Positions 1 to 64,000 of a DNA stretch of 64,000 bases are shown here, one piece after another. Made by a program: the position numbers and the translations under genes. The stretch spans positions 29,899 through 93,898 of the forward strand of contig NZ_RCOM01000002.1 in the NCBI RefSeq assembly GCF_003667225.1, read 5' to 3'. The notes beneath the pieces were generated by a model. That model was not told where the DNA came from, did not search any database, and was given only the letters and a program-made list of their open reading frames with translations. The stretch is from Kocuria rhizophila (GTDB lineage: Bacteria; Actinomycetota; Actinomycetes; Actinomycetales; Micrococcaceae). The number at the start of each line of letters is the position of its first letter. The first letter of the stretch is position 1.

Positions 1-65
1 AGGGACGTGTCCCCGGTGCCGGGAACTCCCGGGACCTGGGGTGTCTGGTTCTCGTGTGCGGACAT
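1..65 (-). CDS. 5' end of a gene running off the left edge (unknown product)
   Basis: On the minus strand an ATG at 65 is preceded by a strong AGGAGG six bases upstream, and 21 codons stay open to the window edge. The visible N-terminus starts MSAHENQTPQVPGVPG and is rich in Pro, Gly, Thr and Gln, like a disordered leader rather than a signal peptide. It is divergent from the acetyltransferase at 238. The visible part is too short to name a family; the call rests on the ribosome binding site and open frame alone. Confidence 0.55.
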   Translation of the reverse strand, partial: MSAHENQTPQVPGVPGTGDTS

Positions 66-154
66 GATGATCCTCCTGCGAAGAGACGGCACACACCCGC
101 GGATGGAGCACCGGGTGTGCCCCTCCACAATGTCAGCACCCTGATGGACTGACT

Positions 155-168
155 ACACCTCTAGGTGT
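155..168. promoter_or_regulatory. Short palindrome in the divergent intergenic region
   Basis: ACACCT and AGGTGT form a perfect 6-bp inverted repeat around CT, between the divergent gene starts at 65 and 238. The position suits an operator for either gene. No regulator gene is adjacent, so the role is inferred only. Confidence 0.25.
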
Positions 169-237
169 GCCCTGCCCCGGCGCTCGCGCGAGGCCCGGCT
201 GAGGAGCAGCATCGCGGCGTCGTGAGACAGTGGCCCC

Positions 238-825
238 ATGACGTGGACACCCGTGACCCTGCACGGCCGGCTCGTGCGGCTGGAGCCCCTGACCCGAGAG
301 CACCTGGACGGCCTGGTCGAGGCCACCGAGGACGGGAGCATGTGGGACCGCTGGTACACCTCCGTGCCGTCCCCGGACGGAATGGCGGATGCGATCGAGC
401 AGCGGCTCGCGTGGCAGGAGGAAGGCTTCATGCTCCCGTTCACCACGGTGCGCCAGTCGGACGACGCCGTCCTGGGCATGACCACCTTCTACGACCCCCA
501 GTGGGCGGTCCCGCGCGTGAGCATCGGGCACACCTGGAACCGGGCCTCCACCCACGGCACGGGCACCAACGCGGAGTCCAAGCTGCTGCTCATGACCCAC
601 GCGTTCAAGGAGCTCGGCTGCCGGTGCGTGCGCTACGAGACCAGCTGGGCCAACCAGCAGTCCCGCGCCGCCATCGAACGCCTCGGTGCCCGGCTGGACG
701 GCGTGCTGCGCGGGGACCGGCTGGAGCGCAACGGGGTGCTTCGGGACACCGTGGTCTACTCGGTGCTCGAGCACGAGTGGCCGTCCGTGCGGACCGGGCT
801 GGAAGCGCGGGTGGCGCGGCGCTGA
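238..825 (+). CDS. GNAT-family N-acetyltransferase (RimJ/RimL-like)
   Basis: A 195-residue protein that opens with the RimL-type strand seen in MTWTPVTLHGRLVRLEPL, followed by an acidic helix (EHLDGLVEATEDG). The core includes a VSIGHTWN strand and a C-terminal ETSWANQQSRAAIERLGAR segment. This is the usual cofactor-side helix, in which Asn and Ser/Arg precede the IxRLGA motif. Such enzymes move an acetyl group from acetyl-CoA to a protein N-terminus or a small amine; the substrate here cannot be told. The segment usually rich in Gly (R/Q-x-x-G-x-G/A) reads STHGTGTNAESK, so the CoA loop is slightly atypical. The start lacks a strong ribosome binding site. It is convergent with the gene at 862-1491. 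Confidence 0.8.
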   Translation: MTWTPVTLHGRLVRLEPLTREHLDGLVEATEDGSMWDRWYTSVPSPDGMADAIEQRLAWQEEGFMLPFTTVRQSDDAVLGMTTFYDPQWAVPRVSIGHTWNRASTHGTGTNAESKLLLMTHAFKELGCRCVRYETSWANQQSRAAIERLGARLDGVLRGDRLERNGVLRDTVVYSVLEHEWPSVRTGLEARVARR

Positions 826-861
826 GGTGAGCGGGCGGCAGGTGCCGACCGTGCGGCGTCG

Positions 862-1491
862 TCAGCGCCCGGAGCTGGGAAGCCTCACCGTGCTGGTCAG
901 CGCGGTGAGGCTCGGGCGGCGGGGCGTGGAGCTGAACCCGAAGTCCGGGGGAGGGGTCATGTCCGTGAGCGTGCCCAGGTCGTGGCCGCCCCACGTGGCG
1001 CGGGAGAACGTGATGGTGTGTAGGTCGTAGGCGGAGTACCACTCGGTGCGGCCGTTGCCCGCGGTGCCCAGGGTCTGCACGCCGGACATCACGTGCGGCG
1101 CCACCAGGTTGGTGATCCGCGCGAAGGGCAGCGAGGTGCCCAGCGGCCGTGGAACCGACTGCAGCAGCAGACCGAGTGGCGCTCGTGGACCCACGCTGAA
1201 CTGCCACGTGAGCGGTCCGGCGGTGACCGTCCAGCGGGAGGCGCGGGAGAACCCGGTGCGCTGCACGCTCACGGGAACGCGGGTGACGGTGTCGAAGGAG
1301 TAGGTGGCGGACACGAAGTCGGCCACCCAGTCGGTGGGGGCCAGCAGCTCACGGCGGCCGTCCGGGTGGGCGACCATGACGTCCGCGAACGGACCCTGCG
1401 GGGTGCGGTCCCAGCAGCCGAGCACCAGGCGCGTGCCGCCGGAGGTGCTGACGCCGGCGATGTGGCCGGTGAAGCGGTGGGTGTGGGTCAT
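862..1491 (-). CDS. Hypothetical protein, 209 residues
   Basis: I chose ATG 1491 (MTHTHRFTGHIAGVS). A longer upstream reading would run through the mini-CRISPR region and lacks a ribosome binding site. The protein has alternating hydrophobic and polar residues typical of beta-rich soluble folds, several Trp-Thr-Val strands, and no signal peptide or membrane segment. I do not recognise the family. The stop codon overlaps a copy of the dispersed motif GCGGCGTCGTC (853-863). The gene is divergent from the cas operon, so 1492-1746 holds the start signals of both. Confidence 0.6.
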   Translation of the reverse strand: MTHTHRFTGHIAGVSTSGGTRLVLGCWDRTPQGPFADVMVAHPDGRRELLAPTDWVADFVSATYSFDTVTRVPVSVQRTGFSRASRWTVTAGPLTWQFSVGPRAPLGLLLQSVPRPLGTSLPFARITNLVAPHVMSGVQTLGTAGNGRTEWYSAYDLHTITFSRATWGGHDLGTLTDMTPPPDFGFSSTPRRPSLTALTSTVRLPSSGR

Positions 1492-1516
1492 GGGGTCAAG
1501 GGTAGTGAGCGCAGCA

Positions 1517-1546
1517 GTGAAACTACTGGTCAGGCTGTCGTACTGT
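1517..1546 (+). promoter_or_regulatory. Predicted promoter of the mini-CRISPR RNA
   Basis: GTGAAA (1517-1522) and TACTGT (1541-1546, fitting TANNNT) are separated by 18 bp. A start about 7 bases downstream falls at 1552-1554, exactly where the first degenerate repeat begins. That coincidence supports a dedicated short transcript reading toward cas3. The boxes are imperfect, so this is a prediction. Confidence 0.45.
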
Positions 1547-1551
1547 GGTGG

Positions 1552-1628
1552 GCAGTTCCCCGCGGTGCGGGGGTGAGCCCGCTCTGGTTTTGACGTGCTC
1601 GTGCTCCCCACGCTGGTGGGGCTCAAGC
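1552..1628 (+). ncRNA. Degenerate mini-CRISPR (crRNA-like regulatory RNA) upstream of cas3
   Basis: Two degenerate copies of the array repeat flank a 20-nt pseudo-spacer. Repeat 1 (1552-1579) keeps the CCCCGC/GCGGGG stem but has a 3-nt loop (GGT) instead of CCTs 4-nt loop, and ends GTGAGCC where the array repeat has ATGAGCC. Repeat 2 (1601-1628) begins GTGCTCCCC like the array repeat. Its stem reads CCCCAC/GTGGGG: a G-C pair of the array repeat has become A-T on both sides, a compensatory change that keeps the Cas6e hairpin. The pseudo-spacer is 1581-1600. Known relatives are degenerate mini-CRISPRs whose crRNA-like products guide Cascade to promoters (CreA antitoxin RNAs, CreR-type cas autoregulators). 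Its own array partner lies 9 kb away at 10963. Confidence 0.8.
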
Positions 1629-1657
1629 GGTTACCAAGGCCGGTGGAAAAAATGGGG

Positions 1658-1674
1658 AACGCTCTAGTTTTTAC
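1658..1674 (+). promoter_or_regulatory. Predicted Cascade/mini-crRNA target site in the cas3 promoter region
   Basis: GCTCTAGTTTTTAC (1661-1674) matches the first 14 nt of the pseudo-spacer, GCTCTGGTTTTGAC (1581-1594), except at positions 6 and 12. Those are the positions known to be flipped out and unread in type I-E Cascade. After position 14 the match ends, which should allow binding but not full R-loop formation or Cas3 cutting. The preceding bases are AAC, a plausible I-E PAM. TAGTTT (1665-1670) within the site could be the -10 box of the cas operon, so a bound Cascade would block transcription of cas3 at 1747. Confidence 0.7.
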
Positions 1675-1746
1675 TCCAAATGTGTGTGAAGATGAATGCG
1701 CATGGGGCAAGGGTGCTCCACCTCACTGACACGCATAGGAGACCCC

Positions 1747-4700
1747 GTGAAACTCACGATGGACGCCTGGCAGCTCTGGGCCAAGACTCCGTCGGAGCGC
1801 GCACGGGGAGTGGAGGAACTGGGGGTGCGGGAGTGGCTGGCACTCATGCAGCATCTTCGTGATGCCGCGGACGTGGGGGAGCGGCTCGTCGCCGAGTGGC
1901 TCCCCGGGCAGCTGCAGGATCGTCTTGCAGGTATCTGTGGCGGTGACCTCGACCAGGCTGCTCGGTTGGTGGCTCTCCTCTGCGGTGTCCATGACATTGG
2001 CAAGGCGGACGTGGCCTTCCAGAGTCAGATCGACGGCTCCCCGGAGCACGGCTGGTTGTGGGACCAGGTGCGCTCCCTCCCCAGCTGTCCTCCTCACAGG
2101 GACGGCGTGCCCGTGCCTAAGCCCCAGCACGCCGAGGTCTCAGATCTCATCCTGCGACGGTGCTTCGCCCAGATCGTCCCGGACGCGAACCCGGCTGCCA
2201 TCAGATCCGTCACGGTCACCGCAGGGTGCCATCACGGCCGCCTGGGTGAACTGGGCCCCCTCACGGGGCCGGGCGGTGGGCGCGCGCACCAGCTGTCCCT
2301 CTGGCTGGACCGCCACGGAACGGCCTGGAGTCAGCTGTGGGACCAGATGGTCCACGACATCATGGATCGGACGAGAGCTCAGACCGTTCTTGAACAGCTC
2401 TTCCGCGCGGGGGGCCTGGGCATCGCGGACCAGATGATGCTGTGCGGTCTGGTGACCATGGCGGACTGGATTGCCTCCAACCAGGAACTCTTCCCACTCA
2501 GTGAGAGCGGGCGGCATGACAGCGATGGAACGCGCGCGGACAGGGCCCTCGAGCAGCTGAAGCTGACCCGCGCATGGGTGCCCGACGACGTCGTTGCGCC
2601 GTCTTTCCAGCGACGCTTCGGCTGGCCCGAGAGTGCGTCGCTGCGTCCCTGTCAGAGTGCTGCTGTCGAGGCTGCCACGACGTCGCAGGGCCCCCGCCTG
2701 GTCGTCATCGAGGAGGAGATGGGACAGGGGAAGACGGAAGCCGCGCTCATGGCGGCCGAGATCATTGCGGGCCAGCGTGGAGGCGGGGGAGTGGCGTTCG
2801 CACTGCCCACCATGGCCACGGCGGACTCCATGTTCGCCAGGGTCAAGTCCTGGGTGGAAACCCTCGAAATGGATTCGAATGTCCCGCACTCCCTGTTCCT
2901 GGGCCATTCCCGGTCCTGGCTGGAGCCGCGGAACGAGAAGCTCATCCGGCAGACACGGGCAGTGGGCGCCCAAGGCGGCCAGAGCGTTGTCGCCCACGAG
3001 TGGTTCACGGGCAAGAAGGGGATGCTCGCGGAGTTCACGGTCAGCACCATCGACCAGGTGCTGATGGCTGCACTCTGCACCCGGTACGTGACCATGCGCC
3101 ACCTGGGTCTGGCGGGCAAGATGGTGATCCTGGATGAGGTTCACTCCTACGACGTCTTCACGTCCAGCTACATGGAGCGGACGCTGACGTGGCTCGCCGC
3201 GCACGGGGTGTCCGTCATCCTGCTCTCTGCAACCCTGGCCTCCGGGCTGCGAGGTCAGTTGGAGGCCGCCTATCGCTCCGGGCTGGGGGCCAACCCACGA
3301 CCGCATCTCGACTCCGCCCTTGGCCCAGTGGAGCCGCAGGTTCGAGGCAAACTGGCCGCAAAGGCGGGGACCGGGGGGCCTCGTGGCGCGGGAGAGGCCG
3401 TGGCGGCGGCGTCGGTCCCCGCCTATCCGCGGATCTCCGTCACTGGGTCGAGTGGTACGCACATCACCCCCATCACCCAGCGCGCGACGCACCGTCGCGT
3501 GCGGATGAACCTGGTGCCGGACGACCTCGAGAGTCTTGTCAACCTCGTGGCCTCGCTTGCCGAGGACGGCGGGGTGGTGGGGGTGGTGTGCAACACCGTT
3601 CGACGTGCGCAGGAGGCCTACGGGCAGCTTGTGGAGCACTTCGGTGAGGACGTCGTGGAGCTGCACCACTCCCAGTTCACCGCCTGGGACAGGTCCGAGC
3701 GGGAGCACCGGCTGGTGGCCGAACTGGGCCCTGCGGCGCACCGTGGCACGGGAAGACCCGCGCGGCGGGTTCTCGTGGGAACGCAGGTGCTCGAACAGTC
3801 CCTGGACATCGATCTGGACCTCCTGGTCACGGACCTGGCCCCGGCGGACAGCCTGGCGCAAAGGGCCGGTCGGCTCCACCGCCATGAGCGGCCGGACGCG
3901 GACAGGCCACGCGCCATGCGGGAGGCGCTGGTCTACATGCGGGGTGTGGATACCTCCGGGGGCCTGCCGGAGTTCGAGTCGGGGGCGGTGGGCATCTACG
4001 GGGATCGAGTCCTGCTGGCCACCTTCGCTGTCATGCAGCCGTACCTCTCCGGCGAGCCGTGGTGTCTGACCCACGAGCTGGAGTTCGTGGTCGAGGAGAC
4101 CTACCGGGGGGATCTTCGTGTCCCGGATTCCTGGCAGGACGTGTATGAGGCGGCGCGAGCGGAGGAAACCCAGAGAATGGCTGAAGCCCGGCACAAAGCG
4201 GGGACATTCCAGCTTGTAACGCCCGCCGAGAGCCGCGGTGACATGCGCCGCGCCCTCGAACGGATGATCGCCTCGGATCCGGACCGGAGCGATTCGCTGG
4301 CCGCGGCCCACGTGCGTGACATCGAGCCCTCTCTTGAGGTGCTCGTGGTGCAGGAACGGGACGGACTGCTGAGTCCGCTCCCATGGATCTTGCCGGGAGG
4401 AGCCGCGCGGGGAGAGTGGTTCCTCTCGGAAATGGCAGCGCCGCCTCCGCGCTTCGCTCGCGCCGTGGCCATGAGCACGCTGAGACTGCCGAGGTGGTTG
4501 GTGGCACCGTGGGAGCTCGACCGAGCCATCGCCGAGCTGGAGGCGCAGGGGATTCGGTCCTGGCAGGAGGACTTCCGTCTGCGGGGGCAACTCGTGATCC
4601 GGCTGGACGAGCAGCTGCGCGGGCGCATTCTGGGCAAGCCATTCGGCTACGACCGTGGGGTGGGGATCCACCGCGTGGAGGAGTCCGAACCGGTCGGTGG

Positions 4701-4764
4701 CCTTGTCGACGACTACGTAGATTTCGACGTGTGGGACACAAAGGAAGAAGAGGGATTTCGGTGA
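1747..4764 (+). CDS. cas3: Cas3 nuclease-helicase, type I-E
   Basis: About 1005 residues. The N-terminal HD nuclease domain shows VHDIGK (residues 82-86) and CHHG; the helicase shows Walker A GQGKT (about 325), DEVH (about 463), LLSATL and QRAGRLHRH. It is therefore the usual single-chain HD plus DExH Cas3, recruited by target-bound Cascade to unwind and degrade DNA. I chose GTG 1747 because AGGAG lies five bases upstream and the family-like LWAKT follows closely; ATG 1696 would add 17 residues without a good ribosome binding site. The stop overlaps the cas8e start by four bases. It is the first gene of a cas operon preceded by the mini-CRISPR. Confidence 0.97.
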   Translation: MKLTMDAWQLWAKTPSERARGVEELGVREWLALMQHLRDAADVGERLVAEWLPGQLQDRLAGICGGDLDQAARLVALLCGVHDIGKADVAFQSQIDGSPEHGWLWDQVRSLPSCPPHRDGVPVPKPQHAEVSDLILRRCFAQIVPDANPAAIRSVTVTAGCHHGRLGELGPLTGPGGGRAHQLSLWLDRHGTAWSQLWDQMVHDIMDRTRAQTVLEQLFRAGGLGIADQMMLCGLVTMADWIASNQELFPLSESGRHDSDGTRADRALEQLKLTRAWVPDDVVAPSFQRRFGWPESASLRPCQSAAVEAATTSQGPRLVVIEEEMGQGKTEAALMAAEIIAGQRGGGGVAFALPTMATADSMFARVKSWVETLEMDSNVPHSLFLGHSRSWLEPRNEKLIRQTRAVGAQGGQSVVAHEWFTGKKGMLAEFTVSTIDQVLMAALCTRYVTMRHLGLAGKMVILDEVHSYDVFTSSYMERTLTWLAAHGVSVILLSATLASGLRGQLEAAYRSGLGANPRPHLDSALGPVEPQVRGKLAAKAGTGGPRGAGEAVAAASVPAYPRISVTGSSGTHITPITQRATHRRVRMNLVPDDLESLVNLVASLAEDGGVVGVVCNTVRRAQEAYGQLVEHFGEDVVELHHSQFTAWDRSEREHRLVAELGPAAHRGTGRPARRVLVGTQVLEQSLDIDLDLLVTDLAPADSLAQRAGRLHRHERPDADRPRAMREALVYMRGVDTSGGLPEFESGAVGIYGDRVLLATFAVMQPYLSGEPWCLTHELEFVVEETYRGDLRVPDSWQDVYEAARAEETQRMAEARHKAGTFQLVTPAESRGDMRRALERMIASDPDRSDSLAAAHVRDIEPSLEVLVVQERDGLLSPLPWILPGGAARGEWFLSEMAAPPPRFARAVAMSTLRLPRWLVAPWELDRAIAELEAQGIRSWQEDFRLRGQLVIRLDEQLRGRILGKPFGYDRGVGIHRVEESEPVGGLVDDYVDFDVWDTKEEEGFR

Positions 4765-6404
4765 GTGATCAGACATTCAACCTGTTGCGTGAACCATGGA
4801 TTAAAGTGCGCCACAATGACGGGGTCGTGAGCGAGGTTGGACTCCTGGAGCTGTACGAGCGGGCTTCGGAGTTCACGGATCTCGCCGGTGAATCGCCCAC
4901 TCAGGATCAAGCGGTGTTCCGGACTCTGGAGGCGGTTCTGATCCGCGCGCTGCGCTGGCACAACTTCTTCGCTCCGGGCTCCGATCCGGTCGAGGTCTGG
5001 GAAGACGTTCAGGGGGCGCCGGAGCTCGGTGAGCTGGTGGACAAGTACCTCGTCGAACAGGAAGCGCGGTTCGACCTCTTCGACCCCGTGGCGCCGTTCT
5101 TCCAGGTCGCGGATCTCCGAACGGCCAAGGGCGAGCACCCGGACGCCTCTGTGCTGATTCCTGACGTGGGGCCGGGGCTCTTCTCGACCTCGACCGCAGC
5201 GGCAGGACGTCGGCTTCCCACCGCCGTGGCCGCGCGGTGGCTCATCTCGACCCAGGCCTACGACATCTCCGGGATCAAATCCGGTGCCGTGGGTGATCCC
5301 CGAGTCAAGGGAAGCAAGGGGTATCCCATCGGCACGGGCTGGGCGGGAGCTATCGGTTCGGTTCAAATCCTGGGGCCGACGCTGCGGGACACATTGGTTC
5401 TGAACCTCCCGGTCGAGGAACTGCTCAGGGAATTCCAGGACATCGAGGCTGATCTCCCGCCGTGGGAACGCGCACCGAATGGCGCAGCGCCTCGCGCCGT
5501 GGAAGAGGTGCTGCCCGAGGGCGTGGTCGATGTTCTGACGTGGCAGCAGCGGAGAATACGCCTGTTCCCCAGCACTGACGGAAAATATGTTGAGGGTGTC
5601 CTGATCTGCAATGGGGACAAGGTCCAGCGGGCAAACAACTTTGCGGACCCCACCACGGCCTACAGATATTCGGTCGTTCAGTCGAAGAAGGCCGGTATGA
5701 ACGTCTTCTTCCCCAAGGCGCACGATCCTGAGCTGACGGTCTGGCGTGGGATCCAGAGCATCTTCTCGGAGGACGGCACGGAGCCGGGGCAGGACAAGAA
5801 GCCTGCCCTGGTGACTCAGCTCCGGACGGACCTCGCGTTGCCAATCGCCCAGAGATACGGGAAGGAACGCACGATGGTGCGGCTCACCGGTGTCAGCTAC
5901 GGAACCCAGGACGCCGTCGTCAGCAGCGAGATCTCCGAGACCTACCCCGTCAACGTGCGGCTCCTGGGAGATGACGCAGGGCAGCTGCGGGAAACGGCAG
6001 TGCGGGTGATTCAGCGGGTCATGTCCTTCCGCGGCAGCATGTCGTGGTTCCACAAACAGCTGCTCGTCTGCGCCGGGGCCTCACCCGAGGAAGCGCCGAC
6101 AGCACCCGTTCAGGCATGGCTGGCAGCACTCGAGACGGAGTTCGTGGAGTGGTTGAGCTACCTGGGGGACCTGCCCGATCCACGGGACGCCGAAGAGGAG
6201 TGGGCCCGCCGCATGGTCGCGGTGACTCGACGGTTCGTGGAGCAGGCCGTGGATGCGGCGGGGCCCCGTGCGGCTATCGGCCGCAGTGAACAGAGCGAGG
6301 TGGGAAAGATGATTCTGCACTCGTCCGCGCGGTACGAGGCGTGGATCATGTCGAAACTTCACGACAACCTGGAGATTTTGAAAGGAGAGGTGAGCACATC
6401 ATGA
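4761..6404 (+). CDS. casA: Cas8e (Cse1/CasA), large subunit of Cascade
   Basis: A 547-residue protein starting at GTG 4761, which overlaps the cas3 stop. The opening FNLLREPWIKVR is the family signature, and RRIRLFPS and a long C-terminal four-helix region (from about residue 400) fit Cse1. In type I-E complexes this subunit reads the PAM, opens the DNA and docks Cas3. Coupling to cas3 and cse2 by overlapping codons implies balanced synthesis. In the proposed mini-crRNA repression complex, this subunit would recognise the AAC flanking the cas3-promoter site. Confidence 0.96.
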   Translation: MSDQTFNLLREPWIKVRHNDGVVSEVGLLELYERASEFTDLAGESPTQDQAVFRTLEAVLIRALRWHNFFAPGSDPVEVWEDVQGAPELGELVDKYLVEQEARFDLFDPVAPFFQVADLRTAKGEHPDASVLIPDVGPGLFSTSTAAAGRRLPTAVAARWLISTQAYDISGIKSGAVGDPRVKGSKGYPIGTGWAGAIGSVQILGPTLRDTLVLNLPVEELLREFQDIEADLPPWERAPNGAAPRAVEEVLPEGVVDVLTWQQRRIRLFPSTDGKYVEGVLICNGDKVQRANNFADPTTAYRYSVVQSKKAGMNVFFPKAHDPELTVWRGIQSIFSEDGTEPGQDKKPALVTQLRTDLALPIAQRYGKERTMVRLTGVSYGTQDAVVSSEISETYPVNVRLLGDDAGQLRETAVRVIQRVMSFRGSMSWFHKQLLVCAGASPEEAPTAPVQAWLAALETEFVEWLSYLGDLPDPRDAEEEWARRMVAVTRRFVEQAVDAAGPRAAIGRSEQSEVGKMILHSSARYEAWIMSKLHDNLEILKGEVSTS

Positions 6405-7033
6405 CCAAGACATCAGTATCGGTGCGCGAAGAAGAAATTACGCCGGGACCAGCGGCGAAGAAGAGAACGCTGGATGCCGCCGTCGGGACCTACGTCGCCG
6501 GACTGCAGCGGGACTACCTGGGCGGGCGGGAGAGCTCCGCCCGGGCCACCCTGGCGCGGCTGCGTCAGGCCGTGGACGAAGCGCCCGGCGTCAACCCGGA
6601 CGTGTGGCAGACAGTCCTGGAGATCCTTCCCGAGCAGTTCATCGGATCCCGGGACCAGCCGACAAAGGGTGAATGGGCGGCTCATTTGGCTCTCACGTTG
6701 TACGGGGTGCACCAGCAGGGCAACAACACACCAATGCACGAGCCCGGGGTCACCTTCGGAACCGCGATGGGCAGGCTGATGCGTGAGCGTCCCTCGGCGA
6801 AATCACGCTACGACGCCCTGCTGAGCGCCAGTCACTTCGCCGGACGCAGGAACTATCTGCGCAGCCTCACCGGGCTGCTCTCGACCGACGGGATCCCCGT
6901 GGACCACGGCCGGTTGGCTCTGGACCTTTTCCGGCTGCAGAGCGCCGACCACAAGAACTCTGTGGTGCGGGTCTGGGGGCGTGACTTCTATCGCGCATTC
7001 GCCCACCGCGTCACCGAGAAAGCATCCGACTGA
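6401..7033 (+). CDS. casB: Cse2 (CasB), small subunit of Cascade
   Basis: A 210-residue helical protein starting at ATG 6401, overlapping the cas8e stop (ATGA). It is Arg/Lys-rich with a GTAMGRLMRERPS segment and TGLLSTDGIPVDHGRLALDLFRLQ, typical of Cse2. Two copies line the belly of type I-E Cascade and stabilise the R-loop by holding the displaced strand. The first 20 residues (TKTSVSVREEEITPGPAAKK) look disordered, so the start is less certain than the frame. Spacing to cas7 is 26 bp. Confidence 0.93.
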   Translation: MTKTSVSVREEEITPGPAAKKRTLDAAVGTYVAGLQRDYLGGRESSARATLARLRQAVDEAPGVNPDVWQTVLEILPEQFIGSRDQPTKGEWAAHLALTLYGVHQQGNNTPMHEPGVTFGTAMGRLMRERPSAKSRYDALLSASHFAGRRNYLRSLTGLLSTDGIPVDHGRLALDLFRLQSADHKNSVVRVWGRDFYRAFAHRVTEKASD

Positions 7034-7059
7034 TTCCCTCCCTCCGAAAGGAAAAAATC

Positions 7060-8202
7060 ATGACCACGTACATCGATTTTCATGCACTGCAGACCCTCGC
7101 CCCCAACAACATCAACCGAGGCGAGGACGGCGCCCCGAAAACGGCCTTCTTCGGTGGTGTGCAACGTCAGCGGATCTCATCGCAGGCCCTGAAAGCGGCT
7201 CAGCGACGCAGCTTCGCCGACTACCTGGACCGGTCGGAACTGGGAACTCGCACCAAGAGGGTCGTGGAGCTGGTCGCCCAGCGCATGGTGGAGATCGACT
7301 CCACCGCAGACTACGACGATGCCCTGACATCGGCCGAGGCGGCATTCAAAAAGGCGGGCATCAATGTGAGTGCCCCCAAGGCCAAGAAGTCGGGCACCGA
7401 GCCCAAGGCACCAGCGGCGGGTTACCTGGTCTTCCTCGGCTACCACCAGGTGGACAGGTTGGCCCGCGTGCTCCTCGAGCGGGGGGAGGCCGGCTTGGCG
7501 AGCAAGAAAGAGGCTCAGGAACTCCTGGACACCGAGCACGCTGTGGACGTGGCTCTGTTCGGGCGCATGGTAGCGGAGGACGCCACGTTGAACGTCGATG
7601 CTGCGGTGCAGGTGGCACATGCCCTGGGCACCCATGCTGCGGTTCCCGATTTCGACTACTACACGGCCATCGACGAGATGGAGCGTCTCAACGAGCAGAC
7701 GGGTGCGGGCATGATCGGCACCCTCGAGATGATGTCCTCCACGGTGTACCGCTATGCGACGCTCAACGTGGACCAGCTCGTGGCCAATCTCGGCAGCGTG
7801 GACGCGGCCGTCCGTGCGGCGGAAGCCTTCGCAGCCACGTTCATCGAGAGCCTTCCGTCAGGGAAGCAGAACACATTCGCCGCGCATTCCTTGCCGGAGC
7901 TCGTCTCGGTGGCGGTCCGAGACCGTCGTCCGGTGAGCTACGTGAATGCGTTCGAGAAGCCGGTTGAGGTGGACGAAGGCGGCAACCGGCGAGTGGCTGC
8001 CACGGCTGCGCTCGCGAGTGAGGCACAGGGTGTGGAGGACACCTACGGCATGTCGCCTCTGCACTCGTGGGTCATGACCGTGCCTGCGCTTCGTGAGAGC
8101 GCCGAGGGACTGGGCGAGAACGTCAACCAGAAGCGACTGGTGGAGGCTGTTGGAGAGGCTGTTCGGGAGGCCTCGGACGCTGGCGCCGAGGCCGCACGAT
8201 GA
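7060..8202 (+). CDS. casC: Cas7e (Cse4/CasC), backbone subunit of Cascade
   Basis: 380 residues starting MTTYIDFHALQTLAPNNINR, the hallmark start of type I-E Cas7, followed by QRISSQALKAAQRR. It forms the six-copy filament that binds the crRNA spacer and kinks out every sixth base. That periodicity makes the mismatches at positions 6 and 12 of the mini-CRISPR match tolerable. ATG 7060 has AAAGGA upstream. The stop overlaps the cas5 start (ATGA). The middle (residues 90-110, KKAGINVSAPKAKKSGTEPK) is a Lys-rich loop insertion. Confidence 0.96.
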   Translation: MTTYIDFHALQTLAPNNINRGEDGAPKTAFFGGVQRQRISSQALKAAQRRSFADYLDRSELGTRTKRVVELVAQRMVEIDSTADYDDALTSAEAAFKKAGINVSAPKAKKSGTEPKAPAAGYLVFLGYHQVDRLARVLLERGEAGLASKKEAQELLDTEHAVDVALFGRMVAEDATLNVDAAVQVAHALGTHAAVPDFDYYTAIDEMERLNEQTGAGMIGTLEMMSSTVYRYATLNVDQLVANLGSVDAAVRAAEAFAATFIESLPSGKQNTFAAHSLPELVSVAVRDRRPVSYVNAFEKPVEVDEGGNRRVAATAALASEAQGVEDTYGMSPLHSWVMTVPALRESAEGLGENVNQKRLVEAVGEAVREASDAGAEAAR

Positions 8203-8903
8203 GTGTTCTGATCCTGCGTCTGAAGGGTCCGCAGCAGTCGTGGGGCACCTCGTCCCGCTACAGGACCCGCGAAGCCGGGACGGAACCCAGCAAGTCCGGC
8301 GTGATCGGTCTGCTCGCCGCCGCGCAGGGACGATCCCGCGCGAGTGAGCTGACGGATCTGCTCGAGCTGGGTTTCGGCGTGCGAGCCGATCAACCGGGTC
8401 GGCTCATGGTCGACTACCACACGGCACGGGTGCGCGGGGCCAAGAACTCCTCGCTGTCGTCGCGTCACTACCGGGTTGACGCCGCCTATACAGCCGCAAT
8501 CTCTGGCCCGGACAGCCTAGTCGCCGCTTTGGCGGAAGCCATCGACTCGCCGCGTTTCCCGCTGTATCTGGGCCGGCGGGCGTGCCCCGCCTCGGTGGAT
8601 TTGCTGGGCGGGGTGCTCCCGGGCGACGACGTCGAGGCAACCCTCCGGGACGTCGACGCCACTCCATGGCTGGCCTCCGATTGGTACCGCAGGGAAGCGG
8701 CGAAGGTCGTCTATTTGCCACTGGCCAGGGACGCCTGTGCTGACGAAGTTGGCGAAACGGTTCAGGACGTGCCCGTGAGTTTCGACCCCCGCCATCGACT
8801 CTACGATGCCCGCGCCGTGGTGCGTCCGGCTCCTGTGATGATCGAGAATCCCGACGGCGTGGATGTTAAGGACGACTTCTTCCAGACAGTCAAGGAGGGC
8901 TGA
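8199..8903 (+). CDS. casD: Cas5e (CasD), crRNA 5'-handle cap of Cascade
   Basis: 234 residues beginning MSVLILRLKGPQQSWGTSSR, the standard Cas5e opening, followed by TEPSKSGVIGLLAAAQG. It is a RAMP-fold protein that holds the 8-nt 5' handle of crRNA and contacts Cas8e. Translation is coupled to cas7 (ATGA) and to cas6 (TGATG). The handle predicted from the array repeat is ATGAGCC plus position 29; the mini-CRISPR handle differs by one base (GTGAGCC). Confidence 0.96.
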   Translation: MSVLILRLKGPQQSWGTSSRYRTREAGTEPSKSGVIGLLAAAQGRSRASELTDLLELGFGVRADQPGRLMVDYHTARVRGAKNSSLSSRHYRVDAAYTAAISGPDSLVAALAEAIDSPRFPLYLGRRACPASVDLLGGVLPGDDVEATLRDVDATPWLASDWYRREAAKVVYLPLARDACADEVGETVQDVPVSFDPRHRLYDARAVVRPAPVMIENPDGVDVKDDFFQTVKEG

Positions 8904-9592
8904 TGTACTTCAGCAGGATCCAACTCAATCCGCAGCGGCGTGAGTCCCGAAAACTGCTCGCCAACCCTCGGGCCATGCACGGCGCGGTCGAGGCGTGCTT
9001 CCCACCCGCCCGTGATGCTCAGGTGGGGGCCCGGAATCTGTGGCGCGTGGACGCAGACGGGGCAGACGTGCGGTTGTACATGGTGTCGCCTGACGTCCCG
9101 GACATGCAGCACCTGGTGGAGAACGCAGGGTGGGAGAGTTCGCCAGCCGAGACCACTGACTACGACCGGTTCCTGGATGGTCTGAGGACGGGTCAGGAGT
9201 ACAGCTTCCGCGTGACGGTCAACCCTGTGAAGCGCCAGTTCGTTCAGGGACAGCGCGGAAAGCTCATGCCCCACCTCACCGAGGAGCAGCAACTGGCCTG
9301 GTTCCACGAACGTTCCTCCAGCTGGGGGTTTGAGACTCTCGATTTTCCCCAGCAACGGGAAATGCCGAACGAGGAGATCACCATCAAGTCGTTACGCGTG
9401 GTCAAGCGGCACGACCGGGTGTTCGGTAAGCAGGATGGCGACGGTCGACGGACGGTGACTCAGCGCCAGGTGACCATCGCGGGTCAGCTGCGCGTCACTT
9501 CCGCGGGCCTGTTGAGATCCCACCTGACGGGTGGAATGGGCCGGGGCAAGGCGTACGGGTGCGGACTGATGACGCTGGCCAGGGTCCGGTGA
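8903..9592 (+). CDS. casE: Cas6e (CasE), crRNA-processing endoribonuclease
   Basis: 229 residues. His in AMHGAVEACFP (about residue 26) is at the place of the catalytic His of Cas6e, and the C-terminal GMGRGKAYGCGLMTL is the glycine-rich RNA-binding loop. It cuts at the 3' base of the repeat hairpin and stays bound as part of Cascade. Both the array repeat (CCCCGC/GCGGGG) and the degenerate repeat 2 (CCCCAC/GTGGGG) keep a six-pair stem for it. The start overlaps the cas5 stop. Confidence 0.95.
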   Translation: MYFSRIQLNPQRRESRKLLANPRAMHGAVEACFPPARDAQVGARNLWRVDADGADVRLYMVSPDVPDMQHLVENAGWESSPAETTDYDRFLDGLRTGQEYSFRVTVNPVKRQFVQGQRGKLMPHLTEEQQLAWFHERSSSWGFETLDFPQQREMPNEEITIKSLRVVKRHDRVFGKQDGDGRRTVTQRQVTIAGQLRVTSAGLLRSHLTGGMGRGKAYGCGLMTLARVR

Positions 9593-9596
9593 CCTC

Positions 9597-10544
9597 GTGA
9601 CTGGCGCTCCACCTCCGGAGAGCAGGGAGCTCGTCAGGGCGGAAGAACGGTTGTCTTTCGTGTACCTGGAGCGCTGTGTCGTGCATAGGGACAGCAACGC
9701 GATCACTGCGACGGACGAGACTGGGACCCTTCACATCCCAGCTGCCATGATCGGTGCTCTGCTGCTGGGGCCCGGTACACGCGTCACTCATGCGGCCATG
9801 AGCCTGATCGGGGCCAGCGCGGCAAGCGTGGTGTGGGTGGGTGAGGGTGGTGTTCGGTGCTATGCGGCTGGCCGGCCCTTGGCCCGGTCAAGCCGACTCC
9901 TGGAGGCTCAGGCGAGGGCATTTGCCAATCAGCGGCAGAGACTGTCCATCGCGCGGCGAATGTACGAATACCGGTTTCCCGGCGAGGATGTATCCGCCCT
10001 GACCATGCAGCAGCTTCGCGGGCGAGAGGGTGCGCGGGTCAGGCAGCTCTACCAGCGTGAGGCTGCGCGGACCGGTGTCGAGTGGGTGAAGCGGGACTAC
10101 CGTCCCGGTGATCTCTCTGGGTCGGATCCGATCAATCAAGCTCTGTCCAGCGCCAACACGTGCTTGTACGGGGTGGTGACGGCTGTCATCCATGCTCTGG
10201 GCATGAGCCCCGGGCTCGGGTTTGTCCATGTGGGGCACGACCAGAGCCTCGTCTACGACGTGGCGGACCTCTTCAAGGCAGAGACGACAATCCCGGCCTC
10301 TTTCGACGTGCTGGCCCAGGGCAGCGAAGATCCCGTGAATGACGTGAGAAGGCTTTTGCGAGATCAACTCGTCACCGGGCACGTGATGGATCGGTGCGTA
10401 GATGTCCTGCGTGAGCTGTTCCTGAGCGCTGAAGAGCGGGAGGAAGTTATGCGAATTGTTTACGACGACGCCATGTCGCTGTGGTCTGGTCGGCGTGAAG
10501 GCCGCATGCCGACGGGGCAGAACTTCTCTCGGGAGGACTCATGA
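9597..10544 (+). CDS. cas1: Cas1, spacer-integration nuclease, type I-E
   Basis: 315 residues from GTG 9597, four bases after the cas6 stop. The metal site is intact: Glu in LRGREGARVRQL, His in GFVHVGHDQSLVYD and Asp in VADLFK. With Cas2 it forms the integrase that inserts new spacers at the leader end of the array. The late operon position next to cas2 and the leader is typical. The presence of cas1-cas2 together with 80 spacers indicates that adaptation has been active. Confidence 0.96.
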   Translation: MTGAPPPESRELVRAEERLSFVYLERCVVHRDSNAITATDETGTLHIPAAMIGALLLGPGTRVTHAAMSLIGASAASVVWVGEGGVRCYAAGRPLARSSRLLEAQARAFANQRQRLSIARRMYEYRFPGEDVSALTMQQLRGREGARVRQLYQREAARTGVEWVKRDYRPGDLSGSDPINQALSSANTCLYGVVTAVIHALGMSPGLGFVHVGHDQSLVYDVADLFKAETTIPASFDVLAQGSEDPVNDVRRLLRDQLVTGHVMDRCVDVLRELFLSAEEREEVMRIVYDDAMSLWSGRREGRMPTGQNFSREDS

Positions 10545-10897
10545 TCGTCTTGGTCCTCTCAGCCTGCCCGGTAGGGCTCCGTGGGGATCTGACGAAATGG
10601 CTGTACGAAGTCTCTGCCGGGGTTTTCGTAGGTAAAGTCAGTGCGCGGATTCGGGAGCACCTGTGGGAGCGAGTGCTGGAGTCATCTGGCTCGGGGCGGG
10701 CCATCCTTGTATGGAATGCCAGGGGAGAGCAGGGCTTGACGTTCTCTGTCAAGGACCACCACTGGGACCCAGTGGATCTCGATGGGTTGACCCTGATGAA
10801 ACGCCCCTCGCGCACCAAGCCCCGATCTTCTCCCGAGCTCAGGCCGGGGTGGAGCAAAGCCGGTGCCCGTCGCAGGTTCGGCGACAAAAAGACCTGA
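10541..10897 (+). CDS. cas2: Cas2e, adaptation partner of Cas1
   Basis: 118 residues starting MIVLVLSACPVGLRGDLTKW, the E. coli-type Cas2 N-terminus, with SAGVFVGKVSARIREHLWERV following. It bridges two Cas1 dimers in the integration complex. ATG 10541 overlaps the cas1 stop. The C-terminal tail (residues 85-118) is basic and Ser/Pro-rich (KPRSSPELRPGWSKAGARRR). This is the last gene of the operon; the leader follows directly. Confidence 0.95.
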   Translation: MIVLVLSACPVGLRGDLTKWLYEVSAGVFVGKVSARIREHLWERVLESSGSGRAILVWNARGEQGLTFSVKDHHWDPVDLDGLTLMKRPSRTKPRSSPELRPGWSKAGARRRFGDKKT

Positions 10898-10962
10898 CCG
10901 CAAAAGTGTCGAAGTCAAAGGAAAAACACCCCTCGGGGGACAATAACCCCTAGTCACCAAGT
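10898..10962 (+). promoter_or_regulatory. CRISPR leader
   Basis: The 65 bp between the cas2 stop and the first repeat are A-rich compared with the surroundings (CGCAAAAGTG, AAAGGAAAAACACC, GACAATAACC). They contain a small CCCCT/GGGGG hairpin. Position, composition and the intact first repeat identify this as the leader where transcription starts and new spacers enter. A consensus promoter is not obvious; the array may also be read from the cas operon. Confidence 0.7.
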
Positions 10963-13900
10963 GTGCTCCCCGCGCCTGCGGGGATGAGCCCCCTGGGGCG
11001 GCGCGGGTGATGCCGTTGTCCACGGTGCTCCCCGCGCCTGCGGGGATGAGCCGGATGCGGACTACACCGTGTTCATCCTGCTCATGTGCTCCCCGCGCCT
11101 GCGGGGATGAGCCCGCGTCAGCCTTGTTCACCAGCAGGGTGGTGTAGTGCTCCCCGCGCCTGCGGGGATGAGCCCATCTCCCGTGCTCTCCGTCCCACGT
11201 GTTCGCAGTGCTCCCCGCGCCTGCGGGGATGAGCCCCAGGTCCCGGGCCATGACCCGCAGGTTATCCCGTGCTCCCCGCGCCTGCGGGGATGAGCCGTGC
11301 AAGTTCGCGGACCCCGAGATGCGAGCCAAGTGCTCCCCGCGCCTGCGGGGATGAGCCCGGGCGGGCTGGCATCTTGTTCGTGCCCGCCTGGTGCTCCCCG
11401 CGCCTGCGGGGATGAGCCCTGTGCACGGCGCATGTAGAATCGGTCATAGCCGTGCTCCCCGCGCCTGCGGGGATGAGCCCTGGTACGTGCTCACCGACGT
11501 GGACTTGTACCGGTGCTCCCCGCGCCTGCGGGGATGAGCCCTTCACCTGTAGGTACTGCGGAGCGAAAGCCCCAGTGCTCCCCGCGCCTGCGGGGATGAG
11601 CCCGGGAAAGAGATCGCGGCCATGTGGCAAGGGTGGTGCTCCCCGCGCCTGCGGGGATGAGCCCTGTGCCCACTGGGACGGCATCGCCCCGGCGTTGTGC
11701 TCCCCGCGCCTGCGGGGATGAGCCCGCCATGTCGAGGGTTTGGGTGGCTTTGTCGGAGTGCTCCCCGCGCCTGCGGGGATGAGCCCAGGGCGTACGTGCT
11801 GGACCTGTACAACCCGGCGTGCTCCCCGCGCCTGCGGGGATGAGCCTCTCGCGCAGCTCGTCCTTCTTCAGGTACGCGGGTGCTCCCCGCGCCTGCGGGG
11901 ATGAGCCCTAGTGGCCGCAACGTACGACTACGACCAATGGGTGCTCCCCGCGCCTGCGGGGATGAGCCGGGTGCCGGTGCGGGCAGCACGGTCACCCAGG
12001 CGTGCTCCCCGCGCCTGCGGGGATGAGCCGGTTACGGCCCATCTGGTCCAGGTTCGCCTCAGGTGCTCCCCGCGCCTGCGGGGATGAGCCGTCCCGGAAA
12101 AACATCGCCGCCGCCTTCGACGGGTGCTCCCCGCGCCTGCGGGGATGAGCCGGTGACCGCGTCGGGCCAGAAGGCATTGGAGGCGTGCTCCCCGCGCCTG
12201 CGGGGATGAGCCGCCTGGAAGTCAGCCATGGTCTAGTTCCTGTCCGTGCTCCCCGCGCCTGCGGGGATGAGCCCATCATGCTCCCACCATGGCACGCCAC
12301 ACGCGAGTGCTCCCCGCGCCTGCGGGGATGAGCCGTACGCGCAACATCACCGTTCTCAAACTGGATAGTGCTCCCCGCGCCTGCGGGGATGAGCCCGTGA
12401 CGGGGGCGATGTCCGCGGAGATCGTGCGGTGCTCCCCGCGCCTGCGGGGATGAGCCCCCATCGTGCATGTCGCGGACGTGGGTGGACCCGTGCTCCCCGC
12501 GCCTGCGGGGATGAGCCCTTCCTCGCGGACACCGCAGACATCTGGGGTCCGGTGCTCCCCGCGCCTGCGGGGATGAGCCCGTGCCGGTGAGGTAGTTGTT
12601 CTTCCCGTTGAGGTGCTCCCCGCGCCTGCGGGGATGAGCCGTCATCCGGCAGGGTCACACGGGCGTCATCCCCGTGCTCCCCGCGCCTGCGGGGATGAGC
12701 CCAGCGACACGGTCAAGATGTTCTGGACGGTCAAGTGCTCCCCGCGCCTGCGGGGATGAGCCGAAGAAGCCCACGATGGCCGGGACCCGATCCTGGTGCT
12801 CCCCGCGCCTGCGGGGATGAGCCCTCGGGTGGTGGGACCGCGCAGTGGGGTGTGTAGTGCTCCCCGCGCCTGCGGGGATGAGCCCTTCACCCCGTCACCC
12901 GCCTCACGTGCACCTCGGTGCTCCCCGCGCCTGCGGGGATGAGCCCCGACGCCGAGCTCTTCGCCAGCAGACACGGCCGTGCTCCCCGCGCCTGCGGGGA
13001 TGAGCCCGGGGTCTCGTGGACGATCGGGAGGAGCCCCCCGTGCTCCCCGCGCCTGCGGGGATGAGCCCTGATGGGCTCCTTCACGGCATCCTTCAGCTTG
13101 GTGCTCCCCGCGCCTGCGGGGATGAGCCCGCCGGGAACGTCGAGGCATGGCCCAAGTTCGTGTGCTCCCCGCGCCTGCGGGGATGAGCCGGAGACCTCCG
13201 CGGATCATGAACGTATCCGCGAGTGCTCCCCGCGCCTGCGGGGATGAGCCGGCGGGCACGGCGCAGGCGGCGGCGGACGGGAAGTGCTCCCCGCGCCTGC
13301 GGGGATGAGCCGTTGCTCGCCCTGTCTGGGAGGAACCCGTCATGGTGCTCCCCGCGCCTGCGGGGATGAGCCCTTCTTGGGGTCCTTGCCAGCGGCGATG
13401 TAGTTGTGCTCCCCGCGCCTGCGGGGATGAGCCGCACTTCGGGGGGCTGGGCATCTCTGGCCAGGAGTGCTCCCCGCGCCTGCGGGGATGAGCCCGCGGA
13501 CGCCAGATCGAGGGCGTACCCCGTGACGTGCTCCCCGCGCCTGCGGGGATGAGCCGATCCTTCTCCGCCTGAGCAATCGCCTCCCGACGTGCTCCCCGCG
13601 CCTGCGGGGATGAGCCGCTCCCCAACACGGCCCTGGTGTTGGCTGTGCAGTGCTCCCCGCGCCTGCGGGGATGAGCCCCCCGTGTCCACCAGCCACGACG
13701 GCTTCCCGAAGTGCTCCCCGCGCCTGCGGGGATGAGCCAACGATGCGGGGTCGGCGTCTCGGGCGATCAACGTGCTCCCCGCGCCTGCGGGGATGAGCCC
13801 CGCCACCGCACACGAGACTGCTCACGGTCGGCGTGCTCCCCGCGCCTGCGGGGATGAGCCCGGCAACTCCACCTCCGTGACGATCCACAGGTCGTGCTCC

Positions 13901-15868
13901 CCGCGCCTGCGGGGATGAGCCGACACCATCGCCCGGTGGATCAACCCCGCCACCGTGCTCCCCGCGCCTGCGGGGATGAGCCCCACGAAGGAGAACTGAC
14001 CATGGCAGCACAGGCGTGCTCCCCGCGCCTGCGGGGATGAGCCGGAGAACTTCGCGGAGGGCTTCTTCCGGTCCGTGTGCTCCCCGCGCCTGCGGGGATG
14101 AGCCGTTGCCCGGCACACGGGCGGTCTTCACGGTGCCGTGCTCCCCGCGCCTGCGGGGATGAGCCGGGCGCGGGGCACAAGGCGCGTGCGGCGACTGTGT
14201 GCTCCCCGCGCCTGCGGGGATGAGCCTCGGCTGATGGCCGTCGACAGGTTCGCGAGCGCGTGCTCCCCGCGCCTGCGGGGATGAGCCGCCCTGCCAGCGC
14301 ATCGACGTCGCCGACGAGGCGTGCTCCCCGCGCCTGCGGGGATGAGCCGTGGGAGCCCTCCGCGTCGAACTGGGCGCGGGTGTGCTCCCCGCGCCTGCGG
14401 GGATGAGCCCAACCCGCCGCGAAGTCCCACGAGCGGGCTGAGGTGCTCCCCGCGCCTGCGGGGATGAGCCGCCCAGCGCGTTCGTCGTGCTGCTGGCGCT
14501 AGCGTGCTCCCCGCGCCTGCGGGGATGAGCCGCCCAGCGCGTTCGTCGTGCTGCTGGCGCTAGCGTGCTCCCCGCGCCTGCGGGGATGAGCCCGTGGACG
14601 CCGAGCCCGAAGACCTCGAGGAGTTGTGCTCCCCGCGCCTGCGGGGATGAGCCGGCGGCCTCGGTGGTCATGACCACGGGCGCGGTGTGCTCCCCGCGCC
14701 TGCGGGGATGAGCCGATCAACGACTTCTGGAAGGGCGACGACATCAAGTGCTCCCCGCGCCTGCGGGGATGAGCCCGCGTCCTTCAGCAGTCCCAAACCG
14801 GCCTTGAAGTGCTCCCCGCGCCTGCGGGGATGAGCCGGCGGGGATGGACAAGCCTGGTGGGGGTCTGCCGTGCTCCCCGCGCCTGCGGGGATGAGCCCGG
14901 TCACGGGCTTCTTGCGGTACGTCTTGGGTTGGGCTCCCCGCGCCTGCGGGGATGAGCCGCGGTGGACGGGCAGGTGCAGCTGCAGCTGCCGGTGCTCCCC
15001 GCGCCTGCGGGGATGAGCCCCGCAGGGCAACCTGGTCGTTCTCGGCCAGGCTGTGCTCCCCGCGCCTGCGGGGATGAGCCTGCCCCGGATGCGGCGGGCG
15101 GGGTCCCTGGCCCGTGCTCCCCGCGCCTGCGGGGATGAGCCCTGGTCAGAGAGCGGAGATACGAGGATCACGGTGTGCTCCCCGCGCCTGCGGGGATGAG
15201 CCCGAGCGGAACTCGGCGGCGGCTTCCAGCGGCGAGTGCTCCCCGCGCCTGCGGGGATGAGCCGTCCGTGGCGCCGTGCAGCGCCCCGCCCTGGAAGTGC
15301 TCCCCGCGCCTGCGGGGATGAGCCCGCCCTACCCACCTCGGGGCGGGACAGCGCTGCGGTGCTCCCCGCGCCTGCGGGGATGAGCCGACGGTGCTCTCCA
15401 ACACCTAGGCCGGGATTAAGTGCTCCCCGCGCCTGCGGGGATGAGCCGCTCGGCCCCGGCGTCCTCACCATCGGGGACAGGTGCTCCCCGCGCCTGCGGG
15501 GATGAGCCCTTCCGGGCTTCCTCCAGGGTCTCCCACTCGGTGTGCTCCCCGCGCCTGCGGGGATGAGCCCGGAGCGCCGGGGGACTCACAGAACTCGAAC
15601 GCGTGCTCCCCGCGCCTGCGGGGATGAGCCCCTCCCCTCCCTGCCCCGCGGCAAGAGTTCAAAGTGCTCCCCGCGCCTGCGGGGATGAGCCCCGTTGCCG
15701 GTCACGTTCCGTCAACGGCTCCCCGTGCTCCCCGCGCCTGCGGGGATGAGCCGAGACCACCGCCGCGCTCGCGGCGATCCGCCCGGTGCTCCCCGCGCCT
15801 GCGGGGATGAGCCCGGCGGGGGCGGTTTCGGCTTGGCCGTCGAGCTGGTGCTCCCCGCGCCTGCGGGG
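10963..15868 (+). CRISPR. Type I-E CRISPR array, 81 repeats and 80 spacers
   Basis: The 28-bp repeat begins GTGCTCCCCGCGCC and ends TGCGGGGATGAGCC, with stem CCCCGC/GCGGGG. I stepped through every start from 10963 to 15848: 75 intervals are 61 bp and five are 62 bp, so spacers are 33 bp (34 in five cases). The base after the 28-bp repeat is C or G in 76 of 80 units. One spacer is present twice in a row (14471-14503 and 14532-14564). The repeat at 14931 has GG for GT at its start. The last repeat (15848) is intact for only 21 bp, then diverges, as expected at the leader-distal end. Spacers are GC-rich and several look like phage coding starts. Confidence 0.99.
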
Positions 15869-15908
15869 TTCGAACACGGCCGGGACAAAACGGCGAGTTC
15901 CTCTTCCA

Positions 15909-15945
15909 TTTAGTTGTGGACAACTAAAAATTGCACAACTATAAT
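15909..15945 (+). promoter_or_regulatory. Promoter with palindromic operator upstream of the doxX-like gene
   Basis: TTTAGTTGTGGACAACTAAA (15909-15928) is a perfect inverted repeat with 9-bp arms. It overlaps the -35 box TGGACA (15917-15922), which lies 17 bp from a perfect -10 TATAAT (15940-15945). A further half site, GCACAACTA, sits just upstream of the -10. AGTTGT/ACAACT palindromes are typical of MarR-family operators that sense oxidants or phenols, but no MarR gene is adjacent. The likely controlled gene starts at 16118, leaving a 5' leader of about 165 nt. Confidence 0.7.
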
Positions 15946-16015
15946 CAGTCGCGGTCGGGTCGCGTGGCACCCGCCCTGGTCTTGCCAGCCGAGCATCCAG
16001 GGTGGCCAGTAACGA

Positions 16016-16039
16016 GGGGCAGCGAAAAATCTGCACCCG
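16016..16039 (+). repeat. Copy A of the shared GCGAAAAATCTGC motif
   Basis: GGCAGCGAAAAATCTGCAC occurs about 80 bp upstream of the doxX-like start. Related strings lie at 20547-20570, 39156-39175 and (reverse strand) 39213-39230, all intergenic. It may be a regulator site or part of a small repeat family. Confidence 0.35.
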
Positions 16040-16117
16040 TTTGCGGCATCGATGTCGGCGGGTCTCGGCACTTGGGGGGTCGAGGCCCGTCAGGATCACC
16101 AGTGAAAAGGAGTCGTC

Positions 16118-16579
16118 ATGAACGTTCTGCACACCTCCGGTCGTCCTTTCCGGCGCAGTGCGCGGGCGGAAAACCCCGCCGCGCTCTCCCCCGCCCGCCA
16201 CATCGTCCGCACGGCCCTCGGCGGCTTCCTGGCCTTCGCCGGCGTCAGCCACCTGACCTTCGCCCGTGACGAGTTCCAGGCCCAGGTTCCGAACTTCGTG
16301 CCCCTGGACACGGACGTCACCGTCCTCGCGTCCGGTGTGGTGGAGATTGCGCTGGGTGCCTCGCTGATCGCCGCCCGGTCACGACGCCGCACGGTCGGGC
16401 TGGTCGCCGCCGGCTTCTTCGCCGCGGTGTTCCCCGGCAACCTGGCCCAGTGGATCCACCACCGGGACGGCTTCGGGCTGGACACGGACACCAAGCGCTT
16501 CGTACGCCTGTTCTTCCAGCCCGTCCTCATCGCCGCGGCGCTGTGGTCCACCGGCGCTCTGCGAGGCCTTCGCAAGTAA
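16118..16579 (+). CDS. DoxX-like membrane protein
   Basis: A 153-residue protein with four hydrophobic stretches after a 35-residue basic, disordered N-terminus. ALGGFLAFAGVSHLTF, VASG/GVVEIALGASLIAA, VGLVAAGFFAAVFPGNLAQ and RLFFQPVLIAAALW match the DoxX layout, including the SGVxEIxLG and VFPxNLxQ signatures. DoxX proteins are small membrane proteins often linked to thiol or oxidative stress; the exact reaction is unknown here. AAGGAG precedes ATG 16118. The strong promoter with a MarR-like palindrome upstream suggests induction by a small molecule or oxidant. Confidence 0.78.
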   Translation: MNVLHTSGRPFRRSARAENPAALSPARHIVRTALGGFLAFAGVSHLTFARDEFQAQVPNFVPLDTDVTVLASGVVEIALGASLIAARSRRRTVGLVAAGFFAAVFPGNLAQWIHHRDGFGLDTDTKRFVRLFFQPVLIAAALWSTGALRGLRK

Positions 16580-16695
16580 CCGCACGGGTCACCGGCCGTG
16601 GCGCGCCACGACCGGCGGGCTCGGGCGGACCTGTGGGCCGGGCAGCCGGCAGGCTCCCCGGAGGGTTCCTTCACGCTGCCCTGCCCCACCCGTGT

Positions 16696-17448
16696 TCACC
16701 GCGGCTCCCGGTGCCGCCCCACCATGGCGGCGCCCAGCACCCCCACGGTCACGTCGAGGAGGGTGTCCAGCGGCGGGATGTGGATCTCCGGGGGCACGAA
16801 CAGGAACCCCAGCAGCTCCATGATCTCCCACACCGTGGCGAGCGACAGCCCGGCCAGCGCGCACAGCAGGTACGGTTCCCGGCGCGCGTCCCGCATCCGG
16901 TCCCGCAGCTGCGCGCTGCCCCGAAGCACCCGGTTCCAGAGCATCCACACTAGTGCGTGGACCGCGAGGAAGTGGATCAGGATGTCCCACCACCAGATCC
17001 GGTTGTAGAGCTGCTGCGCCGCGCTCACCGCCGCCGTGAGCAGGACCAGGGAGCACACCGCCCGCGGCCACGGCGCGCGGAACCACAGGAACGCGATCAC
17101 CTGCCCCAGCCCGGCCAGCATGAGCACGGCGGTGTCCACCCAGCGGGCGTCCAGGGCGTAGACCAGGGCCACCACGATCGCCGTGAAGCACGTGGCCGAC
17201 GCCGCCACCGCACCCGCTCGGCGCAGCCACCCCGTGTGCCAGACGAGGGAGCCCCCGGTCTCGGCCGGCACTCCCGCATCCGGCGCCGAGGACGACGACG
17301 CCGCTGTCGCCCCGTCCTGCTCGCAGCCCGAGTTCGAGCCCCGGTGGGCCGACACCTCCGAGGGACGGGCGCGCCCGGGCGACCGTGCGGCGTCGTCGTC
17401 CCGGGGGCCCTCCGGGGAGGTGGTCCGTGCTGCGGAACGGTGCGTCAC
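16696..17448 (-). CDS. Integral membrane protein, DUF2238/YjdF-like
   Basis: About 250 residues from GTG 17448, which overlaps the stop of the upstream glycosyltransferase. Residues 1-75 are disordered (SPEGPRDDDAARSPGR) and carry a dispersed GCGGCGTCGTC copy (17387-17397). Five or six membrane helices follow. Acidic and His residues in WWWDILIHFLAVHAL, WEIMELLG and PLDTLLDVTVG resemble the W-x-x-E and D-x(2-3)-D pattern of YjdF-type proteins, whose function is unknown. Family assignment is from pattern memory, so moderate. Confidence 0.55.
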   Translation of the reverse strand: MTHRSAARTTSPEGPRDDDAARSPGRARPSEVSAHRGSNSGCEQDGATAASSSSAPDAGVPAETGGSLVWHTGWLRRAGAVAASATCFTAIVVALVYALDARWVDTAVLMLAGLGQVIAFLWFRAPWPRAVCSLVLLTAAVSAAQQLYNRIWWWDILIHFLAVHALVWMLWNRVLRGSAQLRDRMRDARREPYLLCALAGLSLATVWEIMELLGFLFVPPEIHIPPLDTLLDVTVGVLGAAMVGRHREPR

Positions 17449-18200
17449 GGGCGGGCACCCCGGCGGGTCAGGCGAGTGCGGATCCGCACCCACGGCCGCT
17501 CGGTGCGCCAGTTGGCGCGCAGCGTGGCGGCGGCCATGCGCAGCTGCCTGCGGATCCGCGGCGGCGAGACCACCGCCCGCCACGAGACCACGGCGGCGCT
17601 GCCCGGGTCCATGACCACCCGCTCGCGGGGCCGCACGCGGAAGCTGAGGTCGAAGTCGTCGTGCACGTGCGCGTCGCGGTGCACCGCGGGGGATACCCGC
17701 CGCCACCAGGACCGCGTGAACGCCATGTTGGAACCCCACAGCGCCCAGTGCCCCAGGGCGGTCCCGGCCACCAGCCGGTAGGCCGTGATGTAGGCGGCGC
17801 CCGCGAGACGCCCGAGGCCCGGGCACCGCGGGCCGAAGCGCGCGATCCCGGAGACCGCCACGACGTCCTTGCCCTGCGGTCGGCCCAGTGCCCGCGTGAG
17901 GGTGTTCGCGTGCCGCTCGACCCACCCCGGGGCGGGCAGGCTGTCCGCGTCGCAGCGCAGGATCAGGTCGCCGCGCGCGGCGTCGTATCCCGCCGCGGCC
18001 GCATGGGCGACGCCGGGCTCCGGCTCACGCACGCACCGCACCTCGGGGTGCCGTGCGAGAACGTCCGCCAGGTGGTCGGAGGACGCGTTGTCCACCACCA
18101 CGATCTCGTCCGGCACGCGGGTCTGCTCCCGCAGGGCGCGCAGGCAGCGCTCGAGGTACGCGGCGTCGTTGCGCACGGGGATGACGACGCTGCACGTCAT
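17445..18200 (-). CDS. Family 2 glycosyltransferase
   Basis: 251 residues starting MTCSVVIPVRNDAAYLERCL, the usual GT-A opening. The nucleotide-sugar motif VVDNASSD and the metal-binding DxD in LILRCDADSLPAPGW are present, with a DDFDLSFRVR acceptor segment further on. A GTG 11 codons upstream is possible, but the fold starts at the ATG. It probably transfers a sugar to a lipid or wall precursor at the membrane. The stop overlaps the start of the membrane protein gene, so the two are co-translated and may work together. Confidence 0.85.
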   Translation of the reverse strand: MTCSVVIPVRNDAAYLERCLRALREQTRVPDEIVVVDNASSDHLADVLARHPEVRCVREPEPGVAHAAAAGYDAARGDLILRCDADSLPAPGWVERHANTLTRALGRPQGKDVVAVSGIARFGPRCPGLGRLAGAAYITAYRLVAGTALGHWALWGSNMAFTRSWWRRVSPAVHRDAHVHDDFDLSFRVRPRERVVMDPGSAAVVSWRAVVSPPRIRRQLRMAAATLRANWRTERPWVRIRTRLTRRGARP

Positions 18201-18414
18201 GCTCTGCGCCGCACTCACCCGTTCCACCCGCACAGTCTGTCACGCCGCCCGTGAGGTGACCTGGGCGCAGCGGTGGGTGCGAGCGGTGCAACGAGGTCCC
18301 CCACTCCCGAGCGGATCCACCACGGCTGCTCGTGGGACTGCGCCCTCGTAGTGGTCCGGCAGACCTCGGTAAACCTGCCCGTGCCCCGTGCCCCGTGCCC
18401 CGTGTCCGCCGAGC

Positions 18415-18918
18415 TCAGCGCGCCCGCCCCGCCGCCTCCCGTTCCAGCAGGCTCCGCTTCACGTCCTCGCCCCACGCGAAGCCACCCATCGAGCCGTCCG
18501 AGCGCAGCACCCGGTGGCACGGCACGAACAGCGCCACGGGATTGCGCGCGCACACCGAGGCCGCCGCCCGCACCGCCCGCGGGGTGCCCAAGACCTCCGC
18601 GAACTCCGTGTACGTCTGCGGGTCACCGGGCCGGATGCGCCGCAGCTGCTCCCACCCTGCGAGCTGCCCGTCCGTGCCGTGCAGCTCCACGGGCACGGCC
18701 ATGACCGGGTCGAGCTCCCCCGCGTAGTACGACCGCACCGCGTCCATCGCGGCCACGGTCCCGGCGCGCACGTCCTGCGGACGCCACTGCTCCCGCACCC
18801 GGGCCAGCGCCTCATCGGGGGACGCCGTCCAGCCCGAGGCGATCACCGCCCCGTCCGGCCCGGCCACGGCCGTGAAGGGGCCGTCCGGGGTGTCGATGGT
18901 CTCCACGGTGTGGGTCAT
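18415..18918 (-). CDS. ogt: Methylated-DNA--protein-cysteine methyltransferase
   Basis: 167 residues. The active site reads VALFVPCHRVLRSDGSMGGF, giving the PCHR motif with the acceptor Cys. TYTEFAEVLGTPRAVRAAA is the helix-turn-helix with the Tyr and Arg used for base flipping. It removes O6-alkyl groups from guanine in a suicide reaction. ATG 18918 overlaps the stop of the alkA-like gene, so the two alkylation-repair enzymes form one operon. The N-terminal domain is short, as in Ogt rather than Ada. Confidence 0.93.
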   Translation of the reverse strand: MTHTVETIDTPDGPFTAVAGPDGAVIASGWTASPDEALARVREQWRPQDVRAGTVAAMDAVRSYYAGELDPVMAVPVELHGTDGQLAGWEQLRRIRPGDPQTYTEFAEVLGTPRAVRAAASVCARNPVALFVPCHRVLRSDGSMGGFAWGEDVKRSLLEREAAGRAR

Positions 18919-19901
18919 GGCTGCTCGCTCTCGTCGAAGGTGGCGGGTGGTGTCAGCGGACCCCACAGGTGGGTGGTGGCGTAGCTGCGCCACGGGGCGG
19001 CGTCCTGCGCCCACGCGGTCAGCGCCTTCTTGTCCCCGGGCAGGCCGATCCGCTGGGCACCGGCCCGCATGGCGCCGTCGTCCACCAGGAACACGTCCGG
19101 GTCCCCGGTGACCCGCATGCGCACGTGGTCCGCGGTCCACGGCCCCACCCCGGGCAGGGCGAGCAGGGCGGCACGCTGCTGGGCGGCGTCGTCCCCGGGG
19201 GACAGGCTGAGCTCCCCGGAGGCGACGGCGCGTGCGGCCCCGAGCACCGCGCGCACCCTGGCCGCGGGACCGCGCAGGAAGCGCTCGCCGTGCTCCGCGA
19301 TTGCCGCCGCCGTGGGGAACATGCGGCTCAGCCCCGGGGCGAAGTCCGGGGCGGGCTCACCCATCTCCCGCGTGCGGGCACCGAGCATCGTGCGCGCGGC
19401 GGCCAGGGAGATCTGCTGACCGATCAGGGTGCGGAACAGTGTCTCCTCCGGGTCCACGGAGCCGACGACGCGCACACCCGGCCGGGCCTCGACGAGCGGG
19501 TGCAGGGCGGGCACGCGGGAGAGCGCCTCGTCCACGGCCAGGGGGTCGGCATCCAGGTCCAGGAGTCTCCGGACCCGGGCGATCAGGTCGGGCAGGTCCG
19601 CGAGGTCCGTGAGACGGGCACGCATCCGCAGCTCGTCCGCGCCCCGCCGGTACACCCGCAGCCACGCGGGGCCGCCCGGCAGGCGCAGGGTCCGGGAGTA
19701 GGAGGTGGCCGTGCCGACCTCCATGCCCTCGACGGCATGCACCGCGAACCAGACGAACAGCCCGTGCAGGTCCAGGGGTGCACGGTAGTGCAGGGCGAGG
19801 TCCACCTCGCCAGAGCCGGCCGCGGCGTCGGGGTACGCGTCCCGAGAAGGCGCGGCCCGGTGCTGCTCGTCAGAGGCGGGGTTCTCGGTGGGCACGGGCA
19901 C
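18915..19901 (-). CDS. alkA: DNA-3-methyladenine glycosylase II (AlkA-like)
   Basis: 328 residues from GTG 19901. The helix-hairpin-helix is clear at LLALPGVGPWTADHVRMRV, and the catalytic Asp lies in DVFLVDDGAMRAG. LFRTLIGQQISLAAARTMLG is the HhH-GPD family core. The N-terminal 110 residues match the AlkA beta domain. It excises alkylated purines, leaving an abasic site. It lies directly upstream of ogt with a four-base overlap, so direct reversal and base excision are made from one transcript. No Ada-type regulator is adjacent. Confidence 0.9.
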   Translation of the reverse strand: MPVPTENPASDEQHRAAPSRDAYPDAAAGSGEVDLALHYRAPLDLHGLFVWFAVHAVEGMEVGTATSYSRTLRLPGGPAWLRVYRRGADELRMRARLTDLADLPDLIARVRRLLDLDADPLAVDEALSRVPALHPLVEARPGVRVVGSVDPEETLFRTLIGQQISLAAARTMLGARTREMGEPAPDFAPGLSRMFPTAAAIAEHGERFLRGPAARVRAVLGAARAVASGELSLSPGDDAAQQRAALLALPGVGPWTADHVRMRVTGDPDVFLVDDGAMRAGAQRIGLPGDKKALTAWAQDAAPWRSYATTHLWGPLTPPATFDESEQP

Positions 19902-19959
19902 CAGACTCGCACTGTGCGGAGCCGGGCGCCAGTGGATCGCGGAGGCGTTGCCCGGGGCG

Positions 19960-20463
19960 TCAGTTCAGCAGCGCAATCCCCAGGTTCAGGGCCGCGGCGA
20001 ACGTGACCCACCCGAGATACGGGACCATGAGCCCCGCGGCCAGGCGGTTGACCTTCCAGAACACGGCCACGCACCACACCACGGCCACCCACAGGGCGGC
20101 GATGTCCACGAACGCGAGCCAGTACAGCTCGGCGCCGAAGAACAGCGGGGTCCACAGGGCGTTGAGCACCAGCTGGGCGGCCCACAGATAGAGGGGGAAG
20201 GAGAAGCCACGGGCGCGGAACACGAGCCAGCCGGCCACGGCGATCAGCGTGTAGAACACGGCCCAGGCGGGTCCGAACAGCCACGCGGGCGGGGCGAAGA
20301 ACGGCAGTTCCAGGCTCCCGTAGACCTCCTGCGCGTTGGAGGACGCCAGTCCGCCGAGCGCGGCGACCGCCGCGACGAGCAGGACGAACGGGATCAGGCA
20401 GAGCCACGAGCGGCCTCCGCGGGTCGGGGTGCTGACGGTTGGGGCGGCGGCGGGCGTGCTCAT
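19960..20463 (-). CDS. tspO: TspO/MBR-family membrane protein
   Basis: 167 residues with five hydrophobic helices. LPFFAPPAWLFGPAWAVFY is the conserved PP-x-W-x-FGP-x-W motif, and WTPLFFG and LWAAQLVLNALW are typical. TspO proteins bind porphyrins and related ligands and are linked to oxidative-stress control. ATG 20463 has AAGGA seven bases upstream; the next ATG (20481) lacks one. The upstream gap (20464-20593) carries an A-tract motif, GCGAAAAAATCGC, shared with other sites in this window. Confidence 0.92.
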   Translation of the reverse strand: MSTPAAAPTVSTPTRGGRSWLCLIPFVLLVAAVAALGGLASSNAQEVYGSLELPFFAPPAWLFGPAWAVFYTLIAVAGWLVFRARGFSFPLYLWAAQLVLNALWTPLFFGAELYWLAFVDIAALWVAVVWCVAVFWKVNRLAAGLMVPYLGWVTFAAALNLGIALLN

Positions 20464-20546
20464 TCGAGTGTCCTTGTCCATGTCGGTCGTGCGGCAATGG
20501 GCACGTCCAGTGTCCCACAACCGGTGATGACGTATCAACAACTAGA

Positions 20547-20570
20547 TAGGCGAGCGAAAAAATCGCGCGG
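20547..20570 (+). repeat. Copy B of the shared A-tract motif
   Basis: TAGGCGAGCGAAAAAATCGC resembles copy A (16016-16039) and includes a GCGA/TCGC stem around an A5 loop. On the minus strand it follows the 40-codon gene and precedes tspO, so it may be a terminator, an operator, or both. Confidence 0.3.
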
Positions 20571-20593
20571 CCGCACGGCGGGTGCGCGGCGCA

Positions 20594-20716
20594 TCAGGCC
20601 CCGGCGCTCAGCAGCTCCTCGTATGCCAGACCGGCCAGGGCGCTCGCCGTGATCGCGAGCCAGCGCGAGATCCGACGACGCCGCCGCGCGACTCCCTTCC
20701 CCGACGCTCCGCTCAC
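20594..20716 (-). CDS. Small basic protein, 40 residues
   Basis: A GTG at 20716 overlaps the stop of the upstream glycosylase gene in the GTGA manner seen for real gene pairs here. The 40-residue product starts VSGASGKGVARRRRRISRW and continues with a short hydrophobic helix, LAITASALAGLAY. The five Arg codons are encoded by a copy of the dispersed GACGACGCCGC motif (20674-20684). The coupling supports translation; no family is recognised. The product could equally be a by-product of the motif. Confidence 0.4.
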   Translation of the reverse strand: MSGASGKGVARRRRRISRWLAITASALAGLAYEELLSAGA

Positions 20717-21162
20717 GGCTTGATCCGCTCCCACTCGGCCACGTCCCCGGGAACCACCGCGAACAGCGGGTGGGCAGGGGCGGCGTCGGGATCCGTGCCG
20801 TCCAGGGCGGTGCGGGCCCACTGCGGGTCCCGGGCGAGGACCTTCTGCAGCAGGAACTCGAACTCGTAGCGCAGCTGGCCCGTGGTGACCGTGATGGAGC
20901 GGGGCTCGGTGTCCCGGGGGCGCGCCACGCGGGAGCGGTCGAAGCTGTAGCCGCGCCGGTCCGCCTCGTCCGCGACCCCGTGCAGGTAGGCCGTCACGAA
21001 GCCCACCGGATCACTCGTGGCGCGGAAGCGCTGCAGCTGCGGGTGGCGGGTGTAGCCCGTGGTCTGACCCAGCAGCACCTTCTGGGCCAGCAGGCCCTCC
21101 CGCCAGTCCGCCACGAGGGCGCGTCGATCCAGCAGGGACGGGTGAAGTGACCACAGGCGCAT
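20713..21162 (-). CDS. Pyrimidine-dimer DNA glycosylase (endonuclease V type)
   Basis: 149 residues starting MRLWSLHPSLLDRRALVADW, followed by EGLLAQKVL and GYTRHPQLQRF, which are hallmarks of the Pyr_excise family. Members cut cyclobutane pyrimidine dimers after UV damage by glycosylase/AP-lyase action, with the N-terminal amine as nucleophile, so Met removal would be needed here. In-frame upstream codons lack a ribosome binding site. It adds to the neighbouring ogt/alkA repair genes. It is divergent from dedA. Confidence 0.8.
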   Translation of the reverse strand: MRLWSLHPSLLDRRALVADWREGLLAQKVLLGQTTGYTRHPQLQRFRATSDPVGFVTAYLHGVADEADRRGYSFDRSRVARPRDTEPRSITVTTGQLRYEFEFLLQKVLARDPQWARTALDGTDPDAAPAHPLFAVVPGDVAEWERIKP

Positions 21163-21266
21163 GCGCCCATTCAACCGTGCAACGCCCCGGAACCTCCAAG
21201 CCGGCTCCGAGCCAGCGCCCGTAGGATGGGGCCCACCCCTGACGACCACGTGCGGAGAACACCTTC

Positions 21267-21935
21267 ATGTCCTTGCCTGCCATCCTGGCCGCCACCGCTG
21301 AGAGCGGTTCCCCACTCACCGGCGTCGCGGCGTGGGTGGTGGACGTGATGAACGCGATCGGTGCCCCCGGTGCCGGTTTCCTGGTGGCGCTGGAGAACCT
21401 GTCCCCGCCGCTGCCGTCCGAGGTGATCCTCCCGCTGGCCGGATTCACCGCGAGCCAGGGCGGCTTCAGCCTGGCGAGTGCCATCTTCTGGACCACCCTG
21501 GGCTCGATCGTGGGCGCCATCGCGCTGTACTGGATCGGCATCGCCCTGGGGCGCCGCCGGCTGCGGATCGTCGTGGACAAGATGCCCCTGGTGGACCTGT
21601 ACGACCTGGACCGCACCGAGGCGTGGTTCGACCGCCACGGCCGCAAAGCCGTGTTCTTCGGGCGGATGGTCCCCATCTTCCGCTCCCTGATCTCCATCCC
21701 GGCGGGCATCGAGCGGATGCCGTTCGGACTCTTCGTGCTGCTCAGCGGCCTGGGATCCCTGATCTGGAACACCATCTTCGTGCTGGCCGGGTTCTACCTG
21801 GGCGAGAACTGGCACATCGCGGAGCAGTACGCGAGCGTGTTCTCGCGCATCGTGGTGGTCGTGGTCCTCGTGGCGGTGATCGGGTGGGGGCTCAAGCGCA
21901 TCCGCCGCAACCGGCAGGCGCGCTCCGACACCTGA
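21267..21935 (+). CDS. DedA-family membrane protein
   Basis: 222 residues. ALENLSPPLPSEVILPLAGF is the DedA signature, with a membrane-embedded Glu. FGRMVPIFRSLISIPAGIERMP is the second conserved amphipathic loop with its essential Arg. Four to five membrane segments follow the usual order, and the C-terminal tail is basic (KRIRRNRQAR). DedA proteins act as phospholipid transporters that recycle the undecaprenyl or phosphatidyl carrier. A GCGGCGTCGT copy lies 35 bp past the stop. Confidence 0.92.
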   Translation: MSLPAILAATAESGSPLTGVAAWVVDVMNAIGAPGAGFLVALENLSPPLPSEVILPLAGFTASQGGFSLASAIFWTTLGSIVGAIALYWIGIALGRRRLRIVVDKMPLVDLYDLDRTEAWFDRHGRKAVFFGRMVPIFRSLISIPAGIERMPFGLFVLLSGLGSLIWNTIFVLAGFYLGENWHIAEQYASVFSRIVVVVVLVAVIGWGLKRIRRNRQARSDT

Positions 21936-22048
21936 GCGGCGCGGTGGGGGCCGCACGGGAGCCGGCCGTGCGGCGTCGTGGGCCGGAGGCGGTGTCCGCG
22001 TTCCGTCATCGAGCGCCCGACCCCGGCCTGACCAGTAGCATTGCGATC

Positions 22049-22696
22049 GTGGCGCGCCCCCGCAAATTCGATGAGACCACCCGCCGAGCCCTGATCCAGG
22101 ACGCCGCCGAGCAGATCCTGTCCGGTGGTGTGGACTCCGTGTCCCTCCGGCCGCTGGCCGCCAAGCACGGCTGCTCCACCACCGCCATCTACACCATGTT
22201 CGGCAGCCGGGACGCGCTGATCGCCGAGGTGCGCCGTGAAGCCCTCGCCGACTACCTCCGGGCTCAGAGAGGGGCGCTCACCACGGGACGGCCGCTCGAG
22301 GACCTGTGCGCGCTCGCGCGGGAGAGCCGCCGCTGGGTGCTCGCGAACCCCGAGCTGTACAAGGTGATCCTGGGGCGCGGCCGCCCCTGGCTGGGCACAC
22401 CCATGGTCGGGGACGCGGAGCGCGTGGAGTTCGCGGAGGCCTCCACGCGCCTGATGTACCGGCTGATCCGCGCCGGGATCGACGAGGGCGCCCTCCACCC
22501 CGTCCCCGTCACGGACATCGGGGCGTCCGTGCGGGCGGGGATCCACGGCTGGATCGCCATCGAGATGCACCACCCCGGGGCGCCCGGTGAGGACGCCGAC
22601 GCCGCCTACGACCGCCACATCCACGCCCTGCTGCGTGCGTGGCAGGTGAGCACACCCCTGACCCTTTCCTGCCGCACCACCGAGAGGACCCCATGA
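22049..22696 (+). CDS. TetR-family transcriptional regulator
   Basis: 215 residues from GTG 22049. The helix-turn-helix reads SLRPLAAKHGCSTTAIYTMFGSR. The C-terminal ligand domain includes a WVLANPELYKVI helix found in the TetR_C_13/WHG group, whose family commonly controls lipid or acyl metabolism. The stop overlaps the start of the acyltransferase gene (ATGA), so regulator and enzyme are co-translated and the regulator probably senses an acyl-CoA or acylcarnitine-like ligand. The start lies just downstream of dedA without a clear separate promoter. Confidence 0.85.
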   Translation: MARPRKFDETTRRALIQDAAEQILSGGVDSVSLRPLAAKHGCSTTAIYTMFGSRDALIAEVRREALADYLRAQRGALTTGRPLEDLCALARESRRWVLANPELYKVILGRGRPWLGTPMVGDAERVEFAEASTRLMYRLIRAGIDEGALHPVPVTDIGASVRAGIHGWIAIEMHHPGAPGEDADAAYDRHIHALLRAWQVSTPLTLSCRTTERTP

Positions 22697-24426
22697 GCGC
22701 GAAGACCCTGCCAGTGCCCCCGCTGGACGGGACGCTCTCCCGCTTCCTCACGGCCGCGGAGCCGCTGGTGGACCGGGAAACCCTTGAGGGTGCCCGCCGG
22801 GAGGTCGAGCGCTTCGCATCCCAGGAGGGCCCGCGGCTGCAGACCGCACTGGAGGAGTTCGCCCGCGCGGAGGACGCCGCGGGACGCAGCTGGCTCTCGC
22901 GGGAGTGGCTGGACGGCTACCTCACGGTGCGCACCCCGTTGCCGCTGACCACCAGTGTGGGCTTCCAGATCGCGGGGGACTACGGCTCACCCGGCGTGGG
23001 CCGGGCCGCGGAGCTCGTGCACCGGGCGGCGTCGGTGCACCTGCGGCAGGTGCGCGGGGAGACTCCCCAGCAGGTGGACCCCCGGGGCAACCCCCTGAGC
23101 ATGGAGCAGTGGGAGTGCCTGGCCGGGGGAGTCCGCCATCCCCTCCCGGAACGTGACGAGATCCGCAGACCGGGCCACGCGGCGTCGTCGTCCGGCGGCG
23201 TGGTGAACGTCCCGGAGATCGGTGTGATCCACCGCGGGCGGCTGTACGCGCTGCCGATCGCCACCGGGCAGCTGCGGCCGGTGCCGCTGCGGACCGTGGC
23301 GCAGGGGTTGCGGGGGGTGCTCGAGCGGGACGAGCCGCGCGAGACCGAGCTGCCGTTCGGGGCGCTGTCCTACCTGGGCAGCGAGGTGGCGGCGCCGCTG
23401 CTGGAGCGACTGACCGCGGACGCGCACAACGCGGCGGTCTACGAGCGCATCACGCGCATGCTGTTCGTGGTCAACCTGGTGGAGGCACGCGCGGAGGTCG
23501 TGAAGCACCTGGAACGCTCGGCGTTCGAGGTGGGGCACGCGTGGGTGTACAAGCCCATCACGTACGAGGTGTGCCTGGAGGACGAGTGGCTCGCGATGCT
23601 CGTGGAGCACAGCACCGTGGACGGCGCCACGATCCTGGCGGTCGCCGGGGAGCTGCAGGACGTCACGGTCCCGGACGAGGCGCCCCTGCCGGACGCACCG
23701 TCACCGGAGGCCCTCACGTGGGACATCGACCCGCAGCTGCGGGAGGAGCTCGTGGCGGCGGTCGCCGGCTACCGCAGCGAGGCCGCGCTGCTGGGCGTGC
23801 ACCGCGTGGTGGTGCCGCGCCCGCACCGCGCGGAGCTGCCCTTCCGGATCAGCGACGACGCCGCCCAGCAGCTCATCCTGCTGCTCGCCCAGCACGCCAC
23901 GTACGGGCGCGTGCGCGGGGTCTACGAAGCGGTGGACATGCGCGAGTACCAGGCCGGGCGCACCGAGTGCCTGCGGCCCGTCACCCCGGAGGCCGCCGCG
24001 TTCGTGCGCGCCCTCCATGAGGGTCACGCCACCGAGGAGCTCTTCCGCGCCGCCCTGGACGCCCACCGCGGCTGGGTCAAGGCGTGCAAGAGCGCCCACG
24101 GGGTGGACCGGCACATGCTGGGGCTCGCCATGATGGCCGAGCGCACCCGTGAGCCCTCCGCGTTCTTCGGATCCCCGGCGCTCGCGGCGGTGCGCCATGA
24201 CTTCCTCTCCACCACGTCCATCGGTGGACCGGACCGGATCGTGCGCTACGCGTTCGCCCCCACCACACCCGAGGGCTTCGGGGTCACCTACACCACGTGC
24301 GCGGACAGCTACGAGTTCTGCGTGAACTACCGCCGGGACACCAGCGAGGACCTGGAGGGCTTCGCGCACCACCTCACCACGGCCGCGCAGACGCTGTGGG
24401 AGTTCTTGGCGTCGCTGCGGGGCTAG
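22693..24426 (+). CDS. Carnitine/choline O-acyltransferase family enzyme
   Basis: 577 residues. The catalytic His lies in LVEHSTVDGATI. KSAHGVDRHMLGL is the CoA-binding KxxxxGxDRHxxGL motif, and LSTTSIGG and YTTCADSYEFCVNY are further family blocks. It exchanges acyl groups between CoA and carnitine or choline. Such enzymes are rare in bacteria and are fairly common in Actinobacteria. A dispersed GCGGCGTCGTC copy (23179-23189) encodes HAASSSGG in a surface loop around residue 165. It is coupled to the TetR gene. The stop overlaps the opposite small gene's stop. Confidence 0.9.
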   Translation: MSAKTLPVPPLDGTLSRFLTAAEPLVDRETLEGARREVERFASQEGPRLQTALEEFARAEDAAGRSWLSREWLDGYLTVRTPLPLTTSVGFQIAGDYGSPGVGRAAELVHRAASVHLRQVRGETPQQVDPRGNPLSMEQWECLAGGVRHPLPERDEIRRPGHAASSSGGVVNVPEIGVIHRGRLYALPIATGQLRPVPLRTVAQGLRGVLERDEPRETELPFGALSYLGSEVAAPLLERLTADAHNAAVYERITRMLFVVNLVEARAEVVKHLERSAFEVGHAWVYKPITYEVCLEDEWLAMLVEHSTVDGATILAVAGELQDVTVPDEAPLPDAPSPEALTWDIDPQLREELVAAVAGYRSEAALLGVHRVVVPRPHRAELPFRISDDAAQQLILLLAQHATYGRVRGVYEAVDMREYQAGRTECLRPVTPEAAAFVRALHEGHATEELFRAALDAHRGWVKACKSAHGVDRHMLGLAMMAERTREPSAFFGSPALAAVRHDFLSTTSIGGPDRIVRYAFAPTTPEGFGVTYTTCADSYEFCVNYRRDTSEDLEGFAHHLTTAAQTLWEFLASLRG

Positions 24427-24599
24427 TTGCCGGTGTCCGGCTCCCGGCCCTGCATGTCCGTCATGGCGCCGATCCCGCCGTCTGCGGGCTGCGGCTGGGT
24501 GCGGTCGTCCTGGAGGTACTCCTGCTCCTGCTCGGGAGTCATCCCCACGGTCTGCTCCTTGGCGGTCTGGCCGTCATCCGCAGTGTGCCTACCCGCCAT
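24423..24599 (-). CDS. Small acidic hydrophilic protein, 58 residues
   Basis: The ATG at 24599 (MAGRHTADDGQTAKEQ) follows the 63-residue gene by three bases, with GGAGGG inside the end of that gene as ribosome binding site. The product is rich in Gln, Asp, Glu and Gly (TPEQEQEYLQDD) with no hydrophobic core, so probably disordered. No family is recognised. The last codons overlap the stop of the convergent acyltransferase. Confidence 0.6.
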   Translation of the reverse strand: MAGRHTADDGQTAKEQTVGMTPEQEQEYLQDDRTQPQPADGGIGAMTDMQGREPDTGN

Positions 24600-24602
24600 G
24601 GC

Positions 24603-24794
24603 TCAGCCCTCCCGCTGGGCGAGGATGTCGTCCAGGGTCTCGCGGGCGGCCTGACGTGCGGCCACGCGCGAACTCGCCGCGCGCTGCTGCTCGTGGTTGT
24701 CCGCGTCCTCGACGCGCTGCTTCTCCTCGTCCTCACGCTCCTTGGCCTTGTCGCGGGCGGTCTGAAGGGCTTCCCAGATGCTGTTTTCACTCAT
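24603..24794 (-). CDS. Small charged helical protein, 63 residues
   Basis: Starts MSENSIWEALQTARDKAKER and continues as an unbroken, strongly charged helix (EREDEEKQRVEDADNHEQQR, then ARQAARETLDDILAQREG). Heptad-like spacing suggests a coiled coil or a helical DNA- or protein-binding rod. It is the first gene of a two-gene unit with the 58-residue protein. No homologue is recognised. It is divergent from the permease at 25008. Confidence 0.65.
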   Translation of the reverse strand: MSENSIWEALQTARDKAKEREDEEKQRVEDADNHEQQRAASSRVAARQAARETLDDILAQREG

Positions 24795-24897
24795 GGAGCC
24801 AGTCGACCACTCAGCGCGCGGCACCACAACCCTCTCGAGCCCACCGGATGAAATGACACAGTCGACACTTTTCTGCCGAACGGGGTTCGCGAGGTAT

Positions 24898-24926
24898 TTG
24901 ACGCTCTGCGACCTGGGTCACATAGT
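24898..24926 (+). promoter_or_regulatory. Sigma-70-type promoter for the MHS permease operon
   Basis: TTGACG (24898-24903) and CATAGT (24921-24926) are 17 bp apart. The predicted start near 24932 leaves a leader of about 75 nt before the permease ATG at 25008. Two TCACA words flank the -10 region and could be operator halves. Confidence 0.6.
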
Positions 24927-25007
24927 GGCAGGGCAGGGGTCACAGCGTGGTGGTCCCGCCGGCCACCGCGTGGACCGGTTCTCCTCCCTCCTGATCCAGA
25001 GGTGCCC

Positions 25008-26390
25008 ATGTCCCACACCGTCGGTGGTCCCGCAGACCACGCGCAGGGCGGCCAGACCGTCCGGCAGCACGACCCCCGCAAGGCCCGCCGCGCGCTGGTC
25101 GGCGCCTACGTGGGCACGTCCCTCGAGTGGTACGACTTCTTCCTGTTCGGCACCACCTCCTCCATCGTCTTTGCGCCGCTGTTCTTCGGCGGGGACGATC
25201 CCGCCTTGGCAGTGATCAGCTCGTTCCTGCTGTTCGGGGTGGGCTTCATCGCACGCCCCATCGGGGCGCTGCTCGCGGGGCACTTCGGGGACCGGCTGGG
25301 CCGGCGCACCATCCTCATGATCACGATCGTGGCCATGGGTGTGTCCTCCACGCTGATCGGGGTGCTGCCCACGTTCGAGACCGCTGGGATCGTGGCGCCG
25401 ATCCTGTTGGCGGTCCTGCGGTGCGTGCAGGGCATGGCCGCGGGCGGCGAGTGGGGTGGTGCCACCCTCATGGCGGTGGAGAACGCCCCCGAGGGCAAGC
25501 GCGGATTCTACGGATCAGTGGTGCAGCTGGGCTCTCCCACCGGCACCATCCTGTCCTCGATGATCGTGGCCGCCGTGGTGGCGCTGTCCGGCGAGAAGTT
25601 CCTGGAGGGTGCCTGGCGCATCCCGTACCTGATCTCCATCCTGCTGGTCGTCGTGGGCGTGTGGATCCGGCTGCGCGTGGACGAGACCGACGACTACAAG
25701 GATGCCCAGGCCGCCCGCGCGGCCGCTCCCCAGGAGAAGGAGGGCCTGCCCGCCGTCGAGATCCTGCGGACCGTGCCCGGCCGCCTGATCCTGGGCGTGG
25801 GCACGTACCTGTTCGGCAACGCCGGGTTCTTCGTGCTCACCACGTTCATGATCAGCTACGTCACCGGGGAGCTCGGCCTGCCCTCCACCGTGATCCTCAC
25901 GGCCATCACGTGGGGTGCGGTCGCGCAGCTGGTCACCATGTCCGTGGCCGGCAAGCTGGCGGACTGGACCTCCCCGTCCATCGTGGTGGTCCTGGGCTAC
26001 GCACTGGCCACGGTGCTCGCGTTCCCCATCTTCTGGCTCGTGGACACGCGCGACGTCGCGTGGATCACCGCCGCGATGATCCTGGGCATCGGCTTCGCGT
26101 CCATCCCGTACGCGCCGGTGGGCACGATGCTCACCCAGCTGTTCCCGGTGAAGGTCCGCTACTCCGCGATCGCCATGTGCGCCAACTTCGCGGGCGTGAT
26201 CGCCGGGTTCATGCCCGCGCTCGCCGCGTGGATCCTCGGTGTCACGGGCGGCGGTTCCACGGGCCCGGCCCTGCTGCTGATGGTGCTGGGTGTCATCTCC
26301 CTGGTCTCCTCGATCGCCGCCCGCCGGCTCATCCGCCGCGACGAGGAGCAGAACGTGGACCAGATCTCTGGAGACCTGCTGAACCGGTGA
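25008..26390 (+). CDS. MFS transporter, metabolite:H+ symporter (MHS) type
   Basis: 460 residues, 12 predicted helices. GTSLEWYDFFLFG at the start of helix 1 and GDRLGRRTILM between helices 2 and 3 are MHS-family signatures; GMAAGGEWGGA lies in helix 4-5. These proteins import organic acids, betaines or aromatic acids with protons. ATG 25008 was preferred over GTG 25002 because AGAGGT lies just upstream of it. It is followed within 26 bp by the amidohydrolase, suggesting uptake of that enzyme's substrate. Confidence 0.88.
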   Translation: MSHTVGGPADHAQGGQTVRQHDPRKARRALVGAYVGTSLEWYDFFLFGTTSSIVFAPLFFGGDDPALAVISSFLLFGVGFIARPIGALLAGHFGDRLGRRTILMITIVAMGVSSTLIGVLPTFETAGIVAPILLAVLRCVQGMAAGGEWGGATLMAVENAPEGKRGFYGSVVQLGSPTGTILSSMIVAAVVALSGEKFLEGAWRIPYLISILLVVVGVWIRLRVDETDDYKDAQAARAAAPQEKEGLPAVEILRTVPGRLILGVGTYLFGNAGFFVLTTFMISYVTGELGLPSTVILTAITWGAVAQLVTMSVAGKLADWTSPSIVVVLGYALATVLAFPIFWLVDTRDVAWITAAMILGIGFASIPYAPVGTMLTQLFPVKVRYSAIAMCANFAGVIAGFMPALAAWILGVTGGGSTGPALLLMVLGVISLVSSIAARRLIRRDEEQNVDQISGDLLNR

Positions 26391-26415
26391 CCCCGGTGGA
26401 AACGAGGAATCAGAC

Positions 26416-28077
26416 ATGACAGGGCAGAACACCCGCAGCCTCACCGTGGTCAATGCCGTGGTGCACCGACCCGCCGGGCAGTACCGTCCCGAGCCGCAGG
26501 CCGTGGTGGTCCAGGACGGCGTCATCACCTTCGTGGGGGACACCGGCGAGGCACGACGCCGCACGGCACCGGATGCGCCGGTGGTGGACGCGGGCGGGCG
26601 GTACCTCATGCCGGGGCTCATCGAGACGCACGGGCACCCGGGGCTGTACGCGCGGCTGGCGCTGAACGCGGACTGCCGGCCGTCCGTCACTCCGCGAGCG
26701 GGCGACGTCGTCACGGCTATCCGTGAGGCAGCCCGGGAGACTGCGGCGGGGGAGTGGGGGATCGGTTGGGGCTACGACGAGCACCGCATGAACGGGGGCG
26801 GGCCCACCCGCGCGGACCTGGACGAGGCCGCACCGGAGCACCCGGTGTACCTCAAGCGCACGTGCGCGCACATGGCGCTCGTGAACACGGCGGCGCTGGA
26901 GCGCATGGGCATCACCCGGGACACTCCGGATCCCTCCGGCGGGTGCATCGTGCGGGATGAGAGCGGTGAGCCCACCGGGCTGCTCCAGGAGACCGCGATG
27001 TCGCTCGCGGACCTGCCCGTGAGCGGGGCGGACGAGCTGCTGGACGGCATGCGCGTGGCCCAACAGGACTTCGCGGCGTGGGGGCTCACCACGGTGCACG
27101 ACATGAGCACCGGGCCCCTGGAGATGGGCACCTACCTGCGGCTGAAGGACGAGGGAGAGCTCACCACACGGTTCCGCCCGTGGTACTTCGCGCTGAAGCT
27201 CGGTGACTTCCACGGCAGCTACGACGAGGTGATCGGCACCGGGATCCGCAGCGGCCTGGGGGACGACATGGTGCGGATCCAGGGCATGAAGTTCATCCTG
27301 GACGGCTCCGTGGGTGGACGGACCGCGGCGGTGGAGGAGCCCTTCGAGGGCACCGACTCCCGCGGCATCCTCTACTACGACACCCCGGACATCGCCCCCA
27401 TGGCCGCCCAGGCGCTGCGCAACGGTCTGCGGCTGGCCATCCACGGGATCGGGGAGCGCGCCGTGGAGCAGGCCCTGGACCTCATCGAGGGGGCGGGCCG
27501 CGAGGTCGCCGCCGAGGCCGAGGGCCCCGAGGCGGCATACGAAAAGGCGGTCACGCGGCGTCGTCACCGGGTGGAGCACTGCGCGCTGCCCACCGAGGAG
27601 GACCTCCGGCGGCTGGTCGAGGGCCGGATCGTGGCGGCGTCCTCCACGGCGTTCCTCCACGAGCTCGGGGACTCCTACCTCACGAACCTGGGGCCGGAGC
27701 GGATGCGGCGGACCTACCCCATGCGCACATTCCTGGACCGCGGGATCACGGCGCCGAGCAACTCGGACTTCCCGGTGACCACGGCCAACCCCTGGCTGGG
27801 CATCTCCGCGTGCGTGACCCGCACGTCCGTGTCCGGCAAGGTCACGGACACCACCCAGAACATCACGGTGGCCGAGGCCCTGGACGCCTACACCGTGGAG
27901 GCCGCCAAGGCCTCGTTCGAGGAGCACAGGGTGGGCTGTATTGCGGAGGGCTTCCTGGGAGACTTGGTGCTGTTGGACCGTCATCCCTTCGAGGTGGACG
28001 TCCGGGAACTCCAGGACGTCACCGCGGAGCTGACCGTGTGCGACGGGCGGATCGTGCACCGCACGGACTCCGTCTGA
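26416..28077 (+). CDS. Amidohydrolase (YtcJ-like, Amidohydro_3)
   Basis: 553 residues. The metal-binding HGHPG follows PGLIETHGHP at about residue 75. KFILDGSVGGRTAAV supplies the YtcJ-type DGS loop, IHGIGERAVEQAL the second metal His, and SNSDFPVTTANPW the C-terminal Asp. Members hydrolyse amide bonds in cyclic or N-acylated compounds; the substrate is unknown. GAGGAA precedes ATG 26416. It probably works with the permease upstream and the SDR downstream. Two dispersed-motif copies (26553-26562 and 27555-27565) are inside the frame as Arg-rich loops. Confidence 0.85.
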   Translation: MTGQNTRSLTVVNAVVHRPAGQYRPEPQAVVVQDGVITFVGDTGEARRRTAPDAPVVDAGGRYLMPGLIETHGHPGLYARLALNADCRPSVTPRAGDVVTAIREAARETAAGEWGIGWGYDEHRMNGGGPTRADLDEAAPEHPVYLKRTCAHMALVNTAALERMGITRDTPDPSGGCIVRDESGEPTGLLQETAMSLADLPVSGADELLDGMRVAQQDFAAWGLTTVHDMSTGPLEMGTYLRLKDEGELTTRFRPWYFALKLGDFHGSYDEVIGTGIRSGLGDDMVRIQGMKFILDGSVGGRTAAVEEPFEGTDSRGILYYDTPDIAPMAAQALRNGLRLAIHGIGERAVEQALDLIEGAGREVAAEAEGPEAAYEKAVTRRRHRVEHCALPTEEDLRRLVEGRIVAASSTAFLHELGDSYLTNLGPERMRRTYPMRTFLDRGITAPSNSDFPVTTANPWLGISACVTRTSVSGKVTDTTQNITVAEALDAYTVEAAKASFEEHRVGCIAEGFLGDLVLLDRHPFEVDVRELQDVTAELTVCDGRIVHRTDSV

Positions 28078-28120
28078 ACCACCCCACTGTTCGTCGATGT
28101 GCTGATCGAAGGAGATCGAA

Positions 28121-28921
28121 ATGTCCGAGAATCCCGCCATGCCCCAGATGCTCAACGCCGAGTGGGTGGAGAAGGCCACCCCGGAGAGGTTCGCCGGCCA
28201 GACCGTGGTGGTGACCGGAGCGGCGTCGGGCATCGGCCGTGCCGTGGCCATGCGCGTGGTCCAGGAGGGCGGCCGCGTGGTCGCCGTGGATCTCGCGGAG
28301 GACGGCCTGAGGAGCCTCGCTGAGGAGCTCGGCGAGAACCTCGTGCCCGTGACCGCGAACCTCACGGAGGAGGATGCCGCCCAGCGGGTCGTGGCCGCCT
28401 GTGACGGCCGGGTCGACGCCCTGGTGAACAACGCCGGGATCATGGACAACTTCGCCCCGGTGCACGAGGTCACGGACGCCACGTGGCAGCGGGTGTTCGC
28501 CGTGAATGTGGAGGCCATGATGCGTCTGACCCGCGCGGTGGTCCCGCTCATGCTCGAGGCCGGCCGCGGCAGCGTGGTGAACCTGGCATCGGAGGCCGCT
28601 CTGCGCGGTTCCGCGGCGGGCATCGCCTACACGGCGTCCAAGCACGCGGTGATCGGCATGACCCGCAATTCCGCCTTCATGTACGCGACCTCCGGGCTGC
28701 GCTTCAACGTGGTGGCACCGGGCGGCGTGGCCACGGGCATCCAGATCCCGAAGGACGCCTCGCAGTTCGGCGGAGCCCGCCTGGCCACCGTGCAGGCGAA
28801 CATGCCCGGTGTGGCCAGCGCGGCCCACCTGGCGTCCTCCATCTGCTTCCTGGCCAGCGACGACGGCGTCAACGTCAACGGCGCCGTCCTGCCCTCGGAC
28901 GGCGGCTGGTCCGCGGTCTGA
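28121..28921 (+). CDS. Short-chain dehydrogenase/reductase
   Basis: 266 residues. TGAASGIGRAVA is the NAD(P)-binding TGxxxGIG motif, NNAG is present, and the catalytic Ser...Tyr-x3-Lys appears as VNLASEAA...YTASKHA. An Asp after the second strand (VVAVDLAED) favours NAD. The C-terminus INGAVLPSDGGWSAV-like block is standard for the classical family. It is third in the permease-amidohydrolase unit, 43 bp after the amidohydrolase, and ends in a strong terminator. Confidence 0.92.
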   Translation: MSENPAMPQMLNAEWVEKATPERFAGQTVVVTGAASGIGRAVAMRVVQEGGRVVAVDLAEDGLRSLAEELGENLVPVTANLTEEDAAQRVVAACDGRVDALVNNAGIMDNFAPVHEVTDATWQRVFAVNVEAMMRLTRAVVPLMLEAGRGSVVNLASEAALRGSAAGIAYTASKHAVIGMTRNSAFMYATSGLRFNVVAPGGVATGIQIPKDASQFGGARLATVQANMPGVASAAHLASSICFLASDDGVNVNGAVLPSDGGWSAV

Positions 28922-28955
28922 TCCCCGCGGCACCTCGTACGGGTGCCGCGGGGAT
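28921..28955. terminator. Bidirectional hairpin terminator
   Basis: ATCCCCGCGGCACC (28921-28934) pairs perfectly with GGTGCCGCGGGGAT (28942-28955) across a 7-nt loop. It lies between the convergent SDR and thioesterase genes and starts at the SDR stop codon. There is no long U tract, as is common in high-GC Actinobacteria. Confidence 0.85.
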
Positions 28956-28978
28956 CGTCATCGTTCAGCCGCTCGGGC

Positions 28979-29419
28979 TCAGGCCTGCACCTGCGTCTTC
29001 GGGGCCGGGGGCGTGGTGCCCTGGCCGGTGAAGTAGGCGACCACGCGACCGTCGGCCTCGAGCACGACGTCGCAGATCTGGTTCCTGCCGAAGCTCACCC
29101 GGCGCGTGGCCGTGGCCGTGATGGTCTGGCCGGTGTGCGCGGGGGCCGTGAACGTGATCTCGGCGTTGCGCGTGACGATCGGCGCGCCCGCGGTGGCGCA
29201 GCAGTACGCGAGCGTGGTGTCCGCGAGGGTGAACGGGTCCCCGCCGTGGCAGATGCCGTGGCCGTTGGCCATGAAGTCCGAGACGGTCATGGACATGGTG
29301 ACCTTGCCCTGCTCGATCTCGCCCAGGTCGATCCCCAGGTGCAGCGGGGCCGGGTCGTTGCGGAGGATCTCGTGGAGCAGCTCGCGGATGGCGTTCATGT
29401 CGGTGGGATCGGCGTACAT
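28979..29419 (-). CDS. PaaI-type hotdog-fold thioesterase
   Basis: 146 residues. The active-site helix NGHGICHGGDPFTLADTTLAYCC is shared with PaaI (HGxxHGGxxFTLAD). Such enzymes hydrolyse phenylacetyl-CoA or hydroxyphenylacetyl-CoA to release CoA from stalled pathways. GGAGGACCACC sits right before ATG 29419. No other paa genes are in the window, though aromatic-catabolic genes occur at 57833-63963. It is divergent from the AraC regulator. Confidence 0.88.
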   Translation of the reverse strand: MYADPTDMNAIRELLHEILRNDPAPLHLGIDLGEIEQGKVTMSMTVSDFMANGHGICHGGDPFTLADTTLAYCCATAGAPIVTRNAEITFTAPAHTGQTITATATRRVSFGRNQICDVVLEADGRVVAYFTGQGTTPPAPKTQVQA

Positions 29420-29621
29420 GGTGGTCCTCCGGACGTCGGGGCCGCAGCGGTGCAGGCCCGGGGAGCCGCGCCCGAGGGCGGGCGGCGGCGCGGTCTGAGA
29501 ACACTCTAGGGGCAGGGGGGTGCGGGTGTTTCCCCGGTGACGCCCAGAGCCGCGGCCCGCGGCGGCGTAGCATGCGGACACGGGCCCGCAGTGCCGCGGG
29601 CGGATCGGAGAGGGGGCGCGC

Positions 29622-30572
29622 ATGACGGGCCAGGAAGCCGCCGGGCGCCGCACGGACCTCACCCTCGCGCAGTGGCGCGAGACCATCAACGTCTCTTTCG
29701 CGGCCCTGGAGATCACTGCCCCCGTGGACAGCGAGTTCCGTGCGGATCTCACCACGGTGGAACTGGACGACGTCCACCTCTTTGACATGACCACCAGCGC
29801 CCACCGGGTGGTGCGCACCGCCGAGATGGTGGCCCGGGACGCGGGGGAGTACCTCAAGCTCAGCCTGCAGCTGCAGGGTCGGGCGCGGCTGCGCCAGGAC
29901 GGGCGGGAGTGCGTGCTGGGCCCCGGCGGACTGGGCCTGTACGCGGCCTACCGCCCGTACGAGTTGGTCTACGACGGCCCCCAGCACAGCCTGGTGATGA
30001 CCTTCCCGCGATCGGTGGTGCAGCTGATCCCCGCCCAGCTGGACCTGGTGACCGCCCAGCGCATCGGCCAGGAGGACGGTCTGGGCCGGGTGGCCGTTCC
30101 CATGTTCCGCAACCTGGCCGAGAACATGGACCTGCTGCGCGGCCCCCACGCGAGCAAGCTGGTGCGCTCCGCGCTGGACATGCTGGTCAGTGTGCTCTCC
30201 GCGGAGGTCGTGGAGCCGGCCGGGGAGCACGCGGGGGACCTCCTGGTGCAGCAGGCCACCGCGTACATCGCCGACCACCTCGCGGATCCGGAGCTCTCCC
30301 CGGGGTCCATCGCCCGCGCCCTGTACGTGTCGGTGCGTCAGCTGCACAGCCGGTTCGCGGCACAGCACCTCACGGTGGCCGCCCACATCCGCGCGGTGCG
30401 CCTGGCCGCCATCCGCGCGGAGCTCGCGGACCCGGCCCACCGGGACGACGCCGTCCACACCATCAGCGCCCGACACGGCCTCACGGATCCCGCCCACGTG
30501 AGCAAGGCCTTCAAGGCCGAGTACGGGGAGTCCCCCACCGCCTACCGACGCCGCGTGCTCAGCTCCTCCTGA
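29622..30572 (+). CDS. AraC-family transcriptional regulator
   Basis: 316 residues. The N-terminal 180 residues match the AraC_binding_2 domain (FeaR/NahR-type sensing part: GEYLKLSLQLQGRARLRQDG, DGPQHSLVMTFPRS). The C-terminal two helix-turn-helices include SPGSIARALYVSVRQLHSRF and DPAHVSKAFKAEYGESPTAYR. FeaR-like regulators activate amine oxidase and aldehyde dehydrogenase genes, which fits the amine oxidase at 30804 and dehydrogenase at 34008. The target is inferred. Confidence 0.88.
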   Translation: MTGQEAAGRRTDLTLAQWRETINVSFAALEITAPVDSEFRADLTTVELDDVHLFDMTTSAHRVVRTAEMVARDAGEYLKLSLQLQGRARLRQDGRECVLGPGGLGLYAAYRPYELVYDGPQHSLVMTFPRSVVQLIPAQLDLVTAQRIGQEDGLGRVAVPMFRNLAENMDLLRGPHASKLVRSALDMLVSVLSAEVVEPAGEHAGDLLVQQATAYIADHLADPELSPGSIARALYVSVRQLHSRFAAQHLTVAAHIRAVRLAAIRAELADPAHRDDAVHTISARHGLTDPAHVSKAFKAEYGESPTAYRRRVLSSS

Positions 30573-30635
30573 GAGTGCCGCCGCACGACGCCGCCCGACG
30601 GCCTCCGTGCCGCACCGCGCCGGGCGTCCCGCGCG

Positions 30636-30698
30636 CCGCAGGCACACCGGCACCGTGCACCGCAGGCACACCGGGGCCGCGCACCGCATGTGCCCCGG
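30636..30698. repeat. Short imperfect tandem repeat, period 24
   Basis: CCGCAGGCACACCGG occurs at 30636-30650 and again at 30660-30674, followed by a weaker third copy ending near 30698. It lies between the convergent AraC and amine-oxidase genes, in a gap that also has two copies of the dispersed GCGGCGTCGT motif (30585-30594, 30781-30791). No gene is visible in 30573-30803. Confidence 0.5.
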
Positions 30699-30803
30699 CA
30701 CCGAGGGCCGTGTGGCCAGGGACCGGGTGGCCCGGCACGGATCGCATGCGCGGACGCCGCCCGCCCCTGGAAGGGCGCGAGCGGCGTCGTCCTGCGGTGC
30801 GGC

Positions 30804-32135
30804 TCAGACGCGGATGTCCCGGAGGACGTCCCGGGCGGTGGACAGGCCCGTCTCGATGGCGCCGTCCACCACCACGCCGCGCCAGCCGCGCGCCCAGTCC
30901 GCCCCGGCGAAGCGCAGCCGCGAGTCGGTGGAGCGGAAGTGGTGCCAGCCGTTGGTGAACTGCCCCGAGCGCAGCGTGGCCCACGCCTGACCGCTCCACC
31001 TGTCCGCCACCCAGTCGTGGCCCGTGCAGTCCACGACCTCCAGGTCCGGGCGCCACTGGTCCACGATCGCCTGGGCGTCCCGCGGGTCGGTGAGGTCCAC
31101 GGCGTCGTGGTGGGAGCCGAAGCCCACGCAGATGGTGGTGTCGTCGTCCATGAAGAACTCGCTGCGGAACACGGCGGCCTTGTGAGGGGTGGGCGCGTAG
31201 CCCAGGATGCTGTGGTGGCCCTTGACCTTGACCCAGATCTTGCAGCCCGTGGAGTTCCAGCGCTGGTCGATCACGGTGCGCATCCCCGAGGGCAGGCCCG
31301 GGGTGAACTCGATGGTGGGCAGCGCCCCCACCGGCACCGTGACGATCACGCTGTCGCACGAGATCTTCTCGCCGGTGCCCAGGGTGACCGTGGCGCCGTC
31401 GGAGCGGTGGTCGACCGCCGTGACCGGGGTGTTCAGGCGGATGGGGCAGCGCAGGTCCGCGGCGATGTTCTCGTACAGTCCCCGCATGCCGTGGGTGAGC
31501 TTGAAGCGCAGGGTCTGCTCGTCCATCAGGCTCAGCCGGTGGTCGGACAGTGCCGCCCACTGCTTGGCCATCAGCGGTGAGCCCTGGTGCGGGTCCCCGA
31601 TGTACGCGGCGGACCAGTACGCGTCGCACAGGTCCCGCTCCTCCTGGGTGAAGTCACCGCCCTCGAGGCAGTCCAGGACGCTGCCCTGGTCCGCCGCGCG
31701 GAAGCGCTCCCGCAGCTCGGGGGTGCTGCCGCTGCTCTCGTCCAGCACGTGCAGGGGCTCGTACGGGTACGGGAAGAACTCCCGCGAGTCCTCGAAGATC
31801 TTGGCCATCGGGCGGGCCAGAGCGGCATCCAGGTCCGCCTCGGTGCCGTGCTCCACCCGGCCCCCGGTGATCCAGTAGGCGTCGTCGCAGAACGGGCTGG
31901 GGTAGATGCTCTGGTCGTAGCGGGTGATCTCGCTCCACACGTGCGGCTGCATCCAGTGCACCCACGTGGCGCCCAGCTCCAGGGGGCGGCCCATGCGCTC
32001 CTCGGTCCAGGCGCGGCCGCCCACGCGGTCGCGGGCCTCCACGATCTCCACGTCCACGCCTGCCATCTGCAGTTCACGGGCGGCCACCAGGCCGGCGAAA
32101 CCGGCTCCGACGATCACGACATGCGGGTTGCTCAC
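30804..32135 (-). CDS. Flavin monoamine oxidase
   Basis: 443 residues from GTG 32135, with GGAGG seven bases upstream. VVIVGAGFAGLVAARELQ is the FAD fold, GGRAWTEERMGRPLELGATWVHWMQPHVW is the amine-oxidase substrate block, and the C-terminal GWRGVVVDGAIETGL region closes the FAD site (GxVxGAIESG). It oxidises amines to aldehydes, giving ammonia and peroxide. The neighbours are an APC permease and an aldehyde dehydrogenase, a coherent import-oxidise-oxidise route for an amine such as phenylethylamine, tyramine or putrescine. The substrate is inferred. Confidence 0.9.
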   Translation of the reverse strand: MSNPHVVIVGAGFAGLVAARELQMAGVDVEIVEARDRVGGRAWTEERMGRPLELGATWVHWMQPHVWSEITRYDQSIYPSPFCDDAYWITGGRVEHGTEADLDAALARPMAKIFEDSREFFPYPYEPLHVLDESSGSTPELRERFRAADQGSVLDCLEGGDFTQEERDLCDAYWSAAYIGDPHQGSPLMAKQWAALSDHRLSLMDEQTLRFKLTHGMRGLYENIAADLRCPIRLNTPVTAVDHRSDGATVTLGTGEKISCDSVIVTVPVGALPTIEFTPGLPSGMRTVIDQRWNSTGCKIWVKVKGHHSILGYAPTPHKAAVFRSEFFMDDDTTICVGFGSHHDAVDLTDPRDAQAIVDQWRPDLEVVDCTGHDWVADRWSGQAWATLRSGQFTNGWHHFRSTDSRLRFAGADWARGWRGVVVDGAIETGLSTARDVLRDIRV

Positions 32136-32157
32136 GGGTACCTCCAGGGGTTGCGGG

Positions 32158-32169
32158 TTGTCGGGACAA
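32158..32169. promoter_or_regulatory. TTGTC-N2-GACAA palindrome upstream of the amine oxidase
   Basis: TTGTCGGGACAA lies about 23 bp upstream of the amine-oxidase start. A related TGTCC-T-GGACA palindrome is in the permease/dehydrogenase intergenic region at 33828-33838. Shared sites in front of functionally linked genes suggest a common regulator. Confidence 0.4.
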
Positions 32170-32304
32170 AAAGAGAGGGGACGACGCCGCCCGGTCACCC
32201 GGCTGCCGAGCGCGCCCCGGGCGCCCGGTGCCGACTGGTGGTGCGCGGTGGTGCCGGGCGTCCGTGGGCCGGGCGCGGCGTCGTCGTCCGGGAACGGGGT
32301 GGGC

Positions 32305-33789
32305 TCAGCGGCGCTCGGGGACCACGGGGATCTCCTGGGACTCGGGGATCTGGTCCACGTGGTCCATCCCGGCGTAGATCTCCGGGCGGGTGCGGCGCAG
32401 CACCTCGCCCCAGATCAGGCCCACCACGCCGGAGCCGATGATGATCCCGGGCATCACGACCACCAGCGGGGAGAAGCCCTCGGCGCCGATCATGAGGTCG
32501 AAGTTGGAGAGGATCAGCGCGGCCACGACGATCAGGGCCACGGCCGAGATCACCGGGGCCACCAGCCGGGTCCAGAGCCCGTGGCCGTGGTGGTCCCGTG
32601 CGAACCAGGCGACCACGGCCACGGACGTCACGGCCAGCAGGAACACCAGCCCGAAGGCGGCGGCGTTGGTCAGCCACGTGAACAGGGTGAGCACGGGGAA
32701 CATCTCCCCGAGCTCCGACCCCGCTCCGGCCACCGCGAAGACCACGATGACCACCAGGCCCACCACGGACTGCGCGAGGGACCCCGCGAAGGGGGCGCCG
32801 GAGCGGGCGGACACCCGGCCCAGCACGCGGGGCAGCACGCCGGTGCGGCCCAGGGCGAAGAAGTAGCGGGCCGCGCCGTTGTGGAACGCCACGAGGGCCG
32901 CGAGCAGCGAGGTGATGAACAGGACGTTGGCCACCGTGGCCAGGGCGGGACTGCGCTCGCCGAGCCACGCGAACACCAGGTCCGGCCCGAGCTCCTGTGA
33001 GGCCCCCACGATCGCGGACGGGCCCACCCCCACGGAGAGCGCCCACGCGGAGAGCGCGTAGAACACGGCGATCACACCCACCGCGATGTACGTGGCACGG
33101 GCCACGGTGCGGCGCGGGTTCCTGGTCTCCTCCGAGTAGATGGCGCCGGACTCGAAGCCCATGAACGCGGCGATGCCGAAGGCGAGCAGCACGCCCACAC
33201 CCCCGGTGAGGAAGTGTGACGGGTTCACGGTCTCCAGGGACAGGCCCTCCGGGGCGCTGACCAGGGCCATCACGGAGACCACGGTGACCACCAGGAACTC
33301 CAGGGCCACCAGGAAGCCGAGCACCTTGGCGGAGAGGTCCACGCTGTTGACGCCCAGCGCCGCGACCACCAGCCACCCGATCCCCCCGGCCACCCACCAC
33401 GGGACGGCCACGCCCAGGGTCGAGGACAGCAGGGTGGCCAGGGAGAAGCCGAACAGGCCGTAGAGGCCCACCTGCATCATGTTGTAGGACACCAGGGCCA
33501 GGATGGCCGCGGCAATGCCCTGCCGGTTGCCCAGGCCCTCGGTCACGTAGGCGTAGAACGCTCCGGCGTTCTGCACGTGCCCGCTCATGGCGCCGTAGCC
33601 CACGGCGAAGACCATGATCACGATTCCCAGCGCCAGGTAGCCCAGGGGCACGCCCAGCAGCCCGGACACCGCGAAACTGGTGGGGGCGCCGCCCGCCAGC
33701 ACGGTCAGCGGGGCGGATGCCGCAATGATCATGAACACCACGGACGTGGTGGACAGGTGACGTCTCGCAAGGGTGGTGGTCTCTGCCAC
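32305..33789 (-). CDS. APC-family amino acid/amine permease
   Basis: 494 residues, about 12 helices. GTG 33789 has a perfect AGGAGG upstream; ORF extension beyond it is not supported. VFMIIAASAPLTVLAGGAPTS is the helix-1 family motif, and GFESGAIYSEETRNPRRTVARA the consensus amphipathic region (G-x-E-x(7)-E-x-x-NP-x-R). It sits between the amine oxidase and the divergent aldehyde dehydrogenase, so likely imports the amine. A copy of GCGGCGTCGTC lies 20 bp past its stop. Confidence 0.9.
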   Translation of the reverse strand: MAETTTLARRHLSTTSVVFMIIAASAPLTVLAGGAPTSFAVSGLLGVPLGYLALGIVIMVFAVGYGAMSGHVQNAGAFYAYVTEGLGNRQGIAAAILALVSYNMMQVGLYGLFGFSLATLLSSTLGVAVPWWVAGGIGWLVVAALGVNSVDLSAKVLGFLVALEFLVVTVVSVMALVSAPEGLSLETVNPSHFLTGGVGVLLAFGIAAFMGFESGAIYSEETRNPRRTVARATYIAVGVIAVFYALSAWALSVGVGPSAIVGASQELGPDLVFAWLGERSPALATVANVLFITSLLAALVAFHNGAARYFFALGRTGVLPRVLGRVSARSGAPFAGSLAQSVVGLVVIVVFAVAGAGSELGEMFPVLTLFTWLTNAAAFGLVFLLAVTSVAVVAWFARDHHGHGLWTRLVAPVISAVALIVVAALILSNFDLMIGAEGFSPLVVVMPGIIIGSGVVGLIWGEVLRRTRPEIYAGMDHVDQIPESQEIPVVPERR

Positions 33790-33827
33790 GGGGGCCTCCT
33801 GTGGTCCGGGGATCGTTGTCTTCAGTG

Positions 33828-33838
33828 TGTCCTGGACA
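33828..33838. promoter_or_regulatory. TGTCC-T-GGACA palindrome in the divergent permease/dehydrogenase promoter region
   Basis: A perfect 5-bp inverted repeat with one central base, flanked as GTGTCCTGGACAAC. It resembles TTGTCGGGACAA at 32158. It lies between the start codons at 33789 (minus) and 34008 (plus), where it could control both genes. Confidence 0.4.
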
Positions 33839-34007
33839 ACATCGGAGCACCTTGTCCCACAGTGCGTCGCACTTGTCTCTGCCTGCGCAGCACCTCCGAC
33901 GCCTGCCGCGCGCGAGTGATCCACGGCACAATGGGGGCAGTCGGCCGCGCTCACCGCGCTCACCGCGCTCGCCCGCGCCGCCCGTCCACCGCCCCAGAGG
34001 AGCCACT

Positions 34008-35414
34008 GTGAACACCTGCCAAGACCTGCTCTCCGCCATCACGGACCCGTCCGGCCACGAGATCCTGGACCCCGCCACGGGGGAGGTGGTCGGCACGGTC
34101 CACGAGTCCACCACCGCCGAGCTCGACGACGCCGTGGCCGCCGCCCGCGCGGCCCAACCGGACTGGGCAGGGCTGGGGCACGCGAAGCGCTCCGAGTACC
34201 TGCACCGGGCCGCGGACGCCGTCGAGGCGAACGCCGAGGCGCTCGCCGAGCTGCTCTCCCGCGAGCAGGGCAAGCCCGTGAAGAACGGTCCGAACGCGGC
34301 GTTCGAGGTGGGCGGCTGCGTGGGGTGGCTGCGTGCCAGCGCGGACTTCCCGCTGGAGCCCGAGGTGCTCGTGGACGACGAGTCCGGGTACGCGGAGATG
34401 CAGTACGTGCCGCTCGGCGTCGTGGGGGCCATCGGCCCGTGGAACTGGCCCATGATGATCACCGTGTGGCAGGTCGCGGCCTCGCTGCGCATGGGCAACA
34501 CCGTGGTGGTCAAGCCCTCCGAGTACACGCCGCTGTCCGTGGTGGGCCTGGTGCACGTGCTCAACCAGGCGCTGCCCGCGGACGTCCTGCGCGTGGTCCC
34601 CGGCGGCGGCGAGGTGGGCAAGGCGCTGTCCACCCACGAGGGCGTCGACAAGATCATGTTCACCGGCTCCACGAAGACCGGTCAGGCCATCATGCGCGCC
34701 GCGGCGGACGGCCTCGCCCGGCTGACCCTGGAGCTGGGAGGCAACGACGCCGGCGTCGTGCTCCCGGACGTGGACGCCCGGGCCGTCGCCGGAGACCTCT
34801 TCTGGGGCGCGTTCATCAACACCGGCCAGACGTGCGCGGCGCTCAAGCGGCTGTACGTGCACGAGGACGTCTACGAGGAGGTGTGCGAGGCCCTCGTGGA
34901 GGTCGCCCGGCAGATGCCCATGGGCAACGGCCGCGAGGAGCAGAACGTGCTGGGCCCGCTGCAGAACAAGCAGCAGTACGACATCGTGGCCGGGCTCGTG
35001 GAGGACGCCAAGAAGGGCGGTGGCCGTGTGCTCATGGGCGGGGACCCGGTGGCCGAGCAGCCCGGCTACTTCTACCCCACCACGATCATCGCGGACCTGC
35101 CCAACGACAACCCCCTGGTGACCCAGGAGCAGTTCGGCCCCGCGCTGCCCGTCATCAAGTACTCGGACGTGGACGAGGCCGTGGCCATGGCCAACGGCCT
35201 GGACGTGGGGCTCGGTGCCTCCGTGTGGAGCTCCAGCACGGACAACGCCATGGCCGTGGCGCAGCGCCTCGAGGCCGGCACGGTGTGGATCAACAAGCAC
35301 GGCGCCGTGGACCCCCGCATCCCCTTCGGCGGCATCAAGAAGTCCGGCTTCGGCCTGGAGTTCGGCGTGGAGGGCCTCAAGTCCGTGGCGGCGAGCAAGG
35401 TGATCTCCCGCTGA
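34008..35414 (+). CDS. Aldehyde dehydrogenase (NAD(P)+)
   Basis: 468 residues from GTG 34008 with AGAGGAG upstream. The catalytic Cys is in GQTCAALKRLYV and Glu in LTLELGGNDAG; PWNWPMMITVWQVA and GSTKTGQ complete the family signature. It oxidises an aldehyde to the acid. It is divergent from the permease and, with the amine oxidase, would convert the aldehyde made from the amine. Followed by a small hairpin at 35433. Confidence 0.93.
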   Translation: MNTCQDLLSAITDPSGHEILDPATGEVVGTVHESTTAELDDAVAAARAAQPDWAGLGHAKRSEYLHRAADAVEANAEALAELLSREQGKPVKNGPNAAFEVGGCVGWLRASADFPLEPEVLVDDESGYAEMQYVPLGVVGAIGPWNWPMMITVWQVAASLRMGNTVVVKPSEYTPLSVVGLVHVLNQALPADVLRVVPGGGEVGKALSTHEGVDKIMFTGSTKTGQAIMRAAADGLARLTLELGGNDAGVVLPDVDARAVAGDLFWGAFINTGQTCAALKRLYVHEDVYEEVCEALVEVARQMPMGNGREEQNVLGPLQNKQQYDIVAGLVEDAKKGGGRVLMGGDPVAEQPGYFYPTTIIADLPNDNPLVTQEQFGPALPVIKYSDVDEAVAMANGLDVGLGASVWSSSTDNAMAVAQRLEAGTVWINKHGAVDPRIPFGGIKKSGFGLEFGVEGLKSVAASKVISR

Positions 35415-35432
35415 ACCGCGACCTCGCTCCAT

Positions 35433-35449
35433 GCAGTGCCGTGCACTGC
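35433..35449. terminator. Small hairpin after the aldehyde dehydrogenase
   Basis: GCAGTGC-CGT-GCACTGC forms a perfect 7-bp stem 18 bp past the stop. The short loop would suit a terminator or a palindromic operator. The rest of 35450-35693 holds no gene that I can support; it should contain the promoter of the gene at 35694. Confidence 0.45.
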
Positions 35450-35693
35450 GCAAGACCGGGGGAATGATCGGGTGAGCAGGTGACCCGATGGGGGATCGAC
35501 GGGGCTGGGCGCGGACCGCTCGCGGAAGCGGGGGCACCCGGCCCCTGGTGTGCCCGGGGTGTGGGGGAGGGGCGTCGGCGTGCCTCTGCGGCGGTCTCCG
35601 CACCCCGTGAACTTTCCGCAGGAATGGTCAGCGCAGCAAGGGTGTTGTCCCTGATGACCAGGCAGTAACCGCAGTTTCAACGGAGGGACCCGC

Positions 35694-36776
35694 ATGCCCA
35701 CCCTGTTCGACCCCATCACCGTAGGAGCCTTCGAGCTCACAAACCGTGTGGCCATGGCGCCGCTCACCCGGATGCGCTCCGACGAGGACGGTGTGCCCAA
35801 GGACATGAACGTGGAGTACTACGCGCAACGGGCCTCCGCGGGGCTCGTGGTCACCGAGGGCACGTTCCCCGCACTGACGAGCCGTGGGTTCTGGGGCCAG
35901 GCCGGGATCGAGACCTCCGAGCAGGCCCTCGGATGGTCCCGCGTGGCCGAGGGGGTCCACGACAAGGGCGGTGTGGTGTTCATGCAGGTCATGAACGCGG
36001 GCCGCGTCTCGCACCCCGAGCTCACGGGAGGCGCCACGCCGGAGGCCCCGAGCGCCGTCGGGATCGACCAGCAGACCCACGTGCCCAGCGGCAAGGAGCC
36101 CATTCCCGTGCCGCGTGCGCTGGAGACCGACGAGCTGCCGCGCATCCGGCAGGAGTTCGTCTCCGCCGCGCGCCGTGCGGTGGACGCGGGGATCGACGGT
36201 GTGGAGATCCACGGCGCGAACGGGTACCTGCTCCACGAGTTCCTGGCCCCATCCGCCAACCACCGTGAGGACGAGTACGGCGGCTCGCCCGAGAACCGGG
36301 CGCGCTTCGTGATCGAGGTGGTGCGCGCCGTCGCCGAGGAGATCGGCGGGGACCGGGTGGGTCTGCGGATCTCCCCCGAGCACAACGTCCAGGGCGCCAT
36401 CGAGGACGACCACGACGACGTCCGCGCCACCTACTCCGCGCTGCTCGCCGGCCTGCGGGACCTGGGCCTGGCGTACCTCTCCGTGCTGCACAGGGACATC
36501 GACGGCGAGTTCGTGCAGGAGCTGCGCGGCCAGTTCGACGGGGTGTTCTACCTCAACAGCGGTTTCAGCGAGTACACCGAGCTCGAGGAGTCCGAGCACA
36601 TCATGGCCGCGGACCTCGCGGACGGCGTCATGGTGGGGCGTGAGCTGATCGCCAACCCGGACCTGGTGGAGCGCTGGCGGGACGGCCTGGAGCTGAACAC
36701 CCCGGACCCCAAGACCTTCTACCTGGGCGGACCCAAGGGCTACGTGGACTACCCGTTCGCCGCAGCGCGCGTCTGA
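35694..36776 (+). CDS. NADH:flavin oxidoreductase (Old Yellow Enzyme family)
   Basis: 360 residues. VAMAPLTRMRSDEDGVP at the N-terminus, the catalytic pair region GVEIHGANGYLLHEFLAPSA and NHREDEYGGSPENRARF are hallmark OYE motifs. FMN-bound enzymes of this family reduce activated alkenes or nitro groups with NAD(P)H. GGAGG precedes ATG 35694. The TIM-barrel length is typical. The physiological substrate is not visible from context. Confidence 0.93.
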   Translation: MPTLFDPITVGAFELTNRVAMAPLTRMRSDEDGVPKDMNVEYYAQRASAGLVVTEGTFPALTSRGFWGQAGIETSEQALGWSRVAEGVHDKGGVVFMQVMNAGRVSHPELTGGATPEAPSAVGIDQQTHVPSGKEPIPVPRALETDELPRIRQEFVSAARRAVDAGIDGVEIHGANGYLLHEFLAPSANHREDEYGGSPENRARFVIEVVRAVAEEIGGDRVGLRISPEHNVQGAIEDDHDDVRATYSALLAGLRDLGLAYLSVLHRDIDGEFVQELRGQFDGVFYLNSGFSEYTELEESEHIMAADLADGVMVGRELIANPDLVERWRDGLELNTPDPKTFYLGGPKGYVDYPFAAARV

Positions 36777-36859
36777 GACCGGGCACCCGGGGCCGTGTGG
36801 AGGAGGGCGGGTCGGAGGGGCGTCGGGGGCGCGACGTTTGACTCCGGCCCGCCGGGGCC

Positions 36860-37024
36860 GTAGCTTGAGGAGAAGTTGTTGAGGTTTCGTTTTGTCTTTT
36901 AAGCATCACCCCACCGTCTGAGGTGTGGCAGTTTTTCTGAAGAAACGTTCATGGCAAGCATCGCAACGCCGAGCCCCCGAAATTCGGGACGAGCTCACTT
37001 TCTTCCAGAAAGACAGGTCTGACT
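36860..37024 (+). promoter_or_regulatory. A/T-rich promoter and long 5' leader of the cold-shock gene
   Basis: TTGAGG repeats (36865 and 36879) lead into the T-rich TTTCGTTTTGTCTTTTAAGC, unlike the GC-rich surroundings, and probably form the promoter. The transcript would have a leader of over 100 nt with a CCCGAA/TTCGGG hairpin around 36975-36988. Long structured leaders are the usual thermosensing device of cspA genes. Confidence 0.45.
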
Positions 37025-37231
37025 ATGACTACTGGCACCGTCAAATGGTTCAACGCTGACAAGGGCTTCGGCTTCATCGCCCCCGAGGACGGCTCCGACG
37101 ACGTCTTCGCCCACTTCTCCGGCATCAACTCCGGCGGCTTCCGCTCCCTCAACGAGGGCGACAAGGTCGAGTTCGAGGTGCAGCAGGGCGACCGCGGCCT
37201 GCAGGCCACGAACATCACGGTGATCTCCTGA
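37025..37231 (+). CDS. Cold-shock protein, CspA family
   Basis: 68 residues: [20 protein letters not shown] carries RNP1 (KGFGFI), and DVFAHFSGI carries RNP2 (VFAHF). It is a single-domain, single-stranded nucleic-acid chaperone. Length is exact for the family. The codon use is strongly biased, suggesting high expression. A long leader precedes it and a large hairpin follows at 37275. Confidence 0.97.
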
Positions 37232-37274
37232 TCACTCCCTGATCATTCGTTCGCGGGCGAGGACAGCTCCCCGG

Positions 37275-37328
37275 GGACCACGAGACATGCGCTCTGCCGA
37301 TTGCGGCGGAGCGCATTTCTCGTGGTCC
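37275..37328. terminator. Large hairpin between cold-shock gene and GMC oxidoreductase
   Basis: GGACCACGAGA (37275-37285) pairs perfectly with TCTCGTGGTCC (37318-37328). After one mismatch, ATGCGCTC pairs with GAGCGCAT, giving 19 pairs around a 14-nt loop. It sits between convergent genes and is likely a bidirectional terminator; no U tract follows. Confidence 0.7.
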
Positions 37329-37419
37329 AACAGCCGCCTGGGGGTCTGCACGCCGCCCCGGAGCGCACGCGCTCTCCCGGTCCCTGGTCGGGCCTCGGCT
37401 CCGGTGACCCGGTCTCAGG

Positions 37420-39024
37420 TCACTCTCCCAGCAGCATCCGCGCCCCCTTCTCGCCGATCATGGCGGAGGGGGCGTTCGTGTTGCCGTTGGTGATGAACGG
37501 CATCACGGAGGCGTCCACCACCCGCACACCGTCCACTCCACGCACGCGCAGCGTGGCGGGGTCCACCACGGCCATCTGGTCGGTGCCCATGCGGCACGTG
37601 CCCACCTGGTGGTGGTAGGTGGTCACGGCCCGGTCCATGTAGGCGTCCTCGTCCGCATCGGTGACCACGTCCAATCCGGGGTAGATCTCCCGCGCGCCCC
37701 ACTCCTCGGCCAGAGGGGACGACGCCGCCATCGCCCGCCCCTGCCGCAGCGATGCGCGCAGCGCCTCCCGGTCCCGGGGGTCCGAGAAGATGTTGGGGTC
37801 GTAGTTCGCCGGATCCGTGCTGCTGGGCCCGGTCAGGGTGATCCGGCCCCGCGAGTACGGGCGCACCAGCCCGGTGTGCAGGGTGAAGGCGTTGGCGGGG
37901 CCCTCCATCTGGTCGTCGTACATGGGCACGCAGAAGTGCAGGGGCTGGGTGTTCGGGCGGTCCTGGTCCTCCGAGGACTTCCAGAACAGGTGCGTCTGGG
38001 TCACCGCGATCTCGTCCTCGGGGTGCTCGATGGTCCGGGCCGTGGCCTCCGCGATCACGGGCACGAGCAGGTGGTCGTGCAGGTTCTCACCCACGCCGGG
38101 CAGGTCCACCACCGGCTCGATCCCCACCTCCCGCAGGTGCTCCGCGGGGCCGATGCCCGAGCGCATGAGGATCTTGGGGCTGTCGAGCGCCCCGGCGCAC
38201 AGCACCACCTCGTCCGCCTCGATGACCTCCCCGTCCGAGCGGAGGTCCGCGGTGGGCTCCTCGGGTGAGACGGCCTCCACCTCGGCGTTCGGGCTCGCGT
38301 GCAGCTGGACCCCCGTCACCCGGCCGTCCGTGAGCATGAGCCGTTCCACCACCGCCCCGGTGCGGACCTCGATGGCGCCCCGGTCCACCCACGGCTTCGC
38401 GTACGCCATGTAGGTGGTCACGCGCCTGCCGTCGGCCACGGTCAGCTGCTCCTGGGAGATGCCCTCCTGGGAGCCGGAGTTGTAGTCGGCGTTGAACGGC
38501 ACCCCCACGGCCTCGGCGGCCGCGATGATCGAGTCGAAGATGGGGCTGCGGTGGTAGCTGCCGACCACGGGAACGGGGCCGTCCGTGCCGCGAGGCGCGG
38601 CGGCGTCGTCGTCCGCAGAGGGGCCGTCGTAGGCCTCGAGAGCCTCGAAGACGGAGGCGACGTCGCGCCACGCCCAGCCCTCGCAGCCCGCGGCGGCCCA
38701 GTCGTCGTAGTCGAGCGGGTTGCCGCGCACCCAGATGGCGGCGTTGAGCGCATGGGAGCCGCCCAGCACGCGACCGCGCGGCCAGTGGATGACCCGGCCG
38801 GAGGCGTGCTCCTGCGGCACGGTGAAGTAGTCCCAGTCCTCGGGGCTGTGCCAGAGCTCGCCCAGGCGGGAGAGGTGCGCAATGGCCGGGTTGGTGTCCT
38901 CACCACCCGCCTCGATCAGGGTGACGCGGTGTCCGGCCTCGGCCAGGCGCCCGGCGACGATGGATCCTGCGGTGCCTGCGCCCACGACGACGGTGTGGCG
39001 CGCGCTGTCTGCTGTGTTCGTCAT
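37420..39024 (-). CDS. GMC-family flavin oxidoreductase (choline/alcohol dehydrogenase type)
   Basis: 534 residues. VVVGAGTAGSIVAGRLAEAG is the FAD fold; GGSHALNAAIWVRGNPLDYDDW and CAGALDSPKILMRSGIGP are the two GMC signatures. VDASVMPFITNGNTNAPSAM closes the active site, with His/Asn as usual. The product oxidises an alcohol such as choline; context offers no betaine genes. Two dispersed-motif copies encode Asp/Ala-rich loops (SADDDAAAPRGTDG, and near the C-terminus). ATG 39024 opens the family core. Confidence 0.9.
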   Translation of the reverse strand: MTNTADSARHTVVVGAGTAGSIVAGRLAEAGHRVTLIEAGGEDTNPAIAHLSRLGELWHSPEDWDYFTVPQEHASGRVIHWPRGRVLGGSHALNAAIWVRGNPLDYDDWAAAGCEGWAWRDVASVFEALEAYDGPSADDDAAAPRGTDGPVPVVGSYHRSPIFDSIIAAAEAVGVPFNADYNSGSQEGISQEQLTVADGRRVTTYMAYAKPWVDRGAIEVRTGAVVERLMLTDGRVTGVQLHASPNAEVEAVSPEEPTADLRSDGEVIEADEVVLCAGALDSPKILMRSGIGPAEHLREVGIEPVVDLPGVGENLHDHLLVPVIAEATARTIEHPEDEIAVTQTHLFWKSSEDQDRPNTQPLHFCVPMYDDQMEGPANAFTLHTGLVRPYSRGRITLTGPSSTDPANYDPNIFSDPRDREALRASLRQGRAMAASSPLAEEWGAREIYPGLDVVTDADEDAYMDRAVTTYHHQVGTCRMGTDQMAVVDPATLRVRGVDGVRVVDASVMPFITNGNTNAPSAMIGEKGARMLLGE

Positions 39025-39088
39025 GCTCCCAGTATGTGATGCGGGGCACATGGCGGCTGGTCCTGGCGTGCACGGCATGTGGGGATGC

Positions 39089-39200
39089 GTGCAGAGCCGA
39101 CCCGCCCACTCCACCCCCTGAGGATGAAGTGCGGGTTTTGCCGTCTACCGGGCAGTAGGCGGCAAAATCTGCATTTAATCCCGGGGTGGGGGGTCTGCAC
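39089..39200. repeat. Long imperfect palindrome with GTGCAGA/TCTGCAC ends
   Basis: GTGCAGA (39089-39095) and TCTGCAC (39194-39200) bound a 112-bp region that folds back on itself. The inner arms are AGTGCGGGTTTTGCCG and CGGCAAAATCTGCATT, continuing into CTAC/GTAG around CGGGCA. It lies between the divergent GMC and MFS genes. It could be a small inverted-repeat element (MITE- or REP-like) or a large operator region. Confidence 0.55.
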
Positions 39201-39204
39201 TAAC

Positions 39205-39246
39205 GGAGCAAAAGCAAATTTTCGCTGCTCAGGCTGCGTTTGCTCC
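39205..39246. repeat. Second palindrome, GGAGCAAA...TTTGCTCC
   Basis: An 8-bp perfect inverted repeat with a 26-nt interior that contains AGCAAATTTTCGCTGC. The interior is the reverse complement of the A-tract motif seen at 16016 and 20547. It follows the larger palindrome and precedes the MFS gene by about 110 bp. Confidence 0.45.
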
Positions 39247-39358
39247 ACAAGGCAGCACCACCGCCTGGCGGGGCGCCGGTAGAATCGGCAACGTTGTCAG
39301 GGGTTCTCCGCGTGTGTGGTCGGGTGCGCGGTCGTCGGTCGTACCCAGGAGCACGCAC

Positions 39359-40615
39359 ATGAGCACACCCCCGCCCCACGATTCCCCGCGCACGACGCCG
39401 CCCGCACTGGCCGGTGCCCCCTCGCTCGTGTCCGCGGGTGGTTGGCCGTTCCTCATCACGGGACTCATCGGCCGCCTGCCCGCCGCCACCGTGCAGCTGG
39501 GCGTGCTGCTCTACGTGAGCGGCGCGGGCCTGGGGCTGGGGCTCGCCGGTCTCACCGTGGCCGCCACGGGCCTGGGCTCCGCGGTGGGGGCTCCGCTGCT
39601 GGGCCGGATGGTCGACCGCTTCGGACCGCTGCCCGTGGTCGTGTCCGCCACCCTGGTGCAGCTGCTCGGCATGAGTGCTCTGCTGAGCGTGGTGCTGCTC
39701 GAGGCGCCCTCCTCCCTTGTGCTCGTGGCCGGGGCCGTCATCGGCGCCGCGAATCCGCAGATCGGCGCCATCGCGAGGGCGCGCTGGTCGGCGCTCGCGC
39801 GGCGTCGTGGCACGCCCGGGCTGGTGAGCAAGGCCCTGGGCTACGAGACCGCGTGCGACGAGGTGGGCTTCGTGCTGGGCCCCGTGATCGCGGGCGTGCT
39901 GGTGGGGGTGCTGGGGCCGAACCCCGCGCTCGTGGTGCTCATGGTGTGGGTGCTGCTCGGTCAGGGGTGCTTCATCGTCTACCTCGCGCAGCGTCGCAAC
40001 CTGACCCTGGACACCCGCTCGATCGAGGTCACGGACGGCTCCGCCCCACGGATCCGCTGGGCCGCCGTGCTGCCGCCGATGCTCGCATGCCTGTGCGTGG
40101 GCACCGTGTTCGGGTCCACGCAGACCGCGCTCACGGCCATCAACGCCGAGCGCGGGACGGAGGCGTACACCGGACTGATCTACGGCTGCATGGGCGTGGG
40201 CAGTGCGCTCGCGAGCCTGCTGGTGTCCCGTCTGCCGTCCCGTGTGCCGCTGTCGGTGCGCGTGGCGTGCGGGGCGCTCGTCGTGGGGGTCACGGCCGTG
40301 CTGCTGATGGGCGTCCCGGGGCCGGGGGCGCTCTCGGTCCTCTTCGCGGCCACGGGCCTCGGCGTGGGCACTCTGCTGGTGAGCTCCTACACCCGGGGCG
40401 AGGAGGTTGCGCCCTCGCACCGCATGGCCAGTGTGATGACCATGCTCACCACGTGCATCGTCCTGGGGGTCTCGTTCGGCTCGGCGATGGGCGGGCTCCT
40501 GTCCGAGGTGCCCGAACGCGGCTTCGTGCTCACCCTGGGGGCGGGCGTCGCGGGTCTGGTGGCGGCGGTGGCCATGCACGCCACCCGCCCGGGGAGCACG
40601 CGCCGGGTGGTGTGA
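39359..40615 (+). CDS. MFS transporter
   Basis: 418 residues with about 12 helices. GRLPAATVQLGVLLYVSGAG opens helix 1-2, and LLGRMVDRFGPLPVV is the loop 2-3 MFS motif. The fold resembles the MFS_1 group of unknown or drug-efflux substrates. ATG 39359 comes after a 20-residue disordered start (MSTPPPHDSPRTTPPALAG) containing a dispersed-motif copy. It is followed in 47 bp by dsdA, so a role in amino-acid transport is possible but unproven. Confidence 0.82.
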   Translation: MSTPPPHDSPRTTPPALAGAPSLVSAGGWPFLITGLIGRLPAATVQLGVLLYVSGAGLGLGLAGLTVAATGLGSAVGAPLLGRMVDRFGPLPVVVSATLVQLLGMSALLSVVLLEAPSSLVLVAGAVIGAANPQIGAIARARWSALARRRGTPGLVSKALGYETACDEVGFVLGPVIAGVLVGVLGPNPALVVLMVWVLLGQGCFIVYLAQRRNLTLDTRSIEVTDGSAPRIRWAAVLPPMLACLCVGTVFGSTQTALTAINAERGTEAYTGLIYGCMGVGSALASLLVSRLPSRVPLSVRVACGALVVGVTAVLLMGVPGPGALSVLFAATGLGVGTLLVSSYTRGEEVAPSHRMASVMTMLTTCIVLGVSFGSAMGGLLSEVPERGFVLTLGAGVAGLVAAVAMHATRPGSTRRVV

Positions 40616-40662
40616 GGCGGCCCCTGGTGGTCCCCTTCCCTTGACGGCGCCATGATGGACGC

Positions 40663-42045
40663 ATGACAGCACAGCGTCCCGACCCGCGCCCCGCATCCCT
40701 GCCCCCGGCTGGGGAGGACGCCGTCCCCGGCGGTCTCCTCGCAGATCCGCTGGCCGCGCGCCTGGCACGGGAAGAGCCCCTGACCTGGTGGAATCCCGCC
40801 GCGACGGACGCCGCGCAGGGGCACGCGGCGTCCGGGGTGGACCCCGCGATCGTCGACGACGCCGCCGCGCGCCTCGAGCGCTTCCGCCCCTGGATCGCGG
40901 CGACCTTCCCGGACACCGCCGCAGCGGGCGGACTCATCGAGTCGCCGCTGCAGGAGGCCTCGGCCTGGCAGGACGCCGCCGGGGTGCGGAGTGGGCGGGT
41001 GCTCCTCAAGAGGGATGACATCCTCCCGGTCAGTGGCTCCGTCAAGGCGCGCGGGGGAGTGCACGAGGTGCTGCAGTACGCGGAGTCACTGGCCGTGGCC
41101 CACGGCCTCCTGCCGGACCCGACAACCCGCCCGAATGCGGACAAGGACTCGACGGCGTTCAGCAGGGCACCGTTGCGCGCCCTCATGGCCGAGCACCGCG
41201 TGGTGGTGGGCTCCACCGGCAACCTGGGACTGTCCATCGGGATCATCTCCGCCGCCCTCGGACTGCAGGCCACGGTGCACATGTCCACCCATGCCCAGCA
41301 GTGGAAGAAGGACCTGCTGCGCTCGCGGGGCGTGGAGGTGGTGGAGCACAGCACGGACTACACGGAGGCCGTGGCGGCGGGTCGCAGGGCTGCGGAGCAC
41401 GATGGCTCGGTGCACTTCGTGGACGACGAGCACTCCCTGAGCCTGTTTGCCGGGTACGCCGTGGCCGGCGCGCGCGTGGCGCGCCAGCTCGCGGAGCAGG
41501 GCATCGCCGTGGATCAGGACCATCCCCTCTACGTGTACCTGCCGTGCGGGATCGGAGGGGCACCCGGTGGGGTGGCCTACGGTCTGGCGCGGGAGTTCGG
41601 GGATGCGGTGCGCTGCGTGTTCGTGGAGCCCACCCAGGCGCCGTGCATGCTCCTGGGGCTGCACACGGGACTCCACGACGGCATCTCCGTGGCGGAGCTC
41701 GGACTCACCACCCGCACGGTCGCGGACGGTCTGGCCGTGGGGCGTCCCTCGGGCTTTGTGGGCCGTGCCATGCAGGGGCTGATCGCGGGCTGCGTCACGG
41801 CATCGGACGAGCAGATGACGGGCCAGGTCAAGGCCTTGCATGCCTCTGAGGGCATAGTGGTGGAGCCGTCCGCGGCCGCGGCGCTGGAAGCCATCCGCCG
41901 AGTTGCGGGAGAGGTGGCCGCTCGGGAGGGTGGCGGACCTCGTTCGAGCGTGGAAAGTCGCGTTCCAGAGGGAGCCACCCACCTTGCGTGGCTCACCGGT
42001 GGCGGCATGCTCCCCGCGGACGTGAGGGCGCGCTACCTGGGCTGA
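40663..42045 (+). CDS. dsdA: D-serine ammonia-lyase (D-serine dehydratase)
   Basis: 460 residues. PLP-binding Lys is in SGSVKARGGVHEV (about residue 128), STGNLGLSIG binds the phosphate, and the C-terminal HLAWLTGGGMLP glycine loop is characteristic of DsdA. It converts D-serine to pyruvate and ammonia. Length matches the family. The closely linked MFS transporter could supply D-serine; a DsdC-type LysR regulator is absent. Confidence 0.92.
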   Translation: MTAQRPDPRPASLPPAGEDAVPGGLLADPLAARLAREEPLTWWNPAATDAAQGHAASGVDPAIVDDAAARLERFRPWIAATFPDTAAAGGLIESPLQEASAWQDAAGVRSGRVLLKRDDILPVSGSVKARGGVHEVLQYAESLAVAHGLLPDPTTRPNADKDSTAFSRAPLRALMAEHRVVVGSTGNLGLSIGIISAALGLQATVHMSTHAQQWKKDLLRSRGVEVVEHSTDYTEAVAAGRRAAEHDGSVHFVDDEHSLSLFAGYAVAGARVARQLAEQGIAVDQDHPLYVYLPCGIGGAPGGVAYGLAREFGDAVRCVFVEPTQAPCMLLGLHTGLHDGISVAELGLTTRTVADGLAVGRPSGFVGRAMQGLIAGCVTASDEQMTGQVKALHASEGIVVEPSAAAALEAIRRVAGEVAAREGGGPRSSVESRVPEGATHLAWLTGGGMLPADVRARYLG

Positions 42046-42122
42046 GGCGGCGTCGCGGATGCAGCGAAGGCGTGGGGGTGGCGCCTCTGGCAAAGGGGCG
42101 TGAGACCCTCCGCACAACAAGG

Positions 42123-42151
42123 TGCACTCCGTGCAATGACTGCCGTACGAT
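42123..42151 (+). promoter_or_regulatory. Promoter/operator of the TetR gene
   Basis: TGCAC-TCC-GTGCA (42123-42135) is a perfect 13-bp palindrome that overlaps a potential -35. TACGAT (42146-42151) fits a -10 and would start transcription at the GTG at 42158, making the message leaderless. The arrangement suits autoregulation by the TetR protein. Confidence 0.5.
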
Positions 42152-42157
42152 GGCCCC

Positions 42158-42822
42158 GTGACACCCCAGCTGATCTCCGGATGCCGTGAACGGCCCGAGG
42201 CGGAGCCCAAGGACAAGCGCGAGGCCATCAGGCTGCGCAACCGCCGGGCCATCGTCGCCGCGGCGGGGGAGCTCACGGCGGAGCTGGGCACCGAGGGTGT
42301 GAGCGTCAACGGTCTGGCAGAACGCGCCGGAGTGTCACGTAGGACCATCTTCAACCACTTCCCCTCGGCCCAGGACGCCGCCTTCGAGTACCTCTCGGAG
42401 CTGGTGACCGAGCTGATCGACACCGTGCTGGACGACCTCCCGGAGCCCACGGAACCGGGGACCGCATCGCTCGGTGAGGTCTACCGTCAGCTGATCGGCG
42501 CGCTGCGCGCCCGCGTGCTCATCGGGGACCTCCAGCCGGTGTTCTCCGTGGACGTGCAGGAGACCCAGGCCGCCTCCCTGTGGGGCTACCGGGTGACCCG
42601 CACGGCGGTGGAGCGCCTGAACGAGGTGCTGCGGGAGCGTCTGCCGCACTACACCCGTTCCAGACGCACCTCGTGGCCACCACCCTCATCAACTCGCTCG
42701 CCGAGTGCCTGGACGAGTGGCTGGTCCGCACCGGCGGGGGCCCGGACGAGCGGGGGCGTGAGACCTGGGACGAGCTGCTGTCCACCGCCCTGGAGGTGCT
42801 GGGGAGGGGCTTCGACACCTGA
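42158..42822 (+). pseudogene. TetR-family regulator with a frameshift
   Basis: The N-terminal 165 residues from GTG 42158 are a normal TetR protein; the helix-turn-helix is VNGLAERAGVSRRTIFNHF. Near 42653-42656 the frame breaks. The natural C-terminus, PFQTHLVATTLINSLAECL through to LEVLGRGFDT, is in the next frame and ends at 42822. One extra C in ACACCC would restore HYTPFQ. Left as is, the product would end in an Arg/Pro-rich out-of-frame tail to 42895. Either the gene is broken, or the sequence has an indel error. It precedes the MMPL fusion gene, which it would be expected to repress. Confidence 0.75.
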
Positions 42823-43036
42823 CGCCGCGGCGTCGTCCCCCGCCCGAGACCACCCGGCGCCCGGGAACCATCGCAGCGGCAGAGAACCACCGTAGCGAAC
42901 GAGGCCAGGGCACTGACCGGGACCAGCGCACCGACCGGGAGCACCCCGAACAGGCACCACCCGGGAACCGCAGCCGCCCCGCGCGGCGCACCCGCCAGAC
43001 ACTTCACCGCACAGACGACTCAGTAGGAGAACTTCC

Positions 43037-46000
43037 GTGGCACGACTTCTGTACAGGCTGGGCAAGAGCTCGGCCGCTCACGCGTGGGCGGTGATCCTGG
43101 TGTGGCTCGCCGTCCTGGCGCTGGCCGTGGGCGGGGTGGCCGTCTCGGGGGTGCACCTGAGCAACGCCATCACGATTCCCGGGACCGAGACGCAGAACCT
43201 GGCGGACAAGCTGAAGGCGGAGATGCCGGAGGCCAACCGGGGCACGGGCCGCGTGGTGTTCTACACCGAGGACGGCTCGGATTTCACCCAGGCCCAGAGG
43301 GACGGCATCGAGGATGCCCTGAAGGCCACGGAGGACGTCTCCGGGGTGGACTCCACCGTCAGCCCGTTCGAGCGGCAGCAGCAGCTGGACGACGGCCGGA
43401 AGCAGCTCGAGGACGGCCGTCAGAAGCTGGAACAGGGCGAAAAGCAGATGGCCCAGCTGCAGAAGAGCCTCCCACCCGGAGTGAGCCCGGAGCAGGTGCT
43501 CAAGCAGCAGGGGATCGACCCGAACCAGCTGGAGCAGCAGAAGGCCCAGCTCGAGCAGGGTGAGCAGAGCTACGAGCGCATGGGCGACTACCGCGTGGTC
43601 TCCGAGGACCAGAACTCCGCGATCAGCGTGGTCAACTTCACGCAGGAGCAGAACGCGGTGGAGGCGGACACCAAGACCGCCGTGATGGACGCCGTCCGTG
43701 CCCACCCGGTGGACGGCGTGGGTGTGGAGTTCTCCCAGGAGATCGCGCAGGACATCACCGCGCTGCTGGGCCCGTCCGAGATCATCGGCGTGGTCGTGGC
43801 CGGGCTGGTGCTGCTCATCATGCTGCGGGCCCTCGTGCCGGCCGCGCTCCCCGTGCTCACGGCACTGCTGGGCGTGGCCGTGGCCACCTGCATCACGCTC
43901 TCGTTCTCCGGTGCGGTGGACATGATGTCGGTGACGCCCATGCTCGGCGTGATGCTGGGCCTCGCGGTGGGCATCGACTACTCGCTGTTCGTGCTCAACC
44001 GGCACCGCCAGCAGCTGCGCCGCGGCGTGGAGGTGCGCGAGTCGATCGGTCTGGCCGTAGGAACCTCCGGCACCGCGGTGATCTTCGCGGCGCTCACGGT
44101 GATGGTGGCCCTGGTGGCGCTGAACGTCACGGGCATCCCGTTCCTGGGGCTCATGGGCACCACGGCGGGACTGGCCGTGCTGGTGGCCCTGCTGCTGACC
44201 CTGACCCTCACCCCGGCGCTGCTCTCCCTGGCCGGGCGGCGGGTGCTGCCCAAGAAGCAGCGCAACTCCGCGCCGCGCGAGGAGCACATCGACGAGCACA
44301 ACGTGCCCCTGCACCTGCGCCACCCGTGGATCACCACGGTGGCGTGCGCGGCGGTGCTGATCGTGCTGGCGATCCCCGCGCAGAGCATGCGCCTGGGTCT
44401 GCCGGACGCCTCCATCGAGGCCGAGGACAGCACGCAGTACAAGGCGTACCAGCGCATCGCGGAGGACTTCGGGGCCGGTGAGAACGGTCCCATCGCCGTC
44501 GTCGTGGACCTGCCCGAGGGCCTCAGCAAGGCCGAGGCGCAGGACAAGATCAACGTGGTCTCGGACCAGCTGGCGGCCCAGGAGGACGTGGCCAACGTGC
44601 TGCCCGGCCAGCTCACGGACGACCGCACCACCGGCGTGATCCAGGTGATCCCGGAGTCCGGCCCAGCGGAGGCCGCCACCGAGGAGCTCGTGGGCAACAT
44701 CCGCGACCTCAACGGCGATCTGGAGTCCCAGGAGGACGTCCACGTGGGCGTGGCGGGCACCACCGCCGCGAACATCGACGTCTCCCAGCTGCTCGGCGAG
44801 AAGCTCCCGCTGTACCTCGGCGTGGTCATGCTCATCTCGCTGCTGCTGCTGCTCATGGTGTTCCGCTCCGTGCTGGTCCCCGTGATCGCCACCCTGGGCT
44901 TCCTGCTCTCGGTGCTGGCATCCCTGGGCGCCGTGGTCGCGGTGTACCAGTGGGGCTGGGGCGGCGCCCTGTTCGGCGTGCACGATCCCGGGCCCATCCT
45001 GAGCTTCCTGCCCACCCTGATGGTCGGCATTCTGTTCGGCCTGGCCATGGACTACCAGCTGTTCCTGGTCTCCGGCATGCGCGAGGCCTACGTCCACGGG
45101 CACCCCGCGCGGCAGGCCGTGGTCCACGGCTTCCGCGCCGGGCGCTCCGTGGTCACGGCCGCGGCGATCATCATGATCTCCGTGTTCGCGGGCTTCATCT
45201 TCTCGGAGCTGTCCATGATCCGGCCCATCGGCTTCGCGCTCGCGGGCGGTGTGCTGCTGGACGCGTTCGTGGTGCGGATGCTGCTGATCCCCGCGGTCAT
45301 GCGCCTGCTGGGCGAGAAGGCCTGGTGGCTGCCGCGCTGGCTGGACAAGATCCTGCCGCACGTGGACGTGGAGGGTGAGTCCCTGCTGCGCGCGACCGCC
45401 GCCGCCTCCACCGCGGACACAGCGGACCACGCGGACGACGACGCCGCACGCCACTCCCATGCCAGGGGTCGCCACCGCGCGGACTCGGCCCACCGCCACC
45501 GCGGTTCGGGCCAGCACACCGGGGCGGCCGTGGCCGGTGCGGCGGCAGGTGCGGTCGGGGTGGCCGCCCACCACCGCGGTTCTTCCAAGGAGGAGGCCGC
45601 GCGCGGGGAGGCGTCGAGCCACGACCGGTCCGCCGTCGGGGGTGAGCTCGGCTCGGGTGGCCGAACCGCCGTTGCCGAGGCTCCGGAAGGTGCCGGTGCC
45701 ACCGTGGAGAACTCCGCCCCTGAGGGCCGGACATCCGGTGGGCCCTCGGGTGCCGCGGGGTCTGCGGCCGCTGCGGCCGGGGCCCGCCACGCGGCGTCGG
45801 GAGACCTGGACGCGCCGGAGGATGCCCGCCACGCGGCGTCGGCACCCCTGGGGGTGACCGAGGCCGAGCGGACCGTGACCGAGCAGCACCGCGCGCGGCG
45901 CCACGGGCGTCACGCAGCGGACGTCCCGGGCCACGGGGCCCCGGGCGCTGACGGCTCTGCGGCCCGGGAGGTGACCCCGGACGTGGTCCTCGTGCCCGCT

Positions 46001-46882
46001 GATCCCGCGCTGCGCGCGACCAACCAGGGTCTGCGGGTGCTTCCCGACGTGTGGGAGTCCGAGCAGAAGCTGCTCGCCTCGCTGGCGAGCCCCCGTGAGG
46101 AGTCCGCCCCGCACAAGTCCATGCACAAGCGGGCGACGTTCGAGAAGGTCATGGTGGCCGGGCGACCGGTGGTCATCGCACGTCCCAGGCCCGCCCTGGA
46201 GCGTGCGGCTGCGCCGGTGGTCATCCACTGGCACGGTGGTGCGTACGTGCACCCCATGACGGGGACGCACTGGCGGTGGATCGACGCCCTCATGCAGCGC
46301 ACCGGGGCCACCGTGGTGGTGCCGGGCTACGGGCTCGCTCCGGATCACACGGTGGACGAGGCCCTGGCGCTCGCCGACGGCGTATGGTCCCTGGCGCGGT
46401 CCCTGTCCCCGCGGGTCTTCCTCGCCGGTGACTCCGCCGGCGGTGGTCTGGCGGTCGCTCAGGCCATGCGGCTGCGCGAGGCCGGTGCCGAGCAGCCCGC
46501 AGGGCTCATCCTGGTGTCCCCGTGGGTCGATGCCACAGTGAGCAATCCGGAGATCGAGGAGTACCGCTCCGTGGACCACATGCTGGACACCGAGGGTCCG
46601 CGCGCGGCCGGCCGCTGGTGGGCCGGAACCCGCGAGGTCACGGACCCCATGGTGAGCCCCGCGTTCGGTGAGGTGCACGGCTTGCCGCGCACGTTCGTGC
46701 TGCAGGGGGACCGGGACATGCTGTTCCCGGACACCATGGAGTTCGTCACGGACCTGGTCCGCGCGGGCGTGGACACCACCACCGTGGTGTGCGAGGGCGG
46801 CCCCCACGTGTACGCCCTGATGGTGTGGTCCACGCGGGCCACCGAGGACCTCGACCGGGTGGTGCGCTGGATGGGCCGCTGA
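43037..46882 (+). CDS. MMPL/RND transporter fused to an HSL-type alpha/beta hydrolase
   Basis: 1281 residues in one open frame from GTG 43037 (AGGAG upstream). Residues 1-770 are a complete MMPL transporter. It has a first helix, a periplasmic domain with a Gln/Leu-rich coiled coil (about 112-185), helix bundles with LGLAVGIDYSLFVLNRHR and GLAMDYQLFLVSGMREAY (the Asp-Tyr proton relay), and about 12 helices. Residues 780-990 are a His-, Ala- and Gly-rich disordered linker. Residues 1000-1281 are a hormone-sensitive-lipase-like hydrolase: HWHGGAYV oxyanion hole (about 1064), GDSAGGG nucleophile elbow (about 1131), GDRDMLFPD and GGPHVY for Asp and His. The hydrolase should be cytoplasmic. It may prepare or edit a lipid for export. 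Confidence 0.9.
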   Translation: MARLLYRLGKSSAAHAWAVILVWLAVLALAVGGVAVSGVHLSNAITIPGTETQNLADKLKAEMPEANRGTGRVVFYTEDGSDFTQAQRDGIEDALKATEDVSGVDSTVSPFERQQQLDDGRKQLEDGRQKLEQGEKQMAQLQKSLPPGVSPEQVLKQQGIDPNQLEQQKAQLEQGEQSYERMGDYRVVSEDQNSAISVVNFTQEQNAVEADTKTAVMDAVRAHPVDGVGVEFSQEIAQDITALLGPSEIIGVVVAGLVLLIMLRALVPAALPVLTALLGVAVATCITLSFSGAVDMMSVTPMLGVMLGLAVGIDYSLFVLNRHRQQLRRGVEVRESIGLAVGTSGTAVIFAALTVMVALVALNVTGIPFLGLMGTTAGLAVLVALLLTLTLTPALLSLAGRRVLPKKQRNSAPREEHIDEHNVPLHLRHPWITTVACAAVLIVLAIPAQSMRLGLPDASIEAEDSTQYKAYQRIAEDFGAGENGPIAVVVDLPEGLSKAEAQDKINVVSDQLAAQEDVANVLPGQLTDDRTTGVIQVIPESGPAEAATEELVGNIRDLNGDLESQEDVHVGVAGTTAANIDVSQLLGEKLPLYLGVVMLISLLLLLMVFRSVLVPVIATLGFLLSVLASLGAVVAVYQWGWGGALFGVHDPGPILSFLPTLMVGILFGLAMDYQLFLVSGMREAYVHGHPARQAVVHGFRAGRSVVTAAAIIMISVFAGFIFSELSMIRPIGFALAGGVLLDAFVVRMLLIPAVMRLLGEKAWWLPRWLDKILPHVDVEGESLLRATAAASTADTADHADDDAARHSHARGRHRADSAHRHRGSGQHTGAAVAGAAAGAVGVAAHHRGSSKEEAARGEASSHDRSAVGGELGSGGRTAVAEAPEGAGATVENSAPEGRTSGGPSGAAGSAAAAAGARHAASGDLDAPEDARHAASAPLGVTEAERTVTEQHRARRHGRHAADVPGHGAPGADGSAAREVTPDVVLVPADPALRATNQGLRVLPDVWESEQKLLASLASPREESAPHKSMHKRATFEKVMVAGRPVVIARPRPALERAAAPVVIHWHGGAYVHPMTGTHWRWIDALMQRTGATVVVPGYGLAPDHTVDEALALADGVWSLARSLSPRVFLAGDSAGGGLAVAQAMRLREAGAEQPAGLILVSPWVDATVSNPEIEEYRSVDHMLDTEGPRAAGRWWAGTREVTDPMVSPAFGEVHGLPRTFVLQGDRDMLFPDTMEFVTDLVRAGVDTTTVVCEGGPHVYALMVWSTRATEDLDRVVRWMGR

Positions 46883-46901
46883 GCGTCCCTCGCACCGGCT
46901 C

Positions 46902-46948
46902 AACGGGCCCCGGGTGCCGACCGTCCTGGTCGCCGCCCGGGGCCCGTT
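46902..46948. terminator. Hairpin terminator after the fusion gene
   Basis: AACGGGCCCCGGG (46902-46914) pairs perfectly with CCCGGGGCCCGTT (46936-46948), a 13-bp stem about 20 bp past the stop. The right arm abuts the stop codon of the minus-strand remnant at 46950, so it may serve both directions. Confidence 0.8.
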
Positions 46949-46949
46949 C

Positions 46950-47020
46950 TCATTCCCGGCCCACCGTGCGGAAGTACCACGCGTAGAACGCGGTCCACCC
47001 GGTGCCGAAGATCGCCCACC
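46950..47020 (-). pseudogene. C-terminal remnant of a deleted membrane-protein gene
   Basis: On the minus strand WAIFGTGWTAFYAWYFRTVGRE and a stop codon form a convincing protein tail, with aromatic-rich membrane character. There is no gene body: the frame upstream enters the opposite-strand cdsA-like fragment. It appears to be the surviving end of a gene cut by a deletion near 47020-47045. The family is not recognisable from 22 residues. Confidence 0.5.
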
Positions 47021-47048
47021 GCACCCGCCCGGGGAGCGGGACCGGAGG

Positions 47049-47710
47049 GTGCTGAGCTGGATCATGGTGGTTCTCGCCCCGCTGCACTTCTGGTTCGTGT
47101 GGGAGCACTGGTACGGGATGTTCGCCATCTTCATCCCGGTGTACGCGTTCCTGTTCCTGCCCGTGCTGCTCGCGCTGTCCGGGCGCACGGAGTCGTTCCT
47201 GCACCGGGCCGCCCTGAGCTACCTCCCGGCCGTGCTGCAGCTGCCCGTGGCCATCCACGAGGGCAAGGCCGCGGCGGCCGGCTCCGCCGTGGGCTCCGGT
47301 GGCGTGGAGGCGGGCGCGCTGCTGCTGTTCCTCGCCGTGGTGGTGCAGGGCTCGGACGACCTGCAGTACCTGTGGGGCAAGACCGTGGGCCGGCACCGGA
47401 TTGCGCCACCGTGAGCCCGAACAAGACGTGGGAGGGCTTCGTGGGCGGGGTGCTCTCCGCCACGGCTCTGGGGGCGGCGCTGCGGTGGCTGACCCCGTTC
47501 ACCCCGGGGCAGGCCGGGGTGCTGGCCCTGGTGTCCTGCCTGCTGGGTTTCGTGGGCGGGCTCGTGATGAGCAGCCTCAAACGGGACCGCGGCATCAAGG
47601 ACTTCGGGGCGCTCATCCCGGGCCACGGCGGGATTCTGGACCGGATGGACTCCCTGATCTTCGCGGCACCGGTGTTCTTTCACCTGACCCGGTTCTTCTT
47701 CGCGGGGTGA
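47049..47710 (+). pseudogene. Truncated, frameshifted phosphatidate cytidylyltransferase (cdsA-like)
   Basis: The C-terminal CDS signature is complete: SSLKRDRGIKDFGALIPGHGG followed by ILDRMDS. Upstream LQYLWGKTVGRHRIAP and SPNKTWEGFVGG are also typical CdsA blocks. However, they lie in two frames, broken near 47404 where GCGCCACCG needs one more C to read on. The N-terminal part, normally another 60-100 residues of membrane helices, is missing. CdsA makes CDP-diacylglycerol from CTP and phosphatidate. This copy is probably nonfunctional and an intact cdsA elsewhere is expected. Confidence 0.75.
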
Positions 47711-47800
47711 GTCCCAGGCCCCGGGCGTGACCGAGGGCCCACGGGATCTCCCGCGGGCCCTCGTGGCTCACTCGGTGCGTACCGGCTGGCGCCGGGGCGG

Positions 47801-48274
47801 TCAGCTCTCGGAGTCCTCGCCGGACTCGGCCTTTTGATCCTGCTGGCCGTTCTCCAGCACCACGTTGTCCTGGTTCTGGCCCGTGGCCACCTGGATCTTG
47901 CGCGGCTGGGACTTGGGGGACACGGGGATGGTCACGGTCAGCACGCCGTTGTCGTACGCGGCGGTGATGTTCTCGGTGTCGATGCCCTGGCCCAGGTTCA
48001 GCTGGCGCACGAAGGAGTGGTTGCGGCGCTCGCGCACGATCCACTTGGTGTCCTTCTCCGCGGAGGGCAGACGGCGCTGCGCGCGGATGGTCAGCAGCTG
48101 GCCGTCCACGTCCACGTCCACGCTGGTGGGGTCGATGCCCGGGAGGTCCGCGGCGAGGTAGTAGTTGGAGCCCCGGCGGAAGAGGTCCATGGGCATCTGC
48201 TCCAGGCCGTTGCGGGTGGAGAGGACCTGGTTGGCGAAGTTCTGGACCTCGGAGAACGGATCGAAGGTTGCCAT
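47801..48274 (-). CDS. Small heat-shock protein, Hsp20/alpha-crystallin
   Basis: 157 residues. The alpha-crystallin domain runs from about residue 35 to 130, with GVLTVTIPVS as the closing family motif and IVRERRNHSFVRQLNL in the core. The C-terminal tail is acidic and Gln-rich. It holds unfolding proteins without ATP. GGAAAGGAAC precedes ATG 48274. Two heat-shock operator types lie upstream at 48359-48416. Convergent with the cdsA-like fragment. Confidence 0.95.
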   Translation of the reverse strand: MATFDPFSEVQNFANQVLSTRNGLEQMPMDLFRRGSNYYLAADLPGIDPTSVDVDVDGQLLTIRAQRRLPSAEKDTKWIVRERRNHSFVRQLNLGQGIDTENITAAYDNGVLTVTIPVSPKSQPRKIQVATGQNQDNVVLENGQQDQKAESGEDSES

Positions 48275-48358
48275 GACTGCTGTTCCTTTCCTGTGCGACT
48301 CGTCCGTGGTGCGCCCCGGAGCCCCCGTGAAACCGGTGGACGAGGAGCCGTCACGTTC

Positions 48359-48416
48359 CTTGAGTACCCCTGACTCAACTGCTCATAAATTAGCACTCTC
48401 CCCGGCAAGGTGCCAA
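48359..48416 (-). promoter_or_regulatory. Heat-shock promoter with HAIR and CIRCE-like operators
   Basis: CTTGAGT-N7-ACTCAAC (48359-48379) is a near-perfect HspR operator (HAIR, consensus CTTGAGT-N7-ACTCAAG). TTAGCACTC-N9-AGGTGCCAA (48390-48416) keeps one perfect arm of the HrcA operator (CIRCE) and six of nine bases of the other. Reading on the minus strand, TTGGCA and TAATTT 18 bp apart form the promoter, with the CIRCE-like site inside it and HAIR just downstream of the start. HrcA and HspR should both repress hsp20. Confidence 0.8.
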
Positions 48417-48551
48417 GGGTTGGGGCATCAAAGTTGAGTGAATTCAGCTCAAGGCGCACATGGGCCATGTGGGCCCGAAAGGGTGGGGCGGGCGGCGTCG
48501 TCGTTCTTAGAATCGAAGCACCAGAGACGTTCCCGAGAGCAGGAGGACACC

Positions 48552-48971
48552 GTGCCCAAGGCGAGGAAGAACGGTCGCGCGCGTCAGGACGAGATTCCGT
48601 CCACGCTGCGGCGCTCTGACGAGAAGGCGCAGGACACGTTCGCGCAGGCGTACGACTCTGCGGAGGACGAGTACCACGACGAGTCCCGCGCCGCCCGCAC
48701 CGCGTGGGCTGCGGTGAAGCACACCCACGAGAAGGTGGGGGACCACTGGGAACCCAAGGAGGAGAACGGCCCGTCGGACGCCAGCGCGGAGCAGGGCGGG
48801 CTCAACTCCGAGGACACCGCCGGGGGAGTGGACGCGAACGCCTCCAAGGAGCACCTCTACGGGATCGCCCAGGAACTGGACGTGCAGGGCCGCTCGGACA
48901 TGACCAAGGACGAGCTGGTGGAGGCCATCGAGAAAGCGAACGACAAGAGGACGCGGGACGCGCGGGGCTGA
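48552..48971 (+). CDS. ChaB-like protein with C-terminal Rho-N/SAP-like domain
   Basis: 139 residues from GTG 48552 with AGGAGG upstream. Residues 12-65 (DEIPSTLRRSDEKAQDTFAQ, then YDSAEDEYHDESRAARTAWA) match ChaB, a small domain of unclear role once linked to cation transport. The C-terminal 40 residues (KEHLYGIAQELDVQGRSDMT, then KDELVEAIEK) are a Rho-N-like nucleic-acid-binding helix-extended-loop-helix. The linker is acidic. The ChaB-RhoN pair is common in Actinobacteria. Confidence 0.82.
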   Translation: MPKARKNGRARQDEIPSTLRRSDEKAQDTFAQAYDSAEDEYHDESRAARTAWAAVKHTHEKVGDHWEPKEENGPSDASAEQGGLNSEDTAGGVDANASKEHLYGIAQELDVQGRSDMTKDELVEAIEKANDKRTRDARG

Positions 48972-48975
48972 GGCC

Positions 48976-49455
48976 CTACAGCACCCGCCCCAGGAACACC
49001 GAGGCGGTGGTGTCCTGGTGGAAGGGCTCCACCGGTTCGTAGCCGCGGTTGCGGAACATCGCGATGCCCTCGGTCATCTCCGGGTTCAGGGAGACCACGG
49101 CCGTGCTGGCGCCGAAGGAGCGCACCTTGTTCTCGAGCGCCCGGACGAGCGTGCGGGCGTGGCCCTTGCCGCGGTGCTCCGGGGTGACCCAGATCCGGCG
49201 CAGCTCCACGCGCTCGTCGTCGATCCGCCGGACCGCTCCGCACGCGATCACGGCTCCCGTGACCAGGTCCGTCATGAGGAAGAAGTCCCCGTGGGGCGGG
49301 GTCACGTCCTCAGGGCCGGAGACCTCGGTGAGCGCGGGGTCGAACCCGCCGTCGATCCGGTGGTCCAGTTCGCTGAAGTACGCGCTCAGGGCCTGCAGGG
49401 TGTGCTCGCTGGCGGCCTGACCCTCCACGATGCGGACCGGTGCGGTGGAATTCAT
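48976..49455 (-). CDS. GNAT-family N-acetyltransferase
   Basis: 159 residues. IWVTPEHRGKGHARTLVRAL is the acetyl-CoA loop (R-G-x-G-x-A), preceded by VACGAVRRIDDERVELRR-like beta strands. It continues with AMFRNRGYEPVEPFH, the C-terminal GNAT strand. The start at ATG 49455 gives a standard length. Substrate unknown. Convergent with the ChaB-like gene. Confidence 0.88.
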   Translation of the reverse strand: MNSTAPVRIVEGQAASEHTLQALSAYFSELDHRIDGGFDPALTEVSGPEDVTPPHGDFFLMTDLVTGAVIACGAVRRIDDERVELRRIWVTPEHRGKGHARTLVRALENKVRSFGASTAVVSLNPEMTEGIAMFRNRGYEPVEPFHQDTTASVFLGRVL

Positions 49456-49516
49456 CCCACCATGGTGGCACCTCCATGTGCTGTTCACCAGGGATGGTGT
49501 GATGTAGCTTTCGTTC

Positions 49517-50479
49517 GTGACTGAGACCCGCTCCGGCGCCGCGCCGCGCCTGTCCATCCTGGTTCCCACGCCGCTGCTGATCACGGAGATCACGGAGCCG
49601 GCGGCGAACCGCAACCGCAGCCCCCACGAGTCGGACGTGCACATGCACCCCGGCGGGCAGGGCCTGTGGGTGGCCCGCATGGCCGGCTCCTTGGGCGCGG
49701 ACGTCTCGGTGAACGGACCGTTCGGTGGTGAGCTGGGCACCCTGATCCGCTCCATGCTGGACGGGCTCGGGATGCAGGTCAACGCCGTGCGCTATGGGTA
49801 CGGCAACGGCGGCTACGTGTACGACCTGCGCGGTGAGGACCGGGAGACCGTGGCCCACATGCCCCCGCCCGAGCTCTCCCGCCACGAGCTGGACGACCTC
49901 TACGGCACCGCGTTCGTGGACGCCCTGGCCTCGGACGTCCTCACGGTCACGGGCGCGGAACCCGGGGACGTGCTGCCGGCGTCGTTCTTCGGCCGGCTCA
50001 TCCGGGACACCCGGGACGCGGGGACCACCGTGGTCGCGGACCTGAGCGGCGCTCCTGCGCTGGCCGCCGTGGACGCCCACGTGGACGTGCTCAAGATCAG
50101 CCACGAGGAGGTCCGGGACCTGGACCTCGGCTCGGACGACACCCCAGAGTCCCTCGTGGAAGCCGGCCGGGCGCTCGTGGAGCGGGGTGCGGGCGCCGTC
50201 GTGGTCTCGCGCGCCAAGGACCCGGCGCTGCTCGTGGAGAGGGACACCGTGCGGGAGGTCTCGGCGCCGTCCATCACGCCGCTGGACCACCGCGGGGCGG
50301 GGGACTCCATGACCGCGGGCATCTCCGTGGGGCTGGCCCGCGGGCTGGACCTGGTGGACGCCGTGGCCCTGGGCGCCTCGGCGGGAGCGCTGAACGTGGC
50401 CCGCCGCGGGCTCGGCACCGGCAACCGCACGACCATCGAGAAGTTCGCCCGCCAGATCACGGTGCGCACCCTCTCCTGA
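49517..50479 (+). CDS. PfkB-family carbohydrate kinase
   Basis: 320 residues from GTG 49517. HPGGQGLWVARMAGSLGADVS is the N-terminal PfkB motif, and DHRGAGDSMTAGISVGLARG the C-terminal one, with the GAGDS anion hole and catalytic Asp. It resembles 1-phosphofructokinase/tagatose kinases but lacks a PTS or sugar gene beside it, so the sugar is not known. It lies 54 bp upstream of surE in the same direction. Confidence 0.87.
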   Translation: MTETRSGAAPRLSILVPTPLLITEITEPAANRNRSPHESDVHMHPGGQGLWVARMAGSLGADVSVNGPFGGELGTLIRSMLDGLGMQVNAVRYGYGNGGYVYDLRGEDRETVAHMPPPELSRHELDDLYGTAFVDALASDVLTVTGAEPGDVLPASFFGRLIRDTRDAGTTVVADLSGAPALAAVDAHVDVLKISHEEVRDLDLGSDDTPESLVEAGRALVERGAGAVVVSRAKDPALLVERDTVREVSAPSITPLDHRGAGDSMTAGISVGLARGLDLVDAVALGASAGALNVARRGLGTGNRTTIEKFARQITVRTLS

Positions 50480-50533
50480 CGGGCCCGGTCACAGGGGACG
50501 CCACCCTGGTCCGGGCCCGGGCCGCGTGCCACC

Positions 50534-51424
50534 ATGGACCCCATGCACATCCTGGTCACCAACGACGACGGCATCTCGTCCCCGGGACTGTCGGTGCTCG
50601 CGCAGGCCGCGCTGGACCGCGGGCACAGTGTCAAGGTGGCCGCCCCCGCCGAGGAGTATTCGGGCGCCAGCTCGTCCCTGTCCGGCGAGGAGATCGACGG
50701 GCGGATCGCCCTGGTCCCCGCGGACCCGCCCCGGATGCCCGAGGGCGTGGAGTGCGTGGGCGTGAAGGCCGCCCCCGCGCTCATCGCGTTCCTGGCCTCC
50801 TACGGGGCCTTCGGCCAGCGCCCGGACATGATCCTCTCCGGCGTGAACCTGGGCGCGAACACGGGCAAGGCCACTCTGCACTCGGGCACCGTGGGCGCGG
50901 TGCTCACGGGCGCGTCCCACGGGATCCCGGGGATCGCGGTGTCCATCACCTCGGGCGCGCCCCAGCACTGGGACACTGCCCTTCTGGTCACCCGCTACGC
51001 CCTGGAGCGCTGGGAGCAGCGCCCGTTCGACGAGTGGATCCTCAACGTCAACGTCCCGGACGTGTCCCCGGACCGGCTGCGCGGGCTGAAACCCGCACGG
51101 CTCGCGAGCTTCGGAGCGGTCCAGGCGCAGATCGGGCGCGGGGACGAGAAGCACATCGCGGTGACCTACAGCGCGGAGACCGGCCCGGAGGAGCCCGAGA
51201 GCGACCACTACCTCCTCACCCACGGCTGGGCCACCGCCACCCTGCTGCGCGCCCCCGTGGACGACCCCACCCAGGACACCCACGCCGTGCCGCGCCAGGA
51301 GCTGGGGATCGCGGGGCCCACGCCGTTCAGGGACGTCACCCTCCCGGGCCTCACGGACGCCGCCGCCGCGCCCGGTCCCGGCGACGCCACCGTGGACTCC
51401 GCCACGGTCATGCGCCGGACCTGA
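50534..51424 (+). CDS. surE: 5'-nucleotidase SurE
   Basis: 296 residues (293 if the second ATG at 50543 is used, which fits the family start MHILVTNDDG better). VTNDDGISSPGL binds the metal, and SGVNLGANTGKATLHSGTVGAV is the second conserved block. It removes phosphate from nucleoside monophosphates and related compounds. The C-terminal 40 residues are Ala/Pro-rich and beyond the usual fold. Confidence 0.93.
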   Translation: MDPMHILVTNDDGISSPGLSVLAQAALDRGHSVKVAAPAEEYSGASSSLSGEEIDGRIALVPADPPRMPEGVECVGVKAAPALIAFLASYGAFGQRPDMILSGVNLGANTGKATLHSGTVGAVLTGASHGIPGIAVSITSGAPQHWDTALLVTRYALERWEQRPFDEWILNVNVPDVSPDRLRGLKPARLASFGAVQAQIGRGDEKHIAVTYSAETGPEEPESDHYLLTHGWATATLLRAPVDDPTQDTHAVPRQELGIAGPTPFRDVTLPGLTDAAAAPGPGDATVDSATVMRRT

Positions 51425-51595
51425 CGTCCAGCCTCCCGTGAGCGGTGTGCGCACGACGATCACGACGCCCGTCACCGGACCCTGCACGCTCACACGATGA
51501 ACGGATAGTCTTCCCGCGAGAAGCACTCTCCCTGCCCCTCCCGGCCACCGGCCCGGGACCAGGACGGGACCGGATCATCTGCGGAAGGCGCGACC

Positions 51596-53263
51596 ATGGC
51601 ATCGACAGCACCGGCGGACACGCACCCCAGCGGCGTCGAGACCGTGGACGCCCCGAGCCGCAAGGACTGGATCGCGCTCGCGGCGCTCGCCGCCGGGCTC
51701 GGGATGATCGTGCTGGACGGCACGATCGTGGGGGTCGCCCTGCCCGCGATCATCCAGGACCTGCACCTGAGCCTCACGGACGCGCAGTGGGTCAACAGTC
51801 TCTACGCGGTGCTGCTCGCGGCGCTGCTGCTGTCCACGGGCAAGCTCGCGGACCGCTGGGGCCGCAAGACCATGTTCATGGTGGGGCTCGTGGTCTTCGC
51901 CGGGGGCAGCCTGCTGGCGGCCCTGTCCGGCACGGCGGGGGCTCTCATCGCGTCCCGCGCGGTGCAGGCGCTCGGCGCGGCGTTCATCATGCCGTCCACC
52001 CTGTCCACCGTGAACGCGCTGTTCCGCGGCAGGTACCGCGGCCCGGCCTTCGGGGTGTGGGGCGCGGTGATGTCCGGCGCCGCAGCGATCGGCCCGCTCG
52101 TGGGCGGCGCGCTCACCCACTGGGCGTCGTGGCACTGGATCTTCCTGGTGAACCTGCCGCTCGCCGCGGTCATCGCGGTGGTGGGGTGGACGAGCATCAC
52201 CAACACCCGCAGCGACGTGCGCGAACGCGGGGCGGACGTGGACGGGGCCATGCTCAGCGCCATCGCGTTCGGCGCGCTGGTGTTCGCGATCATCGAGGGC
52301 CCGGCCATCGGCTGGCTCACCCCCACGGCCGACTTCTCGATCTTCGGGTGGGTGTGGCCCGCCACGGCGCCGGTGTCCATCGTGGCGGTCGCCCTGGTGG
52401 TGGGCTTCGTGGCGCTCGGCCTGTTCATCGTGTGGGAACGCCACCGCGCGAAGGTGCGCCGCTCGGCGCTGCTGGACCTGAACCTGTTCCAGGTGCGCAC
52501 GTTCTCCTGGGGCAACCTGGCGGCCGCCATGGTGGCCGTGGGCGAGTTCGCGATCATCTTCGTGCTGCCGCTGTACCTGACCAACGTGCTGGGCCTGGAC
52601 ATCATGCAGTCCGGCCTGGTGCTCGCGGCCATGGCCATCGGCGCGTTCATCTCGGGCGCGTCCGCCCGGCACTTGGCCGCGAAGTTCGGAGCTCCCGGGA
52701 CGGTACTGATCGGCCTGGGACTGGAGGTCCTGGGCGTCGCCGTGCTCGCGCTGGTCATGGGGCCCAGCACCTCTGCGTGGCTCATCGCCCTGCCGCTCGT
52801 CGTCTACGGCGTGGGGCTCGGCCTGGCCTCCGCGCAGCTGACGGGGACGGTCCTGCGGGACGTGCCCGTGGCATCGTCGGGCCAGGCGTCCGCCACGCAG
52901 AGCACCGTCCGCCAGATCGGCTCGGCGCTGGGCACGGCGTTCGCGGGTGCGGCGCTGTCCGTGTCCATGAGCCTCGCCCTGCCTGCAGCACTGGACGCCA
53001 CAGGGCTCGACGCCGCCCAGGCGGACCAGCTCGCGGAGGCCACCCGCCAGTCCGCGGGCGGCATGATCCCGCAGCTGCAGGAGCAGGCCGCGCAGCAGCC
53101 CCTGGGCCCGGAGACGCAGCACGTGATCGACGCCCTCTCCACCGGTTTCACGCACGCCACCCAGTGGGCGCTCGTGATCGCCACAGGGTTCATCCTGCTC
53201 GGCTTCCTGGGCGCGCTGCAGGTCCGCCGGGCGGCGCGGAAGGACGAGACCCCCGCGGCCTGA
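51596..53263 (+). CDS. DHA2-family MFS exporter, 14 helices
   Basis: 555 residues with 14 hydrophobic segments. LDGTIVGVALPAIIQDLHLS (motif D1 region), GKLADRWGRKTMFMVGL (motif A) and WGAVMSGAAAIGPLVGGALT (motif C, antiporter signature) place it in the DHA2 drug:H+ antiporter family. The last third has a Gln-rich periplasmic loop (PQLQEQAAQQPLG). No adjacent TetR/MarR regulator. Two hairpin-forming tandem repeats follow. Confidence 0.9.
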   Translation: MASTAPADTHPSGVETVDAPSRKDWIALAALAAGLGMIVLDGTIVGVALPAIIQDLHLSLTDAQWVNSLYAVLLAALLLSTGKLADRWGRKTMFMVGLVVFAGGSLLAALSGTAGALIASRAVQALGAAFIMPSTLSTVNALFRGRYRGPAFGVWGAVMSGAAAIGPLVGGALTHWASWHWIFLVNLPLAAVIAVVGWTSITNTRSDVRERGADVDGAMLSAIAFGALVFAIIEGPAIGWLTPTADFSIFGWVWPATAPVSIVAVALVVGFVALGLFIVWERHRAKVRRSALLDLNLFQVRTFSWGNLAAAMVAVGEFAIIFVLPLYLTNVLGLDIMQSGLVLAAMAIGAFISGASARHLAAKFGAPGTVLIGLGLEVLGVAVLALVMGPSTSAWLIALPLVVYGVGLGLASAQLTGTVLRDVPVASSGQASATQSTVRQIGSALGTAFAGAALSVSMSLALPAALDATGLDAAQADQLAEATRQSAGGMIPQLQEQAAQQPLGPETQHVIDALSTGFTHATQWALVIATGFILLGFLGALQVRRAARKDETPAA

Positions 53264-53325
53264 CCGCCTCCCGCGGGGTCGCCCGGGCCCTCCCGCGCCT
53301 CCAGCCAACGACGCCGCACGGCCGG

Positions 53326-53394
53326 CCCCGCGCGTCGTCTCACCCCGGTCGCGCGGCGGACCCCGCGCGTCGTCTCAGCCCGGTCGCGCGGCGG
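53326..53394. repeat. Tandem duplication of a 34-bp hairpin unit
   Basis: Units 53326-53359 and 53361-53394 are identical except for one base (TCACCCC versus TCAGCCC). Each starts CCCCGCGCGTCGTCTCA and ends GGTCGCGCGGCGG, so CCGCGCG and CGCGCGG can pair into a 7-bp stem. They lie between the exporter and the next gene. A duplicated terminator is one reading. Confidence 0.65.
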
Positions 53395-53493
53395 GGGAGA
53401 GTGGCCGGATGGTCATTGTTCGGGCCGGTGCTGTCTGACACGGTGGAAGACCGGGAGATTCCCGATGGAACAACCTGAGCGGGTGAGGCAGCG

Positions 53494-53877
53494 ATGTCCA
53501 CGAGCGAACCGAACGCCTTCGACACGCGACACGGCGGACAGGGGTCTGCGAAAGGCGCACCAGTGGGCGCTTCCGCCGAGTCCCTGTCCCGGCGGCAGCA
53601 GATCCTGAGAGCGGATCCGTACTATCCCCACACAGCGTGGCGGGCCGTTGTGACGTGGCTGCTCTACTTCTTTGTCTTCCTGGGATTCGCGGCACTCCTC
53701 ACCCTGATCGTTCCGGACCGCGAGTTCGGGTGGTACTACGCGGCGTACACCGCCGTGTTTGCCACGATCAGCACCGTCATTCAGTTCTTGGGCCGCAAGG
53801 CTCGCGTGCGGATGTTGGAGAACACGGACCAGATCTCGCGTCCGCACGAGACCCGGGGCAATCCGCAGATCGGCTAG
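53494..53877 (+). CDS. Small membrane protein, unknown function
   Basis: 127 residues. A polar N-terminus (1-45) leads to two membrane helices, VVTWLLYFFVFLGFAALLTL and YYAAYTAVFATISTVIQFLG, with a short loop and a basic cytoplasmic tail (RKARVRMLENTD). No signature motif is recognised. GAGGCAGCG lies before ATG 53494. Its stop overlaps the stop of the convergent Nudix gene by four bases. Confidence 0.75.
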   Translation: MSTSEPNAFDTRHGGQGSAKGAPVGASAESLSRRQQILRADPYYPHTAWRAVVTWLLYFFVFLGFAALLTLIVPDREFGWYYAAYTAVFATISTVIQFLGRKARVRMLENTDQISRPHETRGNPQIG

Positions 53878-54359
53878 GACCCCATCCCCCGCACCGCCGG
53901 CAGCGCATACCAGCGCGCCAGCGGGGCGAGATCCTCGACGTCCTCCACGCCGTCCAGGGATTGCCACCGCAGCTCCTCGATCTCCGCGGCCGGCACCGGA
54001 GTCTGCGTCAGCGGAGCCGTGCTCATGAACACGTGGCTGTGCAGCCCGTGCGCGGGTTCGTTGGCGGCGTCGCTGTGCCACTCCCCCACCGGCGCAAGGT
54101 CCGCCGGGGACAGTTCGATCCCCAGCTCCTCGCGCACCTCGCGGATCCCGGTCTCCCCGGGGCTCTCGCCCGCCTCCGGTTTCCCGCCGGGGAACATGAA
54201 CATGCTGGTCCCGCGCTTGCGCACGGTCAGCACGCAACCGTCCGAGGCGCGGCGCAGGACCACGCCGGTGACCTTGATGACGGGGCGGGCGGCGTCGTCG
54301 TTCCCGGAGGGGGAGGAGGACGGAACGGGGGCCTGGCGAGGATCATGGGATGCGGACAC
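53874..54359 (-). CDS. Nudix hydrolase
   Basis: 161 residues from GTG 54359. The Nudix box is intact: GKPEAGESPGETGIREVREE followed by LGIEL (G-x5-E-x7-REUxEExGU). It cleaves a nucleoside diphosphate linked to another moiety; the substrate is unknown. The first 30 residues are disordered and carry a GCGGCGTCGTC copy (54289-54299). It is divergent from the nitronate monooxygenase gene with a gap of only 23 bp. Confidence 0.9.
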   Translation of the reverse strand: MSASHDPRQAPVPSSSPSGNDDAARPVIKVTGVVLRRASDGCVLTVRKRGTSMFMFPGGKPEAGESPGETGIREVREELGIELSPADLAPVGEWHSDAANEPAHGLHSHVFMSTAPLTQTPVPAAEIEELRWQSLDGVEDVEDLAPLARWYALPAVRGMGS

Positions 54360-54382
54360 GCCTGCCAGTGTAAGGAGACGCC

Positions 54383-55396
54383 ATGACCAATCCCCTGACC
54401 ACCCTGCCCGTGCCCGTGGTGCAGGCGCCCATGGCGGGCGGGCCGTCCACGCCCGCGCTCGCGGTGGCCGTTGCGCGCGCCGGCGGGCTGGGCATGCTCG
54501 CCGCCGGGTACAAGAGCACTGAGGCGATGGCGGAGGAGGTCCGCGAGGTCGCGGCGCACACGGACCGCTTCGGCGTGAACCTGTTCGTCCCCGAGCGGGA
54601 CCCGTCCGATCCCACCGCACTGGCGAACTACGCCCGCGCCCTGGCCCCGGTGGCCGCCGAGCTGGGCGTGCCCGCCCCGGAGCCGGGCGAGTACGTGGAC
54701 GACGAGTACCCCGCGAAACTCGCGCACCTCACGGCCCACCCCGTCCCACTCGTCTCGTTCACGTTCGGCCTGCCCACCGCGGACGACGTCGCCCGGCTGC
54801 GGAACGGGGGCAGCGCCGTCGTGCTCAACGCGACGTCCGCGGACGAAGTGGCGGCCGCGGCCCGGCTGCGCCCGGACGCGATCGTGGTGCAGGGCAGCGA
54901 GGCGGGCGGCCACAGGGCAACCCACGGGCAGGCCGGGCAGCCGGAGGAGATCACCACGGCCGCTCTCCTCGACGCCGCACGGGAGCTGACTGACCTTCCC
55001 CTCGTTGCCGCGGGCGGCATCGCGGGCCGGGACAACGCCGCCGCCCTCCTCGCGCGGGGTGCGGCAGCCGTGCAGGTGGGCACCCTGTTCCTCACCGCGG
55101 TGGAGGCCGGCACCAAGCCCGCGCACCGGGCGGCCCTTCTGGACGGCGCGCACACGGAGACCGTGGTGACCCGCGCGTTCTCCGGCCGGGCGGCCCGCGC
55201 GCTGCGCAACCGCTTCACGGACCGGATGGCGGCGCACCAGGTGAGCGGCTACCCCCAGGTGCACTACATGACGGCACCGCTGCGGGCGGCGTCGTCCGCG
55301 GATCCCGAGGGACTGAACCTGTGGGCAGGCACCGGCTCTGCGGCGTGCCGGGAGACCACGGCGGCGGAGGTCGTGGAGCTGTTCCGGTGGCTGTGA
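54383..55396 (+). CDS. Nitronate monooxygenase
   Basis: 337 residues. VVQAPMAGGPSTPALAVAVA is the N-terminal FMN-binding block, IVVQGSEAGGHRATHG holds the catalytic His, and PLVAAGGIAGRDNAAALLARGAA the C-terminal phosphate loop with VQVGTLFL. It oxidises alkyl nitronates such as propionate-3-nitronate, a toxin. It is divergent from the Nudix gene. A GCGGCGTCGTC copy is near the C-terminus (55288-55298). Confidence 0.9.
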   Translation: MTNPLTTLPVPVVQAPMAGGPSTPALAVAVARAGGLGMLAAGYKSTEAMAEEVREVAAHTDRFGVNLFVPERDPSDPTALANYARALAPVAAELGVPAPEPGEYVDDEYPAKLAHLTAHPVPLVSFTFGLPTADDVARLRNGGSAVVLNATSADEVAAAARLRPDAIVVQGSEAGGHRATHGQAGQPEEITTAALLDAARELTDLPLVAAGGIAGRDNAAALLARGAAAVQVGTLFLTAVEAGTKPAHRAALLDGAHTETVVTRAFSGRAARALRNRFTDRMAAHQVSGYPQVHYMTAPLRAASSADPEGLNLWAGTGSAACRETTAAEVVELFRWL

Positions 55397-55474
55397 ATGC
55401 CGCAGGGAGGTGCGCGTGAGCGGGGACGGCTCGCTGTGGGCCACCTTCCCCCACTGGCCGCACGCCCGCCCGTA

Positions 55475-55494
55475 CCTACCATACGTATGGTAGG
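55475..55494. promoter_or_regulatory. Perfect 20-bp palindromic operator of the TetR-SMR operon
   Basis: CCTACCATACGTATGGTAGG is a perfect palindrome ending 9 bp upstream of the TetR ATG (55504). It contains TATGGT (55486-55491), a -10 that would start a nearly leaderless message. The site is best read as the autorepressor's operator. Confidence 0.85.
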
Positions 55495-55503
55495 GTCACT
55501 GGC

Positions 55504-56013
55504 ATGACGACGAAGACCGAGATCCTGGACAGCGCCATGGAGGTGCTGCGTTCAGGGGGCGCCCTCACGATCGACGCCGTGGCCCGCGCCGTCGGCATCA
55601 CCAAACCCGGCGTGGTTCACCACTTCCCCACCAAGGAGGCGCTTTCCATGGCCGTGGTGGACCACCTCCTGGACGGGTGGGAGGTGGAGCTGAGAGAGCT
55701 CTGGGGGCCAGGAGCGGATACCGTCGATCGGTTGCGCACGTACGTGGAATTCGCCGTGCTGGGGGACATGGACCCCGCTGACCTGGCGATGCTCGCGGAC
55801 CCGCGGCTACGGTCAAAACTCGTGGTGCGTTGGCGGGAGAGACTGGACGCCTGGTTCGGCACCTCCGAGGATCCCGCCTTCATTGCCGCCAGGTTGATCG
55901 CGGACGGAGCGTGGATCGACAGGTCGCTCGGTCTGGTGGAGCTGGAGGCGGCGCAGGGAGCCGCCGTGGTGGCCGTGGTGCTGGAGCTGATGGACAAGGG
56001 GGCGCGCCCGTGA
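55504..56013 (+). CDS. TetR-family repressor of the SMR efflux pair
   Basis: 169 residues. TIDAVARAVGITKPGVVHHFP is the helix-turn-helix, and the compact C-terminal domain ends GARP. Its stop overlaps the first SMR gene (GTGA), and the palindrome at 55475 lies directly upstream, so it should repress the three-gene operon and release it when a cationic drug binds. Confidence 0.92.
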   Translation: MTTKTEILDSAMEVLRSGGALTIDAVARAVGITKPGVVHHFPTKEALSMAVVDHLLDGWEVELRELWGPGADTVDRLRTYVEFAVLGDMDPADLAMLADPRLRSKLVVRWRERLDAWFGTSEDPAFIAARLIADGAWIDRSLGLVELEAAQGAAVVAVVLELMDKGARP

Positions 56014-56378
56014 AGAAATGGCTGTTCCTGGTGGGGGCCATCGCCTCGGAGGTCACCGGGTCCCTGGCCTTGAAGGCCGCCGTGGATGCACCGGGGTTCT
56101 ACGCCGTGGTGGTCGCCGGATACACGGGCTCCTTCCTCGGACTGTTCGCGTCCCTGCGGCACGGCATGACCCTGGGCGTGGGGTACGGGATCTGGGGCGC
56201 CACAGGGGTGGCCGCCACAGCAGTGATGTCCTGGGTCCTCTTCGAGGAACCCATTACGCCGATGATGGGTGCAGGCCTCGTGATGGTCATGGCCGGGGTG
56301 CTCCTGGTCGAGCTCGGGTCCCAGGCTGCACAGAAATCGCGGTCGAGCGGGCACGGGTCAGTGGAGGCCACGCGGTGA
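56010..56378 (+). CDS. SMR efflux protein, subunit 1
   Basis: 122 residues from GTG 56010, overlapping the TetR stop. Four membrane helices. The drug- and proton-binding Glu is in AIASEVTGSLALKAA at residue 14, and GYGIWGATGVAATAVMSW and FEEP are family blocks. It has a C-terminal polar tail not seen in its partner. Its stop overlaps the start of subunit 2. Paired SMR genes form heterodimers such as EbrAB and YkkCD. Confidence 0.92.
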   Translation: MKKWLFLVGAIASEVTGSLALKAAVDAPGFYAVVVAGYTGSFLGLFASLRHGMTLGVGYGIWGATGVAATAVMSWVLFEEPITPMMGAGLVMVMAGVLLVELGSQAAQKSRSSGHGSVEATR

Positions 56379-56704
56379 CGGGACTGAGCCTGATAGTGCT
56401 TGCCGTGGCCATCCTGTGCGAGGTGGGCGGCACCGTGTCCCTGCGCATGGTCAGCGTGGGCAGCCGGTGGTGGTGGCTGGGCGTTGCCGCGGGATACCTC
56501 GTGGCGTTCTCGCTGCTCGCCGTGGTCCTGGGCGGCGGTATGCCCCTGGGCGTGGCCTACGGGATCTGGGCCGCCACGGGGGTCGCGCTCACCGCGCTGA
56601 TCAGCCGTGTGTTCTTCAAGGAGCCCCTCACCTGGATCATGGGCGCCGGTCTTGTCCTGATCGTGGGCGGTGTCCTGCTCATCGAGACGGGTGCCGCGCA
56701 CTGA
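56375..56704 (+). CDS. SMR efflux protein, subunit 2
   Basis: 109 residues from GTG 56375. The essential Glu is in AILCEVGGTVSLRM, and AYGIWAATGVALTALISRVF and FKEPL match the family. Arg/Lys placement differs between the two subunits, as in antiparallel heterodimers. It completes the TetR-SMR-SMR operon. Confidence 0.93.
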   Translation: MTGLSLIVLAVAILCEVGGTVSLRMVSVGSRWWWLGVAAGYLVAFSLLAVVLGGGMPLGVAYGIWAATGVALTALISRVFFKEPLTWIMGAGLVLIVGGVLLIETGAAH

Positions 56705-56780
56705 TCGCCGCGGGCCCGGCCCCGGGCATAGTGTGGAGGTGACCCGGCCCCACGGCGCACCCGCTCACCCAGGAGGCACC

Positions 56781-57716
56781 ATGCCCACCCAGAAGATCGT
56801 GGCCCCACCGGCCAAAGCCGCCATGTTCCTGGTCCTGACCGTCAACGAGGGCGCCGAGGCAGAGGTGGTGGACGTGCTCACGGAGGTCTCGGACCTCACC
56901 AAGGCCGTCTCCTTCCGGGTGCCCGCCAGCGACCTGCTGTGCGTGGTGGGCGTGGGCCACGACGCCTGGGGCAGGCTCTTCGACGCGCCCCTGCCCAGGA
57001 ACCTCCACCCGTTCCGCGAGTTCCACGGGGTCGTGCACTCAGCACCGGCCACCCCAGGAGACATCCTGATCCACCTGCGGGCGGGCACCCAGGATGTGTG
57101 CTTCGAGCTGGCCAAGCACCTCATGAAGCGCCTGGGCCCACACGTGCACGTGGAGGACGAGGTGCACGGCTTCAAGTTCTTCGAGGAGCGGGACCTGCTG
57201 GGCTTCGTGGACGGCACCGCCAACCCGGAGGGCGAGGACGCCGGCACCGCCGCCCTGGTGGGGGACGAGGATCCCCGCTACCGCGGCGGCAGCTACGTGC
57301 TGGTGCAGAAGTACCTGCACGACATGACCGCGTGGGAGGCGCTGTCCGTGGGGGAGCAGGAGCGGGTGATCGGGCGCTCCAAGCTCGAGGACATCGAGAT
57401 GTCCGACGAGCAGAAGCCTGCCAACTCGCACGTGGCCCTCAACGACCTCGAACCCGTGGACGGTCACAAGCGCGAGATCCTGCGCGACAACATGCCCTTC
57501 GGCCAGGTGGGCTCCGCGGAGTTCGGCACGTACTTCATCGGCTACGCCGCCGATCCCGCGATCACCGAGACCATGCTCGAGAACATGGTCATCGGCAACC
57601 CGCCAGGCACCTACGACCGCATCCTGGACTTCTCCACCGCGCACACCGGGGGCCTCTTCTTCGCCCCGCCGCAGTCGTTCCTGGACGATCCCACCTCCGT
57701 TCCCGCCGCGGGCTGA
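56781..57716 (+). CDS. Dye-decolorising (DyP-type) heme peroxidase
   Basis: 311 residues from ATG 56781 with AGGAGG upstream. GFVDGTANP is the GxxDG motif with the catalytic Asp. The heme-ligand His is in DLEPVDGHKREI, with Arg in the region ILRDNMPFG. No Tat signal is present, so it is a cytoplasmic B-type DyP. Such enzymes are often loaded into encapsulin shells through a C-terminal tag; the tail here (DDPTSVPAAG) does not show an obvious one. Confidence 0.93.
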   Translation: MPTQKIVAPPAKAAMFLVLTVNEGAEAEVVDVLTEVSDLTKAVSFRVPASDLLCVVGVGHDAWGRLFDAPLPRNLHPFREFHGVVHSAPATPGDILIHLRAGTQDVCFELAKHLMKRLGPHVHVEDEVHGFKFFEERDLLGFVDGTANPEGEDAGTAALVGDEDPRYRGGSYVLVQKYLHDMTAWEALSVGEQERVIGRSKLEDIEMSDEQKPANSHVALNDLEPVDGHKREILRDNMPFGQVGSAEFGTYFIGYAADPAITETMLENMVIGNPPGTYDRILDFSTAHTGGLFFAPPQSFLDDPTSVPAAG

Positions 57717-57832
57717 CGTTCCGGACGCTGCCGCGCCCCGGCCGACGACGACGCCGCGCGGCCCCGTGACCACGAAAGGCCCCGCCGTGCTTCCCCCAAG
57801 GAGGCACGGCGGGTCCGGTCTGGTGGCTCGGG

Positions 57833-59719
57833 TCAGTTCCTGCGCAGGAACCCGGCGAAGAACTCCGCGAGCTCGGCGGTGGCGTCCAGGGGCAGCACCG
57901 CGGCCACGTAGTGGTCCGGGCGGACCACCACCACGGCCCCGTCACGGCTGATGGTGCGCTGCTCGAAGATGTCGTTGCCGGGGATCGCGCCGTACACGCG
58001 CTCCCAGTAGTTCAGCTCGAACGGGCCCACCTGCGGCTTGAAGGCCCGCGGGACAGCGTTGATGTCCACCTGGTCGTAGGGCTGCTGGTAGGTGACGTCC
58101 ACGTCGAAGAGGGTGGCCTCACCGTCGCCCTGGCGGCGGAACGCCACGAGCGGGGAGGTGGGGTCGTTGTGCAGCCACTCCGCGAACGCGGTGGTGGGGG
58201 AGTCCGCCCCGGCCACGGCGGCGTCGGCGTACACGTGGATGCGCCAGCGCCCGTCCGCAGTGGCCTCGTGGCCCTGGTGCACCACCACGGCGTCGCACAC
58301 GCGCTGGACCTCGGCGGACTTGAAGCGCTTGCCCACGGGGAAGCCCTTGGCGAGGTCCTGGTGCTCGGTGCCCGCCACGATCAGCGAGGGCTGGTACTCA
58401 GTCATGAACCCGGCCGGGAACTCGGCCGTCTTGACGTAGAACTCCTCCAGGTACTTGGGGTCCGGGAGCTTGTCCTGCGGGGTGGCCATGAGCGTGGACC
58501 ACTCGCGGTCGAAGTCGATCAGGTTCTTGGCGATCACCTGCCGCTCCTTGGAGTAGGTGTCCAGGAGGGAGGCGTCCGCGCGGCCGGAGAGCACCGCGCC
58601 GAGCTTCCAGCCAAGGTTCCAGCCGTCCTGCATGGACACGTTCATGCCCTGGCCGGCCTTCGCGGAGTGGGTGTGGCACGCGTCCCCGGCGATGAACACG
58701 CGGGGGCAGCGGGTGCCACGGTCCTCGGTGTCGACGTCGTCGAAGTGGTCCGTGAGGCGGTGACCCACCTCGTACACGGAGGACCACGCCACGGACTTCA
58801 CGTCCACGGTGTAGGGGTGGATGATCTGGTTCGCCCGGCGGATGACCTCCTCCACCGGGGTCTTGCGGATCTCGTGGTTGTCGTCCTCGGGCACCTCGCC
58901 CAGGTCCACGTACATGCGGAACAGCAGGCCGCCCTCGCGGGGGATCAGCAGGATGGAGCCGTTCACGGAGTTGATCGCGCACTTGGTGCGGATGTCCGGG
59001 AAATCGGTGTTGGCCAGCACGTCCATCACGCCCCACGCGTGGTTGGCGCCCTGACCCTCGAGCTTGCGGCCGATGGCCTTGCGCACCCGGGAGGCCGCGC
59101 CGTCGCAGCCGAACACGTACTTGGCGCGAACGGTGCGCTCCTCGCCCTCGCGGGGACCGGCGGCGTACCGCACGGTCACGGCCACGGGGTGCTCGTGGTC
59201 CTGCTCGATCTCCAGGCCCACGAACTCGATGCCGTAGTCCGGCTCGATCTTCCCGGGGCCGCGCTTGGCAGAGCGCAGGAAGTAGTCCATCACGCGCGCC
59301 TGGTTCACGATCATGTGCGGGAACTCGGAGACGCCGTGGGGATCGTCCGCGGGGCGGCCCGTGCGCACGATGTTCTGCGGGTTGGTGGGATCCGGGTTCC
59401 AGAAGCACATCTCACGGAGCATGAACGCCTCCTGGATGATCTCCTGGGCGAAGCCAAAGGACTGGAAGGTCTCCACGCTGCGGGCCTGGATGCCGTCCGC
59501 CTGGCCGATCTCCAGGCGGCCCGGGCGGCGCTCGATCAGCCGGGTGCTCACCTCCGGGTACTGGGACAGCTGGGCCGCGGCGATCACACCGGCCGGGCCG
59601 GAGCCCACGATGAGCACGTCCATGGTGTCCGGGAGGTCCTCCGGGCGGTCGATCCCGTGACCGCGCGCCTCCTCGATCCGGGGATCTTCGGAGACGTATC
59701 CGTTCTGGTGAAAGAGCAT
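57833..59719 (-). CDS. FAD-dependent aromatic hydroxylase (phenol/3-hydroxybenzoate type)
   Basis: 628 residues from ATG 59719, with GCAGGAGAA upstream. VLIVGSGPAGVIAAAQLSQY binds FAD, FGCDGAASRVRKAIG is the DG motif, and VFIAGDACHTHSAKAGQGMN the GD motif. The C-terminal thioredoxin-like domain is typical of the large phenol 2-monooxygenase/MobA group. It adds a hydroxyl to an aromatic ring using NADPH. It is divergent from the FAH-RraA gene and likely supplies the dihydroxy aromatic for ring cleavage; the exact substrate is inferred only. Confidence 0.88.
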   Translation of the reverse strand: MLFHQNGYVSEDPRIEEARGHGIDRPEDLPDTMDVLIVGSGPAGVIAAAQLSQYPEVSTRLIERRPGRLEIGQADGIQARSVETFQSFGFAQEIIQEAFMLREMCFWNPDPTNPQNIVRTGRPADDPHGVSEFPHMIVNQARVMDYFLRSAKRGPGKIEPDYGIEFVGLEIEQDHEHPVAVTVRYAAGPREGEERTVRAKYVFGCDGAASRVRKAIGRKLEGQGANHAWGVMDVLANTDFPDIRTKCAINSVNGSILLIPREGGLLFRMYVDLGEVPEDDNHEIRKTPVEEVIRRANQIIHPYTVDVKSVAWSSVYEVGHRLTDHFDDVDTEDRGTRCPRVFIAGDACHTHSAKAGQGMNVSMQDGWNLGWKLGAVLSGRADASLLDTYSKERQVIAKNLIDFDREWSTLMATPQDKLPDPKYLEEFYVKTAEFPAGFMTEYQPSLIVAGTEHQDLAKGFPVGKRFKSAEVQRVCDAVVVHQGHEATADGRWRIHVYADAAVAGADSPTTAFAEWLHNDPTSPLVAFRRQGDGEATLFDVDVTYQQPYDQVDINAVPRAFKPQVGPFELNYWERVYGAIPGNDIFEQRTISRDGAVVVVRPDHYVAAVLPLDATAELAEFFAGFLRRN

Positions 59720-60122
59720 GCCTTCTCCTGCGTTCTGCGATGGTGTGGACCGGGGCCCTGTCCGGGGCGAGCGACGCTGCCCGCGCCCCGGGGAGCCGGT
59801 GGAGACCTGAGGTGTAATCCAGATCATATACGATATGTGGCCCGCGTAACAGGGGTCACGCGCCCGCGGTTCGACGCCGCACGGCCCGCAATCGGCGGAC
59901 GGGCAGTTCGGGACCGGGTTCCGTGCTGTCTCAGCTCGCCTCGCCCGGCGTCACCGGAGCGCGCGGTGCGTACGGGCTGGCCCATTCTGCGCCGAGGACA
60001 GCCGCGCACGGGACTTTCCGAGCTCCCCCGAGCACAATGGTGTGAGCGGTGCCACTTGCCCACCCCACCCGGATAATATACGATTTCGAATAACATTCTG
60101 ATGATCCGAGGAGGCCCTCGCC
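59720..60122. promoter_or_regulatory. Divergent promoter region with two ATATACGAT operators
   Basis: This 403-bp gap contains no gene. CATATACGATATG (59825-59837), a 5-bp palindrome around ACG, overlaps the likely -10 of the hydroxylase gene (TATGAT on the minus strand). AATATACGATTT (60076-60087) overlaps the likely -10 (TAATAT) of the FAH-RraA gene. The shared ATATACGAT is a good candidate site of the FCD-type GntR regulator at 61700. Confidence 0.6.
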
Positions 60123-61655
60123 GTGACCGAGAACGTGCACAACGCTCAGAACCCGTCCGTCGGAACCGGTGAGGTGCAGCCCGTCCCGGTGCGTCCCGGC
60201 AAGATCATCGCCGTGCACGTGGCCTACGAGTCCCGTGCCGCCCAGCGTGGCCGCAAGCCGGCCGTGCCCTCCTACTTCATCAAGCCCGCGAGCTCCCTGG
60301 CCGGTTCCGGTGCCGCCGTGGAGCGCCCCGCCGGCACCGAGCTGCTCGCGTTCGAGGGCGAGATCGCCCTGGTGATCGGCACGCCCGCCCGAAACGTGTC
60401 CCTCGAGGACGCCTGGGGCCACGTGGCCGCCGTGACCGCCTCCAACGACTGGGGTCTCTACGACCTGCGCGCCGCGGACAAGGGCTCCAACCTGCGCAAC
60501 AAGGGCCGGGACGGCTACACCTCCCTGGGCCCCTCGCTGATCGACGCCCGGGAAATCTCCCCGGAGCAGCTGCGCGTGCGCACGTGGCTCAACGGCCAGG
60601 TGGTCCAGGAGGACACCACGGCCCCGGAGAACATGATCTTCCCGCTCGCCCAGTTCGTGGCGGACCTCTCCCAGCACGTGACCCTCGAGGAGGGGGACGT
60701 GATTCTCACCGGCACCCCCGCCGGGTCCTCGGTCGCGCAGCCCGGGGACGTCGTGGAGGTGGAGGTGGACGCGCCGAACGCGGCCGGAGCGCCGTCGTCC
60801 GGACGTCTGCTCAGCCGCGTGACCGAGGGCAGCGAGCGCTTCGACGAGGGCCTGGGCGCGATGCCCGCCGTGAACGACACCCAGCGCGAGGAGGCGTGGG
60901 GCTCGCGTGAGGCCGCGGGACTGCCCGAGCAGGGCCGGGAGCACGCGCTCAGCCCCGCCCTGCGCGCGAAGCTCGACAAGGCCCCCACCGCGGGCCTGTC
61001 CGCCCAGCTGCGCAAGCGCGGGCTGAACAACGTGGTGGTCGCGGACGTCTTCCCGCAGACCCCCGGCACCAAGCTGGTGGGCACCGCCAAGACCCTGCGC
61101 TTCGTGCCCAACCGCGAGGACCTCTTCAAGAGCCACGGCGGCGGCTACAACGCCCAGAAGCGGGCGTTCGACGCTGTGGGCGAGGGCGAGGTGATCGTGA
61201 TCGAGGCGCGCGGAGAGACCGGTTCCGCGACCCTCGGGGACGTCCTCGCGCTGCGGGCCCGCCACAACGGCGCGGCCGGTGTGGTCACCGATGGCGGCGT
61301 GCGGGACTACGCGGCGGTGCAGGAGATCGGGCTGCCCGTGTTCTGCAAGGGCCCCAACCCGGCCGTGCTCGGCCGGCGGCACGTGCCGTGGGAGTCGGAC
61401 GTGGCCGTGGCCTGCGGCAACGTCACCGTGCTCCCGGGTGACGTGGTCGTGGGGGACGACGACGGCGTCGTCGTGATCCCGCGCGAGCTCGCCGAGGAGG
61501 TGGCGCAGGACGCCCTGGCCAAGGAGCACGAGGACGCCTGGGTGGCCGAGCGCGTGGCCGAGGGCCACCCGGTGGACGGGCTGTTCCCACCCACCGGCGA
61601 GTGGAAGCAGAAGTTCCAGCAGTGGCTGGCCGAGAACCCGCTGCCCTCCGAGTGA
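60123..61655 (+). CDS. FAH-family hydrolase fused to an RraA-like aldolase
   Basis: 510 residues from GTG 60123. Residues 25-245 are a fumarylacetoacetate-hydrolase/HpaG-type domain: EGEIALVIG supplies metal ligands, DVILTGTPAG the C-terminal block. Residues 300-480 are RraA/HMG-CHA-aldolase-like: GNAVxD-type GDVLALRARHNGAAGVVTDGGVRD keeps the Arg-Asp metal pair. Together the two could process ring-cleavage products: isomerise/decarboxylate or hydrolyse, then aldol-cleave a 4-hydroxy-2-oxo acid to pyruvate. HpaE lies downstream. Exact reactions are inferred. Confidence 0.85.
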   Translation: MTENVHNAQNPSVGTGEVQPVPVRPGKIIAVHVAYESRAAQRGRKPAVPSYFIKPASSLAGSGAAVERPAGTELLAFEGEIALVIGTPARNVSLEDAWGHVAAVTASNDWGLYDLRAADKGSNLRNKGRDGYTSLGPSLIDAREISPEQLRVRTWLNGQVVQEDTTAPENMIFPLAQFVADLSQHVTLEEGDVILTGTPAGSSVAQPGDVVEVEVDAPNAAGAPSSGRLLSRVTEGSERFDEGLGAMPAVNDTQREEAWGSREAAGLPEQGREHALSPALRAKLDKAPTAGLSAQLRKRGLNNVVVADVFPQTPGTKLVGTAKTLRFVPNREDLFKSHGGGYNAQKRAFDAVGEGEVIVIEARGETGSATLGDVLALRARHNGAAGVVTDGGVRDYAAVQEIGLPVFCKGPNPAVLGRRHVPWESDVAVACGNVTVLPGDVVVGDDDGVVVIPRELAEEVAQDALAKEHEDAWVAERVAEGHPVDGLFPPTGEWKQKFQQWLAENPLPSE

Positions 61656-61699
61656 CCCGCGCCTGACCTCCGAGACCCCCGAACCGAACCGAGGACCAC

Positions 61700-62389
61700 A
61701 TGCCCCTGACCGCGAACGCCGCACCCTCCAAGGCGCAGCGTGCGTACGAATGGATCAAGGCCCAGATCATGTCCCAGGCGTTCTCCCCGGGCTACCGCCT
61801 GGTGCTCGCGAGCATCGCCGAGACGCTGGGCATGTCCGTGGTGCCGGTGCGCGAGGCCATCCGGCGGCTCGAGGCCGAGGGCCTGGTGACGTTCGAGCGC
61901 AACGTGGGCGCGCGGGTGTCCATGGTCAACGGCGAGCAGTACACCTACAGCATGGAGACCCTCGCGGTCCTGGAGGGCGCGGCCACCGCGCTGTCTGCCG
62001 CGCACATCACCGCCGAGGACCTCGCCCACGCGCGGGAGCTCAACGCCTCCATGGAGGCCTCGCTGAAGAACTTCGACCCGCAGACGTTCACGGAGACCAA
62101 CCACGAGTTCCACCGCGTGCTCGCGTGCCGGTGCCCCAACGAGCGCCTCAACGACCTGGTCACGGTGGAGTGGGAACGCCTCAACCACCTGCGGACCTCC
62201 ACGTTCTCGTTCGTCCCGGAGCGCGCCCGCGCCTCGGTGAACGAGCACCACCACATCCTCCACCTCATCGAGACCCACGCCCCGGCGGACGCCGTGGAGC
62301 GTGCCGTCCGCCAGCACCGCGCCGCGACCCTCGCCAGCTACCTCAGCAGCCGTGAGGACCGTGGCGGGGCGCAGCGGCGCACCGCGTGA
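61700..62389 (+). CDS. GntR-family regulator, FCD subgroup
   Basis: 229 residues. The winged helix reads LVLASIAETLGMSVVPVREAIRRLEAEGL. The C-terminal FCD domain has metal-binding Asp/His in TETNHEFHRVLA and NEHHHILHLIETHAP. It likely senses a carboxylic acid intermediate and represses the surrounding genes through ATATACGAT sites at 59825 and 60076. It lies between the FAH-RraA and hpaE genes on the same strand. Confidence 0.92.
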   Translation: MPLTANAAPSKAQRAYEWIKAQIMSQAFSPGYRLVLASIAETLGMSVVPVREAIRRLEAEGLVTFERNVGARVSMVNGEQYTYSMETLAVLEGAATALSAAHITAEDLAHARELNASMEASLKNFDPQTFTETNHEFHRVLACRCPNERLNDLVTVEWERLNHLRTSTFSFVPERARASVNEHHHILHLIETHAPADAVERAVRQHRAATLASYLSSREDRGGAQRRTA

Positions 62390-62427
62390 GACAACCCACC
62401 GAATCCACTGATACGAGGAGTCATCCC

Positions 62428-63963
62428 ATGGCCGCTCTGCAGGACACCAAGCCCGAGAACCTTCCCGATTCCATCCGCCACTACATCGGCGGGCAGTGGG
62501 TGGACTCGATCGACGGGGACACGTTCGACGTGCTCAACCCCGTGACCAACGAGCCCTACATCACGGCCGCCTCCGGCAAGAAGGCGGACATCGAGGCCGC
62601 CGTGGCCGCCGCCAAGAAGGCCTTCGAGGAGGGCCCGTGGCCCAAGATGCTCCCGCGCGAGCGCTCCCGGATCCTGCACAAGATCGCGGACATCGTGGAG
62701 TCCCGCGGTGACCAGCTGGCCGCCATGGAGTCCTACGACTCCGGGCTGCCCATCACCCAGGCCCTGGGCCAGGCGCGCCGCGCGGCGGAGAACTTCCGCT
62801 TCTTCGCGGACCTGATCGTCGCCCAGATCGACGACGCCTACAAGGTCCCCGGGCGCCAGGTGAACTACGTGAACCGCAAGCCCATCGGCGTGGCCGGTCT
62901 GATCACCCCGTGGAACACCCCGTTCATGCTCGAGTCCTGGAAGCTGGGCCCCGCCCTGGCCACCGGCAACTGCGTGGTGCTCAAGCCCGCGGAGTTCACC
63001 CCGCTCTCCGCGTCCCTGTGGCCGGGGATCTTCGAGGAGGCCGGCGTGCCCGCCGGTGTGTTCAACCTGGTCAATGGCTTCGGCGAGGAGGGCTACGCCG
63101 GTGACTCCCTGGTCAAGCACCCGGACGTGCCCCTGATCTCCTTCACGGGTGAGTCCCGCACGGGCCAGATCATCTTCGGCAACGCCGCCCCGTACCTCAA
63201 GGGCCTGTCCATGGAGCTGGGCGGCAAGTCCCCGGCCGTGGTCTTCGAGGACGCGGACCTGGAGGCCGCGATCAACGCCACCATCTTCGGGGTGTTCTCC
63301 CTCAACGGCGAGCGCTGCACCGCGGGCTCGCGCATCCTGGTGCAGCGCGGGATCTACGACGAGTTCGTGGAGCGCTACGCGGCGCAGGCCAAGCGCGTGA
63401 AGGTGGGCCTGCCCTCGGACCCCACCACCGAGGTGGGCGCCCTGGTGCACCCGGAGCACTGCGAGAAGGTCATGTCCTATGTGGAGATCGGCAAGCAGGA
63501 GGCCCGCCTGGTGGCCGGTGGCGGCCGCCCCGAGGGCTTCGAGACCGGCAACTACGTGGCGCCCACGGTGTTCGTGGACGTCAAGCCGGACGCCCGGATC
63601 TTCCAGGAGGAGATCTTCGGTCCGGTCGTCGCGATCACCCCGTTCGACACGGACGAGGAGGCCCTGGAGCTCGCCAACAACACCAAGTACGGCCTGGCCG
63701 CCTACATCTGGACCAGCGACCTCAAGCGCGCCCACAACTTCGCGCAGAACGTGGAGGCGGGCATGGTGTGGCTGAACTCCAACAACGTGCGCGACCTGCG
63801 CACCCCGTTCGGCGGCGTGAAGGCCTCCGGGCTGGGCCACGAGGGCGGCTACCGCTCGATCGACTTCTACACGGACCAGCAGGCCGTGCACATCAACCTG
63901 GGTGAGGTGCACAACCCGGTGTTCGGCAAGCAGGAGGACGCCGCCGCCAAGACGGACGGCTGA
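62428..63963 (+). CDS. hpaE: 5-carboxymethyl-2-hydroxymuconate semialdehyde dehydrogenase type ALDH
   Basis: 511 residues from ATG 62428 with ACGAGGAG upstream. The catalytic Cys is in LNGERCTAGSRILVQRG and Glu in MELGGKSPAVV; DSGLPITQALGQARRAAENF and NVRDLRTPFGGVKASGLGHE resemble HpaE. It would oxidise the semialdehyde made by homoprotocatechuate ring cleavage. The upstream FAH/RraA, GntR and hydroxylase support a hydroxyphenylacetate-type pathway. The ring-cleavage dioxygenase is not in the window and may lie past the right edge. Confidence 0.82.
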   Translation: MAALQDTKPENLPDSIRHYIGGQWVDSIDGDTFDVLNPVTNEPYITAASGKKADIEAAVAAAKKAFEEGPWPKMLPRERSRILHKIADIVESRGDQLAAMESYDSGLPITQALGQARRAAENFRFFADLIVAQIDDAYKVPGRQVNYVNRKPIGVAGLITPWNTPFMLESWKLGPALATGNCVVLKPAEFTPLSASLWPGIFEEAGVPAGVFNLVNGFGEEGYAGDSLVKHPDVPLISFTGESRTGQIIFGNAAPYLKGLSMELGGKSPAVVFEDADLEAAINATIFGVFSLNGERCTAGSRILVQRGIYDEFVERYAAQAKRVKVGLPSDPTTEVGALVHPEHCEKVMSYVEIGKQEARLVAGGGRPEGFETGNYVAPTVFVDVKPDARIFQEEIFGPVVAITPFDTDEEALELANNTKYGLAAYIWTSDLKRAHNFAQNVEAGMVWLNSNNVRDLRTPFGGVKASGLGHEGGYRSIDFYTDQQAVHINLGEVHNPVFGKQEDAAAKTDG

Positions 63964-64000
63964 GCCCCGCCCACGCAGCACCCCCACGCCAGTCCCACGC

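Follow-up and report, generated by a model that had tools for sequence, protein, structure and literature searches.

The 64,000-nucleotide stretch of Kocuria rhizophila DNA analyzed here (the window) carries, at 1552-1629, a mini-CRISPR of the CreR type. Its 20-nt guide is predicted to direct the neighboring type I-E Cascade to 1661-1674, and the short R-loop formed there would prevent transcription without activating Cas3; we hold with high confidence that the cas operon is likely self-repressed in this way. The guide matches the DNA upstream of its own cas genes at every readable letter of the first 14, so that Cascade would likely repress its own genes. RNA-guided autorepression, which the initial annotation had put forward as the simplest model, is the best reading of the sequence, as tests of chance, 6-nt phase, PAM, register, and co-variation all favor it. 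By its sequence, the unit belongs to the CreRs, which have been described before in type I-E, and the principle of autorepression is already known. What is new relative to CreR as described in reviews is the existence of two guide sizes, repeated switching between them, and a trade-off between seed loss and longer pairing.

A Mini-CRISPR Adjoins a Complete Type I-E Gene Set

Alignment to the repeat of the main array resolves the unit, which lies on the plus strand, into one spacer flanked by two degenerate, divergent repeats. Repeat 1 (1552-1580) includes the 5′ handle GTGAGCCC at 1573-1580, the 20-nt guide of the predicted CreR occupies 1581-1600, and repeat 2 (1601-1629) contains the hairpin CCCCAC-GCTG-GTGGGG and has 8 mismatches in 28 nt relative to the array repeat. 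Both resemble the exact repeats of the main CRISPR array (10963-15875, plus strand), which holds 79 exact 28-nt repeats from 10963 onward and ends in a copy at 15848 that carries 5 mismatches. Among the 77 array spacers measured, 73 are 32 nt and 4 are 33 nt. An ordinary CRISPR array was ruled out as the identity of the unit, given its divergent repeats and single 20-nt spacer versus the near-identical repeats and 32-33 nt spacers of such arrays. As a separate observation on the array, the base directly 3′ of the 28-nt repeat is C in 44 cases, G in 31, T in 3, and A in 1 (n = 79), a bias toward C and G that parallels the CreR PAMs AAC and AAG and may record the acquisition PAM.

The mini-CRISPR adjoins the genes of a complete type I-E effector, eight genes at 1747-10897 on the plus strand. 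The first, cas3 (1747-4764; NCBIfam TIGR01587 and TIGR01596), has a GTG start at 1747, and NCBIfam models assign cas8e, cse2, cas7e, cas5e, cas6e, cas1e, and cas2e, the Cascade and adaptation genes, to 4761-10897. The set is tightly packed, with gaps between neighbors from cas3 to cas2e of -4, -4, 26, -4, -1, 4, and -4 nt. Repression would be expected to cover the whole cas set.

The mini-CRISPR would be transcribed rightward, possibly from a -10 element (TACTGT, 1541-1546, plus strand) that was picked out by eye only and was not called by a consensus scan. Its transcript would be cut by Cas6e and loaded into Cascade. In the predicted minimum-energy fold of the precursor, the two repeats pair with each other and do not make separate Cas6e hairpins, and the fold shows no unusual stability (z -0.33). 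Rfam, at its gathering thresholds, and ARAGORN gave no entries in the window.

The Guide Matches DNA Upstream of cas3

The initial annotation had described a 12-of-14 match with mismatches only at positions 6 and 12, preceded by AAC and lying 73-86 bp upstream of the cas3 GTG. Alignment bears this out. The guide GCTCTGGTTTTGAC (1581-1594) and the target GCTCTAGTTTTTAC (1661-1674, plus strand) are identical at 12 of 14 positions, in a pattern of five matches, one mismatch, five matches, one mismatch, and two matches (identity at 1-5, 7-11, and 13-14, difference at 6 and 12), and none of the six bases after position 14 matches. The PAM AAC sits at 1658-1660 (plus strand), the commonest PAM in the survey described below (18 of 29 loci), and the target runs from 86 to 73 bp upstream of the GTG at 1747. 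Judged from this position, the target site is likely the cas3 promoter. The overlap with a possible cas3 -10 held only in part: a TANNNT element (TAGTTT, 1665-1670, plus strand) can be seen by eye within the target, but a sigma-70 consensus scan of 1480-1800 called no promoters. A TA at target positions 5-6 was also considered as a general -10 start across 28 aligned targets and was dropped as too inconsistent.

We conclude that the match is not due to chance, a point for which the earlier reading had proposed a shuffling test of the 6-periodic pattern. When the gap between the unit and cas3 (1629-1746) was dinucleotide-shuffled and both strands were searched, the ten seed positions (1-5 and 7-11) behind AAN arose in 3 of 100,000 shuffles and all 12 readable positions of the 14 in 0 of 100,000. 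Ungapped matches at 12 or more of the 14 positions, wherever the mismatches fell, arose in 15 of 20,000. In the 2,701,536-base assembly, AAN followed by the ten seed positions occurs once, at the window target. Across the 77 array spacers of this system, the best site behind AAN in 1501-1806 matched at no more than 8 of the 10 seed positions.

Relatives Carry Their Own Matching Pairs

To survey relatives, we assembled 202 usable cas3 upstream regions, mostly actinobacterial and with duplicates included, from Cas3 searches of genomes and a named scan (the best 80 of at least 567 relatives); some Cas3 matches that were partial or on contig ends were excluded. A candidate was defined by a GC-rich hairpin, the handle NTGANCCN, one spacer, and a second hairpin, in a locus holding no more than two similar repeats. 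This rule returned 57 candidates, 54 of which were distinct once identical guides were dropped. Loci were selected by Cas3 alone; tblastn found Cas8e in 26 of the 31 target-bearing loci, and several of the five negatives (L018, L024, L078, L188, and L192) have little sequence past cas3.

In 29 of the 54 distinct one-spacer candidates, an AAN-flanked target upstream of cas3 pairs at nine or all ten of the seed positions. Within -800 to +60 of cas3, the best AAN-flanked site scored 10/10 in 17 candidates and 9/10 in 12, with lower scores of 8 in 3, 7 in 3, 6 in 9, and 5 in 10. When every guide was instead paired with every other locus, 10/10 was reached in 0 and 9/10 in 5 of 2,858 combinations. 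The remaining 25 candidates have no target of at least 9/10 upstream of cas3. They include L004, from the genus of the window, and L152 (Bifidobacterium boum), whose 10/10 targets fall near the cas3-cas8e junction, roughly 2,900 and 3,119 bases past the start of cas3, respectively, and are the only 10/10 sites outside -800 to +60 in 423,220 bases of locus sequence. In both, the mini-CRISPR is upstream of cas3 and the sole 10/10 target is near that junction, an arrangement that would suit repression of the Cascade genes alone. A 9/10 site near +2,666 in L164, mismatched at position 2, was not counted as a target. Some of the other target-less candidates look like chance hairpins inside coding sequence; L009 (7/10), L035 (8/10), and L095 (8/10) are apparently real units whose target is weak or absent.

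The match is specific in phase, PAM, and register. In an earlier set (n = 38), omission of positions 6 and 12 yielded 15 perfect matches, compared with 0 in each of five other phases, no perfect match had all of 1-12 paired, and the dinucleotide AA as PAM gave 15 perfect matches with 0 for each of the 15 other dinucleotides. When the start of the guide was slid from -8 to +12, shift 0 gave matches in 17 loci, shift +7 in 1, and the other 19 shifts in none; this concentration at shift 0 indicates that the 8-nt handle sets position 1. The PAMs in the 29 loci are AAC (18), AAG (5), AAT (5), and AAA (1), and the targets lie on the plus strand relative to cas3 in 21 and on the minus strand in 8, at distances of -594 to -41. 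In L060 and L062, the guide has a further AAN-flanked site, scoring 9/10, near the 10/10 site, possibly a doubled operator; in L062 it is on the opposite strand to the 10/10 site.

The initial annotation had also called for co-variation of spacer and target in related genomes. Besides the 29 candidates with their own matching targets, paired changes occur between the Rothia loci L041, whose sequence is identical to that of R. nasimurium 136RC1 across 4,509 bases, and L043. The two have repeat 1, the PAM, and positions 1-5 in common: positions 7, 9, and 11 are changed in both guide and target, position 6 in the target only, and position 12 in the guide only. Between L053 and L054, all 20 nt of the guide are conserved and, within 1-14, the target differs at position 6 only. 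L008 and L034, neighbors on the Cas3 tree, have different guides, each with its own target. This co-variation evidence comes from a few sister pairs. In three further Rothia loci (L267, L269, and L270), the cas3 match is reduced to 144 residues with one stop, and the guide and target are unchanged from L041. Two of these three genomes also carry a longer, more distant cas3. An orphan CreR of this kind might work with a different Cascade present in the cell.

Within the genus of the window, five other genomes have a Cas3 match, and a mini-CRISPR was found in L004 only. None was found upstream of cas3 in L005, L006, or L020. In the closest relative (L003), the contig begins inside cas3, and searches for the upstream contig missing from this genome gave chance-like matches only.

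Pairing Profile across 29 Loci

A pairing profile was compiled over the 29 loci in which the target precedes cas3, for which positions 1-5 and 7-11 had been used in selection and the other positions had not. Positions 1-5 and 7 match in 29 of 29 loci each, position 8 in 28, position 9 in 22, and positions 10 and 11 in 27 each. Matches at 13, 14, 15, 16, and 17 number 21, 22, 18, 18, and 14; pooled, these positions match in 93 of 145 cases, far above 25%. Positions 19-23 match in 39 of 103 cases, from which we take it that some loci keep extra pairing there, and positions 25-32 match in 30 of 104. Positions 6, 12, and 18 match in 6, 5, and 6 of the 29 loci. A test for avoidance of pairing at these flipped positions gave no support for it, the counts being near the 25% expected; the flipped positions are free, not avoided.

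According to the earlier reading, relatives in which spacer and target diverge outside positions 6 and 12 would speak against the model. That rule proved too strict, as one seed mismatch is present in 12 of the 29 loci: 7 at position 9, 2 at 10, 2 at 11, and 1 at 8. These 12 loci pair more at 13-17 than do the 17 without a seed mismatch (one-sided Mann-Whitney p = 0.0013), with two exceptions that have only 1 and 2 matches there. Position 9, with 7 of the 12 single mismatches, is the most tolerated site of seed mismatch.

Guides Come in Two Main Sizes

In the 31 target-bearing loci, guide lengths are 20 nt (13 loci), 21 (3), 26 (1), 30 (1), 32 (8), 33 (4), and 34 (1). Most guides thus fall into one of two length classes, 20-21 nt or 32-34 nt, which differ by two Cas7 footprints. 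Of the 18 guides shorter than 32 nt, 14 fall short of that length by a multiple of 6 (p = 2e-8 versus an expectation of one in six, with shared ancestry ignored). Guide lengths in the candidates scoring below 9/10 upstream are scattered from 13 to 43 nt; the candidate rule therefore did not impose the size peaks. Guide size has switched repeatedly on the Cas3 tree. On a quick tree of the 31 loci, with L188 (30 nt) left unlabeled, the short and long states require 10 changes, of which at least 4 are forced by starred branches, and this number is no fewer than in shuffles (mean 9.9). Within one genus, the window guide is 20 nt versus 32 nt in L004.

Shortened crRNAs in E. coli type I-E give complexes with fewer subunits, according to work cited in PMC10551041, and a 20-nt CreR may assemble a Cascade with two fewer Cas7e. 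A broader model follows these lines, which we hold tentatively and consider somewhat more apt to fail than to stand. Type I-E CreRs would come in two quantized sizes, and the 20-nt class, the window included, would form a natural mini-Cascade, two Cas7e short and dedicated to repression, so that one cas set would yield two machines: a full Cascade able to recruit Cas3 and a shorter one limited to blocking. Selection would confine each natural guide-target pair to a narrow range of pairing, sufficient for binding and insufficient for cutting, and longer pairing at 13-17 would compensate for the loss of a seed pair.

Mechanism and Alternative Explanations

In the proposed mechanism, the CreR would direct Cascade to its target at 1661-1674, and an R-loop spanning at most 14 positions there would block cas transcription. 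Cas3 would not cut, as pairing ends at 14, and repression would be lifted as Cascade is diverted by crRNAs or anti-CRISPRs. For type I-B, PMC10989794 and PMC10551041 describe short guides that bring about repression and no cleavage; per the latter, a 2023 paper, there was no evidence that shortened crRNAs guide repression in E. coli type I-E. In type I-F1, Cas2/3 is described as triggered only by R-loops of full length or longer, whereas the start of cleavage in type I-E is reportedly less restricted (PMC7296934), and the title of a paper cited in the same source states that shortened-spacer E. coli Cascades can still interfere. Therefore, safety from cutting in type I-E may lie in limited pairing more than in guide length.

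Each of four other explanations has some evidence behind it. The arrangement might be a CreTA-like module, in which a tiny toxin RNA encoded within 1675-1746 is what the guide represses, cas3 is merely the next gene, and loss of Cascade releases the toxin. The repeat and seed layout of CreA is the same, and CreT toxins are described down to six codons (PMC8501985), yet the next recognized gene, 73 bp past the target, is cas3 (at a floor of 60-aa ORFs, above the size of tiny toxins), and in relatives the target either precedes cas3 or sits close to the cas3-cas8e junction; we consider this reading very unlikely. Still less probable is a decayed array remnant with an accidental likeness to the cas3 upstream region. 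The degeneracy of both repeats and the presence of the unit, within the genus, in two of the genomes with cas3 would suit such decay, but it is already contradicted by the shuffles (3 and 0 of 100,000), by the 29 of 54 candidates with their own targets versus 5 mispairings in 2,858, and by the paired changes.

A similarly slight chance attaches to a decoy, a repeat-like RNA that only sequesters Cas proteins, as the solitary-repeat RNA anti-CRISPRs (Racrs) do, and whose spacer is irrelevant. Racrs are indeed described as degenerate repeats without an array (PMC10651486); against this, the spacer of the mini-CRISPR is itself constrained in phase, PAM, register, and co-variation. Identity with a Racr was likewise rejected, as a Racr is a solitary repeat in a viral genome and the window has two repeats and a constrained spacer beside host cas genes. 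We give equally little credence to the idea that Cascade binds as described with a different outcome, such as activation of cas or repression of the mini-CRISPR itself. The consensus scan called no promoter, and both the strand (21 plus, 8 minus) and the distance (-594 to -41) of the targets vary, which leaves some room for it, but the reported CreRs and CreA repress (as described in PMC13131331, PMC12737573, and PMC8501985) and the window target sits between the mini-CRISPR and cas3. Autorepression of the cas operon by CreR-guided Cascade is the reading we prefer to all four.

Relation to Known Systems and Implications

The long-form tracrRNA of type II-A autoregulates Cas9. It resembles the predicted CreR in that a noncanonical RNA lets the effector repress its own genes, and it differs in having a single-protein effector and no mini-CRISPR. 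CreRs, cas-regulating RNAs reported for types I-B, I-E, and V-A (PMC13131331; primary source Liu et al. 2023, 10.1016/j.chom.2023.08.005), are described as crRNA-like RNAs from a mini-CRISPR with limited complementarity to a cas promoter (PMC13131331, PMC12737573, PMC12948488), relieved by crRNA competition and anti-CRISPRs (PMC13131331, PMC12737573). The window has one spacer between two degenerate repeats, limited complementarity behind AAC, and pairing at 1-5 and 7-11, the last a seed feature taken from CreA. The Cas effector is the expected repressor here too, with relief expected from crRNA competition or anti-CRISPR proteins. In contrast to CreR as known here through reviews, the window guide is 20 nt, 12 nt shorter than most array spacers.

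CreA of the type I-B CreTA module, as described in PMC8501985, has the same single spacer between two divergent degenerate repeats, a PAM, and pairing at 1-5 and 7-11, which are required, with 6 and 12 dispensable; its target is a toxin RNA gene, whereas the window target precedes cas3 and no tiny toxin was seen there, at an ORF floor of 60 aa that such toxins fall below. Engineered shortened type I-B crRNAs, which turn cutting into repression (PMC10989794, PMC10551041), likewise have a short guide that would repress without cutting. They are engineered and fully complementary, whereas the window unit is natural, type I-E, and partly complementary.

These results place the window among relatives that carry different guide-target pairs, matching in the same manner as the window pair and in the same layout upstream of cas3 genes. 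The survey thus provides 31 naturally evolved Cascade guide-target pairs, which document the tolerance of Cascade in vivo: positions 6, 12, and 18 are free, position 9 is the most forgiving in the seed, and pairing is mostly over by position 17. The recurrence of 20-nt guides before type I-E genes, each with its own target, makes short-guide repression in type I-E directly testable.
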